The translations under genes and the position numbers were made by a program. The notes beneath the pieces were generated by a model. The model worked only from the letters and a program-made list of their open reading frames with translations, ran no database searches and had not been told where the DNA came from. From Syntrophomonadaceae bacterium (lineage in GTDB: Bacteria; Bacillota; Syntrophomonadia; Syntrophomonadales; DTU052), in the NCBI GenBank assembly GCA_012729505.1, contig JAAYDA010000010.1:1-48304 (forward strand): a DNA stretch of 48,304 bases. Reading direction: 5' to 3'. Below are positions 1-48,304 of the stretch, piece after piece. The number at the start of each line of letters is the position of its first letter. Position 1 is the stretch's first letter.

Positions 1-219
1 TAAACGGCTAGTTATACAGTTTATTTCAGGCGCGTGCGAATTTTTGGCCTGCGGCCAAACGCACATGCGTCGATTATACCATTGAAGCTACGCTTCTATG
101 GTATAACAGCCGTAAACGGCAAGTTATACAATTTATTTCAGGCGCGTGCGAATTTTTGGCCTGCGGCCAAACGCACATGCGTCGATTATACCATTGAAGC
201 TGCGCTTCTATGGTATAAT
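1..219 (+). repeat. Tandem hairpin-rich repeat, two units of about 112 bp
   Basis: Two near-identical units start at 1 and 113. Each carries a linker around TAAACGGC, a core TTTATTTCAGGCGCGTGCG, a palindrome TTGGCCTGCGGCCAA, and a hairpin whose arms are ATTATACCATTGAAGC and GCTTCTATGGTATAA. The linker between the units is itself a hairpin (GTATAAC...GTTATAC around GCCG TAAA CGGC). The first unit is cut by the window edge. The array lies directly upstream of the nucleotidyltransferase gene and ends in TGGTATAAT, an extended -10 promoter. An inverted relative occupies 48178-48304. I do not recognise the family. Confidence 0.85.
211..219 (+). promoter_or_regulatory. Extended -10 promoter inside repeat
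   Basis: The last arm of the second repeat unit reads TGGTATAAT, a TGnTATAAT extended -10 box. Transcription would start near 226 and run into the gene at 256. No good -35 sits 17 bp upstream, as is common with extended -10 promoters. The role is inferred from sequence only. Confidence 0.45.
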
Positions 220-255
220 TCGAATAAATTCATATTTTATATAAGGAGCAGGGTT

Positions 256-2877
256 TTGGATATTATTGTTTCACATAACAATTTAGACTTTGATGGATTA
301 GCTTCAATGGTGGCAGCGGGAAAACTTTTTCCTCGGGCAATTCCGGTTGTGTCGGGGACCTTGAGCAAAAATGTCCGTAAGTTCATGGGGCTTTACAAAG
401 ATAGCCTGGTTTTCAAGCTGCCAAATGAAATAGATTTGGAGAAGGTGGAACGGGTAATCGTGGTGGATACCCGCAATCTTAATCGTTTAGGGGCCCTTAA
501 AGTGCTGGGTGAAAGGGAACCGGAGTATATCGTATTTGATCATCATCCCAGTGGGTCTGGCGATTTGGTGGGGATAATCAATGAAATACATAAGGTAGGA
601 GCAACCACCACTATTTTGGTGGAGAAAATCCGGGAAAAAGGAATAAATCTGACCCCGTTTGAAGCAACGATTTTGGCCTTGGGAATCTATGAAGATACCG
701 GCAGCCTTCTTTTTTCATCTACTACTTCCAGGGATGCCGAGGCGGTTGCTTATCTGTTAAGCCAGGGCACGAACCTTTCTGTAGTGGCAGGTTTTGCAGA
801 GGAGCCCTTTGACAATGAACAACGAAAACTTCTGCAGGCTTTACTGGAGAATATTAAACTTTGGCGGATAAATGGGCATGATGTGGTGTGGGCTTCCAGC
901 TTGATCAGTGGTTTTGTACCCGGGTTGGATATGGTGACCCACCATCTTTCCGAGGTCGAAGCCTGTGATGCAGTTTTTGTCGCTGTCATTATGCAGGGGA
1001 AGGCTCAGGTGGTGGCCCGCAGTAAAACGCCGAATATAATGGTTAATGAGATATTGGCACCTTTGGATGGCAGAGGACATGAAAAAGCGGCATCAGCAGT
1101 AGTAAAAAAACCGGATTTAGATAGCATTGAACAAATCATTTACAGAGGGCTGGAAGAGTATGTTCGTGCCGGTCTCCAGGCCCGGGATATTATGTCCAGT
1201 CCGGTCAAGTCCATTACCCTTCAGGTTACTATGGAGGAAGTTGGCCGAACCATGTTAAGATACGGTCATACCGGAATGCCGGTAGTGGATGGAGAGGAGC
1301 TGGTGGGGATTATCTCCCGCCGTGATGTTGACAAGGCGCGGACGCACAATCTGGGACATGCGCCGGTAAAGGGCTTCATGTCAGGTGAGGTGGTGACAGT
1401 GACGCCGGACACGCCCATTTCGGAAATTCGCCGAATTGTGGTTGCAAGGGATATTGGCCGGGTACCGGTAGTCGACAATGGGCGGCTGGTAGGAATTGTG
1501 TCCCGAACTGATCTTTTGCGAACTTTACACGGGGATCATTATCCGGAAGACCATATGGTTTTGTTCAACCCTTCCGATGATGCAAGTGGGCCTGATCTGC
1601 AGGATACTATGGAAGCTCGTTTGCCCAGGCGGATCAAGGATATTCTGCAAATTGCCGGGAATATTGCTGATCTTATGGAGGTTGGTGTCTATTGTGTGGG
1701 TGGTTTTGTCAGAGATTTGCTTATTGGAGTACCAAATTTTGATGTTGACCTGGTAGTTGAAGGAGACGGATTGGTTTTTGCCGAACGCTTGGCTTCCAAA
1801 CTGGGGGGCAGATCGCGTCTGCATGAAAGGTTTAAAACCGGTGTCGTCCTGCTTTCTGACGGATATAAAATTGATGTGGCAACGGCACGAACTGAATACT
1901 ATGAATTCCCGGCGGCTTTACCCAGTGTAGAAAGATCTTCGATGCGGGAAGATTTATATCGTCGTGATTTCACTATCAATACTTTGGCTATCTGTCTTAA
2001 CCAACATAGGTACGGTGAGTTAGTAGATTACTTTGGAGGGTTGCAGGATCTTCATGAGGGATTGATTCGAATTCTGTATAATCTCAGCTTTGTAGAAGAT
2101 CCCACCAGGATTATTCGGGCAATTCGTTTCGAGACCCGATTTAAATTTCGCATTGAACCTAACACACTTGATCTGGCTCGCGATGCCATTCATCGTCGTC
2201 TACTGCGGCAGCTTTCGCATAAACGCATTCGTCAGGAGCTGCTGCTGATTTTGGAGGAGCGTGATCCTATGCCGGCTCTTCGCCGCATGGATGAAATCGG
2301 TGTCTGGGAATATGTTCTGCCTGAAGTCAAGTTAGATGGAGCTTTGCGTTATACTCTGCGCAGAGTTCCCCGAGTTCTGGCCTGGCTGGCGGAAAGACAG
2401 CTGGATTTGGGTCTGCGCCGCTGGGTAGTATACTTGGAGGTGCTTTTAGCTGAGGTTAGTCTGGATGTGCTGGCTCAAATCCTGGATAGATATAAATTTG
2501 ATCGAGACGCCAACAAATCGTTACTAAATACTCCAGTCATGATTGAAATGGCCCGGGTTTTCCAGGAAAACCCGGATATGCCCATGAGTAAATTGGATTG
2601 TTTGCTGCGGGGATATTCTCGGGAAAACATAGTATTCTTTTTGTTGTGTGTGAATGAGGAGTGGGCATGGGAGAAAGCGGTTAAGTATATGGAACTAGTT
2701 AAGGAGGTCAAATCTGAAATGACTGGAAAGGATTTGATAGAGATGGGACTTAAACCGGGTCCGGTTTTTCAGGTCATCCTGGATAAGCTGTGGGCTGCAC
2801 GATTAGATGGTCAAGTTAGCTGTTATGAAGAAGAAATGGCTTTAGTCCAAAATTGGCTGGAGGAAGGATTGTTATGA
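256..2877 (+). CDS. DHH-CBS-tRNA nucleotidyltransferase (A-adding or CCA-adding type)
   Basis: An 873-residue multidomain protein expected to add A, or CCA, to tRNA 3' ends. The N-terminal DHH phosphoesterase-like part shows NNLDFDG (about residue 8), VDTRNLNRLG (about 70) and FDHHPSG (about 94). Two CBS domains follow (about 308-430). A class II poly(A) polymerase/tRNA nucleotidyltransferase head then has GGFVRD (about 480), the catalytic pair in DVDLV (about 496), and the neck motifs RRDFTIN and EDPTRIIRAIRFE. The order matches the A-adding enzyme described from Aquifex, where a second enzyme adds CC. No such partner is in the window, so specificity is open. The TTG start at 256 has AAGGAG at 243-248 and begins the conserved DHH sequence; longer reading upstream would run through the repeat. 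It overlaps the next gene by four bases. Confidence 0.85.
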   Translation: MDIIVSHNNLDFDGLASMVAAGKLFPRAIPVVSGTLSKNVRKFMGLYKDSLVFKLPNEIDLEKVERVIVVDTRNLNRLGALKVLGEREPEYIVFDHHPSGSGDLVGIINEIHKVGATTTILVEKIREKGINLTPFEATILALGIYEDTGSLLFSSTTSRDAEAVAYLLSQGTNLSVVAGFAEEPFDNEQRKLLQALLENIKLWRINGHDVVWASSLISGFVPGLDMVTHHLSEVEACDAVFVAVIMQGKAQVVARSKTPNIMVNEILAPLDGRGHEKAASAVVKKPDLDSIEQIIYRGLEEYVRAGLQARDIMSSPVKSITLQVTMEEVGRTMLRYGHTGMPVVDGEELVGIISRRDVDKARTHNLGHAPVKGFMSGEVVTVTPDTPISEIRRIVVARDIGRVPVVDNGRLVGIVSRTDLLRTLHGDHYPEDHMVLFNPSDDASGPDLQDTMEARLPRRIKDILQIAGNIADLMEVGVYCVGGFVRDLLIGVPNFDVDLVVEGDGLVFAERLASKLGGRSRLHERFKTGVVLLSDGYKIDVATARTEYYEFPAALPSVERSSMREDLYRRDFTINTLAICLNQHRYGELVDYFGGLQDLHEGLIRILYNLSFVEDPTRIIRAIRFETRFKFRIEPNTLDLARDAIHRRLLRQLSHKRIRQELLLILEERDPMPALRRMDEIGVWEYVLPEVKLDGALRYTLRRVPRVLAWLAERQLDLGLRRWVVYLEVLLAEVSLDVLAQILDRYKFDRDANKSLLNTPVMIEMARVFQENPDMPMSKLDCLLRGYSRENIVFFLLCVNEEWAWEKAVKYMELVKEVKSEMTGKDLIEMGLKPGPVFQVILDKLWAARLDGQVSCYEEEMALVQNWLEEGLL

Positions 2878-3500
2878 GCATACCGAGTCTTCAAAACATA
2901 ATAATAATGTTGCCAGGGCTTTTGATAGCTTTAGCATTTCACGAATATGCCCATGGTCTGGTGGCAGATTATCTTGGCGATGATACTCCGGCCTATCAGG
3001 GCAGGTTGACTATTAATCCGCTGGTCCATATTGATTGGATAGGGTTTTTAATGCTTATGCTGGCGGGATTCGGATGGGCTAAGCCGGTGCAGGTGAATCC
3101 GCTGAATTTCAAGGGTGTTGATATGCGAAAAGGCATGATGATGGTTTCGGTGGCAGGACCGGCTATGAATTTCCTGCTGGCAGGTGTGACTGCAGTAATA
3201 ATGAAGTTGGTTTATGCTTTGCCTCTAACCGCTAATACATCCATAATCCTCAGCATATTGCAGCCTTTATTAATATTTAATATAGTATTAGGTATTTTTA
3301 ATCTTCTGCCTGTTCCGCCATTGGATGGGTCCAAAATCCTGGCCGGGCTTCTGCCTGATGATAAAGTTCACTGGATTGACAGCTTGGAACAATATGGCGT
3401 GATAATTCTTCTGGTCCTGGTGTTCAGCGGTGCCATCGGCTGGATTCTAGGCCCATTATTAAATGCAATAATCGGCCTTCTCAATGCTTTTATTATGTGA
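2874..3500 (+). CDS. Site-2 protease family protein (peptidase M50)
   Basis: A 208-residue integral membrane metalloprotease of the short S2P/YwhC group, which cleaves substrates within the membrane. HEYAHG near residue 23 supplies the zinc-binding histidines and the catalytic glutamate. NLLPVPPLDGSKIL near residue 145 supplies the third metal ligand (Asp) in the typical NPxPPLDG-like setting. At least four hydrophobic segments are visible. There is no PDZ domain. The ATG overlaps the stop of the upstream gene (ATGA), and GGAGGAAGG lies just before it, so the two are probably translationally coupled. The substrate is unknown. Being next to scpAB is common in clostridia and does not define a substrate. 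Confidence 0.88.
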   Translation: MSIPSLQNIIIMLPGLLIALAFHEYAHGLVADYLGDDTPAYQGRLTINPLVHIDWIGFLMLMLAGFGWAKPVQVNPLNFKGVDMRKGMMMVSVAGPAMNFLLAGVTAVIMKLVYALPLTANTSIILSILQPLLIFNIVLGIFNLLPVPPLDGSKILAGLLPDDKVHWIDSLEQYGVIILLVLVFSGAIGWILGPLLNAIIGLLNAFIM

Positions 3501-3554
3501 TAGCTTTTTGTGCCTATTATATGATAAAGGCCCGGTTCGTTCAGGGAGGATAAG

Positions 3555-4283
3555 ATGGGTTATTCAGTTGAGCTTGATGTTTATCAGGGACCTCTGGACC
3601 TGCTTCTGAAGCTTATTCACCAGAATCAGGTGGATATCTACGATATCCCTATAGCTGTTATTACCGACCAGTACCTGGCCTCGATCCAGGAGGTGCTTGA
3701 TGTTGATCTGGAGGTTGTGGCTGATTTCCTGGTGATGGCAGCTACCTTGATCAGTATAAAAAGCCGGATGCTTGTGCCTCGGCCCAGACCGGGGATAATC
3801 GAGGATGAGGAAGGTGATGATCCTCGTCATGAATTAGTTGCTAAACTGCTGGAGTATCGAAACTTCAAGGAATTAGCGGAACAGCTGGAACAACAGTGGG
3901 AGGAAAGTATGCCCCGGGTCTTTTACCGTGACGATCCCAGCCTGGAACCGGAAATCCAACTCCGGGTCAGCTTATCCCAATTGCACAAAACGTTCCAGGC
4001 GGTTTGGGGTCTTAAAAAGGACGAAAAACCCAATGTCAGCATTCCCCAGGGAGATATCAGCATCTACGAAAAAATGCAGGAAATCGAAGACATCCTTCAG
4101 GAGCGGCGAGGCGGTCTGGCTTTTCAGAAAATAATCGAAAATACCGGAAACCGGCGTGAAGCCCTGGTGCTTTTTCTGGGCTTGCTGGAGTTGATAAAAA
4201 TGGGACGGGTTAGAGCCAAACAAGATGGTCCTTTTGGAGTTATTAATATTTATAAAATATGGAGTCGCAGTGATGTTGGTTAG
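3555..4283 (+). CDS. scpA: Segregation and condensation protein A
   Basis: A 242-residue kleisin subunit that bridges the heads of the SMC dimer and works with ScpB in chromosome condensation and segregation. The N-terminal YQGPLDLLLKLI and the segment DFLVMAATLISIKSRMLVPR are hallmarks of the family, and the C-terminal winged-helix part (EALVLFLGLLELIKMGRV) is present. Length is normal. AGGGAGGA sits just before the ATG. The 3' end overlaps scpB by 11 bases, the usual clostridial arrangement, so the two are one transcriptional unit. Confidence 0.95.
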   Translation: MGYSVELDVYQGPLDLLLKLIHQNQVDIYDIPIAVITDQYLASIQEVLDVDLEVVADFLVMAATLISIKSRMLVPRPRPGIIEDEEGDDPRHELVAKLLEYRNFKELAEQLEQQWEESMPRVFYRDDPSLEPEIQLRVSLSQLHKTFQAVWGLKKDEKPNVSIPQGDISIYEKMQEIEDILQERRGGLAFQKIIENTGNRREALVLFLGLLELIKMGRVRAKQDGPFGVINIYKIWSRSDVG

Positions 4284-4794
4284 AGATGAGTTAAAAGGTG
4301 CAATTGAGGCTATTTTGTTTGTCAGACATGAGCCTGTTAAGGTGAAAGAAATTGCCAGGATAACCGGAGCTTCATCGGAAGACGTCCTGGTTCTGTTAAC
4401 TGAATTAACGAAAGAATATAATGAAAAAAAGAGTGGTATACAGATAATAAACAGCAGTGAAGGCTATGCTATGTGTACTCGTCCTTTCTACCATGAATAT
4501 GTGCGTCAGGCTAATCAGCCTCTGGTGACGAAGCTGTCTCAGGCAGCCCTGGAGACGCTGGCTATTATTGCTTATCGCCAGCCGCTGACCCGGCCTGAAA
4601 TGGAGGCTGTGCGAGGGGTACGCGTAGATCGGGTTCTGCAGTCATTGCTCAAGCGTGGCTTGATACGGGAAGTTGGACAGAAGGCAGTCCCAGGGCGACC
4701 GATGATGTACGGAACTACCCACGAATTTCTTAAGCTATTTGGCTTGGCAAGCCTGGAAGAACTGCCGCGGAGTCAGGAGTTGACAGGTGAATGA
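4273..4794 (+). CDS. scpB: Segregation and condensation protein B
   Basis: A 173-residue partner of ScpA in the SMC-ScpAB condensin complex. It consists of two winged-helix domains. Diagnostic segments are IEAILFVRHEPV, LETLAIIAYRQPLTRPE and the end PGRPMMYGTTHEFLKLFGL. The reading frame is open further upstream, but the family N-terminus fits ATG 4273, eight bases after GGAG at 4261-4264; GTG at 4270 is an alternative. It overlaps scpA and, by ATGA, the next gene. Confidence 0.95.
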   Translation: MLVRDELKGAIEAILFVRHEPVKVKEIARITGASSEDVLVLLTELTKEYNEKKSGIQIINSSEGYAMCTRPFYHEYVRQANQPLVTKLSQAALETLAIIAYRQPLTRPEMEAVRGVRVDRVLQSLLKRGLIREVGQKAVPGRPMMYGTTHEFLKLFGLASLEELPRSQELTGE

Positions 4795-5330
4795 GCAGGT
4801 CTCTGGAGGAAGAGATTAAAATCCGTGCCGAGAAGGCGCGTGGCACCGCTAAATATATGGCTTCTATGGAGGATTTAGTTGAAGAACGTATTCGCAAGGC
4901 TATGGAAAGCGGTGCTTTCGATAACCTGGAAGGTAAGGGCAAGCCCCTGGACCTTAGCGAAAATCCTTTTGAACCCGATGATATGCGCATGGCTAACAAA
5001 ATTCTCAAAGACCACGGATTTGTGCCTTACTGGATGGAGCTGGGCAAGGATGTGGACGCGGCCATCGAAAATTTTTGGGGAGATGTGAAACGGTTTGAAA
5101 CCCGATTGAAGGTTAAGGCCGGGTCTCATCAAAGCCATCTGAAAAAAAACTACGAAGATAAGCAGCTGCAAAAATTTTTACAGGAATCAACAGTAGCTTT
5201 GCGGGCAATTAACCGTAAAATTGACGACTTTAACTGCCATTGTCCTATGTGGTGGATGGGCAGGGGACGGTTGAACATAAACGAGGAAATGCGTAAAGTA
5301 CGGGAAAGATTGGGGTGTAGTGAGACGTGA
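4791..5330 (+). CDS. DUF1992 protein (DnaJ homologue subfamily C member 28 conserved domain)
   Basis: A 179-residue soluble protein. The first 75 residues match the DUF1992 pattern: VEERIRKAMESGAFDNLEGKG-KPLDL, NPF, then MANKILKDHGFVPYWMEL (pieces shown separately). Despite the family name there is no J domain and no HPD motif. The C-terminal half is charged and probably helical, with a CHCPMWWMGRGRLN segment. The function of the family is not established. Four-base overlap with scpB suggests coupling. Confidence 0.8.
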   Translation: MSRSLEEEIKIRAEKARGTAKYMASMEDLVEERIRKAMESGAFDNLEGKGKPLDLSENPFEPDDMRMANKILKDHGFVPYWMELGKDVDAAIENFWGDVKRFETRLKVKAGSHQSHLKKNYEDKQLQKFLQESTVALRAINRKIDDFNCHCPMWWMGRGRLNINEEMRKVRERLGCSET

Positions 5331-5421
5331 GGCGTAAAAATATTCTCATATCTATCCCGCCTGCAAAAATGTTTCTCTTGTATATTGTTTTAAGTTATTA
5401 GGCAATATAGGAAAAAACAGG

Positions 5422-6102
5422 GTGAGAGTGAAGCGCTTGGTTAAATGGATTACAATAGGCTTTGCTCTTTTTGTTTTCTTCCCATTCTTACTCAGACTGC
5501 GGGTTATGATTGAGGTTAGAATCGGAGGGGAGAAGAGCTGGCTAAAAATTGAGATAAGTCTCTGGCGAAAGCTTGTCAAACGTGATTTTTCACTGGGGAA
5601 GTTTGGCCTGGGGTGGGAAGAGCTATTCTATAAGCTGTGGCAGATGAAAAAGGAGGATCAGGAAGGGGAGGCTGTTAAGAATAGCCCCAATCTATGGAGT
5701 AATGAAATCCGCCGAAGGATTGTACAGGGGTTGGATTTCAAACAAAAGCTGGACCGGCATCCCTGGATGAAAAAACTTTTAACCAGAGGGCTGCGGATAA
5801 GAATTTTGCGCTGGAAAACCATTATCGGCCTGGGGGATCCTATGTCTACTGCAATTGCTACCGGGTTAATCTGGGGTGCTAAAGGTGGAACATTAGCATT
5901 ATTAACTGGTTTACTGGCAATTCCGGTTAAGCAAATCCAGGTATCCCCTAATTATGCAGAAAGAGAATACGAAAGTGTTCTTTTTATGGAATTGAATCTA
6001 AGAATCGCTTACTTACTGCTGTTTGCCGCAGGGGCCTACATAATGATGCGGTCAATCCGGGTGAATAATAGAGCCTCTGTTCCCCATGAGCAGACGGCAT
6101 AA
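5422..6102 (+). CDS. DUF2953 domain membrane-anchored protein
   Basis: A 226-residue protein with an N-terminal membrane segment (about residues 8-26, WITIGFALFVFFPFLL) and a second hydrophobic stretch near the C-terminus (LRIAYLLLFAAGAYIMM). The middle, with SWLKIEISLWRKLVK and later GLGDPMSTAIATGLIWG, fits DUF2953, a family found next to ytfJ/gerW and spmAB in spore formers. That context suggests a sporulation role but no activity is known. The GTG start at 5422 has only a weak ribosome site; GTG 5428 is possible. In this genome an ECF sigma gene on the other strand separates it from gerW. Confidence 0.75.
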   Translation: MRVKRLVKWITIGFALFVFFPFLLRLRVMIEVRIGGEKSWLKIEISLWRKLVKRDFSLGKFGLGWEELFYKLWQMKKEDQEGEAVKNSPNLWSNEIRRRIVQGLDFKQKLDRHPWMKKLLTRGLRIRILRWKTIIGLGDPMSTAIATGLIWGAKGGTLALLTGLLAIPVKQIQVSPNYAEREYESVLFMELNLRIAYLLLFAAGAYIMMRSIRVNNRASVPHEQTA

Positions 6103-6129
6103 CCCATGCAGTTCAAAGCCTCACGATGA

Positions 6130-6702
6130 TTATCCCGGGTATTCTTCTAATTCTTTCCTGAGAGCCTCACGCAGAGATTTGCGGGCCCGGTGCAGCCGTA
6201 CCTCCACGTTGTCTTTTCTTACTCCCAAAGTATCGGCTATTTCTTGATTAGTCAGATCAAGCTGATAGCGAAGGATTATTATGGTGCGATAGTTGTCCGG
6301 CATATTCCTCACGGTATTCCAGATCATATTATTCAAATCTTGTTGTTCCAAAGCTTGCAGTGGACTTAGTTCATTGGTTTGGACATGGTTTGTTGGTCCG
6401 GAATCGGCTTCTTCAAAGGGAACAAGAGTTGTATATTTTTTTCCCCGCAGCTTGCTGATACAGGTATTTACGGCAATCCGGTAGAGCCAGGCAGAAAATT
6501 TTTTGTCAGCATCGAATTGATGGATTTTGCGGTAAACTTTGACAAAGACTTCCTGAGCTGCGTCTTCGGCTTCTTCTCTCTGGCCCAACATGCGATAGGC
6601 TAGTCGGAAAACAGGTTGTTGAAACCTGATTACCAGTTCCTCAAAAGCTTCTATGTCACCTGTCATAGCTTTAGTTGCCAGCAATTCATCAGCAGTCTGC
6701 AT
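6130..6702 (-). CDS. ECF-type RNA polymerase sigma factor
   Basis: A 190-residue sigma-70 family extracytoplasmic-function factor. Region 2 is seen in FEELVIRFQQPVFRLAYRM and EEAEDAAQEVFVKVYRKI with the FSAWLYRIAVN segment. Region 4 is seen in YRTIIILRYQLDLTNQEIA and VRKDNVEVRLHRARKSLRE. There are no regions 1 or 3. AGGAGG lies upstream of the ATG. It converges with the DUF2953 gene, and no anti-sigma gene (zinc-binding or membrane) is adjacent on either side, so its control is unknown. It interrupts an otherwise co-directional sporulation block. Confidence 0.92.
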   Translation of the reverse strand: MQTADELLATKAMTGDIEAFEELVIRFQQPVFRLAYRMLGQREEAEDAAQEVFVKVYRKIHQFDADKKFSAWLYRIAVNTCISKLRGKKYTTLVPFEEADSGPTNHVQTNELSPLQALEQQDLNNMIWNTVRNMPDNYRTIIILRYQLDLTNQEIADTLGVRKDNVEVRLHRARKSLREALRKELEEYPG

Positions 6703-6857
6703 GAAGACCTCCTAGAAGGATAGGGAAGGTTTGGCCAAGATCAGTTTTCAGGCCGACCTTATCTAATTATACAGTACCGGCCTTTTTTGAACACCTTATT
6801 CTTAAGAGGATGGGTCAATGATCAGGAAAATGTCATGGTGGGACTAAGTATCTTACA

Positions 6858-6896
6858 AGAGATTTGGCTCCCGGCTTCGACTCGGATTGAATTCCA
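6858..6896 (-). repeat. Dispersed repeat fragment, copy A
   Basis: A 39-bp segment starting AGAGATTTGGCTCC and ending TTGAATTCCA. About 31 of 39 positions match the inverse of 43066-43104 without gaps. In one frame on the minus strand it would read WNSIRVEAGSQIS, against WNSYRVEAGAQIS at the other site, so it may be a relic of a coding or structured mobile sequence. Confidence 0.5.
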
Positions 6897-7121
6897 CTTG
6901 CCTCCCGGAATGAGAACCGGCAACCTCAACTGCTCAGGTTTGGCCTCCGAGCAGCACACCGCCAATTCGCCCTCCATGGCTCAGGAGGCGGACTCAGGAC
7001 CTCCTGTCCTTCGGCTGCTCTGCTGCCTCACCTTCGCAGGAGTTTGTTCGGTCCTCATCCCAACGGTCGCACGTTAGAATTCATCCCGTGTCTCCGGCAC
7101 CTAGCTTCCCAATTGCGAGGA

Positions 7122-7189
7122 TGACATTTTCTCTGATAACTTTTAAGCATGACATTATCGCTGACACTTAAGATGATGTTATTGACACC
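7122..7189. repeat. Repeated TGACATTTTC motifs (possible IS end remnant)
   Basis: TGACATTTTCTCTGA at 7122 and TGACATTATCGCTGA at 7150 are spaced 28 bp, followed by TTGACACC at 7182-7189. Related motifs occur at 42804 and 43137. Short repeated motifs at the termini are a feature of some insertion sequences such as the IS21 family. No transposase is present, so this is only a possible relic. Confidence 0.4.
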
Positions 7190-7213
7190 ATATAGTCGTT
7201 CTCCTGGATTTTC

Positions 7214-7243
7214 GTATAGTGACCGCCCTAAAAGCTCATATTA
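7214..7243 (+). promoter_or_regulatory. Sigma-G (or sigma-F) type promoter of gerW
   Basis: GTATA at 7214-7218 and CATATTA at 7237-7243 are separated by 18 bp. Both boxes and the spacing fit the forespore sigma-G consensus (GHATR, 18 bp, CATNHTA). Transcription would start near 7250, ahead of the ATG at 7274. Forespore expression of ytfJ/gerW is known in Bacillus subtilis. Confidence 0.6.
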
Positions 7244-7273
7244 TGACTATATGTGATCAAGGAGGAAGTTGTT

Positions 7274-7681
7274 ATGGACAATATGGGTGGCCATCCTATC
7301 GAGGGCTTAATGAAGACGGCTATGGAAAGTATTAAGCAGATGATAGATGTAAACACCGTAGTGGGGGATGCCGTTGAAACCAAGAATGGCACTCTCATTA
7401 TTCCCATTTCTCAGGTATCCTGCGGCTTTGCTGCCGGTGGCGGGGAGTATGAAACTAATGGATTGGGCCCGGGCGAAGGATATTTGCCTTTCGGGGGAGG
7501 CAGTGGTGCCGGGGTTTCCGTACGGCCCATCGGCTTTTTGATCGTTAATCCCGATGATGTCCGTTTGCTTACGGTTAAAGGGAACCAGCTGGCGGAGCGT
7601 GTCGTGGATATTACACCTCAGATTCTGGATAAGATTGATTGCATGATTAACCGGGCGGGAAAAGAATCTGACAGCTTATAA
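7274..7681 (+). CDS. gerW: GerW family sporulation protein (YtfJ)
   Basis: A 135-residue member of the YtfJ/GerW family, forespore proteins needed for normal spore germination in Bacillus. The family signatures VVGDAVETKNGTLIIPISQV, SCGFAAGGGEY and the glycine-rich stretch before VSVRPIGFLIV are clear. It has no signal peptide. ATG 7274 follows AAGGAGGAAG at 7259-7268; the frame is open to GTG 7253, but that start would sit before the ribosome site. A sigma-G-like promoter precedes it, and spmA and spmB follow. Confidence 0.9.
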   Translation: MDNMGGHPIEGLMKTAMESIKQMIDVNTVVGDAVETKNGTLIIPISQVSCGFAAGGGEYETNGLGPGEGYLPFGGGSGAGVSVRPIGFLIVNPDDVRLLTVKGNQLAERVVDITPQILDKIDCMINRAGKESDSL

Positions 7682-7773
7682 CTGAGAAATGCCGTCTTCC
7701 GGCGGATTGTGAATCTGCTGCTTGTTCTAATTTGGGCTTGTTTCTCATAGTCTGCAAAAACAGGCTATGGGGT

Positions 7774-8370
7774 GTGAGTCGGTTGCTTAACTATATTTGG
7801 ATGTTTCTTCTCATATCAGGAATTGCTGCAGCTGCCTTCAATGGAAGGATTGAGGTGGTGACCGCGGCAGCTCTGCAGTCTGCTCGTGATGCTGTGGAAA
7901 TCTGTATCAGCATGATCGGGGTTATGTGCCTGTGGCTGGGTCTATTAAAGATTGGGGAGAAAGCGGGTATGGTGGAAGCCCTTTCTCGATTGGTCAAGCC
8001 TGTTACGGTAAGGCTTTTTCCTTCCGTTCCACCGGATCACCCTGCCTTGGGTGCTATTATCATGAACATATCGGCCAATATTCTGGGTTTGGGCTCAGCC
8101 GCGACTCCTTTCGGCTTGCGAGCCATGAAGGAGATGCAGGAATTAAACGGAGGGCGCAAAGAGGCCTCTGAGGCTATGTGCACATTTCTGGCTTTAAATA
8201 CTTCGTGTATTACTATCATTCCTGCTACTATCATCGCGGTGCGGGTCAATTTCAATTCCGCTAATCCCACTGAAATTGTGGGGCCAACTATTTTTGCCAC
8301 CGCGTGTGCCATGGTAGTGGCTACCTCTGCCGACTACCTGTTCCGCAGGGCAAATCGCAGGAAGTCCTGA
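7774..8370 (+). CDS. spmA: Spore maturation protein A
   Basis: A 198-residue membrane protein that with SpmB promotes dehydration of the spore core; both belong to the nucleoside-recognition (Gate) domain superfamily. The LVKPVTVRLFPSVPPDHPAL segment, then MNISANILGLGSAATPFG and FLALNTSCITIIPATIIAV, are highly typical. Four or more hydrophobic segments are visible. The start is uncertain: GTG 7774 gives the usual family length (B. subtilis SpmA is similar), and TTG 7783 is possible. spmB begins one base after its stop, so they form one unit. Confidence 0.92.
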   Translation: MSRLLNYIWMFLLISGIAAAAFNGRIEVVTAAALQSARDAVEICISMIGVMCLWLGLLKIGEKAGMVEALSRLVKPVTVRLFPSVPPDHPALGAIIMNISANILGLGSAATPFGLRAMKEMQELNGGRKEASEAMCTFLALNTSCITIIPATIIAVRVNFNSANPTEIVGPTIFATACAMVVATSADYLFRRANRRKS

Positions 8371-8371
8371 G

Positions 8372-8908
8372 ATGTTAATGTCGATTCTGAATACCATATC
8401 CCGTTGGGCGATCCCTGCTCTTCTTTTACTAATTCCATTGTGGGGTATGCTGCGTAAAGTGCCGGTGTACGAGGCTTTTGTCGAAGGGGCTGAAGAAGGC
8501 TTCTCAACTGCCGTGAAGGTTATTCCTTTTCTGGTGGGAATGCTGGTGGCGATTTCAGTTTTTCGGGCATCTGGAGCATTGGATGTGATAAGTCAAGCAT
8601 GTGAACCACTGCTGGTTAGAGTAGGGGCACCCTCTGAAGTGCTTCCACTGGCCTTTATGCGCCCTTTTTCCGGCAATGGTGTATTAGGAATGGCCACTGA
8701 GCTTATGAAGACCTTTGGGCCTGATTCCTTTATTGGCCGTTTAGCCAGTACTATGCAAGGCACGACAGACACAACCTTTTTCGTGCTGACGGTTTATTTT
8801 GGATCAGTGGGGGTGGTTCGCTATAAATATGCGGTATTCACCGGATTACTGGCAGACATTACCGGTTTATTGGCTTCAATCTACATTTGCAACGTACTTT
8901 TTCGATAA
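8372..8908 (+). CDS. spmB: Spore maturation protein B
   Basis: A 178-residue integral membrane partner of SpmA, also with a nucleoside-recognition fold. Typical segments are YEAFVEGAEEGFSTAVKVIP, LPLAFMRPFSGNGVLGMA and STMQGTTDTTFFVLTVYFGS. ATG 8372 and ATG 8378 are both possible; CAGGAAG upstream favours the first or second equally. Transcription ends in the hairpin at 8960-8986. Confidence 0.93.
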   Translation: MLMSILNTISRWAIPALLLLIPLWGMLRKVPVYEAFVEGAEEGFSTAVKVIPFLVGMLVAISVFRASGALDVISQACEPLLVRVGAPSEVLPLAFMRPFSGNGVLGMATELMKTFGPDSFIGRLASTMQGTTDTTFFVLTVYFGSVGVVRYKYAVFTGLLADITGLLASIYICNVLFR

Positions 8909-8959
8909 ACGGATCTATAAGCAATTCCAAATTTATTATCCGGAACATATTCGGTGAAG

Positions 8960-8986
8960 AATACCCCCTTAGTTAAAGGGGGTATT
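8960..8986 (+). terminator. Hairpin between spmB and the convergent kinase gene
   Basis: Perfect 11-bp stem AATACCCCCTT / AAGGGGGTATT with a five-base loop. It has no run of T on either strand, so it may be a weak or factor-assisted terminator serving the convergent genes. Confidence 0.6.
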
Positions 8987-9035
8987 TACTGAAACCTGAA
9001 TGATTCTCACCGTGGATAACAGCAGGATAATTATC

Positions 9036-11078
9036 TTAGACAGGATTGAAACGAAGCTCGACCTTAAATAAATCACCTTCAATTTTGATCGAGAATCTGC
9101 CCCCGCATATATGGGTAAAGCTTTGAGCGATAGAGAGCCCCAATCCTGAACCTTCTGTAGTCCTGGCCTCGTCTCCTCTCACGAATCGCTGCAGGATCTC
9201 GTTCTCGCGAAAGGTCATCTCGTAATTGGCGGTGTTTTTTATGGTCGCCAGTATTTCCTGGTTGTCAACGTTCAGGTCAATGAATACCCGGGAACCGGTC
9301 AGAGAATATTTCAGTGCGTTGGCGATCAGGTTTTCCCAAACCCGGTAGAGTTTTTTGCCGTCACTAACGATATATACCGGCTCATTGGGGATGTTGAGAC
9401 GAAAAGCGAGGCCGGAAGCGGCTATTTGTTCTTCCATATCCGCCAGGGTTTGCTTGATAAGCAGTGCCAGGTCTATCTTTTCCAGGTCAAGTGCGATGTT
9501 ATCGCTGCTGGCTTTGGACAGATCGAAAAGATCCTGGATCAAGTTTTTAAGGCGTTCTGATTTTTGCAGCAGGATCTCTACATAATCGTTGACGTGGAGA
9601 GGAAGATCTTTTTCCTGGGCCAACAGGTGTACGTAGCTGATTATGGAAGTCAGCGGCGTTTTCAGGTCATGGGATACGTTGGTTATTAACTCTACCTTCA
9701 TGCGATCAGATCTGGTTTTATCAGCGACGGCGATACTCATGCCTTCCTGGACGGAGTTAAGATTTTGGGCCGCCGGATACATATCGTCATTTTCCGGCAG
9801 TTCCAAGCGGGTAGTCATATTCCCTGCCTTGATAAGTTCAATCTGATCTATGATCTGTCCCCAACTGGTTAAGGTTTGGTGATAGCGCTTGAGATAACGG
9901 AATATGAGGTAGATGCCAATAGCGGTGAAAATAAGTGCCATCACAAACGCCATGAAACCGCCGAAACCACTGTTAAAGGATGCTAGCAGGAAAAACACCG
10001 CCAATAGCGCCAGAACGGTTTCAAGTGCCAGCAGTGCGTAGGCTCTTCTCAGGAGCATCTTCTGCCAAGGATACCGGACTTCAAATTTTCGGTACCAGGC
10101 CAGTCCGGAATTTATCAGGTTGTGGCTCCAAAAGGCTTGACGGTTGACGAGGAGATCAATCAGCATCAGATAGAACCACCAGCCCACCATCAGGAGGGCG
10201 AGAACGGCGAGAAGCAGGCGAAGCATAAAGTACGGTGTAAAGGGAGCGGAATCGACCCAGACTGTGCCGAGTAGAATCATCAGGAAGAACAACGCCAGGA
10301 AAGAAAGGACGCCTTTAACTTCTATCCAGAGTCTGCCGGACCAGGCGGCGAGGATCCTGTCAAACTGACGTTTGCTCTGGCGGGTTAGCCAGGCTAATGT
10401 CAGCAGCGTAAGAGTCAGAAGAGCTAACCCACCATAAACGAATCCGATAACGGATAGGAATTTCTGTTCGCGATAATAATTGGAGATACCGTAGGGGTTC
10501 TCCTCTAAGGTGTCCTTAACGGCCAGAATTATTTGAATGTCGGAACGTTGGGCGAGGGGGTCGTCGTTATACTGGTCGTTGATCATAAGGCGGCGTACAA
10601 TTTCCCGGTATCCGCTGTCTATCCGGTCCACATCGACTAAGCGGCCCTCATTTATTACGTGAAGATTTTGCCCGTCGAAATACCAGAAATAACTGTAGCC
10701 GTCAGGCAGAACCGGCATGGCGCCGGAGGCGGGGAATGAGAAGCCCTTCTCTAGGTTTTTGAGGGTCAGCCCGGTAGACTCGTTAATCACGCCGCATATC
10801 AAGTTGTCTCCTTCGTCAGTCACCCGCTGGGGGAGAGAATCGCCTGGTGAATCTGTAGTGGCCAGATAGGTAAGCTGGTCAAAAAGACCGGCAGTCTGTT
10901 CCTTAAAAGCAATCGTATTTTCATAAGGACTAAAAGGTTCTTTTAAGACCTGGACATTGCCGCCGGAATGAACCAGGGCCGCCAGGCAGGAAAATAAAAG
11001 AAAAACGGCTATATTGACCCCCAGGAAAAAGGAGATCCAGGACCATGCTGGTTTAAATCCTTTCAATTTTGTATCCAA
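9036..11078 (-). CDS. Sensor histidine kinase, multi-pass membrane
   Basis: A 680-residue kinase, partner of the response regulator that overlaps it upstream. A membrane segment near residues 17-37 is followed by an extracytoplasmic domain (about 40-205), then five further hydrophobic segments (about 207-392), a linker resembling HAMP, HisKA with NVSHDLKTPLTS (phospho-accepting His about residue 470), and an HATPase domain with NLIANALKYS (about 583) and GSGLGLSIAQS (about 643). The signal is unknown. The start is TTG 11078, inside the last codons of the regulator gene (26-base overlap) after AAGGTGG; TTG 11066 is an alternative. The many central membrane segments are more than in VanS-type kinases. 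Confidence 0.9.
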   Translation of the reverse strand: MDTKLKGFKPAWSWISFFLGVNIAVFLLFSCLAALVHSGGNVQVLKEPFSPYENTIAFKEQTAGLFDQLTYLATTDSPGDSLPQRVTDEGDNLICGVINESTGLTLKNLEKGFSFPASGAMPVLPDGYSYFWYFDGQNLHVINEGRLVDVDRIDSGYREIVRRLMINDQYNDDPLAQRSDIQIILAVKDTLEENPYGISNYYREQKFLSVIGFVYGGLALLTLTLLTLAWLTRQSKRQFDRILAAWSGRLWIEVKGVLSFLALFFLMILLGTVWVDSAPFTPYFMLRLLLAVLALLMVGWWFYLMLIDLLVNRQAFWSHNLINSGLAWYRKFEVRYPWQKMLLRRAYALLALETVLALLAVFFLLASFNSGFGGFMAFVMALIFTAIGIYLIFRYLKRYHQTLTSWGQIIDQIELIKAGNMTTRLELPENDDMYPAAQNLNSVQEGMSIAVADKTRSDRMKVELITNVSHDLKTPLTSIISYVHLLAQEKDLPLHVNDYVEILLQKSERLKNLIQDLFDLSKASSDNIALDLEKIDLALLIKQTLADMEEQIAASGLAFRLNIPNEPVYIVSDGKKLYRVWENLIANALKYSLTGSRVFIDLNVDNQEILATIKNTANYEMTFRENEILQRFVRGDEARTTEGSGLGLSIAQSFTHICGGRFSIKIEGDLFKVELRFNPV

Positions 11079-11754
11079 TGCCCCATACCACCTTTAAGTA
11101 TTTTGGCTCTCGCGGGTTTATTTCGATCTTTTCCCGGATGCGCCGGATGTGGACCATGACTGTATTTTCAGCGCCGAAGGCCGGTTCTTTCCAGACCAGT
11201 TCGTAGATCTCCTCCGCCGGGTAGATGCGGCCCGGGGTTCGCATCAGCAGTTCCATAATTCTCATCTCAGTTGCGGTTAGCCGTACCGGTTCGCCATCCA
11301 CAGTCAGAACATGGCTGTCCAGATCAAAACACAGTCCTCCGGACCGCAAGACATTTGTGGAGTTCTGCCCATTGATGTCTCCCAGGGTCAGATACCGTCG
11401 CAGCTGGGATTTAACCCGTGCCATGAGTTCCATGGTATTGAAGGGTTTAGTAACATAATCGTCCGCCCCCATTGAAAGACCCAGAACCTTGTCCGTATCC
11501 TCCGACTTGGCCGACAAAATGATAATGGGAATATTTCTCTCCGCTCGAATCTTCATAGTAGTGGACAGTCCGTCTAGTTTGGGCATCATCACATCCAGTA
11601 TGATGAGATGCACCTTCTGGGTGCAGACGATATCGAGAGCCTGCAGGCCATCATAGGCTGTTACTACCTCGTAGCCCTCATTCTGCAGATTGATGGCGAT
11701 GGCTTTCACGATCTCCCGGTCATCGTCAACTACCAGAACCCGTTGCTTTACCAG
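11053..11754 (-). CDS. OmpR/PhoB-family response regulator
   Basis: A two-domain DNA-binding regulator, about 233 residues. The receiver shows the acidic pocket DDD, the phospho-acceptor in LIILDVMMPKLDG, the switch residue in IIILSAKS and the lysine in DDYVTKPF. The C-terminal winged helix shows LTATEMRIMELLMR and NTVMVHIRRIREKI. The start is a real question: a perfect ribosome site AAGGAGGTGAT (11759-11769) is followed after four bases by CTG at 11754. GTG 11763 lies inside that site, and ATG 11784 has no good site. I place the start at CTG; the alternative ends at 11784. It overlaps the kinase gene by 26 bases. Direct repeats and a promoter lie upstream. Confidence 0.88.
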   Translation of the reverse strand: MVKQRVLVVDDDREIVKAIAINLQNEGYEVVTAYDGLQALDIVCTQKVHLIILDVMMPKLDGLSTTMKIRAERNIPIIILSAKSEDTDKVLGLSMGADDYVTKPFNTMELMARVKSQLRRYLTLGDINGQNSTNVLRSGGLCFDLDSHVLTVDGEPVRLTATEMRIMELLMRTPGRIYPAEEIYELVWKEPAFGAENTVMVHIRRIREKIEINPREPKYLKVVWGIGYKIERI

Positions 11755-11800
11755 TTTTATCACCTCCTTCACATTTGAGATCATTTACCCCGTGAGCCTG

Positions 11801-11828
11801 ATTATATCTTAAACCCCAAGAATGACAG
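11801..11828 (-). promoter_or_regulatory. Sigma-A-like promoter of the two-component operon
   Basis: On the minus strand, CTGTCA (11823-11828) and TATAAT (11801-11806) are separated by 16 bp. The start of transcription would be near 11794, just before the regulator gene. The -10 is perfect and the -35 matches four of six positions. Confidence 0.5.
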
Positions 11829-11832
11829 AAAA

Positions 11833-11860
11833 CTTAACCTGTTTCTTAAGATTATCTTAC
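11833..11860 (-). promoter_or_regulatory. Direct repeats, possible response-regulator operator
   Basis: CTTAA at 11833 and 11845 and CTTAC at 11856 repeat at 12 and 11 bp on the plus strand, directly upstream of the minus-strand -35. Spacing of one helical turn is what OmpR/PhoB dimers recognise, so autoregulation is plausible. The link is inferred from position. Confidence 0.35.
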
Positions 11861-12082
11861 ATTTTTCCCTTTCAGGAGATTCTCTGACCCGGGCGGCAAT
11901 CCTTGCAGTTTATTGAGAAAGTATTCGGAAAGGATACTGTTTTTTGAATGTGTTTAAATAATCTGGATAAATCTTCGGCATTTCCAAAGATAAAAGAAAA
12001 ATTCGGTACTGATTACAGGAAAAATGGCATTAAATGATGAATAGTGTTCTAAAGGAATGCGCAATAAGAGGAGGTCATAGTG
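11861..12082. other. Upstream region of the chemoreceptor-like gene
   Basis: AT-rich divergent control region. Several T-rich and TTGAAT-like stretches are present near 11946, but none pairs with a convincing -10 at the right distance. Nothing else recognised. Confidence 0.3.
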
Positions 12083-12940
12083 ATGGCTAATATTGCAATA
12101 GTAGGTGCAGGGGAGGGAGGGACTTCAATTCTCAAGGCGCTGGCTGATATTTCGGGGATTAGAGTGACAGGCATATGTGACGTTAATTCCAATGCCCCCG
12201 GTATTATCATGGCACGCGAGTTGGGCATTTCGACCTTTGCCGAATTGGATGGAATAACCGGTCAAACGGATCTTGACGTCATATTTGAAGCCACCGGCAA
12301 TGAAAAGGTTAAAGCGGCGATTCAAAATAATAAGGATGATTCAACTGCTCTGGTTGATTCCCATGCCGCGAATATCATGATGATTTTGATCGAATCGCGG
12401 GAGGAAATGATACATAAATTGCATCAAGAAGCGGAGAATCTTTCTGGGACGGCACAAATGCTGGCTCAAACCGTAACGGAAGTCGGCGCGGCTGTCCAGG
12501 AAGTGGCTAATTCAGCGGCTATGATCGCCGACCAGGGAGCCGGTCTGATGGATTCGGCCAATGAAGCCCGGCATCATCTGGGAGAAACCGGAGAGGTATT
12601 GAGTTTAATAAGGACAGTAGCTCAGCAGACTAAGCTATTGGGTTTAAATGCGGCCATTGAGGCAGCCCGGGCCGGGGAACAGGGGCGCGGATTTGCTGTG
12701 GTCGCCGATGAGGTGCGCAAGCTGGCGGAAGACAGTACTGCCTCCGTAGAAAAAATCGCACCGGTTATGGGTAATATTGAAGATTCTATGCAGATTATAA
12801 TCAAAGGGGTAGCCGAAGCCGGTGAGATTACTCAGAGACAGGCTGCTGCCACCGAAGAGGTTTCAGCCAACATTCACCAGATCGAAGAAATGGTGGATTC
12901 TCTGGCCAAATTGGCCAAAAACCTGGCCGCCATGACTTGA
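12083..12940 (+). CDS. Cytoplasmic MCP signalling domain fused to a Rossmann-like domain
   Basis: A 285-residue soluble protein with two parts. Residues 1-110 look like a dinucleotide-binding fold: [18 protein letters not shown] carries a glycine-rich turn at about residues 8-13, followed by VTGICDVN and [11 protein letters not shown], as at the start of homoserine or GFO-type dehydrogenases. Residues 115-285 are a chemoreceptor coiled coil with the conserved tip [19 protein letters not shown] then [15 protein letters not shown]. There is no membrane segment and no HAMP. The architecture implies that a nucleotide, metabolite or redox state is sensed and passed to CheA/CheW or a similar partner, which is inference. 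No che gene is nearby. ATG 12083 has AGGAGG at 12069-12074; GTG 12080 is possible. Confidence 0.82.
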
Positions 12941-12948
12941 TATAGCCA

Positions 12949-13689
12949 ATGAGAGAAGGTAACACTACGAGATTAGCAAAGGCTCTGGCGCAAGCAGGCA
13001 TAAGTTCGCGCCGAAAAGCTGAAGAGATGATCATTCAGGGATTAGTTATGGTGAACGGTCAGGTTGTGAAAGAATTGGGAACCATAATTAATCCCGATAT
13101 CGATACTATTACTGTGGGGGGGAACCCCATCAAGGCCGAAAAAAGAATCTACCTCTTGCTAAATAAACCGGCGGGGTTTATTTCCAGCGTAAAGGACACT
13201 CATGGGCGCAAAACGGTCCTTGATCTTATACCCGATGTTAAGGAAAGAATTTTTCCGGTGGGCAGGCTGGATTATGACAGCCGGGGACTCTTGCTGCTTA
13301 CCAATGATGGAGAGTTTGCCAATCTGATCACCCACCCTCGTTACGAGATCTCCAAAGAATATGAAGTATGGTGTAAAGGCCGAATATCTGATGATGCAAT
13401 AATGAAGCTGGAAAAGGGAATCATATTGGATGGAGAAGTAACTGCTCCGGCCAGGGTCAGGCTTCTTCGGCATACTTCTGCCAAGTCTTTGGTGAGCATT
13501 CAGATTCGCGAAGGGCGAAAACATCAGGTAAAACGGATGATGGAGTCGGTAGGGTTTCCTGTATTTGAGTTGAAAAGAGTTAAATTGGCCTTTCTGGAGC
13601 TGAATGGGTTGCCGGAAGGCCGGTTCAGGCATTTGACCAGCCGTGAAGTGGAATTATTAATGAAGCAGGCTTGGGGAAAAATATCCTAG
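12949..13689 (+). CDS. rluB: 23S rRNA pseudouridine synthase, RluB family
   Basis: A 246-residue RsuA/RluB-type enzyme expected to isomerise a uridine in 23S rRNA. An N-terminal S4 RNA-binding domain (RLAKALAQAGISSRRKAEEM) is followed by the catalytic domain, with the aspartate in PVGRLDYDSRGLLLLTNDG and later IQIREGRKHQVKRMME. The only usable start in frame is ATG 12949, with a poor ribosome site. The spmAB-rluB order is common in clostridia; here a two-component system and a receptor gene are inserted between them. Confidence 0.92.
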   Translation: MREGNTTRLAKALAQAGISSRRKAEEMIIQGLVMVNGQVVKELGTIINPDIDTITVGGNPIKAEKRIYLLLNKPAGFISSVKDTHGRKTVLDLIPDVKERIFPVGRLDYDSRGLLLLTNDGEFANLITHPRYEISKEYEVWCKGRISDDAIMKLEKGIILDGEVTAPARVRLLRHTSAKSLVSIQIREGRKHQVKRMMESVGFPVFELKRVKLAFLELNGLPEGRFRHLTSREVELLMKQAWGKIS

Positions 13690-13814
13690 ATTTTCACAAA
13701 CGTGAATTGTGCGGAAAAAGTCACAATTATATCAATGATGCCACAATCAGGCAGGATATCCGCGGTCAGAGGGAGAAGAGAATTATAAATCAGGTTGCAA
13801 GGAAGGGGAATGGC

Positions 13815-14282
13815 GTGAGAGCCCATATTAGTGATGAAGAGATGGGGAAAAACTTGAGACTTAAAGTGAGATTTGATTATCAAGGAATAGCCAAAAATAA
13901 TCGCTTTCCCTTTAGAACGCCTGGTGCAGAGCAGGTTGCGGAAGAAATCCGGGAAAAAAAGGTGGCGATGCTTCGCAATGTGCCATTACAGGGGATAGAA
14001 ATTGAAGATATTACTATGAGCGGCGACGTTTATACGGTTTATGATGAAGTCAGAGCTCAACCGGTAGCTTATGCGCCGGTGACTGTAGAGTTCAAGGCGG
14101 ATTCAATTGAGGACGCAATTCAGTTTATTATGAAGGAAGAGTTCAGAAAAGTAGAGATCATTGAACCTGACAATCTTCATCTGACCAAAATAGACCTTGA
14201 ACGTTTGTTGTTCAAGATCGGTGAAGAACTCAAGTCTTATAAGTCATTCCTGGAGAAGAGAATGGAGTACTGGAAGTCGTAA
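13815..14282 (+). CDS. Unrecognised protein
   Basis: About 155 residues, charged and mostly soluble, with no signal peptide or membrane segment. Distinct segments are LRLKVRFDYQGIAKNNRFP, a mixed central part with the VTVEFKADSIEDAIQFIMK stretch, and a helical C-terminus ending KSFLEKRMEYWKS. I cannot place it in a family. The frame is open back to 13671, but GTG 13815 follows AAGGAAGGGG (13799-13808) and is the best start; the upstream part has biased composition. It is followed by a perfect long hairpin. Confidence 0.6.
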   Translation: MRAHISDEEMGKNLRLKVRFDYQGIAKNNRFPFRTPGAEQVAEEIREKKVAMLRNVPLQGIEIEDITMSGDVYTVYDEVRAQPVAYAPVTVEFKADSIEDAIQFIMKEEFRKVEIIEPDNLHLTKIDLERLLFKIGEELKSYKSFLEKRMEYWKS

Positions 14283-14343
14283 AGTTCCTGATAGGTTGCT
14301 CTGATAATACAATTATATGATTTGGTTTGCTGGATTACGCTGC

Positions 14344-14387
14344 TTGAGTGAGGGTGGGACAAGATTTCTTGTCCCACCCTCACTCAA
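14344..14387 (+). terminator. Perfect 20-bp stem hairpin
   Basis: The arms TTGAGTGAGGGTGGGACAAG (14344-14363) and its exact complement (14368-14387) enclose loop ATTT. It has no run of T on either side. A stem this long and perfect can stop transcription with factors, stabilise the 3' end of the upstream message, or be a protein-binding site. Confidence 0.65.
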
Positions 14388-14420
14388 AGGTTGAGTATTC
14401 GATAATATTAAAGGGGAGCA

Positions 14421-15185
14421 ATGGTTGTGAATAAAGATAGTTTGCGGGCACTTTTACAGGAACTGGCTGACAATAAGGTGTCGGTGGAGGAGGTAATGGA
14501 ATCCCTGAAGGTATTGCCTTTTCAGGATATGGGTTTTGCTAAGCTGGATAGTCATCGTGCCTTGCGCGATAACTTTCCGGAAGTGATTTACTGTCCGGGT
14601 AAAACCGTGGCTGAGATTGTAATGCTAGTAGAGAAAACTGTTGAAGCGGGACAAAATGTGCTGGCGACCCGGGCGAATCCTGAAATATATGAAGGGGTTC
14701 GAGCACGGGTGAGCGGGGCTCAGTTTGATCAACGGGCAAGGGTGTTATGGATCATGACCAATTCTGTAGCAATACGCGGCCGGGTGGCTGTTCTTACCGG
14801 AGGCACAGCAGATATTCCCGTGGCCGAGGAAGCGGCACTATGTCTGGAAACTATGGGGGCATCGGTTAATCGAATTTATGATGTGGGAGTAGCCGGCATT
14901 CACCGCCTTCTGACGCGAATTAATGATATCCGGCAGGCCCAGGTGCTTATCGTTGTAGCGGGCATGGACGGAGCTCTGGCCAGTGTGGTAGGAGGATTGA
15001 CATCGCATCCGGTAGTGGCGGTACCCACCAGTGTTGGCTATGGTGCAAATTTTGGCGGTTTAGCTCCATTATTGACCATGCTAAATTCATGTGCTCCCGG
15101 GGTTGGGGTTGTAAACATTGACAACGGTTTCGGTGCAGCCGCATTGGCATTTGCAATAATTAATGCAATCAATACCGATACATAG
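14421..15185 (+). CDS. larB: LarB: pyridinium-3,5-biscarboxylic acid mononucleotide synthase
   Basis: A 254-residue enzyme of the AIR-carboxylase-like family. LarB carboxylates and hydrolyses nicotinic acid adenine dinucleotide, the first step in making the nickel-pincer cofactor of lactate racemase and related enzymes. Family features: an N-terminal helical part with LGFAKLD-like sequence (here MGFAKLDSHRALRDNFPEV), the segment VAVLTGGTADIPVAEEA, and VVAGMDGALASVVGGL followed by PTSVGYGANFGG. The start is ATG 14421 after AAGGGGAG. The partners larC and larE and any lar racemase are absent from this window, so the cofactor pathway is completed elsewhere or the product has another use. Confidence 0.9.
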   Translation: MVVNKDSLRALLQELADNKVSVEEVMESLKVLPFQDMGFAKLDSHRALRDNFPEVIYCPGKTVAEIVMLVEKTVEAGQNVLATRANPEIYEGVRARVSGAQFDQRARVLWIMTNSVAIRGRVAVLTGGTADIPVAEEAALCLETMGASVNRIYDVGVAGIHRLLTRINDIRQAQVLIVVAGMDGALASVVGGLTSHPVVAVPTSVGYGANFGGLAPLLTMLNSCAPGVGVVNIDNGFGAAALAFAIINAINTDT

Positions 15186-15269
15186 AGAGGTACTGATATT
15201 TAACCTGCCGGGATAATATACGGATGAAAGTCATAACCTTTGGTAAATACTCGATCGAGGTGATTGCCG

Positions 15270-15755
15270 GTGAAGGTTATGGACGAGCTGGGTAAATATT
15301 TGTTCCGATTTTTCATTTTTGCTCTGGTGGCCTTAGTATTGGTTCAAGGACTTATGACTGATGAAAACTTCCGCTTTTATCTGAGCCTGGGAGAAAGGCT
15401 GGAGGGCAAAAAGATTGACCAGCCTGTAGCGGCAGATTTTCCCGATGGCAGTGAAAAGGGAGTGTTGGCTGAGATTAGTTCCCCGGAGAGTTTTGAGCTG
15501 GTCTTGCGGGATTATTCCTCTCTAGATAAAGCTAAGGTTCTGATAAATGGACGGGTAATGGGCAGTATGCTGGCTGGACGAATAAAGCTTTATGTTACTG
15601 CCGGGGATGTTATTGAGGTGGATACCCAGGCTTATCCTTATCCCGTTAGCATTGAGGTTGTCAATGCCGGTGAGAGCCTGTCTTTTCCTCAGGAGGGAAT
15701 GATTTTTACTTCAGAAGAGGCTGTGCTTTTATTGGGGAAAATTGAGGTTGAATAA
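15270..15755 (+). CDS. Unrecognised membrane-anchored protein
   Basis: About 161 residues. One N-terminal membrane segment (FFIFALVALVLVQGLM, about residues 13-28) is followed by an extracytoplasmic beta-rich domain without cysteines: ESFELVLRDYSSLDKAKVLI, DVIEVDTQAYPYPVSIEVVN. No enzyme motif is seen. GTG 15270 lies nine bases after GAGG; TTG 15264 and ATG 15279 are alternatives. A tiny frame at 15224-15295 overlaps its start. It sits between larB and a HutP-family gene and shares their direction. Confidence 0.65.
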   Translation: MKVMDELGKYLFRFFIFALVALVLVQGLMTDENFRFYLSLGERLEGKKIDQPVAADFPDGSEKGVLAEISSPESFELVLRDYSSLDKAKVLINGRVMGSMLAGRIKLYVTAGDVIEVDTQAYPYPVSIEVVNAGESLSFPQEGMIFTSEEAVLLLGKIEVE

Positions 15756-15855
15756 TACTTCGAGGGCCGTTTTAAGAGCCTTTGCCAAAAAAAGGTGTAC
15801 AAAAGTCGGCGTAGTAATATACTGGGGATAGGCATTGGAGAAGGAGAGGGATGAC

Positions 15856-16272
15856 ATGAGTGAGGCAGGAAGCAAAATCGTAAGTACTGCTGCTATCAAG
15901 ATGGCTTTAACATCAAGCCGGCCGGAGGAAGCGGAATTAAAAAAGCTTTTCCTGGAATCGAATATTCATGCGGTAGCGGTGGATTATGGCGGGGAATTCG
16001 TCGGTGCGGCAGGGAAAATTGTGGAGAGAGCGGTAGTGGCGGCTAAAAGAGAACGTGTCATCAAAGATACCCATCCGGATGAAGGGGCGGTAGCCGGCGC
16101 GGCCCGGGAGGCTTTGGCCCAGATAATGCCTAAGGCATTGGGGCTTAATGTGGGAGGTAAAATAGGCATTGCCCGCTATAAAGATCATGTTTCGGTGGCA
16201 ATTTTTATGGGGATAGGACTATTGCATTTGGATGAAGTAGCCATAGGATTAGGACACAGGGCAGTTCCATAA
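15856..16272 (+). CDS. HutP family RNA-binding protein
   Basis: A 138-residue protein resembling HutP, the histidine- and Mg-dependent antiterminator of the B. subtilis hut operon. The segments GKIVERAVVAAKRERVIKD, EGAVAGAAREALAQIM and VSVAIFMGIGLL, ending AIGLGHRAV, line up with HutP by eye. The last histidine (HutP His138) is kept in GLGHRAV, but the positions of HutP His73 and His77 appear as glycines, with an HPDE motif a few residues earlier instead. No hut genes are near, so its ligand and RNA target may differ. ATG 15856 has AAGGAG at 15841-15846; an upstream TTG lies before that site. aroH follows. Confidence 0.7.
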   Translation: MSEAGSKIVSTAAIKMALTSSRPEEAELKKLFLESNIHAVAVDYGGEFVGAAGKIVERAVVAAKRERVIKDTHPDEGAVAGAAREALAQIMPKALGLNVGGKIGIARYKDHVSVAIFMGIGLLHLDEVAIGLGHRAVP

Positions 16273-16361
16273 GAACAGATGGAACATCAGAGAAGGCGCC
16301 TTAAGTTGGGACGGGCTTTCGCTATATATTTACGGATGTATCATACCGGCAGAAAGGCAGA

Positions 16362-16724
16362 ATGGATATGATGAGAGGAATAAGGGGAGCAACTACTGTA
16401 AAAAGCGATACTGTTGATGATATAAGCGGGTCTACCCAGGAACTCCTGACTGCTATGCTGAAGGAAAACGACATTGCCATATCAGATTTGGCAAGCGCTA
16501 TCTTTACTGCAACCTCTGATATCACTTCTGGATATCCGGCACGAGCCGCCCGGGAGATGGGTTGGAAGTATGTTCCTTTGCTGTGCTTTCAGGAAATGGA
16601 TGTAAAAGGCTCCTTGCCCATGTGTATCCGGGTTCTCCTATTGATCAATACGGATAAAGCCCAGGAAGAAATTCGTCATATATATCTCCATGGAGCATCT
16701 GAGCTGCGAAAGGATCTGGAGTAA
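16362..16724 (+). CDS. aroH: Chorismate mutase, AroH type
   Basis: A 120-residue monofunctional enzyme converting chorismate to prephenate, feeding tyrA downstream. The trimeric AroH fold is recognised from RGIRGATTV at the N-terminus, FTATSDITSGYPARAAR, VPLLCFQEMDV (active-site Glu) and the CIRVLLLIN segment (active-site Arg). Length is normal. ATG 16362, 16368 and 16371 are all near GAAAGG; I use the first. It converges with a nitrilase-family gene and is separated by it from the rest of the aromatic operon. Confidence 0.93.
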   Translation: MDMMRGIRGATTVKSDTVDDISGSTQELLTAMLKENDIAISDLASAIFTATSDITSGYPARAAREMGWKYVPLLCFQEMDVKGSLPMCIRVLLLINTDKAQEEIRHIYLHGASELRKDLE

Positions 16725-16742
16725 GTACTATTATGAATAAGT

Positions 16743-17564
16743 TTACTTGTACAATTCCGGGCGGCGATGCTTCAATAGCGGCAGCTCTTCTCTGATCCTG
16801 GTTATTACGTCAAGATCGATCTCGAAGGACAACAAGGCTTCTTCACTGCCGGTTTCGGCAATTACCCTGCCCCAGGGATCAGCGGCCATTGAATGTCCGT
16901 AGGCATGATAGGTGGCTTCGCCATTATAAGCCGGGCCGGCGCCGATAACATAAACCTGATTGTCCAGGGCTCGTGATCTCAGCAGGAGCTGCCAATGGTC
17001 AGGGCCGGTAACCGTATTAAAGGCTGCCGGATAGATAATTGTTGTCGCTCCCTGCATGGTCATCAGCCGGGTTAGTTCTGGAAAGCGCAGGTCATAGCAG
17101 ATTCCCAGGCCCATAAGACCAAAATCCGTTGGGAAGGTAGTGACTTTATTTCCGGGGGAAAGGGTGTTTGACTCTTTAAAAACAATTCGATCCGGAATGT
17201 CTATGTCGAAGAGGTGCAGTTTACGATGCTTGGCGATCAGCATTCCCGAAGGGTCAAAGACTAAGCTTGTATTAAAGATTCGGCCCTGTTGGTCCCGTTC
17301 CGGAATCGAACCTCCTACCAAATATATCCTGTGTTGTGCGGCCAGATCTGCCAGCATGGCAGCAGTTTGCCCTGCTGGGATATTTTCCGCATAGTGGGGA
17401 AAATGATGGTTTGAATAAGGACAGTTAAACATTTCCGGCAATACTGCCAACCTGCATCCTTTGCGAGCTGCCTCTTCCACCATACGACCGGCACTGGCGA
17501 GGTTGAGTGCTTTGTCGTCAACCACCTTAATCTGACATATTCCAACCTGGAAGCGCTGGGACAT
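16743..17564 (-). CDS. Carbon-nitrogen hydrolase (nitrilase superfamily, omega-amidase-like)
   Basis: A 273-residue amidase. The catalytic triad is visible as Glu in LAVLPEMFNCPY, Lys in KHRKLHLFDID and Cys in LGICYDLRFPEL. The close fit of these motifs and length to Nit2/omega-amidase suggests hydrolysis of 2-oxoglutaramate or a similar amide, but substrates in this superfamily cannot be told by eye. ATG 17564 follows AGAGGTGA; TTG 17570 is in frame just upstream. It lies alone on the minus strand amid aromatic genes. Confidence 0.88.
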   Translation of the reverse strand: MSQRFQVGICQIKVVDDKALNLASAGRMVEEAARKGCRLAVLPEMFNCPYSNHHFPHYAENIPAGQTAAMLADLAAQHRIYLVGGSIPERDQQGRIFNTSLVFDPSGMLIAKHRKLHLFDIDIPDRIVFKESNTLSPGNKVTTFPTDFGLMGLGICYDLRFPELTRLMTMQGATTIIYPAAFNTVTGPDHWQLLLRSRALDNQVYVIGAGPAYNGEATYHAYGHSMAADPWGRVIAETGSEEALLSFEIDLDVITRIREELPLLKHRRPELYK

Positions 17565-17684
17565 GGGCAAATCACCTCTTTGTCAGAGATTAATCATCAT
17601 TCCTATTATCACCTGAATGAAGGGGGCTATGTTCATTAATATTATACCTGGTAGTAATTCATTGTCGATAATGCCTGTTTTTAT

Positions 17685-17815
17685 CCGATGACTAATCTGC
17701 CCTAAGACCCCCGCTTCTATAGGCGGCGGGCGCCCAAGGGCAGTTAAGTCCCTGGATTCGTGCGACTAAGATTCAGATGGAATCAAAACTCCATCTGAAT
17801 CAAGTCTTACTTTAT
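17685..17815 (+). ncRNA. Structured dispersed element, copy 1 of 3
   Basis: A 131-nt element from CCGATGACTAATCTGCCC to CAAGTCTTACTTTAT. It has an outer stem CTGCCCT/AGGGCAG enclosing a CCCGC...GGCGGG hairpin, then a 12-bp hairpin GATTCAGATGGA / TCCATCTGAATC. TTTAT precedes it and also ends it. Other copies are at 36628 and 44524, all on the same strand, in non-coding gaps. Resembles the non-coding ends of IS200/IS605-type elements, but no transposase or TnpB is present. RNA versus DNA function is unresolved. It lies about 40 bp upstream of the first DAHP synthase gene. Confidence 0.7.
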
Positions 17816-17853
17816 CCTGTGGCTGTTGTTAGAATAGAGCAGGGAGGATTATT

Positions 17854-18693
17854 ATGATACCTTACAAGTTAGCGGTGCGAAAGGATTCCAGCACTATTAT
17901 TCAAATATCCTGCCAGGGAAGGCTCTGTTTGATCGGAGAAGGAAATCTGACGGTTATTGCCGGACCGTGTGCGGTAGAATCGGAAGAAAGTATCCTGATT
18001 AATGCTGCTCTGGTAAAAAAAATGGGCGCCCATATTCTGAGAGGCGGGGCATATAAGCCGCGAACTTCACCCTATTCTTTTCCTGGATTGGGAGAGGAGG
18101 GATTGAAGTATCTGGCCTTGGCCAAAAGGGAAACCGGCTTGCCGGTTGTTACAGAGGTTCTGGATGTCAGGGATATTGAGAAGGTTATGGAAGTAGCTGA
18201 TCTGTTACAGGTGGGAAGCCGCAATATGCAAAACTTCCCGTTGCTTCAGGAGTTGGGCCGCCTCAAGGTTCCGGTAGTGTTGAAACGTGGTTTTGCCGCT
18301 ACAGTTGAGGAATGGCTTTTGGCAGCGGAATATATTATGTCAGGTGGTAATCATCAGGTTATTCTATGTGAGCGGGGGATCAGAACTTTTGAAAGCTCTA
18401 CTCGCAATACTGTTGACCTGGGTGTGGTGCCGCTGATAAAAGAGCTTAGTCATCTTCCGATAATTGTTGATCCCAGCCATGGGACAGGCAGATGGCAGAT
18501 GGTTCGTCCCATAGCCAAAGCGGCTATTGCCGCAGGTGCGGATGGAATAATGATCGAAGTTCATCATAATCCCCGGGAGGCTTTATCAGATGGTGACCAG
18601 TCTTTGAACCCGCAGAACTTTGCAAGGCTGATGACAGAGGTGGGCAGGATAGCTGAGATGGAGGGCAAGAGGGGAGTAAGTTGTAAGTTGTAA
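17854..18693 (+). CDS. aroF: 3-deoxy-7-phosphoheptulonate synthase (short form)
   Basis: A 279-residue DAHP synthase of the AroF/KDOPS-like (type I-beta) group, condensing PEP and erythrose-4-phosphate. Motifs: [73 protein letters not shown] and IEVHHNP. It lacks the N-terminal ferredoxin-like (ACT-type) regulatory domain that the next gene has; its first 30 residues are of another kind. Loss of that domain usually means loss of feedback inhibition by Tyr/Phe. The last codons and stop lie in a heptanucleotide repeat. Confidence 0.93.
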
Positions 18694-18715
18694 GTTGTAA
18701 GTTGTAAGTTGTAAG
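18676..18715 (+). repeat. Heptanucleotide tandem repeat GTAAGTT
   Basis: Five exact units of GTAAGTT run from 18676 to 18710, followed by GTAAG. The stop codon of the first DAHP synthase lies in unit 3. Since 7 is not a multiple of 3, the array reads V-S-C-K-L-stop in this frame, and changes in copy number above three units would not alter the protein. Confidence 0.9.
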
Positions 18716-18861
18716 GCGTAAGGGGTGACGCCTTTCACCTCACTCCTCCCGTTTTTCTATTGAAAGCTATTGTCAATCTGTGTTATTCTATTGATGTAGG
18801 ATGGTAGGTGGGGAACCATATAATGTAGGATAGTTAGGATGGCGGGAATAGAGCATTTCTT

Positions 18862-18893
18862 AGCGTCTGGCTTTTGCTGCTCAGATGCTTTTT
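18862..18893 (+). terminator. Terminator-like hairpin ahead of the second DAHP synthase
   Basis: AGCGTCTG (18862-18869) pairs with CAGATGCT (18882-18889), with one G-T pair, and is followed by five T (18889-18893). It lies 35 bp before the start of the next gene and in the same operon, so it may be an attenuator. No T-box or clear leader peptide rich in aromatic codons is seen. Confidence 0.45.
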
Positions 18894-18924
18894 GTATTCC
18901 CCCTCCGGAAGGGAGCTGGGAAAA

Positions 18925-19932
18925 ATGATAGTGGTAATGGAAAAGAATGCTTCGGATGGGGAGATTGAACTCGTCCAAGAGCGACTGAGGAGAGAGAACT
19001 TCCAGATTCACCTGTCTCAGGGAGTGGAAAGAACTATTATCGGGGCGGTTGGAGATCGCAGCCGGGTCGATCTCGAATTTTTGGAGGCACTGCCCGGGGT
19101 TGAGAAGGTAGTCCCGATAATGAAGCCTTTCAAACTGACCTCCCGGGAGTTTCGGGAAGAGGATACGGTGGTACCGGTGGGGGATACCTGTATCGGTTCC
19201 GGGGCTTTGCAGATCATAGCCGGGCCTTGTGCCGTGGAATCCCGGGAGAAATACTTGGAGATTGCGGCTATGGTCAAGGAACGTGGTGCCACTATGCTGA
19301 GAGGCGGAGCTTTTAAACCTCGTACTTCGCCGTATTCCTTTCAAGGCCTGGAGGAAGAGGGCCTGAAGATCTTGGCAGAAGCCCGGGAGCTAACGGGCTT
19401 ACCTGTGGTGACGGAGGTGATGGATCAGCGCAGCGTGGATTTGGTGGCCAGATATGCAGATGTTTTGCAGATAGGGGCACGCAATATGCAAAACTTCTTT
19501 TTATTGCGCGAGGTAGGGATGGTTAAAAAACCGGTCGTTTTGAAAAGGGGTCCTTCGGCTACTTTGGAAGAATGGATAATGGCGGCGGAATATGTTGTGT
19601 CCGGCGGAAATCCCAATGTTATCATGTGTGAACGGGGTATCAGGACTTTTGAGACTTATACCAGAAATACTTTGGATTTAAGTTCGGTACCGGTAGTCAA
19701 ACGTTTGACTCATCTTCCGGTCATAGTTGATCCCAGTCACGGAACCGGTAAATGGAGGCTGGTTGAACCCATGGCCCGGGCTGCTGTAGCAGTAGGATGT
19801 GATGGGGTTATGATTGAGGTTCACCAAAATCCTGCTGAGGCGTTATCAGATGGTCCCCAGTCATTAACACCGGAGAATTTTGCCGGTCTGGTTAATAATT
19901 TGACCAGATTCCAGGAAAACGGGAGGAGCTAA
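18925..19932 (+). CDS. aroF: 3-deoxy-7-phosphoheptulonate synthase with regulatory domain
   Basis: A 335-residue DAHP synthase, the first enzyme of the shikimate pathway. Residues 1-70 form a ferredoxin-like regulatory domain like that of the Thermotoga enzyme ([33 protein letters not shown]). The catalytic barrel follows with [61 protein letters not shown] and [11 protein letters not shown]. It is a paralogue of the preceding gene, keeping the tyrosine-sensing domain that the other lacks. ATG 18925 fits the family N-terminus; a longer frame to 18874 is less likely. tyrA follows at once. Confidence 0.95.
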
Positions 19933-19933
19933 A

Positions 19934-21016
19934 TTGACAACCAGAGTAGCAATTGTTGGGTTGGGAATGATTGGAGGCTCTCTGGGACTTGCCTTTGCCG
20001 GCCATTTCCCGCAGGTGGAAGTAGCAGGGTATGACAGGGATCCCGAGGTTTTAGAAAATGCCTTAGACATGGGCTGTGTACACCGAACCGGTACCCTGGA
20101 AGAAATAGTACCCCCAGCAAATTTCATTTTTTTATGTACCCCAATTAGCAGCATCCCCGCAATAGCTAAGGATGTTGCTGCATTGTGCAGACCGGGCAGC
20201 ATCATGACTGATGTTGGAAGCACCAAGCAGATGGTGGCAGAAGCTTTCGAAAGAATATCGGGGTCCGGTGTTATTGGCGTTGGAGGCCATCCTATGGCCG
20301 GCTCAGAGCGTCAGGGTATTACCGGGGCGGATCGCTATTTGTTCGAGAATGCAGTGTATGTACTGACTCCGGGAAAAAGTGCATCAAAAGAAGTTATCGA
20401 TAAGCTGGTGACCTTAATAAAGCTGACCGGAGCTCATGTTTTAATTATGGATGCGGAAGTTCATGACCGTTTAGTGGCTTCGGTGAGTCATCTGCCTCAT
20501 CTGGCCGCCAGTGCCTTAGTGGCGGTGTTGAATAATCAGGATGATGCATTGGCTTTGGCGGCTGGCGGATTTCGGGATACTACCAGGATTGCCGGCGGGG
20601 ACCCGGCTTTGTGGTCTGAAATTCTAAACTCCAATCGACGTTTGCTGGCCCAACAGGTTGGGCAGTATATAGAACAACTTACTGTGCTGAAAGAGTTTCT
20701 GGAGGAGGGTCGATCCCGGGAATTGGAGGAATTTCTGGCTGTATCACGACGTATTAGGGAGATGCTGCCGGCCAAGCGAAAGGGTCTGGTTTCCTGTGGC
20801 CCGGATATTATATGTCTTGTTCCGGACCGTCCTGGAATCATAGGGTCACTAGGGGGCTGGCTGGGAGAAAAGAATATTAATATAGCTGATATAGAGATAT
20901 TGCGCGTACGTGAGGGTGATGGCGGTACTATCCGTATTGCAGTAGGGGTCGAGGATGATGGGGATGTGGCCGTAGAAACCCTTCGCGCTCATGGTGTCAA
21001 GGCCTGGATAAGATGA
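19934..21016 (+). CDS. tyrA: Prephenate dehydrogenase
   Basis: A 360-residue enzyme that oxidatively decarboxylates prephenate to 4-hydroxyphenylpyruvate for tyrosine. The NAD site is in AIVGLGMIGGSLGLAF, and the catalytic region contains GGHPMAGSERQG and VSHLPHLAASAL. A C-terminal ACT domain (about residues 295-360, DIICLVPDRPGIIGSLGG) suggests tyrosine feedback. The TTG start lies directly after the previous stop with GGGAGGAG upstream. Co-transcribed with the DAHP synthases and aroA. Confidence 0.95.
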   Translation: MTTRVAIVGLGMIGGSLGLAFAGHFPQVEVAGYDRDPEVLENALDMGCVHRTGTLEEIVPPANFIFLCTPISSIPAIAKDVAALCRPGSIMTDVGSTKQMVAEAFERISGSGVIGVGGHPMAGSERQGITGADRYLFENAVYVLTPGKSASKEVIDKLVTLIKLTGAHVLIMDAEVHDRLVASVSHLPHLAASALVAVLNNQDDALALAAGGFRDTTRIAGGDPALWSEILNSNRRLLAQQVGQYIEQLTVLKEFLEEGRSRELEEFLAVSRRIREMLPAKRKGLVSCGPDIICLVPDRPGIIGSLGGWLGEKNINIADIEILRVREGDGGTIRIAVGVEDDGDVAVETLRAHGVKAWIR

Positions 21017-21029
21017 GGGGGGAAACAGT

Positions 21030-22325
21030 GTGGAAGTACAGATTAATAAAGGGCCGTTACGCGGAGAGCTAACTGTTCCGGCTGATAAATCCATATCTCA
21101 TCGGGGGATAATCCTGGGAGCTTTGGCTGATGGAGAGACGGTGATTCAAAATTTGGCGGGGGGAAAGGATGTCCAATCGAGCGTAAGCTGCATACGGCAA
21201 TTGGGGATAGAGGTCGAAAAGCTTAAAGGAATTACCCGGATAAAGGGTCGGGGGATACACAACCTGCAGGAACCGGAGGATGTGGTGGACTGCGGTAATT
21301 CCGGAACCACCATGCGTCTTTTATCCGGAGTAGCTGCTTCTCGCTCTTTTCAGACCGTATTGACAGGGGACGGGTCTTTGCGGCGGCGTCCTATGGGTAG
21401 AATAATTGAACCATTGATGATGATGGGAGCGGGAATTACAGGACGCCGAGATTCGAGACTGGCACCTTTGGTAATCAGAGGGGGCGGTTTGCATGGTATC
21501 GAGTATCGGCTTCCGGTTGCCAGCGCTCAGGTGAAATCGGCCATCATTCTTGCGGCCTTGGCGGCGGAGGGTGAAACCGTTATCCATGAACCGGTGCCAT
21601 CTCGGGACCACACTGAGCGAATGCTGGCAGCAATGGGGGTTAATCTTCCCATGGAACAGGGCTTAATAAGAATAAAAAGGGCTGGTGATTTGCTGCCATT
21701 AGATATTGTGGTTCCGGGAGATATATCCTCAGCTGCATTTTGGATGGTGGCCGGGATTATTGTCCCGGGATCTGAGATTATGCTGCGGGATGTTGGGCTG
21801 AATTTTACCCGAAGTGGCATTATTGACGTGCTGACCAAAATGGGAGCGAATATTCAAATCGAAAACCGGCATATGATTGGCGAAGAGCCGGTTGGCAATA
21901 TAATAGTCAGGCATTCGGAGCTTAAACCGGTAAAAGTTGAGGGTCAGGTCATCCCTCGTTTGATAGATGAGATTCCGGTTCTGGCAGTGGCTATGGCTGC
22001 AGCCCATGGGATTTCTGAAGTAAGGGATGCGGGAGATCTCCGGGCCAAAGAATCAGATCGCATTGCGATGATTGTTTCATCACTGACTAGCCTTGGAGTT
22101 GAGGTGGAATCTTCAGATGACGGTTTTATCGTCAACGGGAACGGCTTTATTCCGGGAGGAAGTGTTCCGGTCGGGTCGGGAGGGGATCATCGCATAGCAA
22201 TGTCCTTGGCCATCGCCGGTCTGATCAGCAGAGTTCCAATAACGATTGAAGGATTTGAATGTGTATCCGTATCTTATCCTTCTTTCCGGGAGGATCTGGT
22301 TAAGCTGTTGCGGCATACTGCTTAA
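21030..22325 (+). CDS. aroA: 3-phosphoshikimate 1-carboxyvinyltransferase (EPSP synthase)
   Basis: A 431-residue enzyme transferring enolpyruvyl from PEP to shikimate-3-phosphate. Motifs: PADKSISHRGIILGALADGE, DCGNSGTTMRLLSG, VASAQVKSAIILAAL, VPGDISSAAFW, LIDEIPVLAVAMAAAHG and RAKESDRI. Length is normal for the family. GTG 21030 follows a G-rich site. The central position between tyrA and cmk is conserved in clostridia. Confidence 0.96.
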   Translation: MEVQINKGPLRGELTVPADKSISHRGIILGALADGETVIQNLAGGKDVQSSVSCIRQLGIEVEKLKGITRIKGRGIHNLQEPEDVVDCGNSGTTMRLLSGVAASRSFQTVLTGDGSLRRRPMGRIIEPLMMMGAGITGRRDSRLAPLVIRGGGLHGIEYRLPVASAQVKSAIILAALAAEGETVIHEPVPSRDHTERMLAAMGVNLPMEQGLIRIKRAGDLLPLDIVVPGDISSAAFWMVAGIIVPGSEIMLRDVGLNFTRSGIIDVLTKMGANIQIENRHMIGEEPVGNIIVRHSELKPVKVEGQVIPRLIDEIPVLAVAMAAAHGISEVRDAGDLRAKESDRIAMIVSSLTSLGVEVESSDDGFIVNGNGFIPGGSVPVGSGGDHRIAMSLAIAGLISRVPITIEGFECVSVSYPSFREDLVKLLRHTA

Positions 22326-22371
22326 AAACATGCTAGAATAGAAGAAACATTATGTTACGGAGTTAAACGAA

Positions 22372-23028
22372 TTGAAGATTGCCATTGATGGACCGGCAGG
22401 AGCCGGAAAGAGCACCGTAGCCCGGCAAATTGCTGCCGAACTGGGTGTTCTTTATATTGATACGGGCGCCATGTATCGTGTTCTCACCTGGAAGGCCATG
22501 CATATGGGTATCGACTTTGGTGATTCTGCCAAACTCAATAATCTGGCCGGGGATACGGCTATCGATTTCCGGGACGATGTTAGGGGACAAAGAGTCTACT
22601 GTGACGGCCGGGATGTAAGCGGCGAGATTAGAAGCCCTGAAGTTTCTAAATTTGTTTCGATATTAGCCGCCGATGATGGGGTACGGCAATTGTTGGTCAG
22701 AAGCCAGCAAGACATTGCTCACCGTCATGATGTAGTAATGGATGGACGAGACATTACCCATGTGGTATTACCTGATGCCGAATTCAAATTTTTCCTTACC
22801 GCCTCCATTGAGGTAAGAACCCTTAGACGTAGTATTGAGTTGGAATCCCAAGGTTATTATGTGGATATAATCGAATTAAAAAAAGAGATTCAGGAAAGAG
22901 ATCGGCGCGATATGGAGCGTTCTGCGGGTGCTTTAATGATTACTCCGGGTACAATCGTTATTGATACAACGGATATGAATTTCGAAGAGGTGGTATCCCA
23001 GATCCTGTCTTTCGTTCGGGAGGGGTAG
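22372..23028 (+). CDS. cmk: Cytidylate kinase
   Basis: A 218-residue nucleoside monophosphate kinase phosphorylating CMP and dCMP. The P-loop is DGPAGAGKSTVA (about residues 5-16), followed by YIDTGAMYRVLTWKA, DGRDITHVVLPDAEFKFFLT and RRDMERSAGAL. TTG 22372 has GGAG at the right distance and begins the conserved sequence. It sits between aroA and plsC as in many Firmicutes. Confidence 0.95.
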   Translation: MKIAIDGPAGAGKSTVARQIAAELGVLYIDTGAMYRVLTWKAMHMGIDFGDSAKLNNLAGDTAIDFRDDVRGQRVYCDGRDVSGEIRSPEVSKFVSILAADDGVRQLLVRSQQDIAHRHDVVMDGRDITHVVLPDAEFKFFLTASIEVRTLRRSIELESQGYYVDIIELKKEIQERDRRDMERSAGALMITPGTIVIDTTDMNFEEVVSQILSFVREG

Positions 23029-23032
23029 TCTG

Positions 23033-23626
23033 TTGCTCTATTCTGTTTTAATCAAGCTGTTTAAAGTCCTGTTTTGGTTAGGCCGAGTCAAAGTTGAAGG
23101 GCGGGAGAACATTCCGGCTCAGGGTGGCGTCATTCTGGCCGCAAATCACCTTAGCTTCTGGGATCCGGTGGTGATTGCAGCTGTTGTCAATAGAAAAATA
23201 CATTATATGGCGAAAGAAGAGCTGTTTGAAAACATATTTCTGGCCAGTTTTTTTAGCCGGTTGAACGCTTTCCCGGTAAAAAGAGGTCTGCCGGATCGCA
23301 AAGCTCTAAAAAAAAGTCTGGTGCTTTTGGAAGAAGGTAAAGTATTAGGGATTTTTCCGGAAGGGACCCGGAGCAAAACCGGTGAATTATCCAAACCTCA
23401 GCACGGTATAGCTATGTTGGCTTTAAAAGGCAAGGCACCGGTGGTTCCGGTGGCTTGTATTGGCACTAAAAAAATTTTCCCTTGGGGCTGGTTTTCTCCG
23501 GTAGTAATCATTATCGGGAAAGCCCTTATCTACGAAGAGTTCTATGACGCCAAGGTGACCACAGCTCTTTTGGAAGGAATTAGTAAAGATATTATGGATA
23601 GAATCTCACTTCTACATAACAATTGA
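23033..23626 (+). CDS. plsC: 1-acyl-sn-glycerol-3-phosphate acyltransferase
   Basis: A 197-residue membrane-associated enzyme making phosphatidic acid. The catalytic NHLSFWDP (HX4D) is at about residue 40 and the substrate motif FPEGTRSKTGEL is at about residue 107. A hydrophobic N-terminus anchors it. TTG 23033 has GGAGGGG upstream. Its pathway neighbours plsY and gpsA are at 33295-34892. Confidence 0.94.
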   Translation: MLYSVLIKLFKVLFWLGRVKVEGRENIPAQGGVILAANHLSFWDPVVIAAVVNRKIHYMAKEELFENIFLASFFSRLNAFPVKRGLPDRKALKKSLVLLEEGKVLGIFPEGTRSKTGELSKPQHGIAMLALKGKAPVVPVACIGTKKIFPWGWFSPVVIIIGKALIYEEFYDAKVTTALLEGISKDIMDRISLLHNN

Positions 23627-23683
23627 GGCAGGAGTTTTACTGTCGGGTTGAGAACTATATTGGAGTTATGTGAGGTGAAATTC

Positions 23684-25675
23684 TTGCATATTAGTTTGGC
23701 TGACAACGCAGGATTCTGTTATGGAGTTAAACGGGCTGTAGATCTGGCTCTGCAGGCAGCTACTGAAGAGGGGCCGTGGCACACATTGGGACCTCTGGTG
23801 CACAACCAAGGGGTAATCAGCTTTTTAAACGCCAAAGGTTTGGTATGTTGCGGCGAAGTCACAGAAATTATTGATGGTGGGGTCGTTATAAGAGCCCATG
23901 GTGTTCCTCCTTCAGTTTTAGGAGAGATCCAGAATCGAGGCTTAAAACTTGTGGACGGTACTTGTCCTACAGTAAAAAGAATTCAGGAACTGGCTCGGAA
24001 GCTGGTTGAAGAAAAGTACCAGCTCGTAGTGATAGGGGACAGAGAGCACCCCGAGGTTAAGGGGATTGTGGGTTGGTCCGGAGATAATATCCCAGTGGTT
24101 GCATCTCTGGAAGATGCCCAAGCCCTGCCGTTTTATCCAAGAATGGCGGTTATTTGTCAGACCACAAAGCGGGAAATGGAATATCTGCAAGTTCTACAAG
24201 AACTAATATCTCACGCTCAAGAGGTGAGGAGCTTTAACACCATATGCTCGGCCAGTTCAAAGCGGCAGGAATCAGCAGCCGCTTTGGCAAAAGAAGTTGA
24301 TGTTATGGTGGTGATTGGGGATCAGCAAAGTTCCAACACCAGATCCTTAGTTAAGAGTTGTGTCAATAATAATCCTCTGACGTATTTTATTGAGACTGCT
24401 GCAGAACTGAAGCGTGAATGGTTTGAGAATTGTAAGAGCGTTGGTGTAACTGCTGGTGCTTCCACTCCCGATTGGCATATTAAGGAGGTATTGAATTGGA
24501 TGTCAGAGCTGGAAATTAACGCAGCAAAAGATGAACAAGTTGTTTCCCCGGGGGGGGATCAGGAGGAGACCTTCGCTGAACTGGAAGCTCAGATGGCTGA
24601 ATCCATGATGGAAGTAGAAAAAGGTACGATTCTAACCGGGCGAGTCATTCAAGTAGGTCAGGACGAAGTAATGGTTGATGTAGGCGGTAAGTCTGAAGGA
24701 ATCATTCCCCTGCGGGAACTGTCGGTACACGATGTTAAATCTGCCAGTGATTTAGTCAGTGTTGGAGACGAATTTGAAGTAATGGTTCTACGCTGGGATG
24801 ATGACGGTACTATACTTGTCTCTAAACGCAGGGTTGATCAGGAGAAAGCACTTGATCTCCTGGAAAAAATTAACGCTGATGGAGAGACGGTGTCTGGCAC
24901 GGTGCTTAAAGCCGTAAAAGGCGGACTTCTGGTTGATGTAGGGGTTGTCGGTTTCTTGCCCGCTTCCCAGATCGAGGACGGGTTTGTCCGTGATATGGAA
25001 AAATACGTAGGCCAGGAATTGTCTTTGGAGATTCTTGAGTTCAACCGCGAAAAGAGAAAAGGTTCTCAGGTGGTGCTTTCGAGATCCCGGCTTCTTGACA
25101 AAGAAAAGCAGGCCCGGAAACAAAAATTCTGGGATGAAATAGCTGAAGGCCAGATTAGACAAGGTGTTGTTAAGAGAATAACTGATTATGGCGCTTTTAT
25201 TGATATTGGCGGATTTGATGGATTGTTGCATGTTTCGGAAATTGACCATTCCCGAGTATCCCGGCCGGAAGATGTTCTTAGTGAAGGTCAGGAAATTGAA
25301 GTTTACGTTTTGGGAGTTGATCCTGAAACCAGCCGGGTATCACTTAGCCGAAAGAAGATATTGCCCAGTCCCTGGCAGAAGGCTGAGGAAGATTTTCCGG
25401 TAGGGGAAATTGTTACCGGTAAGGTAGTTCGTCTGGCCCAATTTGGTGCTTTTATTGAACTGGCTTCCGGCATTGATGGACTGGTTCATATTTCTCAACT
25501 GGCGGATAGAAGAGTTGCCAAAACAGAAGATGTAGTTGAGATCGGGCAAGAGGTAAAGGTAAAAATTATAAGTGTTGATACTGAAGCCCGTCGGATCGGA
25601 TTAAGCATTAGAGAAGCGGATGCTGAAATGGAAAAAGAAGAAATTGCTGAATATCTGGACAATCAAGAGGAATGA
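23684..25675 (+). CDS. ispH: Fusion of 4-hydroxy-3-methylbut-2-enyl diphosphate reductase (IspH) and four S1 domains
   Basis: A 663-residue bifunctional protein. Residues 1-280 are IspH (LytB), the iron-sulfur enzyme making IPP and DMAPP from HMBPP; the cluster cysteines are in NAGFCYGVKRA, DGTCPTVKRI and NTICSASSKRQ. After an acidic linker (about 285-310) four S1 RNA-binding domains follow (KGTILTGRVIQVGQDEV, VSGTVLKAVKGGLLVDVG, IRQGVVKRITDYGAFIDIGG, VGEIVTGKVVRLAQFGAF), corresponding to ribosomal protein S1 (rpsA). This fusion is known in clostridia. TTG 23684 after GAGGTGA fits the family N-terminus; GTG 23675 and TTG 23648 are alternatives. A single S1 homologue here hints that it serves as the cell's S1, which is inference. 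Confidence 0.93.
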   Translation: MHISLADNAGFCYGVKRAVDLALQAATEEGPWHTLGPLVHNQGVISFLNAKGLVCCGEVTEIIDGGVVIRAHGVPPSVLGEIQNRGLKLVDGTCPTVKRIQELARKLVEEKYQLVVIGDREHPEVKGIVGWSGDNIPVVASLEDAQALPFYPRMAVICQTTKREMEYLQVLQELISHAQEVRSFNTICSASSKRQESAAALAKEVDVMVVIGDQQSSNTRSLVKSCVNNNPLTYFIETAAELKREWFENCKSVGVTAGASTPDWHIKEVLNWMSELEINAAKDEQVVSPGGDQEETFAELEAQMAESMMEVEKGTILTGRVIQVGQDEVMVDVGGKSEGIIPLRELSVHDVKSASDLVSVGDEFEVMVLRWDDDGTILVSKRRVDQEKALDLLEKINADGETVSGTVLKAVKGGLLVDVGVVGFLPASQIEDGFVRDMEKYVGQELSLEILEFNREKRKGSQVVLSRSRLLDKEKQARKQKFWDEIAEGQIRQGVVKRITDYGAFIDIGGFDGLLHVSEIDHSRVSRPEDVLSEGQEIEVYVLGVDPETSRVSLSRKKILPSPWQKAEEDFPVGEIVTGKVVRLAQFGAFIELASGIDGLVHISQLADRRVAKTEDVVEIGQEVKVKIISVDTEARRIGLSIREADAEMEKEEIAEYLDNQEE

Positions 25676-25716
25676 AGTATAAGCAAACCAGGAATGTGAA
25701 AGGAGGATAGCCAAAA

Positions 25717-25944
25717 ATGCCGTTTTTCGATTTCAAATGTGAAAAGTGTGGACACCAATTTAATAAGCGGGTTTCCAACGAGGATAAAGCCGCAGTAAAA
25801 TGCGAAAAATGTGGACATTCTCGGGTAATACAGATGTTATCCCCCTTTTATTCGTCCAGCCCCAAGACTTCCAGTGCCGGGAATCCTGGATTACCGGGAG
25901 GGTGTGCGGGATGCAGTCACTTCGGTTCCGGATGTGGCATGTAA
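25717..25944 (+). CDS. FmdB family zinc-ribbon protein
   Basis: A 75-residue small protein. The N-terminal zinc ribbon carries the pairs CEKCGH (about residues 8-13) and CEKCGH (about 28-33), as in the FmdB/putative regulatory family. The tail is rich in Ser and Gly with three further Cys (GGCAGCSHFGSGC). AAGGAGG precedes the ATG. The role of the family is uncertain; it is often next to unrelated metabolic genes. Confidence 0.88.
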   Translation: MPFFDFKCEKCGHQFNKRVSNEDKAAVKCEKCGHSRVIQMLSPFYSSSPKTSSAGNPGLPGGCAGCSHFGSGCGM

Positions 25945-25986
25945 AACTACCAGGAGCTTGTAATTAGTATGCTGAAGGTGATGCGG

Positions 25987-26577
25987 ATGAAATCCTCCAG
26001 TGTAGTGTTGGCCGGTGGGCGCAGTTCTCGAATGCGTTCCAACAAGGCATTTATTGAGATAAGAGGTCAAAGGATTATCGATAATATTCTAGGCAAGCTG
26101 TCGGGTGTATTCGATGAGATTGTTCTGGTCGCCAATGACCAGGACCTTTACAAGGAATATGCAAGTGATAAAATTCGCTTGGTGTCCGATATAATGCCGG
26201 GAAAAGGACCTCTTTCAGGTATTCATACCGGCCTTTCATATGCTAAACATGACCACGTTTTTACCGTGCCTTGTGATATGCCGTTTCTGAGCATGGATCT
26301 TGCTCTGCATATGATAGATGTAATCGGTACTCATCATGGGGTAGTGCCTCGTATCGACGGCTATTTCCAGCCTCTTTGCGCGGCCTATTCCAAGACTTGT
26401 CTGCCCATAATAGAAAACTCGTTGCATAAAGGTCATCTCAAGATTAGCGGGGTCTATGAGTTGTTGGATATTCTATATCTTGGTGAAGATGTGATCCGCA
26501 AATTCGGAGATCCTGACATTTTGTTTCAAAATATCAACAGCCGGGATGATCTTAACATGGCTGAAGTGATTGGATAA
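25987..26577 (+). CDS. mobA: Molybdenum cofactor guanylyltransferase (MobA-like)
   Basis: About 196 residues. The nucleotidyltransferase signature VVLAGGRSSRMRSNKAFIEI begins at residue 5, and VSDIMPGKGPLSGIHTGL and FTVPCDMPFLSMDLA (metal-binding Asp) follow. The fold is shared by several nucleotide-diphosphate-sugar transferases, so molybdenum guanylylation is likely but not certain; no other molybdopterin gene is near. ATG 25987 gives the usual N-terminus and follows GAAGGTG; ATG 25969 and 25981 are also in frame. It is in the same frame as fni, whose coding begins 13 bases after its stop. Confidence 0.82.
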   Translation: MKSSSVVLAGGRSSRMRSNKAFIEIRGQRIIDNILGKLSGVFDEIVLVANDQDLYKEYASDKIRLVSDIMPGKGPLSGIHTGLSYAKHDHVFTVPCDMPFLSMDLALHMIDVIGTHHGVVPRIDGYFQPLCAAYSKTCLPIIENSLHKGHLKISGVYELLDILYLGEDVIRKFGDPDILFQNINSRDDLNMAEVIG

Positions 26578-26589
26578 GAAGGTGGTCAC

Positions 26590-27657
26590 ATAAGGTACCA
26601 GCGTAAGAGAGAACACCTGACTATTGCGCACCAGCTAGGAAACAGCCATTATACCTATGGATTCGAAGATATTGTTTTGGTTCCCGACTCTCTTCCCGAA
26701 CTTAACCTGGAAGAAGTGGATACCACCATATCTTTTCTCGGCAAAGAATTGAGTTTGCCGTTGATAATCAATGCCATTACCGGAGGAGTGGACGAGGCTC
26801 TGGTTATAAATGGCAGTTTGGCCAGATTGGCCGCCCAGCATGGACTGGGTATGGCGGTGGGATCGCAGACTATTGCCTTGGATGATAATGAACTGGCAAA
26901 TAGTTTTAAGATAGTTAGAAAAGAAAATAGAGATGGATTAGTGTTGGCCAATATAGCGGCCAACGCTAAACCCCCCTTGGCATTGCAGGCTATTGAAATG
27001 ATAGAGGCGGACGGTCTGCAAATCCATCTGAATATACCTCAGGAATTGGCTATGAAGGAAGGGGATCGTGACTTTCGTGGCCTGCTTGATAACATAGCTG
27101 AATTAGCCAGAATTGCTCCTGTGCCGATTATTGCCAAAGAAGTTGGGTTTGGATTGAGCCGGGAAACATGTCAACGCTTATATGAGGCAGGAGTAAGGTT
27201 GTTTGATGTAGGAGGTCGGGGCGGTACGAATTTTATTGCTATTGAGCAGGCTCGTTCCGGCCTTTTTAACGATGATTTCATTTCCTGGGGATTGCCGACT
27301 CCGGCCTCAGTGGCAGAGTTAAGCTCTCTCCGTTTTCCCATTATTATAGTGGCCTCGGGAGGGATCCGAGGAGGTTTGGATGCGGCCAAAGCTATAGCTT
27401 TAGGGGCTGATATTGTAGGCGTAGCCGGTCATTTTCTTAAAATTTTGACAGAACAAGGCATGAATGCTCTAAGTGAAGAGATCAAAGTATTTCAATACCA
27501 TTTAAAATCATCTATGATGATGACCGGTGCCGCCAGCCTGGCCGATCTTAAAAGAATTCCCCTGGTAATTGGCGGAAATACTGCTCATTGGATTACTACC
27601 AGGGGTATTGATATATGTTCATGGGCATGTCGGACGGGGAGACAGGAAAACTCCTAG
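26590..27657 (+). CDS. fni: Isopentenyl-diphosphate delta-isomerase, type 2
   Basis: A 355-residue FMN-dependent IPP isomerase, cytoplasmic, linking with IspH in isoprenoid supply. Motifs: LPLIINAITGG, GLGMAVGSQTIAL, DGLQIHLNIPQE, KEVGFGLSRET, DVGGRGGTNFIAIEQ and ASGGIRGGLDAAKA. The homologous N-terminus, IRYQRKREHLTIAHQLGNSH, has no ATG, GTG or TTG. The frame opens only after the mobA stop, and the first standard start (TTG 26677) would remove that conserved part. AAGGTGG (26579-26585) lies before ATA at 26590. I place the start there, at a non-standard ATA. A sequencing error is the alternative. Confidence 0.88.
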   Translation: MRYQRKREHLTIAHQLGNSHYTYGFEDIVLVPDSLPELNLEEVDTTISFLGKELSLPLIINAITGGVDEALVINGSLARLAAQHGLGMAVGSQTIALDDNELANSFKIVRKENRDGLVLANIAANAKPPLALQAIEMIEADGLQIHLNIPQELAMKEGDRDFRGLLDNIAELARIAPVPIIAKEVGFGLSRETCQRLYEAGVRLFDVGGRGGTNFIAIEQARSGLFNDDFISWGLPTPASVAELSSLRFPIIIVASGGIRGGLDAAKAIALGADIVGVAGHFLKILTEQGMNALSEEIKVFQYHLKSSMMMTGAASLADLKRIPLVIGGNTAHWITTRGIDICSWACRTGRQENS

Positions 27658-27717
27658 ATTGAGGTCAGAACTTGTCAGAGGCAGAAATGCTTGCATCAAA
27701 ATAGAAGATGGTCGATT

Positions 27718-27754
27718 AGCCTGGCGGCTTGAAGAAAGCTGCCGGGCTTTTTTT
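27718..27754 (+). terminator. Rho-independent terminator after fni
   Basis: A 13-bp stem, AGCCTGGCGGCTT / AAGCTGCCGGGCT with two G-T pairs, loop GAAGA, then seven T (27748-27754). Placed 60 bp after the fni stop, it should end the upstream operon. Confidence 0.85.
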
Positions 27755-27854
27755 ATTCTTTGTTTTAAGCTCCTGTTAAAGTGCTATTATCCTGCATTAA
27801 TCTTTATCAGACCGGGGATTATATTCCTATCACGGGTGGAAAGGAAGAGATTTG

Positions 27855-28553
27855 ATGACATATCCGTTAGGGACCTTAGCCCTATTAGTTGTATCCATTC
27901 TCATTTATTTTGGCATCGGACATCGCGTATTAGACCGTTTACGACTCAGTGACCGGGCAGCCTTAGGGGTTATAGCAGCAATAATAGTGGGAAGCTTCAT
28001 CGACATTCCGGTTACCAGCCGTCTTACCGTAAATCTGGGAGGCATAGTGCCAATAATCCTTGCCATATATGTGTTGGCCGGTGCCGGGAAGACTTATGAG
28101 TGGGTCAGGGCTATTATTGCTGCCGGAGTCACTGCAGCAACTCTTTTTTTGGTGGGGCGGGTATTGGGTGCGGAACCTGAGCAGTTGTTTATCGACCCAA
28201 TGTACATTTACCCAATAGTAGCAGGGATTGCCGGGTATCTAGCCGGACGTTCCCGACGAGGCGCTTTTTTTGCTGCGGTAATGGGGGTATTTGCCTTGGA
28301 CATAGGTCATTTCTTTTGGTTGTATCGGACCGGTACAGCCGGGATGGTAAATCTGGGTGGAGGCGGGGTTTTTGATGCGTTGATTCTGTCGGGGATTTTA
28401 GCAGTTCTGTTAGCAGAAGGAGTTGGAGAAATCCTGGAAAGAATTCAGGGTGGGCCTGAGGTTGAGGGTCGTCCTGAAGAATTGGTCAGAAACTTGCGTG
28501 AACCGGAGCCTGCCCGCAAGCCAATACCGGAAAGGAAGGATGATGATGTATAA
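27855..28553 (+). CDS. DUF1614 family membrane protein
   Basis: A 232-residue protein with five or more membrane segments, starting PLGTLALLVVSILIYFGIGH. It carries DRAALGVIAAIIVGSFIDIP and TVNLGGIVPIILAIYVL, which I assign to DUF1614 (no known function), and VNLGGGGVFDALILSG. The C-terminal 35 residues are hydrophilic (DDDV end). ATG 27855 has AGGAAGAGA upstream. Its 3' end overlaps the spoIIP start by eight bases, tying the two in one unit. Confidence 0.7.
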   Translation: MTYPLGTLALLVVSILIYFGIGHRVLDRLRLSDRAALGVIAAIIVGSFIDIPVTSRLTVNLGGIVPIILAIYVLAGAGKTYEWVRAIIAAGVTAATLFLVGRVLGAEPEQLFIDPMYIYPIVAGIAGYLAGRSRRGAFFAAVMGVFALDIGHFFWLYRTGTAGMVNLGGGGVFDALILSGILAVLLAEGVGEILERIQGGPEVEGRPEELVRNLREPEPARKPIPERKDDDV

Positions 28554-29598
28554 GAAAAGTCTGACTTTAGCGGTGTTCCTTACTTGCCTGTTATGGTTAC
28601 AGGGAAGTGTGGCCCTGGGTGCCTATGAGCTTGAACGGACGGACGGAGGATATTACACCCTGATAGATAAAGAGGGTAATGTATTGACTAAAACTGCTCA
28701 TCAGGTTTATGAGGGTGACGAGTTCATCACCTCTGATAACCTTCGTTACAAAGTAACTGACATTAATGGAGATGACTGTTCATGTAAATATGTAGGCCGG
28801 GAGCAAATGCCTGTTATTGAGGAAAAGCCATCTGAAGCAACAGGTATTTTAGGATTGACTCCGGTTGTTGCTCGGAATCAAGGCACGGTAGGTATTTACT
28901 CGACTCACAGTGATGAGTCTTATGTCCCTACGGATGGGACCGAAAGTGTAGATGGCAGAGGAGGCATATATCAGGTTGGGGAAAAACTGCGTGAACGTCT
29001 GTCGTCAATGGGCATTAATGTTATTCTGGACAAGACTGTTCATAATCCTCATGATATCAACGCTTACAGCCGCTCTCGCCGCACAGCGTCCAGTCTGATG
29101 AGGAGGGGTGCCCTGGTCTTGATCGATGTTCATCGGGATGCGGTTCCAGCCGATGTTTATCAGACTACAGTCGAAGGTCAGAAGGTGACCAAAATAAAAC
29201 TGGTGGTAGGACAACAAAATCCTCATATGTCAGCGAATATGGAGTTTGCTAAAAAAGTTAAAGCTGTTCTTGATGAGAAATATCCGGGCTTGAGTGGCGG
29301 AATATTTGTCGGCAAAGGAAATTATAATCAAGACCTTACTCCCCGGGCGTTATTAATAGAAGTCGGTACCCATACCAATGCAAAGGACCAGGCTCAAAAT
29401 GGGGTTAAACTCTTTGCCGATACTATACCGACAGTAATGGGAATGGAAGATAATACGGACGGAGTCAAGGGTACTCCCATTGCTAATATAGGTTCAGGCG
29501 GAGGTCAGGGAAGCGATTGGAGTGCACTTATCTGGATACTGCTGGGGGTAGCTGTAATTTATGGAGTCTATGTGGCTATTAACAGAAGCAAGACTTGA
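28546..29598 (+). CDS. spoIIP: Stage II sporulation protein P
   Basis: A 350-residue peptidoglycan amidase/endopeptidase of engulfment, working with SpoIID and SpoIIM. A signal peptide or membrane anchor (LTLAVFLTCLLWLQGSVALG) starts the protein. The catalytic domain has zinc-binding residues visible in GIYSTHSDESY (His about 120), LIDVHRDAVP and LIEVGTHTNA (Glu about 271). A C-terminal membrane segment (ALIWILLGVAVIYGVYVA) is unusual, as B. subtilis SpoIIP is anchored only at the N-terminus. ATG 28540, 28543 and 28546 are consecutive; the last has the best spacing from GGAAGG. Sporulation genes of DUF3189 type follow. Confidence 0.92.
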   Translation: MYKKSLTLAVFLTCLLWLQGSVALGAYELERTDGGYYTLIDKEGNVLTKTAHQVYEGDEFITSDNLRYKVTDINGDDCSCKYVGREQMPVIEEKPSEATGILGLTPVVARNQGTVGIYSTHSDESYVPTDGTESVDGRGGIYQVGEKLRERLSSMGINVILDKTVHNPHDINAYSRSRRTASSLMRRGALVLIDVHRDAVPADVYQTTVEGQKVTKIKLVVGQQNPHMSANMEFAKKVKAVLDEKYPGLSGGIFVGKGNYNQDLTPRALLIEVGTHTNAKDQAQNGVKLFADTIPTVMGMEDNTDGVKGTPIANIGSGGGQGSDWSALIWILLGVAVIYGVYVAINRSKT

Positions 29599-29613
29599 TA
29601 AGAGGAGCTGGAG

Positions 29614-30066
29614 ATGAAAGTGATTTATCATTGCTTTGGCGGATCTCACTCCTCCGTGACGGCAGCTGCAATCCATCTCGGTATTTTACCGCCACATTCT
29701 GTTCCTGATACTCACCAATTGCTGAGCTTGCCCTATTATGATAAAACACCAGGGAATGAATACGGGAAAATCCGATTTGTAGGGGTTAGTTCAGATGGGC
29801 ACCAGGTTTATGTGTTGGGAAAGGAAAACCTGGGTGATCGGATGAACGAGATTTTTTATGAGATAGGCCGTCTGTTGGATCTGGATAATGAATTTGTAGC
29901 GGTGAATACCATGCCTAGTGTGAACATCTTCATGATGTTAGGGGGCTATCTGTCCCGGCGATTAGGTTTGGCGCGCCTGGGGCGTCCGATTCTGGTTTTC
30001 GGGACTCGTCTGGCCTTTCCGCGCTTAGTTGAGCAGGTCAAGGCAACCCAAATTAATATGACTTGA
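29614..30066 (+). CDS. DUF3189 family protein (first of pair)
   Basis: A 150-residue protein with the MKVIYHCFGGSHSSVTAAA start that marks DUF3189, a short, mostly clostridial family. A Ser/His-rich first strand and turn resemble nucleotide-binding folds, but no activity is known. The rest is mixed helix and strand with IFMMLGGYLSRRLGLARLG. ATG 29614 follows AGAGGAG. It is 15 bases after spoIIP and 13 before a second, divergent family member. Confidence 0.75.
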   Translation: MKVIYHCFGGSHSSVTAAAIHLGILPPHSVPDTHQLLSLPYYDKTPGNEYGKIRFVGVSSDGHQVYVLGKENLGDRMNEIFYEIGRLLDLDNEFVAVNTMPSVNIFMMLGGYLSRRLGLARLGRPILVFGTRLAFPRLVEQVKATQINMT

Positions 30067-30079
30067 GGGGAAGGCGAAT

Positions 30080-30547
30080 TTGATAATCGTTTTATTAGGA
30101 ACAACCGCAGTCCATCAAACCATGGTGGCTGCTTATCTTTATCTGAACAAGATCAATGAAGTTGACTTTGGCAGGATAGAGGGTTATGGAGATATTACTC
30201 TGGATGATGAAGGGGCTCCAATATTAATAGGCGCAGATGAAGCCGGCAACCAGGTGTATACAATGGGGATAGGCGGCAACATTGAAATTGGCTATCGGGC
30301 TATTACTGAATTTTTACAGGTTATGAGTGTTCCTGTTGATACCATGTTGGTTTATCCGGTTCGTATGCCTGGGGAGACAATTATTTGGCTGATTGCCAAA
30401 ATCAGTCGCATTCCCTGGGGAGTGGGATCTGTCCTGAATTTAAATATTACAAAACTGATCATCAATCGATGTATTGATTCAATTCATTCCACAACCGAGG
30501 ATTTACGTTTGCAGGTAGAAAACCGGCTGGGCACCGGACAACAGTGA
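30080..30547 (+). CDS. DUF3189 family protein (second of pair)
   Basis: A 155-residue protein related to the preceding one, with the start MIIVLLGTTAVHQTMVAAYL, an acidic loop and VYTMGIGGNIEIGYRAITEF. The two differ in sequence but share length and layout, so an old tandem duplication is likely. TTG 30080 follows GAGGGGAAGG. The SpoIIP-DUF3189 neighbourhood suggests a sporulation or envelope role, which is inference. Confidence 0.65.
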   Translation: MIIVLLGTTAVHQTMVAAYLYLNKINEVDFGRIEGYGDITLDDEGAPILIGADEAGNQVYTMGIGGNIEIGYRAITEFLQVMSVPVDTMLVYPVRMPGETIIWLIAKISRIPWGVGSVLNLNITKLIINRCIDSIHSTTEDLRLQVENRLGTGQQ

Positions 30548-30565
30548 TATTCTCCGGGGTGGTGC

Positions 30566-30594
30566 TTGACCACTCTTCTTGTTTGCAGGATAAT
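30566..30594 (+). promoter_or_regulatory. Sigma-A promoter before the DUF512 gene
   Basis: TTGACC at 30566-30571 and GATAAT at 30589-30594 with a 17-bp spacer fit the sigma-A consensus closely. Transcription should start near 30602, before TTG 30625. Confidence 0.6.
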
Positions 30595-30624
30595 GTCCAT
30601 ATCCTGACGACAGGGGTGCGGATA

Positions 30625-31971
30625 TTGATTACTAAAGGTGCAATTATTTCCGGGATTGACCCGGACAGCATTGGGGAAGAACTGGGTATTGAGCCGGGAG
30701 ATAGGGTGTTGTCCATAAATGGGCAGCCAATAAGAGATATTCTCGACTACAGATTTATGGTTGATGACAATCAGTTGGAAATTGAGCTGCAAAAAGTCAA
30801 TGGTGAGTATTGGACTCTGGAAATAGATAAAAACTTTGAAGAAAACCTCGGCCTGCAATTTGAGCAAGTTATATTCGATCGAATAAAACCGTGTATCAAC
30901 AAGTGTATGTTTTGTTTTGTTGATCAGCTTCCAGCTGGAATGAGGAACAGCCTTTACCTGAAAGATGATGACTTTCGACTTTCGTTTCTTTTCGGTAATT
31001 TTATCAGTCTGACTAATTTAACCTCCCGTGACTGGGATAAAATCCTGGGGATGCGGCTTAGCCCTCTGTACATTTCGGTTCACGCCACTGATCCGGATGT
31101 GAGGGAGCGAATGTTTGGTTCAAAAAAAGCACGATCAATTATAGAGGATCTGCACAGGCTGCATCGGCACAATATCCAGATACATACTCAGATCGTTCTA
31201 TGCCCCAAAATAAATGACGGCCACATCCTTGACCAGACTATTGCCGATTTAAGTGCTCTTTGGCCAACCCTTAAATCTATTGGGATAGTTCCGGTAGGAA
31301 TGACTCGTTATCGGGAACACCTGCCCGTTATTGATCCGGTTGGTGTCGAACAGGCTCAAGAGCTGATTAACAAAGTAAATGAGTGGCAGGCATCATTTCG
31401 CCAGACTCTTGGGGTTGGTTTGGTTTATCTGGCCGATGAATTTTACGTCAGAGCCGGACTGAATGTTCCTGCACCAGCCTATTATGATGACTATCCCCAG
31501 TTAGAAAACGGAATTGGTTTAATCACCTGCTTTCTGAATGAATTACATCTGGCTTTGGAAGATATGGATAATTCAATTGCAGCGTGCGGACCTTTTTATT
31601 TGGTCTGCGGTTATTCTGCGATTCCCATGTTTAACAGCGTGATCCGTATCTTGAGTGAAAAGGGAATAGAGCTTAGAATAATACCGGTGGAGAACCGTTC
31701 TTTTGGGGGCGGGGTTACTGTTACCGGATTGCTGACCGGAAAGGATATTGAGGTGGCTCTGGGGAATGACTTTATTGGAAAGACAGTCTTTTTATCTGAA
31801 GTTATGCTGCAAGATGATCGAATGACTTTCCTGGATGATATGACCGTAAGCCGTCTCGCGGAAAAATCAGGGGCCAGATTGCAGGTGGTTTCTCCCGGTG
31901 CTGCAGCCTTGCTTGAGCAAATTCGATTATATACTGCTGGTGATTATAAGGGGGAAGTAAAGAATGACTAA
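30625..31971 (+). CDS. Radical SAM protein of the DUF512 family
   Basis: A 448-residue protein. The N-terminus (residues 1-70) looks like a PDZ domain ([19 protein letters not shown]). A radical SAM domain follows with the cluster motif [12 protein letters not shown] (CxxxCxxC). The DUF512 C-terminus shows [10 protein letters not shown] and [17 protein letters not shown]. The family is widespread in clostridia, usually next to der, as here; its reaction is not established. TTG 30625 follows CAGGGG; GTG 30616 is an alternative, and an upstream frame to 30544 is less likely because the family begins near here. A sigma-A promoter lies upstream, and der overlaps its end by eight bases. Confidence 0.88.
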
Positions 31972-33289
31972 ACCTGTGGTAGCCATTGTGGGTCGACCCA
32001 ATGTGGGTAAATCCACCTTGTTTAATCGGCTGGCAGGAATGAGAAAAGCGATTGTAGAAGATATTCCCGGAATAACCCGGGACAGGATCTATGAACATTC
32101 AGAATGGTCAGGATATGAATTTATCATTATTGACACCGGCGGAATTATTAGCAATGATCAGGGTCAGTTAGCTGTAGAAATAAAAAGACAGGCCGAGATT
32201 GCTATAGATGAAGCTGATGTTATCGTTATGGTGGTGGATGCCCGGGAAGGATTGACTACCGAGGACGAGATGATTGCGGATATATTAAGACGCAGTGCCA
32301 AGCCGGTGGTTCTGGTGGCAAATAAAGTTGAAGATTTTCGTAGTCCTCATCAGCTCTATGAGTTTTACCAGCTTGGCTTAAATGACCCGATTCCGATATC
32401 GGCGGCCCATGGTCTCAACACCAATGATTTTCTGGATGAGGTAATATCATATTTCCCCGATGATCAAGAACAATCAGATGAAGAAGGCCTTTCAACCCGA
32501 ATAGCAGTTGTAGGTCGTCCCAATGTGGGCAAATCATCTCTCGTCAATGCGATTTTAGGGGAAGAACGGGTGATAGTCAGCGATATTCCCGGTACCACCC
32601 GAGACGCGATAGATTCGCACTTTGACTTCGGAGACAACCACTATGTTTTGGTGGATACAGCGGGAATCCGCAAAAAAACCAGAATTAAAGAAGCCACCGA
32701 GAGATACAGTGTGATTAGAGCCCTCAAGGCAGCTGAGCGAGCCGAAGTGGTATTGATAGTAATCGATGCTACCGAAGGCGTGACCGAGCAAGATCAGAGG
32801 ATTGCGGGTTATGTGCATGAACAGGGGAGGGCCTCTATTATTGTTGTGAATAAATGGGATCTGGTTGCCAAGGACGCCAAAACCATGCAGTCTTTTGATA
32901 AGGATATTCGGGAAGAATTAAAATTTCTTGCTTATTCACCAATTCTTTATGTATCGGCATTGACCGGCAAACGAGTGCCTAAGATCCTGGAATTGGTAGA
33001 TTTTATCGCTGAGCAGCACCATAGGAAAATTACCACTTCCGATCTGAATCAAGTAATAAATGAAGCCATGATGCTTAATCCTCCCCCGGGGGCGGGGAAG
33101 AAAAAACTTAAAGTGTTTTATGCTACTCAGATAAAGACCGGTCCCCCCACCTTCGTGCTTTTTGTTAACGATGATGATTTGATGCATTTTTCCTATCTTA
33201 GGTATCTGGAAAACACTTTCAGGCAGACATTTGGATTTGAAGGATCCCCTGTCAGGTTCATACTGAGGAACCGATCAAGTAAGGAGTGA
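31964..33289 (+). CDS. der: GTPase Der (EngA)
   Basis: A 441-residue protein with two tandem GTPase domains and a C-terminal KH-like domain, essential for 50S ribosome assembly. The two P-loops are [13 protein letters not shown] and [13 protein letters not shown]. The G3 motifs are DTGG and DTAG, and the G4 motifs are NKVE and NKWD. Length is normal. Overlaps the DUF512 gene, and plsY and gpsA follow, a conserved clostridial order. Confidence 0.96.
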
Positions 33290-33294
33290 TAGGA

Positions 33295-33879
33295 ATGTTG
33301 GGTATTGGGGTGGTAATTGCCTCTTATATGATTGGTTCAATTCCTTTCTCCTTTCTGGTAAGCGCCTGGTTTGCAAAGAGAGATATCAGAAAGCATGGCA
33401 GTGGTAATGTAGGGTCAACTAATGTTCTTCGTACTATGGGAACAAAATATGCGGCATTAGCTATGCTTGGAGATGTTCTCAAGGGTGTGGCGGCTGCTTG
33501 GCTGGGAATGTATATCGGGGGAGGCATTTGGATATTGTTATGCTCTGCTGCCGCAGTAATAGGGCACTGTTTTCCTTTGTTCCTAAAAATGAAGGGGGGA
33601 AAAGGGGTTGCTACCTCGGCAGGGGTGCTCATATATCTGGTTCCGTCGGTTTTGGGGACTTTGGTGGTGATTTTCGTCGGTACAGTGCTTATTTGGCGAA
33701 GAGTATCCCTGGGTTCGATTATGGCTGCTCTGTTTGCTCCCTTTGTAACTATATTGATGTATCCAGATAATTCTTATTTAATAGGAGTGGCTTTTGTATT
33801 GCCCCTGATAGTAATAATCCGTCATAAAGATAATATTAAACGTCTCATCAATGGTACTGAACCAAAAATAGGAGAGTAG
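33295..33879 (+). CDS. plsY: Glycerol-3-phosphate acyltransferase PlsY
   Basis: A 194-residue integral membrane enzyme transferring acyl from acyl-phosphate to glycerol-3-phosphate, first step of phospholipid synthesis. Motifs: YMIGSIPFSFLVSAWF, the GSGNVGSTNVLRTMG loop, and GHCFPLFLKMKGGKGVATS. ATG 33295 has AAGGAG at 33281-33286; GTG 33286 is in frame but too close to that site. gpsA follows six bases on and supplies its substrate. Confidence 0.95.
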   Translation: MLGIGVVIASYMIGSIPFSFLVSAWFAKRDIRKHGSGNVGSTNVLRTMGTKYAALAMLGDVLKGVAAAWLGMYIGGGIWILLCSAAAVIGHCFPLFLKMKGGKGVATSAGVLIYLVPSVLGTLVVIFVGTVLIWRRVSLGSIMAALFAPFVTILMYPDNSYLIGVAFVLPLIVIIRHKDNIKRLINGTEPKIGE

Positions 33880-33884
33880 ATCTA

Positions 33885-34892
33885 ATGAAAAGGCAGCGAA
33901 TAGCAGTTTTGGGAGCAGGTAGTTGGGGGACGGCTCTGGCCGTTCTATTGCAAAGGAATGAACATCGCGTAACCTTATGGGGACGAGTTGAGGATGGTAT
34001 AGAGGAGGTAGCCCGAAAGCGGACCAATGAACGATACTTGCCCCGAATAATAATCCCTTCCCAGGTTAATGTAATATCAGATTTGGAGACGGCCTTGCTT
34101 GAACCGGATATGGTAGTACTGGCGGTTCCTTCCCAGGCAGTGCGGACGGTATTGAAGCAAATCGAGAGTTATCTCAATAACGAAATCATAATAGTAAATA
34201 CCGCAAAAGGCTTTGAATTAGAGACAAATTATCGTATGAGCCAAGTTGTGCAGGATTTGTGGGGCGACCATATTTTGCAGCGTTTTGTCGTGTTATCAGG
34301 TCCCAGCCATGCCGAAGAGGTAGGTTTGGCCCTGCCCACGGCAGTAGTTGTGGCTTCGAATAATTTAGCCGCCTCAAATCAGGTGCAGGATGCTTTTATG
34401 ACTCGAGACTTTCGGGTGTACACTAATGAGGATTTAATCGGTGTAGAAATGGGTGGGTCATTAAAGAACATAATAGCATTGGCCACCGGAATAAGTGACG
34501 GGCTTGGTTTTGGCGATAACACCAGGGCAGCCTTGGTGACCAGGGGATTGGCTGAAATAGCCCGGATGGGAATCTGTTTTGGAGCTCAGGCTGAAACATT
34601 TGCCGGATTAAGTGGTCTGGGTGATCTGGTTGTAACCTGTAACAGCCGGCATTCTCGTAATGCCAGAGCCGGCCGGCTGATTGGAGCCGGTTATAGTCGC
34701 CAACAGGTGATTCAGGAAATAGGCATGGTGGTAGAGGGTATTTCAACTACCACTGCGGCTCATAATATGGCTGTTCAAAACGGAATCCCAATGCCCATTA
34801 CCAGCGCGGTCTACGGAGTGCTTTTTGAGGGCCTGCTTCCAGGTCCATCGGTAAATCAATTAATGCAGAGGGATAAAAAAGATGAGAATTAA
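33885..34892 (+). CDS. gpsA: NAD(P)-dependent glycerol-3-phosphate dehydrogenase
   Basis: A 335-residue enzyme reducing dihydroxyacetone phosphate to glycerol-3-phosphate, feeding PlsY next door. The nucleotide-binding loop is GAGSWGTALAVLL, and the catalytic and substrate motifs are GGSLKNIIALATGISDGL and GDNTRAALVTRGLAEIARMG with FAGLSGLGDLVVTC. ATG 33885 has a modest site. A terminator follows at 34959. Confidence 0.96.
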   Translation: MKRQRIAVLGAGSWGTALAVLLQRNEHRVTLWGRVEDGIEEVARKRTNERYLPRIIIPSQVNVISDLETALLEPDMVVLAVPSQAVRTVLKQIESYLNNEIIIVNTAKGFELETNYRMSQVVQDLWGDHILQRFVVLSGPSHAEEVGLALPTAVVVASNNLAASNQVQDAFMTRDFRVYTNEDLIGVEMGGSLKNIIALATGISDGLGFGDNTRAALVTRGLAEIARMGICFGAQAETFAGLSGLGDLVVTCNSRHSRNARAGRLIGAGYSRQQVIQEIGMVVEGISTTTAAHNMAVQNGIPMPITSAVYGVLFEGLLPGPSVNQLMQRDKKDEN

Positions 34893-34958
34893 GGTTGTCT
34901 GGCCTTATTAAACAGTGATTACGGCGGTTGCAGCATATAATTTAACATCCGGTTAATG

Positions 34959-34988
34959 AAAAGTGTGGAATTTGCCCACACTTTTTTT
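34959..34988 (+). terminator. Rho-independent terminator after gpsA
   Basis: AAAAGTGTGG pairs with CCACACTTTT around a seven-base loop, and the T run extends to 34988. It separates the der-plsY-gpsA operon from spoIVA. Confidence 0.8.
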
Positions 34989-35016
34989 CATAAATAGTTA
35001 TATAAACCCATACAGT
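34988..35016 (+). promoter_or_regulatory. Sigma-E promoter of spoIVA
   Basis: TCATAAA at 34988-34994 and CATACAGT at 35009-35016 with a 14-bp spacer fit the mother-cell sigma-E consensus. The -10 box is almost perfect. spoIVA is transcribed by sigma-E in B. subtilis, so this fits both sequence and gene. Confidence 0.65.
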
Positions 35017-35122
35017 TCAATATATTTATACTGGCAACCGAAGCCAACGCATATAAATTAGGAAAGGTCGCCTGCAGGGGAGGTAAGCTTCTTTGAAAGT
35101 TTTAACCGAGGAGGGAAACATA

Positions 35123-36601
35123 GTGGAAGAGAACAACATCTTGAGAGATATCGCGGAAAGGACCGGTGGCGATATTTATCTGGGGGTTGTTGGACCGGTT
35201 CGTACAGGCAAATCCACTTTCATCAAACGATTCATGGAGTTAATGGTACTTCCCAATCTTAAAGACGTGTACGAACGGGAACGCGCCAAAGACGAGCTGC
35301 CCCTTAGTGGAGCCGGGCGAACCATCACGACAACCGAGCCAAAATTTGTTCCCAATGAGGCCGTAGAAATCAATATCAGAAACGGTTTAAATGTAAGAAT
35401 CAGACTTATTGACTGTGTTGGATATGCTGTTCCCGGAGCTCTCGGATATGAGGAAGATGATGAGCCTCGAATGGTGAGCACCCCATGGTTTGAATATGAT
35501 ATACCCTTTGAGGAAGCAGCTGAGATCGGGACTCGCAAAGTTATTGAGGATCATTCTACCATTGGCCTGGTGATAGTAACCGACGGTTCCATCAGTGATA
35601 TCCCGCGCAGCAGTTATATTCAGGCTGAAGAAAGAGTGATAGGTGAACTGCAGGAGTTGGAGAAGCCTTTTGTAATAATCCTGAATTCAACTTGCCCCTA
35701 TATGGAATCAACCATCGAGCTGGCCGAGGAATTATCTGCTCAATATGGAGTAGCCGTAGTTCCACTGGATTGTCAGCAAATGATGCGGGAAGACATTTAT
35801 CGGGTATTGGAAGAAGCTCTTTACGAATTTCCGGTGCAAGAGGTAAATATCCGTTTGCCCAAATGGGTGGATGAAATTGCAGATGATTTCTGGCTGCGGC
35901 AAAAGGTGGAGAGTTCTATTCGAAGCATTTTAGAAGGAGTTAAAAAAGTTAAAGATATTGATTCGGCTATGGAACAACTGGCTGATATAGCGTACATAAG
36001 CCTTGTTACAATGGAGGAAATCAATCTTGGCTCCGGGATAGCTTCAATAGACTTGTCAGTGCCCGAAGAACTCTATTATCAGGTCTTAAGCGAAGTCAGC
36101 GGGATGCAGGTGGAAGGTGACCATGACATCATGAGGCTTATGGGTGAACTTAGCACCGCTAAACGGGAATATGACAAAATATCTTCAGCTTTGGAAGAGG
36201 TAAAGAGCACCGGTTACGGAGTTGTTACCCCCACCCTGGACGAAATGTTCCTGGAGGAACCGGAGCTGATCAAACAGGGCAATCGTTTTGGAGTGCGGCT
36301 TAAAGCAAAAGCGCCTTCATTACACATTATTCGCGCCGATATATCTACGGAAATCACACCCATTATCGGCACTGAAAAGCAGACCCAGGAATTGGTTAAA
36401 TATATGTTAGATGAATTTGAAGAAGATCCGCAAAGAATCTGGGAATCTAATATCTTTGGGAAATCATTGCATGATCTGGTTCGGGAAGGAATACAAAATA
36501 AACTCCACCGGATGCCGGAAAATGCTCAGATCAAGATGGCTGATACTTTAGGTCGTATAGTAAACGAAGGAAGCGGAGGCCTGATCTGCATTATAATATG
36601 A
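35123..36601 (+). CDS. spoIVA: Stage IV sporulation protein A, spore coat morphogenetic ATPase
   Basis: A 492-residue protein, the same length as B. subtilis SpoIVA. It is an ATPase that polymerises into the basal layer of the spore coat. The Walker A motif GVVGPVRTGKSTF lies near residue 30, and LSGAGRTITTTEPKF, RLIDCVGYAVPGALG and the C-terminal ILE/WESNIFGKSLHDLV region follow. GTG 35123 has GAGGAGGG before it; the open frame upstream to 35093 lacks a site. Sigma-E promoter and terminator upstream. Confidence 0.96.
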   Translation: MEENNILRDIAERTGGDIYLGVVGPVRTGKSTFIKRFMELMVLPNLKDVYERERAKDELPLSGAGRTITTTEPKFVPNEAVEINIRNGLNVRIRLIDCVGYAVPGALGYEEDDEPRMVSTPWFEYDIPFEEAAEIGTRKVIEDHSTIGLVIVTDGSISDIPRSSYIQAEERVIGELQELEKPFVIILNSTCPYMESTIELAEELSAQYGVAVVPLDCQQMMREDIYRVLEEALYEFPVQEVNIRLPKWVDEIADDFWLRQKVESSIRSILEGVKKVKDIDSAMEQLADIAYISLVTMEEINLGSGIASIDLSVPEELYYQVLSEVSGMQVEGDHDIMRLMGELSTAKREYDKISSALEEVKSTGYGVVTPTLDEMFLEEPELIKQGNRFGVRLKAKAPSLHIIRADISTEITPIIGTEKQTQELVKYMLDEFEEDPQRIWESNIFGKSLHDLVREGIQNKLHRMPENAQIKMADTLGRIVNEGSGGLICIII

Positions 36602-36627
36602 GTGCAGTGCTTCCATAGAGATTTTAT

Positions 36628-36758
36628 CCGATGACTAATCTGCCCTAAGAACCCCGCCTCTATAGGCGGCGGGTGCCCAAGGGCAGTTAAGTCCCTGGAT
36701 TCGTGCGACTAAGATTCAGATGGAGTCAAAACTCCACCTGAATCAAGTCTTACTTTAT
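36628..36758 (+). ncRNA. Structured dispersed element, copy 2 of 3
   Basis: 131 nt, the same length as copy 1 at 17685 and differing at few positions. The right hairpin reads GATTCAGATGGAGT / ACTCCACCTGAATC. The internal hairpin CCGCCT CTAT AGGCGG is perfect. TTTAT precedes (36623-36627) and ends the element (36754-36758). It lies 26 bases after the spoIVA stop, on the same strand. A role as a spoIVA terminator is possible but copies 1 and 3 do not follow a + strand sporulation gene. Confidence 0.7.
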
Positions 36759-36785
36759 TAAATATCAATAATAGATGAGGCGGGG

Positions 36786-36815
36786 ACAGACAGCAGAACC
36801 ATGCTGTCTGTTTTT
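36786..36815 (+). terminator. Rho-independent terminator downstream of spoIVA
   Basis: ACAGACAGCA / TGCTGTCTGT, a perfect 10-bp stem, followed by T run 36811-36815. It follows the repeated element and would end spoIVA transcription. Confidence 0.8.
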
Positions 36816-36886
36816 GTTGATCTGCCAAGAGCTGGAGAAGCAGATGTGTATTTTCCTGAGACTGGGCTCAATGGAGAGGTTTACAG

Positions 36887-36943
36887 ATGAAAAAGAAGAG
36901 CATAGATGTTATTGTTGAGCGTACTTCCTTCGGATTTCATTAA
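36887..36943 (+). CDS. Possible 18-residue small peptide
   Basis: ATG 36887 follows GGAGAGG (36873-36879) at an ideal distance and encodes MKKKSIDVIVERTSFGFH before a stop. It lies in a 410-bp gap and could be a short peptide, the start of a broken gene, or chance. No homology can be claimed. Confidence 0.2.
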   Translation: MKKKSIDVIVERTSFGFH

Positions 36944-37012
36944 AAGGAATTGAATGTAAATAAAAAGAAGTCTATCATTAAAGATAATAACAGGCATGGG
37001 GGAGATGTATAA

Positions 37013-37366
37013 TTGACAAGGCTCATCTTTTTAAAAAATAAAGAGCCGGTGTTCGAGAAACAGATCAATACCCTCATAATGGATTTGCAGAGTAAGGTGA
37101 CCGATGTAACTATTTTTGAATGGGATAAGGTGGAACGCTGTTATTATGTGGGTCTGATCATTGAAGAACAGATGAAACAATTTCGCCAAAATTGCCTGCT
37201 TCTCGAACAACGACGGCCTGACGATCTGACTAAGGATCTGGACGATTTTTCCGGTATAATGTGCAAGGCAAAGGATGTGGAGTATTCCATAAGCTTTATC
37301 AGGACTTTTCTGATGCATACACCAAGAGGAATGAGGTATTATGCCTTCGTTTTTTATGAAGATTAA
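37013..37366 (+). CDS. Unrecognised small protein
   Basis: A 117-residue soluble protein, mixed helix and strand, with two Cys (CCYV..., IMCKAKD) and a C-terminus HTPRGMRYYAFVFYED. No family is recognised. TTG 37013 follows GGGGGAG at a good distance. It stands alone between the spoIVA terminator and hom, so expression and role are unclear. Confidence 0.55.
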   Translation: MTRLIFLKNKEPVFEKQINTLIMDLQSKVTDVTIFEWDKVERCYYVGLIIEEQMKQFRQNCLLLEQRRPDDLTKDLDDFSGIMCKAKDVEYSISFIRTFLMHTPRGMRYYAFVFYED

Positions 37367-37573
37367 GTAAGGCCGGATGGAATTAAGAAATGGTTAGATC
37401 ACCCTGGGCGGTAAAGATGTTGTTTCGTGCCGGAGGGTCTTCTCCAGTATGAGACGACATTGTTGTTTTGCGGATCTTTACTGGAACAGGAAGCCGGAGT
37501 TTGTTACACTTTCATTTATAAATAGTATTGGGAAGCTTAATCTGACGAAAGAATAGAGCCGGGAGGGTTATAT
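37367..37573. other. Gap upstream of hom
   Basis: No gene, riboswitch or strong hairpin was recognised. A T-box or threonine-type leader was looked for and not seen. Confidence 0.3.
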
Positions 37574-38869
37574 ATGATAAAAGTCGCTTTATTGGGATGT
37601 GGAACGGTTGGCAGTGGAGTGATAAAACTCCTTGCCGATAATAAGCATGTGATTGCTCGAAGAGCGGGGCACGAGGTCCAAGTAACAAAAATAATGGAAT
37701 CGGATCCGGAAAAGGTTAGGGCCTTGGGTTTAGATGACGGTATCATTGCAGCTTCAATAGATGAGATACTGAATGATGATGACTGCCAAATTGTAATCGA
37801 ATTAATTGGGGGAATCGAACCGGCTAAAACGTATATCATCGAAGCCATGAAAAAAGGGAAGAATGTTGTTACAGCTAATAAAGATCTTATTGCCAGCCAT
37901 GGTAAAGAACTATTCGAAGCGGCAGAGGAAAATAGTGTTGATTTTAATTTTGAAGCCAGTGTTGGGGGAGGCATACCCATAATATTTCCGCTTAAACTCT
38001 CTTTGGCAGGCAACCGAATTCAAGAGGTTATCGGCATTTTAAACGGTACTACTAACTACATCCTGACCAAAATGTCAGGTGAGAAGGAGCCTTATGAAAA
38101 GGTTTTGCAAGAGGCTCAGCAATTAGGATATGCTGAATCGGATCCGACTTCAGATGTGGAAGGCTATGATGCTGCTCGCAAAATAGCGATTCTGGCTTCG
38201 ATTGCTTTTAACAGCCGAGTTAGTTTTGAAGATGTTTATGTGGAAGGGATTACACGGATCACCCCCTTGGACATTAAATATGGACAGGAATTGGGTTTTG
38301 TTATAAAGCTTTTGGCTATTACCAAAGAAGAGGAGGACAAAATTCAGGTACGGGTTCATCCGGCCTTCATTCCTCGAACCCACCCTTTGGCCGTAGTGGG
38401 AGGGGTTTATAACGCTGTCTTTGTTCGGGGTGATGCGGTACAGGATTTAATGTTCTATGGCCGGGGAGCGGGTCAGATGCCCACTGCCAGTGCGGTGGTA
38501 GGTGACATCATGGAAATTGTACGTGATATAGAAAAAAATAATACCGGCAGAATTTCTTGTACCTGTTATCTGAATAAAGAGATAGCGGCCATTAGCAAGC
38601 TGAAGGCCAAATACTATGTGCGATTGCTGGCCAAGGATCGTCCGGGTGTTTTGGCTGGTATTGCCGGAGTATTCGGCAATCACGAGGTGAGCTTGGCTAC
38701 GGTGCTGCAAAAGGATAGTAATCAGGGGTATGCTCAGTTAGTGCTGATAACCGACTTGGTTGAAGAATCGGATCTGCGCAGCGCTTTGAAAGTGTTGAGT
38801 GAGATGGATATTGTTGGTGCGGTAGAAAATGTAATAAGGCTCGAAGGAGTGAGTGGCCATGAATCGTAG
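37574..38869 (+). CDS. hom: Homoserine dehydrogenase
   Basis: A 431-residue enzyme reducing aspartate semialdehyde to homoserine for threonine and methionine. The NAD(P) site is [15 protein letters not shown], followed by [13 protein letters not shown], the catalytic [21 protein letters not shown] and [16 protein letters not shown]-terminal ACT domain ([19 protein letters not shown]) suggests feedback by threonine. GGGAGG precedes ATG 37574. It overlaps thrC by 11 bases. Confidence 0.96.
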
Positions 38870-39923
38870 AACTAATTGGCGGGGAATTGTGGAAGAATAT
38901 AGAGAGTTTTTGCCGGTTACCGAGGAGACTCCGGTGGTATCACTGCAGGAAGGTAACACACCACTAGTGTTTGCACCTAACATATCTGATATAGTCGGGG
39001 CCGAAGTATATTTAAAATTTGAGGGAGGCAATCCCACCGGATCATTTAAAGACAGAGGCATGGCTATGGCTATGAGCAAAGCCAAAGAAGAAGGGGCCGA
39101 GGTTGTCATGTGTGCATCGACCGGTAACACATCGGCGTCGGCGGCGGCTTTTGCAGCCCGCAGTGGAATGAGATGTGTAGTGTTGATTCCGGATGGAAAG
39201 ATAGCGCTGGGGAAATTGGCCCAGGCACTGATATATGGAGCCCAGGTTTTGGCAGTAGACGGCAACTTTGATCAGGCTTTAAACATAGTCAAAGAAATTA
39301 CCTCCAAATACCCGGTTACTCTGGTTAATTCCCTTAATCCATTCCGCATTGAGGGACAAAAAACCGGAGCCTTTGAAATCTGTGACAGATTGGGAATGGC
39401 ACCGGACTACTTAGCTATTCCGGTTGGAAATGCCGGCAACATCACTGCTTATTGGAAAGGATTTTTGGAGTACCATCGGAAGGGAGTGACCGAATCTCTT
39501 CCTAAGATGATAGGATTTCAGGCGGAAGGTGCGGCTCCCATAGTCCGACGTGAAATCGTCCTGAATCCCGAGACTGTTGCTACCGCCATCCGCATTGGGA
39601 ACCCGGCCAGCTGGCATCAGGCTGTGGAAGCTGCACATCAATCGGCGGGTTCCATATCGGCGGTCAGCGATGAGGAGATCCTGGATGCCTATAAGTTGGT
39701 GGCCCGAAAAGAAGGATTGTTTGTTGAACCTGCCTCAGCGGCACCAATTGCAGGGATATTGAAAAAAGGCGCCCAACGACAATTTCAGCCAGATCAGAAA
39801 ATTGTATGTATTTTGACCGGTCATGGATTAAAGGATCCGGACAATGCGGTGAAGACGGCCTTAACTACTCCGGAGATTGTGCCTGCGGACGAAAAGAAGG
39901 TTCTCAAGATAATTTTCGGTTAG
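38859..39923 (+). CDS. thrC: Threonine synthase
   Basis: A 354-residue PLP enzyme converting O-phosphohomoserine to threonine. The PLP lysine is in [13 protein letters not shown], and the phosphate-binding loop is [15 protein letters not shown]. The substrate Ser/Thr-rich segment [16 protein letters not shown] is present. ATG 38859 has AAGGAG at 38843-38848; GTG 38853 lies too near it. Coupled with hom; aspartate kinase is about 160 bp downstream. Confidence 0.95.
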
Positions 39924-39986
39924 CAGCAACATGTTCTTCGGGGGAGAAAAGTAAAATAATCAATACTGCCCTGACATAAAATTGAG

Positions 39987-40045
39987 TATAATACGGTAGC
40001 TTTAAACCAGGTGTTAATATGAAAAAACAATTTTTCTGGTTTTAA
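39987..40045 (+). promoter_or_regulatory. Possible leader region of lysC
   Basis: TATAAT at 39987-39992 is a good -10, but the -35 is poor. It is followed by AAACCAG (40004-40010) pairing with CTGGTTT (40036-40042), inside which a tiny frame MKKQFFWF runs from 40019 to 40045. The peptide is rich in Phe and Trp rather than Lys, and no lysine riboswitch is recognised. Weak evidence. Confidence 0.25.
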
Positions 40046-40086
40046 AATAATTTGAAGCCGTTCTAAGTAAGGAGTGGAGTTGTAGG

Positions 40087-41295
40087 ATGGGGCTAGTCGT
40101 TCAAAAATTCGGAGGGAGTTCCGTAGGCGACATCGATAAGATCAAAAATGTAGCTTATCGGGTAATTGAAGAAAGTAATCAAGGACATCAGGTGGTTGTA
40201 GTGGTTTCAGCCATGGGGGATCTGACAGATGAACTCATAGCCTTGGCCAGACAGACGGGTCCAAATCAGTCAGAACGGGAGATGGATATGCTGTTGACAA
40301 CAGGTGAGCAGCAATCTGCAGCTCTTTTGGCCATGACTTTAAATAATATGGGATGTGCTGCAGTTTCCCTGACCGGTTGGCAGGGAGGGGTAGCTACTGA
40401 GCAGGTGCATTCTAAAGCCCGTATAACCGACATAAAACCGGATCGGATAGAAAAAGAGCTGACACAGAATAAAATAGTAATAATAGCTGGATTTCAGGGC
40501 TTATCTCCTAATGGAGAAATTACTACCCTGGGGCGGGGAGGATCTGATACCACCGCCGTTGCGCTGAGTGCAGTATTAAAAGCTGATATTTGTGACATTT
40601 ATACTGATGTTGAAGGGGTGTATACTGCTGATCCGCGCTTGGTTCCCGACGCCAAAAAGCTGGAATTCGTTTCATATGATGAAATGTTGGAGCTGGCCAG
40701 CCTGGGAGCAGGAGTATTGCAGCCGCGGGCAGTGGAGTTTGCCATGCAGCATAATGTGCGAATTCAAGTGAGATCAAGTTTCAAAATGGAACCGGGTACG
40801 TTAGTTGTGGAGGGTGGAAAGATGGAGAGTAATCGAATTGTAACCGGAGTCGCTCATGACCTGAATGTTGCTAAATTGGCACTTTTTGATGTGCCTGATC
40901 AGCCAGGGATAGCCAGTACCATATTTCAGGCATTGGCTGAAGCCAGCATTAATGTGGACATGATTGTTCAGGCCGATATGCGGGATGGCCGCAATGATAT
41001 TGCTTTTACCGTATGCAAGGATGATTTGCACCTGGCCTTGCCGGTTGTTGAAAGAGTTGCAAAAGATATCGGGGCATCCGGTACTTCCTGTGGACAGGAT
41101 TTAGCCAAGATATCCATCGTTGGTGCCGGGATGACCAGCAATCCCGGGGTAGCAGCGACTATGTTTGCGATCCTGGCCGACGAAAACATAAACATTCATA
41201 TGATTAGCACCTCGGAAATAAAAGTTTCCTGTGTAATCGACGCACCATTGATTAATGCTGCGATTAACGCCATTCATAAACGGTTTAACCTATAG
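40087..41295 (+). CDS. lysC: Aspartate kinase
   Basis: A 402-residue enzyme phosphorylating aspartate, entry to the Lys/Thr/Met pathway. The catalytic domain begins VVQKFGGSSVGDIDKIKNVA, with LTTGEQQSAALLAM, GRGGSDTTAVALSA and the YTDVEGVYTADPR segment. Two ACT domains follow (about 260-402: VAKLALFDVPDQPGIAS and AKISIVGAGMTSNPGVAAT), consistent with feedback by lysine or threonine. Typical lysC length. AAGGAGTGGAG precedes the ATG. Confidence 0.95.
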   Translation: MGLVVQKFGGSSVGDIDKIKNVAYRVIEESNQGHQVVVVVSAMGDLTDELIALARQTGPNQSEREMDMLLTTGEQQSAALLAMTLNNMGCAAVSLTGWQGGVATEQVHSKARITDIKPDRIEKELTQNKIVIIAGFQGLSPNGEITTLGRGGSDTTAVALSAVLKADICDIYTDVEGVYTADPRLVPDAKKLEFVSYDEMLELASLGAGVLQPRAVEFAMQHNVRIQVRSSFKMEPGTLVVEGGKMESNRIVTGVAHDLNVAKLALFDVPDQPGIASTIFQALAEASINVDMIVQADMRDGRNDIAFTVCKDDLHLALPVVERVAKDIGASGTSCGQDLAKISIVGAGMTSNPGVAATMFAILADENINIHMISTSEIKVSCVIDAPLINAAINAIHKRFNL

Positions 41296-41671
41296 CCTCG
41301 ATTATAGCAATCTGGCCAGACTTATGACGGGATTGAAAATCAAGATCCAAGGAAATCAGAAATTGCACATACACCACACCACCAGCAAGTGGTGTGGTGT
41401 ATTGTTGTGCGATGAAAAAAAGATGATGAAGAGTTTAATAGGACTTAAGGCCTAACGGAATTTCGGACAATACTATCAAAGTTCCTGATAAATACCTAAT
41501 TCCTGGGCAGGAAAAACTAAATTGTGGTAGAATTGTATTAACAATAGTCAAACAATTTGCATCCTAGTAAGTGGATTTTGATAAAATAAATTTTACATTA
41601 TTGTTTAGTGTTGAAATCCATGCCATTAAGGTAATACCAAACCCGAAGGATAATTAGGGGGGATGGTTCTA
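41296..41671. other. Gap after lysC
   Basis: No gene. It holds the hairpin at 41369-41402. The AT-rich remainder (41403-41671) must carry the promoter of the HD-GYP gene, but I could not fix its boxes. No riboswitch recognised. Confidence 0.35.
41369..41402 (+). terminator. Perfect 14-bp hairpin after lysC
   Basis: ATACACCACACCAC / GTGGTGTGGTGTAT with loop CAGCAA. There is no T run, so it would terminate weakly or stabilise the lysC message 3' end. Confidence 0.55.
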
Positions 41672-42754
41672 TTGAAAAAAACGGATATTCGTTTACTGCC
41701 CTTGGGAGCCAAGCTAGGCCAAGACATTTTTACGTCCGGAGGTCTGCTTCTTCTCTCCAAGGGAAAAATTTTAGATGCGGCATTGGTGAGGAAATTAGTA
41801 TCCCAGGGGATAATTGATGTTTATCTTGAGCATTTAGAACCCGGCATGCTGGACGAATCATCTCAATTTATGGACAAGGATGAATCCGAGTTACGAGAAG
41901 TAATAAATTATAGCAGGGCTGTTGTGGGAGAAGTTTTAGACCAGGTTCGCTCTGGCCGTCCTATTGAATATGATGTTCTCGAAGATGCAACAGATGTCAT
42001 ATATTCTGAAGTTGTGAATACCAACAATATATTCAGGCAATTGATTGCATTGCGAGACAAAGATGAATACACTTTGCAGCATTCGGTAGCAGTTGGAGCG
42101 TTAGGGGTGAAAATATGCCAGCTTCTCAATTGGCCCGAATCTAAAGCCAAACATGTGGGAGTCGCGGGCATATTGCATGATATTGGCAAAGCCCAAATTT
42201 CCGATTCGATTATCAACAAGCCAGGAAGCCTAAGTGAAATAGAATGGGCAGAGATGAAAAGGCATTCCCAATACGGGTACGAAATCCTAAAAAATGACTG
42301 CTCCGTAGATCCGCAGGTACAGATGGCTGTTCTGCAGCACCATGAAAGAATAAATGGAAAAGGATACCCGCTGCGGCTGAGGGACAGGCAAATTCATCCC
42401 TATGCTAAGATTATTGCCATAGCGGATACTTTCGATGCTATAACTTCGGATAGAAGTTATCAAAAGCCAATGTCAGTGTTTTCAGCTGCTGATGAGTTGT
42501 TGAAGGATGCTTATCGGGGGGGCCTGGAGGTAGAAACAATCCTTATATTTGTTGACTATCTGCTGGATATGGCACCCGGAGAAAAAGTGGTCTTAAATAC
42601 CGGAGAAGAAGCAGAAATTCACCTGCTTAACCGCAATGAACCTAATAGACCACTGGTAAGAACCAGTGAAGGCTTTGTAGATCTGGTCAGAAACAGAGAA
42701 ATTTGTATTGCAAGTTTTGCCAATGACAATGAGAAATTATCCTACCAAAGATAA
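41672..42754 (+). CDS. HD-GYP domain protein, probable cyclic-di-GMP phosphodiesterase
   Basis: A 360-residue protein. Residues 1-120 form a variable N-terminal part of DUF3391-like appearance (KLGQDIFTSGGLLLLSKGK). The HD-GYP domain spans about 130-300: HSVAVGALGVKICQL, GILHDIGKAQISD (HD pair), then HSQYGYEIL, HHERINGKGYP (HHExxxGxGYP) and IADTFDAITSDRSY. The conserved GYP-type motif supports c-di-GMP hydrolysis. A short beta-rich C-terminus (about 300-360) has no clear name. TTG 41672 lies nine bases after GGGGGG; ATG 41663 is adjacent to that site. No GGDEF gene in the window. Confidence 0.88.
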   Translation: MKKTDIRLLPLGAKLGQDIFTSGGLLLLSKGKILDAALVRKLVSQGIIDVYLEHLEPGMLDESSQFMDKDESELREVINYSRAVVGEVLDQVRSGRPIEYDVLEDATDVIYSEVVNTNNIFRQLIALRDKDEYTLQHSVAVGALGVKICQLLNWPESKAKHVGVAGILHDIGKAQISDSIINKPGSLSEIEWAEMKRHSQYGYEILKNDCSVDPQVQMAVLQHHERINGKGYPLRLRDRQIHPYAKIIAIADTFDAITSDRSYQKPMSVFSAADELLKDAYRGGLEVETILIFVDYLLDMAPGEKVVLNTGEEAEIHLLNRNEPNRPLVRTSEGFVDLVRNREICIASFANDNEKLSYQR

Positions 42755-42844
42755 ATCCTGATTTATAATTAAAAGATATTTATGTCCCCCGCATCTCCCA
42801 ACATGACATTTTCACTGGTCGTTTACATTCATAGTTGGAAGTGG

Positions 42845-42873
42845 TTGAAAGCCATTCTTGGGCATGTTATAAT
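42845..42873 (+). promoter_or_regulatory. Sigma-A promoter of tRNA-Pro
   Basis: TTGAAA at 42845-42850, 17 bp, TATAAT at 42868-42873. A strong match. The first base of the -35 is the last base of the left inverted repeat. Confidence 0.75.
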
Positions 42874-42892
42874 TATCTTTGTCACGTAAGGG

Positions 42893-42970
42893 CGGGGCGT
42901 AGCTCAGCTTGGATAGAGCGCTTGCTTGGGGTGCAAGAGGCCGCTAGTTCAAATCTAGTCGCTCCGACCA
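42893..42970 (+). tRNA. tRNA-Pro, anticodon GGG
   Basis: A 78-nt gene with encoded CCA. The acceptor is CGGGGCG / CGCTCCG, the D arm GCTC...GAGC, the anticodon stem CTTGC / GCAAG around loop TTGGGGT (anticodon GGG, reading CCC and CCT), and the T arm GCTAG TTCAAAT CTAGT (one G-T pair). A terminator follows at 42979. Confidence 0.96.
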
Positions 42971-42978
42971 TGAATATT

Positions 42979-43013
42979 ACGGGGTTCTTGTTAACAAGAA
43001 CCCCGTGTTTTTT
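42979..43013 (+). terminator. Rho-independent terminator after tRNA-Pro
   Basis: Perfect 12-bp stem ACGGGGTTCTTG / CAAGAACCCCGT, loop TTAA, then a run of six T. Confidence 0.9.
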
Positions 43014-43065
43014 GTGCCGCTACAATCCTGCAGCTATACTTTATAAGAGAAGATTCGGCTCCCGC

Positions 43066-43104
43066 TGGAATTCATACCGGGTCGAAGCTGGAGCCCAAAT
43101 CTCT
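43066..43104 (+). repeat. Dispersed repeat fragment, copy B
   Basis: The inverse of 6858-6896, about 31 of 39 positions identical. In one frame it reads WNSYRVEAGAQIS. The adjacent AGATTCGGCTCC (43051-43062) and GGAGCCCAAATCT (43090-43102) form an imperfect inverted repeat. Confidence 0.5.
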
Positions 43105-43381
43105 ATTTAGATATTGTACCTTCCGTCTGTCCAACATTACATTTTCTCTGATCATTGACACCACTTCCAATTATGAAATCCCATTATTTCCGCCAGATTA
43201 GTGCTCATCCTATGGGAGCAGTATATAAAACCGGAAATGATTGATTAGAGAACAATGTTTGGAGATGAGAAATTTCTGTTTCACAGGACAGGAGATAGTA
43301 AGCAACAGAAGGTAACGAGCGGCCGAATCAGGGCGAACCATATTTGGGATACTAACCAAAAACCCTAAGGAGGCTATAAGA

Positions 43382-43639
43382 ATGAAACCGAAAAAGAAAA
43401 TATCTCCCAAGAGAAACGAAATTATTAACCGTATGGCTCATGCCATCAGAGGAGGCGCTGCCAGAATGGACCGTTTTGCTATCAGACTGGAAGATAGCGC
43501 TAAATGTGGAGTGTGCAGCCGCGACGGCCGAACTATGGTGCGCTTAACTTATGAAAATGGTGACCAGGATTTTTTGGGAAAGACATGTGCTCGTTATGTA
43601 ATGGAAAAAGTAAATGCTGATCAGCCTTTTGTGAATTAG
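43382..43639 (+). CDS. Unrecognised basic small protein
   Basis: 85 residues, highly basic at the start (MKPKKKISPKRNEI), with a CGVC pair at about residue 42 and a further Cys in GKTCARYVM. The cysteines could bind zinc with nearby ligands, but I cannot name the family. AAGGAGG lies about 8 bases before the ATG, a convincing ribosome site. It stands alone between IS-like remnants and the nitroreductase gene. Confidence 0.65.
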   Translation: MKPKKKISPKRNEIINRMAHAIRGGAARMDRFAIRLEDSAKCGVCSRDGRTMVRLTYENGDQDFLGKTCARYVMEKVNADQPFVN

Positions 43640-43790
43640 AAATCAGCCGGTCTGTTCATCGCCGGAGAAAATGAAGCAGCAATTAAGGGATGATAATGCT
43701 CGGCAACCCGAAGCCCTCTGCCTCTAAAGAAGGATATCCAAGGGATAATGGCTAATATTTACTATGATCATTAATGAAGGAGGCTTGAAA

Positions 43791-44315
43791 ATGGATTGTC
43801 TTGAAGCGCTGAAAACCAGAAGAAGTGTAAGAAAGTATAAACCTGATCCGATTCTTGAAAGTGATTTGCAGGAGATTCTTAATGCTGGCCGGCTGGCACC
43901 TACGGCGGGGAATTTTCAACCTTGGGAATTCATCGTCACTTCGGATAAAGATACCATTGCCCAGTTGAGGGAGGCTACTTATGAGCAACAGGAAATGCTG
44001 GCTACTTCACCGACGGTAGTGGTAGTTTGTGCTGATCCCAAAAGATCTGAGCATTATGGAGAACGGGGCATGACTTATTTTTGCTTGATAGATGCCGCCA
44101 ATGCCACCGACTATATGTTATTAGCTGCCCATGCTTTAGGTTACGGAGGCTGCTGGGTGGGTGGTTTTTCTGAGAAGAAGGTCCGCAAAGTAATGGAAAT
44201 ACCCGACAACATAAGGGTGGTTTCGATTATGCCTTTGGGTAAACCGGCGGAAGGAGAACCATGGGATCCTCCCAAACGCCAGTTAGAGGATATTGTACAT
44301 CATGACAAGTGGTAA
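43791..44315 (+). CDS. Nitroreductase family protein
   Basis: A 174-residue FMN-dependent oxidoreductase. The start MDCLEALKTRRSVRKYKPD and GRLAPTAGNFQPWEF are typical FMN-binding segments, and AAHALGYGGCWVGGF and VVSIMPLGKPAE complete the fold. It is of the short class, so substrate (nitro compounds, quinones, flavin) is undetermined. ATG 43791 follows AAGGAGG; the frame is open to 43764. A structured region follows. Confidence 0.9.
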   Translation: MDCLEALKTRRSVRKYKPDPILESDLQEILNAGRLAPTAGNFQPWEFIVTSDKDTIAQLREATYEQQEMLATSPTVVVVCADPKRSEHYGERGMTYFCLIDAANATDYMLLAAHALGYGGCWVGGFSEKKVRKVMEIPDNIRVVSIMPLGKPAEGEPWDPPKRQLEDIVHHDKW

Positions 44316-44366
44316 CCGACAGTTTATCTGTTTGTTCGGGCGTGGAGAAGATCAATCTGGCAGGCC

Positions 44367-44476
44367 GATGACGGGAGCGAAGATCAAGGCGTTAGGGAAG
44401 TCCGTGATTGAGGCGTACATTCAGTACGTTGATTGAGCGGGCTTTCCTAACAACGCAGAGATTCGCTTTTGTCATC
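44367..44476 (+). ncRNA. Nested hairpin element
   Basis: Stacked helices in order: GATGAC/GTCATC (44367, 44471); GCGAAGATC/GATTCGC (44377, 44460) with one bulged base; TTAGGGAAGTCCG/CGGGCTTTCCTAA (44392, 44438) with two G-T pairs; and apical GCGTAC/GTACGT around ATTCA (44413-44429). Two copies of GATTGA (44406, 44431) flank the apical helix on both sides. The presence of G-T pairs suggests RNA. A 22-codon frame from 44368 has no ribosome site. I do not recognise an Rfam family. Confidence 0.55.
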
Positions 44477-44483
44477 AGCATGA

Positions 44484-44506
44484 GGAGGGAGCAAGTTGCT
44501 CCCTCC
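44484..44506. terminator. Hairpin after nitroreductase
   Basis: GGAGGGAGC AAGTT GCTCCCTCC, a perfect 9-bp stem. There is no T run after it on the plus strand. Part of a 300-bp stack of structured sequence between convergent genes. Confidence 0.5.
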
Positions 44507-44523
44507 AAACGTTTGTTGCTGAT

Positions 44524-44632
44524 CCGATGACTAACCCGCCCTAAGATCCCCGTCTCTATAGGCGGCGGGTACCCAAGGGCGGCTAAGCTTCAGATGGGGT
44601 TAAAACCCCACCTGAAGCAAGTCTTACTTTAT
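44524..44632 (+). ncRNA. Structured dispersed element, copy 3 of 3
   Basis: 109 nt, a shorter relative of the copies at 17685 and 36628. About 22 bases after the outer stem are missing. Stems differ by paired changes: CCGCCCT/AGGGCGG replaces CTGCCCT/AGGGCAG, and GCTTCAG/CTGAAGC replaces GATTCAG/CTGAATC. The end CAAGTCTTACTTTAT is kept; TTTAT is not present at the left. It ends four bases from the apgM stop. Confidence 0.65.
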
Positions 44633-44635
44633 ATA

Positions 44636-45850
44636 TTAGCCTTTGTCTCCGAGAAAATGGTCCATAAGGAGGTGTCCATGAGGAAAATATCGTCCGCTTT
44701 GCCGGGCGGTATCTTCATTGTAGGCACCGGGGCCAACCTGCAAGTCACCTGAGCTATTGAAGATGAGATAAGGTACTGCTTCTGAGGTATGGGTTTGAAT
44801 ACTAAGGGGAGTGGGGTGATCCGGCATCAGCAGGATCTTGTATTCACCCTGCCCCTGCATCCCTGCCAGCAATTCTCCCAGCACCTTCTCATCGATTTCC
44901 TCGATAGCTTTTACTTTGTTGTCCAGTTCTCCACGATGGCCTGCTTCGTCTGGTGCCTCAATATGGATATAGACGAATTCCTGACCACGTTTGACTGCTT
45001 CAAGGGCTGCTTGAGCTTTGCCGCGGAAGTTGGTGGTGATGTTACCGGTAGCTCCAGGTACCTTTATTACCTCAAGACCGGCACAGATCCCCAAACCTCT
45101 GGTCAAGTCCACAGCGGAAATTACAGAACCCTTCAGACCGTATTTAGAAGAAAAAGACGGAAGTGTGGGTTTGCGTCCATGGCCCCAAAACCAAAGGCTG
45201 TTAGCCGGACGCAATCCTTGTGCAATTCGCTGGTGATTAACTTCATGATCAGCCAGGATGCTTAAACTGGATTTCATCAATTGAATAAGAAGATCCCCAC
45301 CTTTTCCTTGGGGCAAATATTCCCCAATAACCCGATTGGGAATGTCATGGGGCGGGGTGAGCTTTAATTCTTCCCGACCGTTATGCCATACCATCAGATG
45401 ACGGTAGCTTATTCCCGGATAAAAACGGAACTCGGATGAATTCAGTTGTTCGGCTATAGATTGTATCAGCAAAACTGACTGATCTGTCGGTATTTCGTCA
45501 GAGCTGTAATCGATCATCGATTTTTTTTCCAGTTGGTTTTCCCCGGATAGAGTTACCAGATTGCATCGGAATGCTATATCCAATGGCCCCAGATCAATCC
45601 CCATACTTAATGCCTCAAAAGGTGAACGACCGGTATAATATTGGGCAGGGTCGTAACCAAGTACGGATAGATTAGCCACATCACTGCCGGGAGGCATCCC
45701 TTCCGGAACAGTGCTGGCCAGGCCTATTTCTGCCGAACGGGCTAAAAGGTCCATGTTAGGAGTTTTTGCATATGCTAACGGGGTTTTGTTTCCCAGCTCT
45801 TGTATAGGATAGTCTGCCATTCCATCTCCAAGTACAATTAGATATTTCAT
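44636..45850 (-). CDS. apgM: Cofactor-independent phosphoglycerate mutase, archaeal type
   Basis: A 404-residue enzyme of the alkaline-phosphatase superfamily interconverting 2- and 3-phosphoglycerate. The start MKYLIVLGDGMADYPIQEL gives a metal ligand. GSDVANLSVLGYDPAQYYTG, RCNLVTL and IHIEAPDEAGHRGELDNK are family features, with metal ligands in MPDHPTPLSIQTH. It differs from the eubacterial iPGM (about 510 residues). Such archaeal-type enzymes are common in clostridia. The next gene upstream on the strand is the deacetylase, 76 bases apart. Confidence 0.95.
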   Translation of the reverse strand: MKYLIVLGDGMADYPIQELGNKTPLAYAKTPNMDLLARSAEIGLASTVPEGMPPGSDVANLSVLGYDPAQYYTGRSPFEALSMGIDLGPLDIAFRCNLVTLSGENQLEKKSMIDYSSDEIPTDQSVLLIQSIAEQLNSSEFRFYPGISYRHLMVWHNGREELKLTPPHDIPNRVIGEYLPQGKGGDLLIQLMKSSLSILADHEVNHQRIAQGLRPANSLWFWGHGRKPTLPSFSSKYGLKGSVISAVDLTRGLGICAGLEVIKVPGATGNITTNFRGKAQAALEAVKRGQEFVYIHIEAPDEAGHRGELDNKVKAIEEIDEKVLGELLAGMQGQGEYKILLMPDHPTPLSIQTHTSEAVPYLIFNSSGDLQVGPGAYNEDTARQSGRYFPHGHLLMDHFLGDKG

Positions 45851-45926
45851 AGGCCATCTCCATCTTCGTTAATGTATATAAATAAGTTACCAGAGCAGGC
45901 AATGGCAATCAAGTGGCTTCCGGGTC

Positions 45927-47009
45927 TTAATCGGGGCATTTCACTCCCAAAGCTTCATAAGTCTGCGGACCTACAATGCCGTCAACAACTAACCCCCGGG
46001 CAGTTTGAAATGCCACCACCGCAGCTTCTGTAAGAGGGCCGTAGATTCCATCGGTGGATCCAGGGTTAAAACCATTGGCATATAAAGCGGTTTGTACAGC
46101 CATAACATCCTGACCACGCATATAAGGACTTTGCAGCTCCAGGTAACGGCAATAGTCGGGCGCAGGCATTGGCGGACAGACAATCCCCAAAGCGGCATAG
46201 GCAGCCTGATCAACATTACCGGTGGGCGGGAGTCCTACTGATGTTTGAAAGCTTCTTACTGCCGCAGCAGTCATTGGTCCGTAGATTCCATCCGGTTTGC
46301 CGGGGGAATAACCCTTTTGACCCAAGGATTTCTGTACCGCCATAACATCGTCGCCTCGCATATAGGGGGCTGTAATAGTCAAGTAACGACATTGACTGGG
46401 ACCTTTTGAGGATGATTTTATTAAGTCGGTAAAGGTTTTGGCAGAATACCCCCGATCTCTTAATCCCTGCAGGATAGCCGGCAGTGCCATAGTGGTCTGG
46501 GGGGTTACTTCGTGGAGTAATACAATGGAACCGGGGCGTACGTTGGAGAGAACACGAGTAATGATTTGATTGGTGGAAGCCTGATAATCCCGAGGATCTA
46601 CTGACCACAGAACATTATACTGATAGCCCAGGCCTTGGGCTACTGAAAGAAGGGTATCGTTGTAAAAACCATATGTTGGGCGGAAGTACGGCCAGAATTT
46701 GCCGGTCTGATTCTGAATCAGTTGTTTTGTTCGGCCCAGCTGACTAATCATCTGAGCTCTGGATAATTGGGTCAGATTGACGTGGTCGTAACTGTGAGTT
46801 CCAATATCGTTACCACCGTTGACAATGTCACTTAATAATTGGGGATGGCTCTGAGCTTGTGACCCCAAAATAAACCAGGTTGCATGGGCTCTATAATTTT
46901 TTAAAATCTCCAGGGCACGAGGGGTAAAAACCGGATGGGGACCGTCGTCAAAAGTAAGTGCAACACTTTTTGCAGTGGTCGGCACCTGAATAACCGTCGC
47001 AATAGGCAC
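45927..47009 (-). CDS. Polysaccharide deacetylase with two peptidoglycan-binding domains
   Basis: A 360-residue protein. The NodB deacetylase (about 15-195) has TFDDGPHP, HSYDHVNLT (His-box) and RPTYGF as metal and catalytic motifs, and VLLHE. Two PG_binding_1 repeats follow (about 225-285 and 300-358), each with CRYL...PYMRG and DGIYGP. It should deacetylate N-acetylglucosamine or N-acetylmuramate in peptidoglycan or spore cortex. No signal peptide is seen at the N-terminus, and GTG 47009 follows GGAGGTG, so export is unexplained unless another route exists. Clostridial relatives are often spore-cortex related. Confidence 0.88.
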   Translation of the reverse strand: MPIATVIQVPTTAKSVALTFDDGPHPVFTPRALEILKNYRAHATWFILGSQAQSHPQLLSDIVNGGNDIGTHSYDHVNLTQLSRAQMISQLGRTKQLIQNQTGKFWPYFRPTYGFYNDTLLSVAQGLGYQYNVLWSVDPRDYQASTNQIITRVLSNVRPGSIVLLHEVTPQTTMALPAILQGLRDRGYSAKTFTDLIKSSSKGPSQCRYLTITAPYMRGDDVMAVQKSLGQKGYSPGKPDGIYGPMTAAAVRSFQTSVGLPPTGNVDQAAYAALGIVCPPMPAPDYCRYLELQSPYMRGQDVMAVQTALYANGFNPGSTDGIYGPLTEAAVVAFQTARGLVVDGIVGPQTYEALGVKCPD

Positions 47010-47113
47010 AATAACACCTCCATGGTGTAGTCTATTCGACGGTTTTCAATATGGTGACGGAATTCCCAAATTAGCTCTGGGTCGTTGCTTTTTTTAACCT
47101 ATTCTGGGAATAT

Positions 47114-48109
47114 TTATTGTTGGAAATAGTTGATGCACATGGCTTCCCGAACCTCTTCCACAGTTTGCTGGGCTGCCGCTGCAGCTTTGGCGGTGCCGTC
47201 ATGGAGAATGTCCCATATGATGTCGGGACGAGTTTCAAGCTGGGTTCTTTTGCTCCGTATCGGCTTCAACAAATTATTGAGGGCGGAGGAGAGTTTGTTT
47301 TTACATGCGACACAGCCGATCTTTCCTCCCTCACATTCTTCGCGGATTAAAGGCAATTCATCTTCCGAAAATACTTTGTGATATTCATAGACACAGCATA
47401 TATCCGGATGTCCGGGGTCGGTAGCCCGAATGCGGGCAGGATCTGTTACGGCATTGCGTACCTTTTGCTGAATTTCTTTGTCTGAATCCGCCAGGAAGAT
47501 TGCATTATCCAAGCTTTTGCTCATTTTGGCCTTTCCATCCAGACCGGTCAGACGGGGGACTTGCCCAATCAACGCTTCCGGTTCGACCAAAACCGGTTTA
47601 TATAGAGAATTAAAACGTCTTACAATCCTGCGGGACAGCTCAATGTGTGGAAGCTGATCTTCACCTACCGGGACCAGATGAGCCTTGAAGGCGCAGATAT
47701 CAGAGGTCTGGCTGACAGGATAGCCTAAAAAACCGTAATTCATATCTTTAAAGCCGTGCTGGGCTGCTTCAGCTTTGACGGTGGGATTATGACGCAGTAC
47801 GTTTACCGGAACAATCAGGCCCAGATACATGGATAGCTCATGCAGTGCCGGTACCAGCGATTGAATAAAGATCGTAGATATATTGGGGTCAATTCCTGCC
47901 CCCAAATAGTCCAGGGTTATCTGGAAGATATCGTTTTTCAAGCTTTCGGGATGCTCAAAATGGGTGGTCAAGGCTTGTACATCTGCGATAATGACAAATG
48001 TCTCGTAATCCCGCTGCAGTTTTACCCGGTTATGCAGGCTGCCTACATAATGTCCCAGATGAAGCTTGCCTGTAGGACGGTCACCGGTAAGAATACGTTT
48101 TTTTGACAT
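47114..48109 (-). CDS. trpS: Tryptophan-tRNA ligase
   Basis: A 331-residue class I aminoacyl-tRNA synthetase. The HIGH-type motif is KLHLGHYVGS (about residues 16-25), and the KMSKS motif is in GKAKMSKSLDNA (about 196). Length and other segments (DLPHIELSR-like, here EDQLPHIELSRRI) are normal. AGGAGATAAG precedes the ATG. No T-box leader was seen between it and the window end; instead an inverted copy of the end repeat lies upstream with a promoter-like -10. Confidence 0.95.
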   Translation of the reverse strand: MSKKRILTGDRPTGKLHLGHYVGSLHNRVKLQRDYETFVIIADVQALTTHFEHPESLKNDIFQITLDYLGAGIDPNISTIFIQSLVPALHELSMYLGLIVPVNVLRHNPTVKAEAAQHGFKDMNYGFLGYPVSQTSDICAFKAHLVPVGEDQLPHIELSRRIVRRFNSLYKPVLVEPEALIGQVPRLTGLDGKAKMSKSLDNAIFLADSDKEIQQKVRNAVTDPARIRATDPGHPDICCVYEYHKVFSEDELPLIREECEGGKIGCVACKNKLSSALNNLLKPIRSKRTQLETRPDIIWDILHDGTAKAAAAAQQTVEEVREAMCINYFQQ

Positions 48110-48177
48110 GACTTATCTCCTTTCAAGACCAGAAAATGATATCTTACTTAGCATCAAGCTCAATTAATACCCAAACA

Positions 48178-48186
48178 TTATATCAT
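48178..48186 (-). promoter_or_regulatory. Extended -10 promoter of trpS inside repeat
   Basis: On the minus strand the end of the repeat gives TGATATAAT, a TGnTATAAT box, mirroring the left-end case. Transcription would start near 48171 and precede trpS by about 60 bases. Inferred from sequence only. Confidence 0.4.
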
Positions 48187-48304
48187 AGAAGCGTAGCTTC
48201 GATGATATAATCGACGCATGTGCGTTTGGCCGCAGGCCAAAAATCGCACGCGCCTGAAATAAAGTATATAACGATTGTTTACAGTCAATCGTTATATCAT
48301 AGAA
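48178..48304 (-). repeat. Inverted relative of the left-end repeat, tandem
   Basis: One unit of about 114 bp (48178-48291) and the start of a second (48292-48304), cut by the window end. Reading the minus strand toward trpS gives the linker hairpin ATAACGATTG / CAATCGTTAT, the core TTTATTTCAGGCGCGTGCG, TTGGCCTGCGGCCAA, and a hairpin ATTATATCATCGAAGC / GCTTCTATGATATAA. Stem changes relative to 1-219 are paired. The array ends in TGATATAAT on the minus strand, ahead of trpS. Confidence 0.85.

Follow-up and report, generated by a model that had tools for sequence, protein, structure and literature searches.

Small repeats that bring promoters to genes are known in bacteria. The Correia repeat enclosed elements, MITEs of Neisseria, are short, intergenic, palindromic and multicopy, and they lie upstream of genes with promoter sequences at their ends (PMC10969869, PMC2649163). 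BOX, from Streptococcus pneumoniae, consists of modular hairpins with a tandem module and is lineage-restricted and intergenic (PMC3049150). BrickBuilt, a MITE with a minisatellite in Porphyromonas gingivalis, has about 19 intergenic copies with internal tandem repeats and promoter elements, in restricted hosts (PMC4596501). The repeat described here, which occupies both ends of the window (the entire contig C3, positions 1–48304, one of 80 contigs), is nearest in kind to these three and is a new promoter-associated small mobile repeat. Short, intergenic, palindromic copies just upstream of genes and promoter sequences at the ends are common to it and Correia, but it has no terminal inverted repeats, forms tandem arrays, sits exactly on the native -10, flanked by a -10 at either end, and belongs to a Bacillota-like host; we know of no sequence relationship between the two, and it is by description that they are set apart. 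With BOX it shares modular hairpins, tandem repetition, lineage restriction and intergenic location, whereas its whole unit is repeated and its orientation is fixed upstream of a gene, BOX being over-represented between convergent genes. Membership in BOX was rejected, as the whole units were repeated head to tail and lacked distinct modules at their flanks, instead of showing the order boxA-boxB(n)-boxC. BrickBuilt resembles it in intergenic copies, tandem repeats, promoter elements and restricted host range, but places a 23-nt brick between a leader and a tail with inverted-repeat ends, whereas the present element has units of 106–114 bp, no such ends and -10 junctions. Such junctions were described for none of the three in the literature consulted, and to our knowledge no small bacterial repeat is inserted at a native -10 with a copy remaining to its left and right; none was found in the literature searched.

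The unit, about 106–114 bp long, was composed of a linker hairpin, a core hairpin and a terminal hairpin, in this order. In the consensus, a linker hairpin of variable stem, with a loop often ending in TAAAC or GGAAAC, was followed by TTATTTCAG, the core hairpin and the terminal hairpin ATTATAYCAT...ATGRTATAAY. Folding was far from chance, with z of -5.1, -7.4 and -6.0 against shuffles, and for the first two none of 200 shuffles was as good. Both ends of the contig lay within tandem arrays (Table 1; gene names are our reading of the translations, not the result of domain searches). The two tandem 112-bp units that a sequence-only reading of this DNA had placed at the left end were recovered by TRF (period 112, 1.9 copies, 97% matches, 1–218). 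For the right end it had proposed inverted units of 114 bp: the inverted kin was there (48177–48244 and 48239–48272, 91–96% complementary to the left units), as one full unit and a fragment of the next, and the 114-bp period itself was seen in the partner contig C42, where matches started at 167764 and 167878. Its plan of modules held for the linker, core and terminal hairpins, with the small correction that a terminal hairpin overlaps the linker after it, because TATAAY is common to both. The linker stems agreed with its description. The exchange of a C-G for a T-A pair that it described in the terminal hairpin was also present, as one clear exchange (10 against 6).

Table 1. Features of the two arrays in the window, and contig joins made through the element
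Feature	Position	Strand	Remark
Linker hairpin, 3' part (loop and 3' arm), left array	1..19	+	cut by contig end; array probably runs on in C80
Core hairpin, unit 1: GGCGCGTGCG..TTTGGCC TGC GGCCAAA..CGCACATGCGTC	29..71	+	
Terminal hairpin, unit 1, with decayed -10 (TATAAC) at its end	73..107	+	
Linker hairpin GTATAACAGCCG-TAAA-CGGCAAGTTATAC joining units 1 and 2	101..129	+	z -6.7
Core hairpin, unit 2	141..183	+	
Terminal hairpin, unit 2 (gene-proximal)	185..219	+	
Extended -10 box TGGTATAAT, right edge of element	211..219	+	in relatives, TGATATAAT lies 30 bp upstream of this start codon
Gene after left array, DHH/CBS-type, tRNA nucleotidyltransferase-like (by reading)	256..2877	+	TTG start 36 bp past -10
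trpS (by reading and relatives), gene after right array	47114..48109	-	start 67 bp past -10
Extended -10 box TGATATAAT, right edge of trpS array	48177..48185	-	
Terminal hairpin, gene-proximal unit of trpS array	48177..48211	-	
Core hairpin, trpS array	48213..48254	-	
Linker hairpin ATATAACGATTG-ACTGTAAA-CAATCGTTATAT, trpS array	48266..48297	-	array runs on in C42
Contig join C17-C35			111-base exact overlap
Contig join C26-C13			exact overlap 97
Contig join C42-C3 right end			overlap 40; longest shared stretch 104
Contig join C5-C4			overlap 34; longest shared stretch 94
Contig join C7-C32			overlap 15; longest shared stretch 106
Contig join C80-C3 left end			84 shared

In the genome of this uncultured bacterium, 31 matches to the unit were found by DNA search. 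With a covariance model of the core and terminal hairpin, the two strands together yielded 46–58 hits, of which many echoed the palindromes on the reverse strand; merging by site and contig pair left about 21 sites. The sequence-only reading had made its proposal of an undescribed repeat family depend on further copies in the genome, and at least 30 units were counted, some degenerate or truncated; the copies compared below were gathered from these search loci. At the sensitivity of these methods, no match to the unit was found in 62 other genomes of the order with the covariance model (60 of them searched by DNA as well), in exact pattern scans of viral contigs and of GTDB genome contigs, or in plasmids and phages by blastn. 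The family is thus genome-wide, apparently undescribed and lineage-restricted, and as the relatives searched belong to other genera, it may extend beyond one species.

The suggestion that the contig was broken at an abundant repeat was borne out, since 12 of 160 contig ends lay inside the element against 0.26 expected. Contigs could be paired via array-specific linkers, with one clear partner for each left-hand contig end, so that the element accounts for a set of assembly breaks and yields the six joins of Table 1. The join of C26 and C13 was independently backed, since in relatives guaB, which is on C13, lies next to the final gene of C26. Units were 98% identical within an array and 91.5% between arrays; overlapping pattern sub-matches inflate the number of pairs in this comparison, not the contrast. 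Several first units of arrays were 5'-truncated. At C54 (L017), a single core unit had an identical linker hairpin, its loop unusual, on both flanks, and at C38 (L011) a short-loop terminal hairpin stood on both sides; these two would fit arrays reduced to a single unit.

The main finding, absent from the sequence-only reading, is the link between the element and promoters. At all 17 sites with an intact right end, a codirectional gene was found 26–313 bp downstream, for which random orientation gives a chance of 0.5^17 = 8e-6, while three of the four copies lacking an intact 3' end faced a reversed gene. The right end at the intact sites was the extended -10 TGRTATAAT, except that one partial copy had a close form of it. 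At all nine readable left junctions a -10-like GATAAT, TAAAAT, TATAAT or TATAAC was followed by GGCC, GGCT, AGCC or TGCC. The last T of the -10 hexamer is nearly indispensable. It was lost, or the hexamer altered, in the internal units, which ended in TATAAC, GATAATGG or GATGGCC, and the upstream copies were likewise decayed (TATAAC, TAAAAT), whereas the last unit of every array, beside the gene, ended in an intact TATAAT. Outside the element, TGnTATAAT occurred only four times in the window, once before a gene (the tRNA at 42893). No -35 hexamer consistent among the copies was found for the element promoter. Taken together, the sequence comparisons suggest, with a probability of about two in three, a mobile repeat, non-coding, rich in palindromes and confined to one lineage, whose insertion point lies within or directly after an extended -10. 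Its orientation there is fixed, and a -10 is left at either end.

Element-free promoters from relatives of the same family, in another genus, were compared for 11 genes. At guaB, phoH, C36 and C20, the flanks of the element, once joined, aligned to the relatives, and the junction coincided with their native extended -10, which implied that insertion at the native -10 was most likely. The joined guaB flanks (TCTATGATATAAT / ACTGTGTTATAAT) scored 144–151 against 39–42 +/- 7 for shuffles; on the left, TATAAT lay 40 nt past the upstream stop codon in this genome and in the relatives alike, and the right flank continued as in the relatives (TATAATACA..AAAAAACAT). At C38 the agreement was on the right side (TATGGTATAATGTTGCCAA versus TATGGTATAATGTTCCCAA in relatives). 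For 6 of the 11 genes, the relatives carried a full TGnTATAAT within 130 bp of the start, and for a seventh they carried TGGTATAAG; random stretches of 130 bp contain TGnTATAAT in 0.4% of cases. The -10 copies on the two sides were identical at guaB and phoH (TGATATAAT) and differed at one or two places at C20 and C36. Because the left and right copies were not always identical, a true target-site duplication is not proven, and the TGRTATAAT at the right end could be part of the element itself. The guaB leader (right flank of L008) contained a tandem ACATGACAAAAAA repeat, which was single in relatives.

In these comparisons the gene-proximal -10 was intact and near its native distance from the gene, while the upstream copy had decayed. 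The remaining extended -10, which is less dependent on the lost -35, would drive the gene, and insertions would be tolerated because this downstream -10 keeps the gene transcribed. The genes thus probably keep working while the upstream control DNA is replaced. With unequal exchange, the fresh TATAAT ending each inserted unit would allow head-to-tail arrays to grow, either because units are duplicated in tandem or because the new TATAAT receives another insertion, and to be homogenised locus by locus. If this is true, the element is a parasite made harmless, the gene keeping its -10 with everything upstream swapped, and at guaB, trpS, trxB and further basic genes the arrays, as upstream regions of variable length from one family, amount to a natural promoter-rewiring experiment.

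Five genes fitted insertion at a native -10 poorly or not at all: the relatives had no matching native -10 for ilvC, C4, C39 and C54, and for trpS it lay about 25 bp further from the start. These genes bear on a classical, Correia-like mobile promoter, an element that carries its own extended -10 and does not target native ones, with the 17 of 17 orientation reflecting selective retention. At ilvC the insertion point was the stop codon of ilvN (GGGATAAT) in an operon spacer; the relatives had no evident native promoter there, and the element produced a new -10-like TGGTATAAT. Without the element, the ilvN-ilvC spacer equalled that of the relatives in length, from which we infer an empty site. 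The promoterless state of ilvC in relatives, the absence of a native -10 at that place in C4, C39 and C54 and the nearly invariant right-end TGRTATAAT, which pairs with the internal ATTATAYCAT, would all suit a mobile promoter. The exact coincidence with a native -10 at guaB, phoH, C36, C20 and C38 and the -10-like left junction at every readable site speak against it, and we regard it as rather unlikely.

How a native -10 might be found is suggested by the internal ATTATA, in the 3' arm of the linker and the 5' arm of the terminal hairpin, which would pair with both flanking -10 copies. Speculatively, and as the weakest step of the mechanism, ATTATA may guide the choice of single-stranded TATAAT in open promoter complexes. 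In the full form of this idea, ATTATAYCAT would recognise TGRTATAAT on the non-template strand, single-stranded in open complexes, and the element would insert adjacent to it; the -10 would be recreated downstream, the gene would survive, and the element's own new TATAAT would be the next target, building arrays. We consider this unlikely. In IS608, a short target adjoining the element pairs with an internal guide, and insertion is in one orientation (PMC5934647). The likeness is an analogy of working only: the putative target here is TATAAT, the guide role is conjectural and no tnpA or tnpB was detected. The hairpin ends without terminal inverted repeats, the fixed orientation beside a short target and the complementarity of internal sequences to the two flanks, which recalls the guide/cleavage pairing of IS608 (PMC5934647), would also suit an element of REP/REPIN-like kind or derived from IS200/IS605 and mobilised by a Y1 (HUH) transposase. 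This reading is nevertheless highly improbable: of the two domains searched for a mobilising enzyme in this genome, which is rated 100% complete, the Y1 transposase PF01797 gave 0 matches with positive controls, and the TnpB C-terminal domain PF07282 was not detected. Membership in REP/RAYT and IS200/IS605 was rejected on this absence. The lack of terminal inverted repeats kept the element from being filed as a MITE; the left end (TATAAT)GGCC.. and the right end ..ATGRTATAAT are not mutual inverted repeats, and the palindromes are internal.

The linkers varied widely, and most were still paired: 9 of the 16 listed had z below -3, with at most 1 in 300 shuffles as good, and pairing was weak in C63, C20 and a degenerate C35 copy. 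In linker arms hand-trimmed of loops and single bulged bases, which leans towards structure, double changes were found in 7 of 11 pairs; 1 of 500 shuffles was as high, and slid registers collapsed. RNAalifold on the MAFFT alignment missed the linker stem because the linker types do not align. Variation in the core hairpin was low, with no double change in the outer helix and one in the inner. The sequence-only reading had seen selection on pairing in the differing linker stems and had called for a covariation check. Pairing is indeed kept in the linkers, but selection is doubtful, and the core helix showed almost no covariation. Compensation alone is no proof of selection, since template switching between the arms of tandem palindromes also yields it; the linker compensation can be selection or homogenisation of the arms. 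Template switching can create and maintain hairpins (PMC8794818), and a loop inverted between identical arms is a known signature of its intermolecular form (PMC8604942); the C63 linker had identical arms and an inverted loop (TTTA for TAAA). The notion of a structured repeat as an RNA under selection for pairing is unsupported or at the least doubtful, as the unit ends at the -10 and the core is nearly without covariation. That the units form a family of structured non-coding RNAs (a riboswitch, an attenuator or a small-RNA array) with stems under selection has very little likelihood: the very stable folding and the compensatory linker changes agree with it, but the latter are explicable by template switching (PMC8604942, PMC8794818), the gene-proximal unit, ending at the -10 box, precedes the predicted transcript, and Rfam 15 at the gathering score matched only a tRNA in the window and nothing in five element loci. 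The element is most likely not an RNA.

Other repeats were observed in the window and the genome. A second structured repeat of 137 nt, with no Rfam match at the gathering score, was located at 17679–17815, 36622–36758 and 44522–44632 of the window, one copy being diverged and in two pieces; about 41 near-full-length copies (87–100% identity) were found in the genome, mostly dispersed singly. A third repeat (TTGTTGATCAGCGATAATG...GGGAGCAAGTGGAATTCACC...CCCTGATCATTGATA; L025) was found at 6815–6906 (-) and 43131–43158 (+), with 37 mostly partial matches in the genome. At C14 it interrupted the promoter element within its core and was flanked by 18-nt direct repeats GTGCGAAATTTTGGCCTG, like a target-site duplication, and pieces related to it adjoined the promoter element at C80, C42, C38 and C54. 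The heptamer GTAAGTT was repeated 5.7 times with 100% match at 18676–18715, at the 3' end of the gene at 17854–18693.
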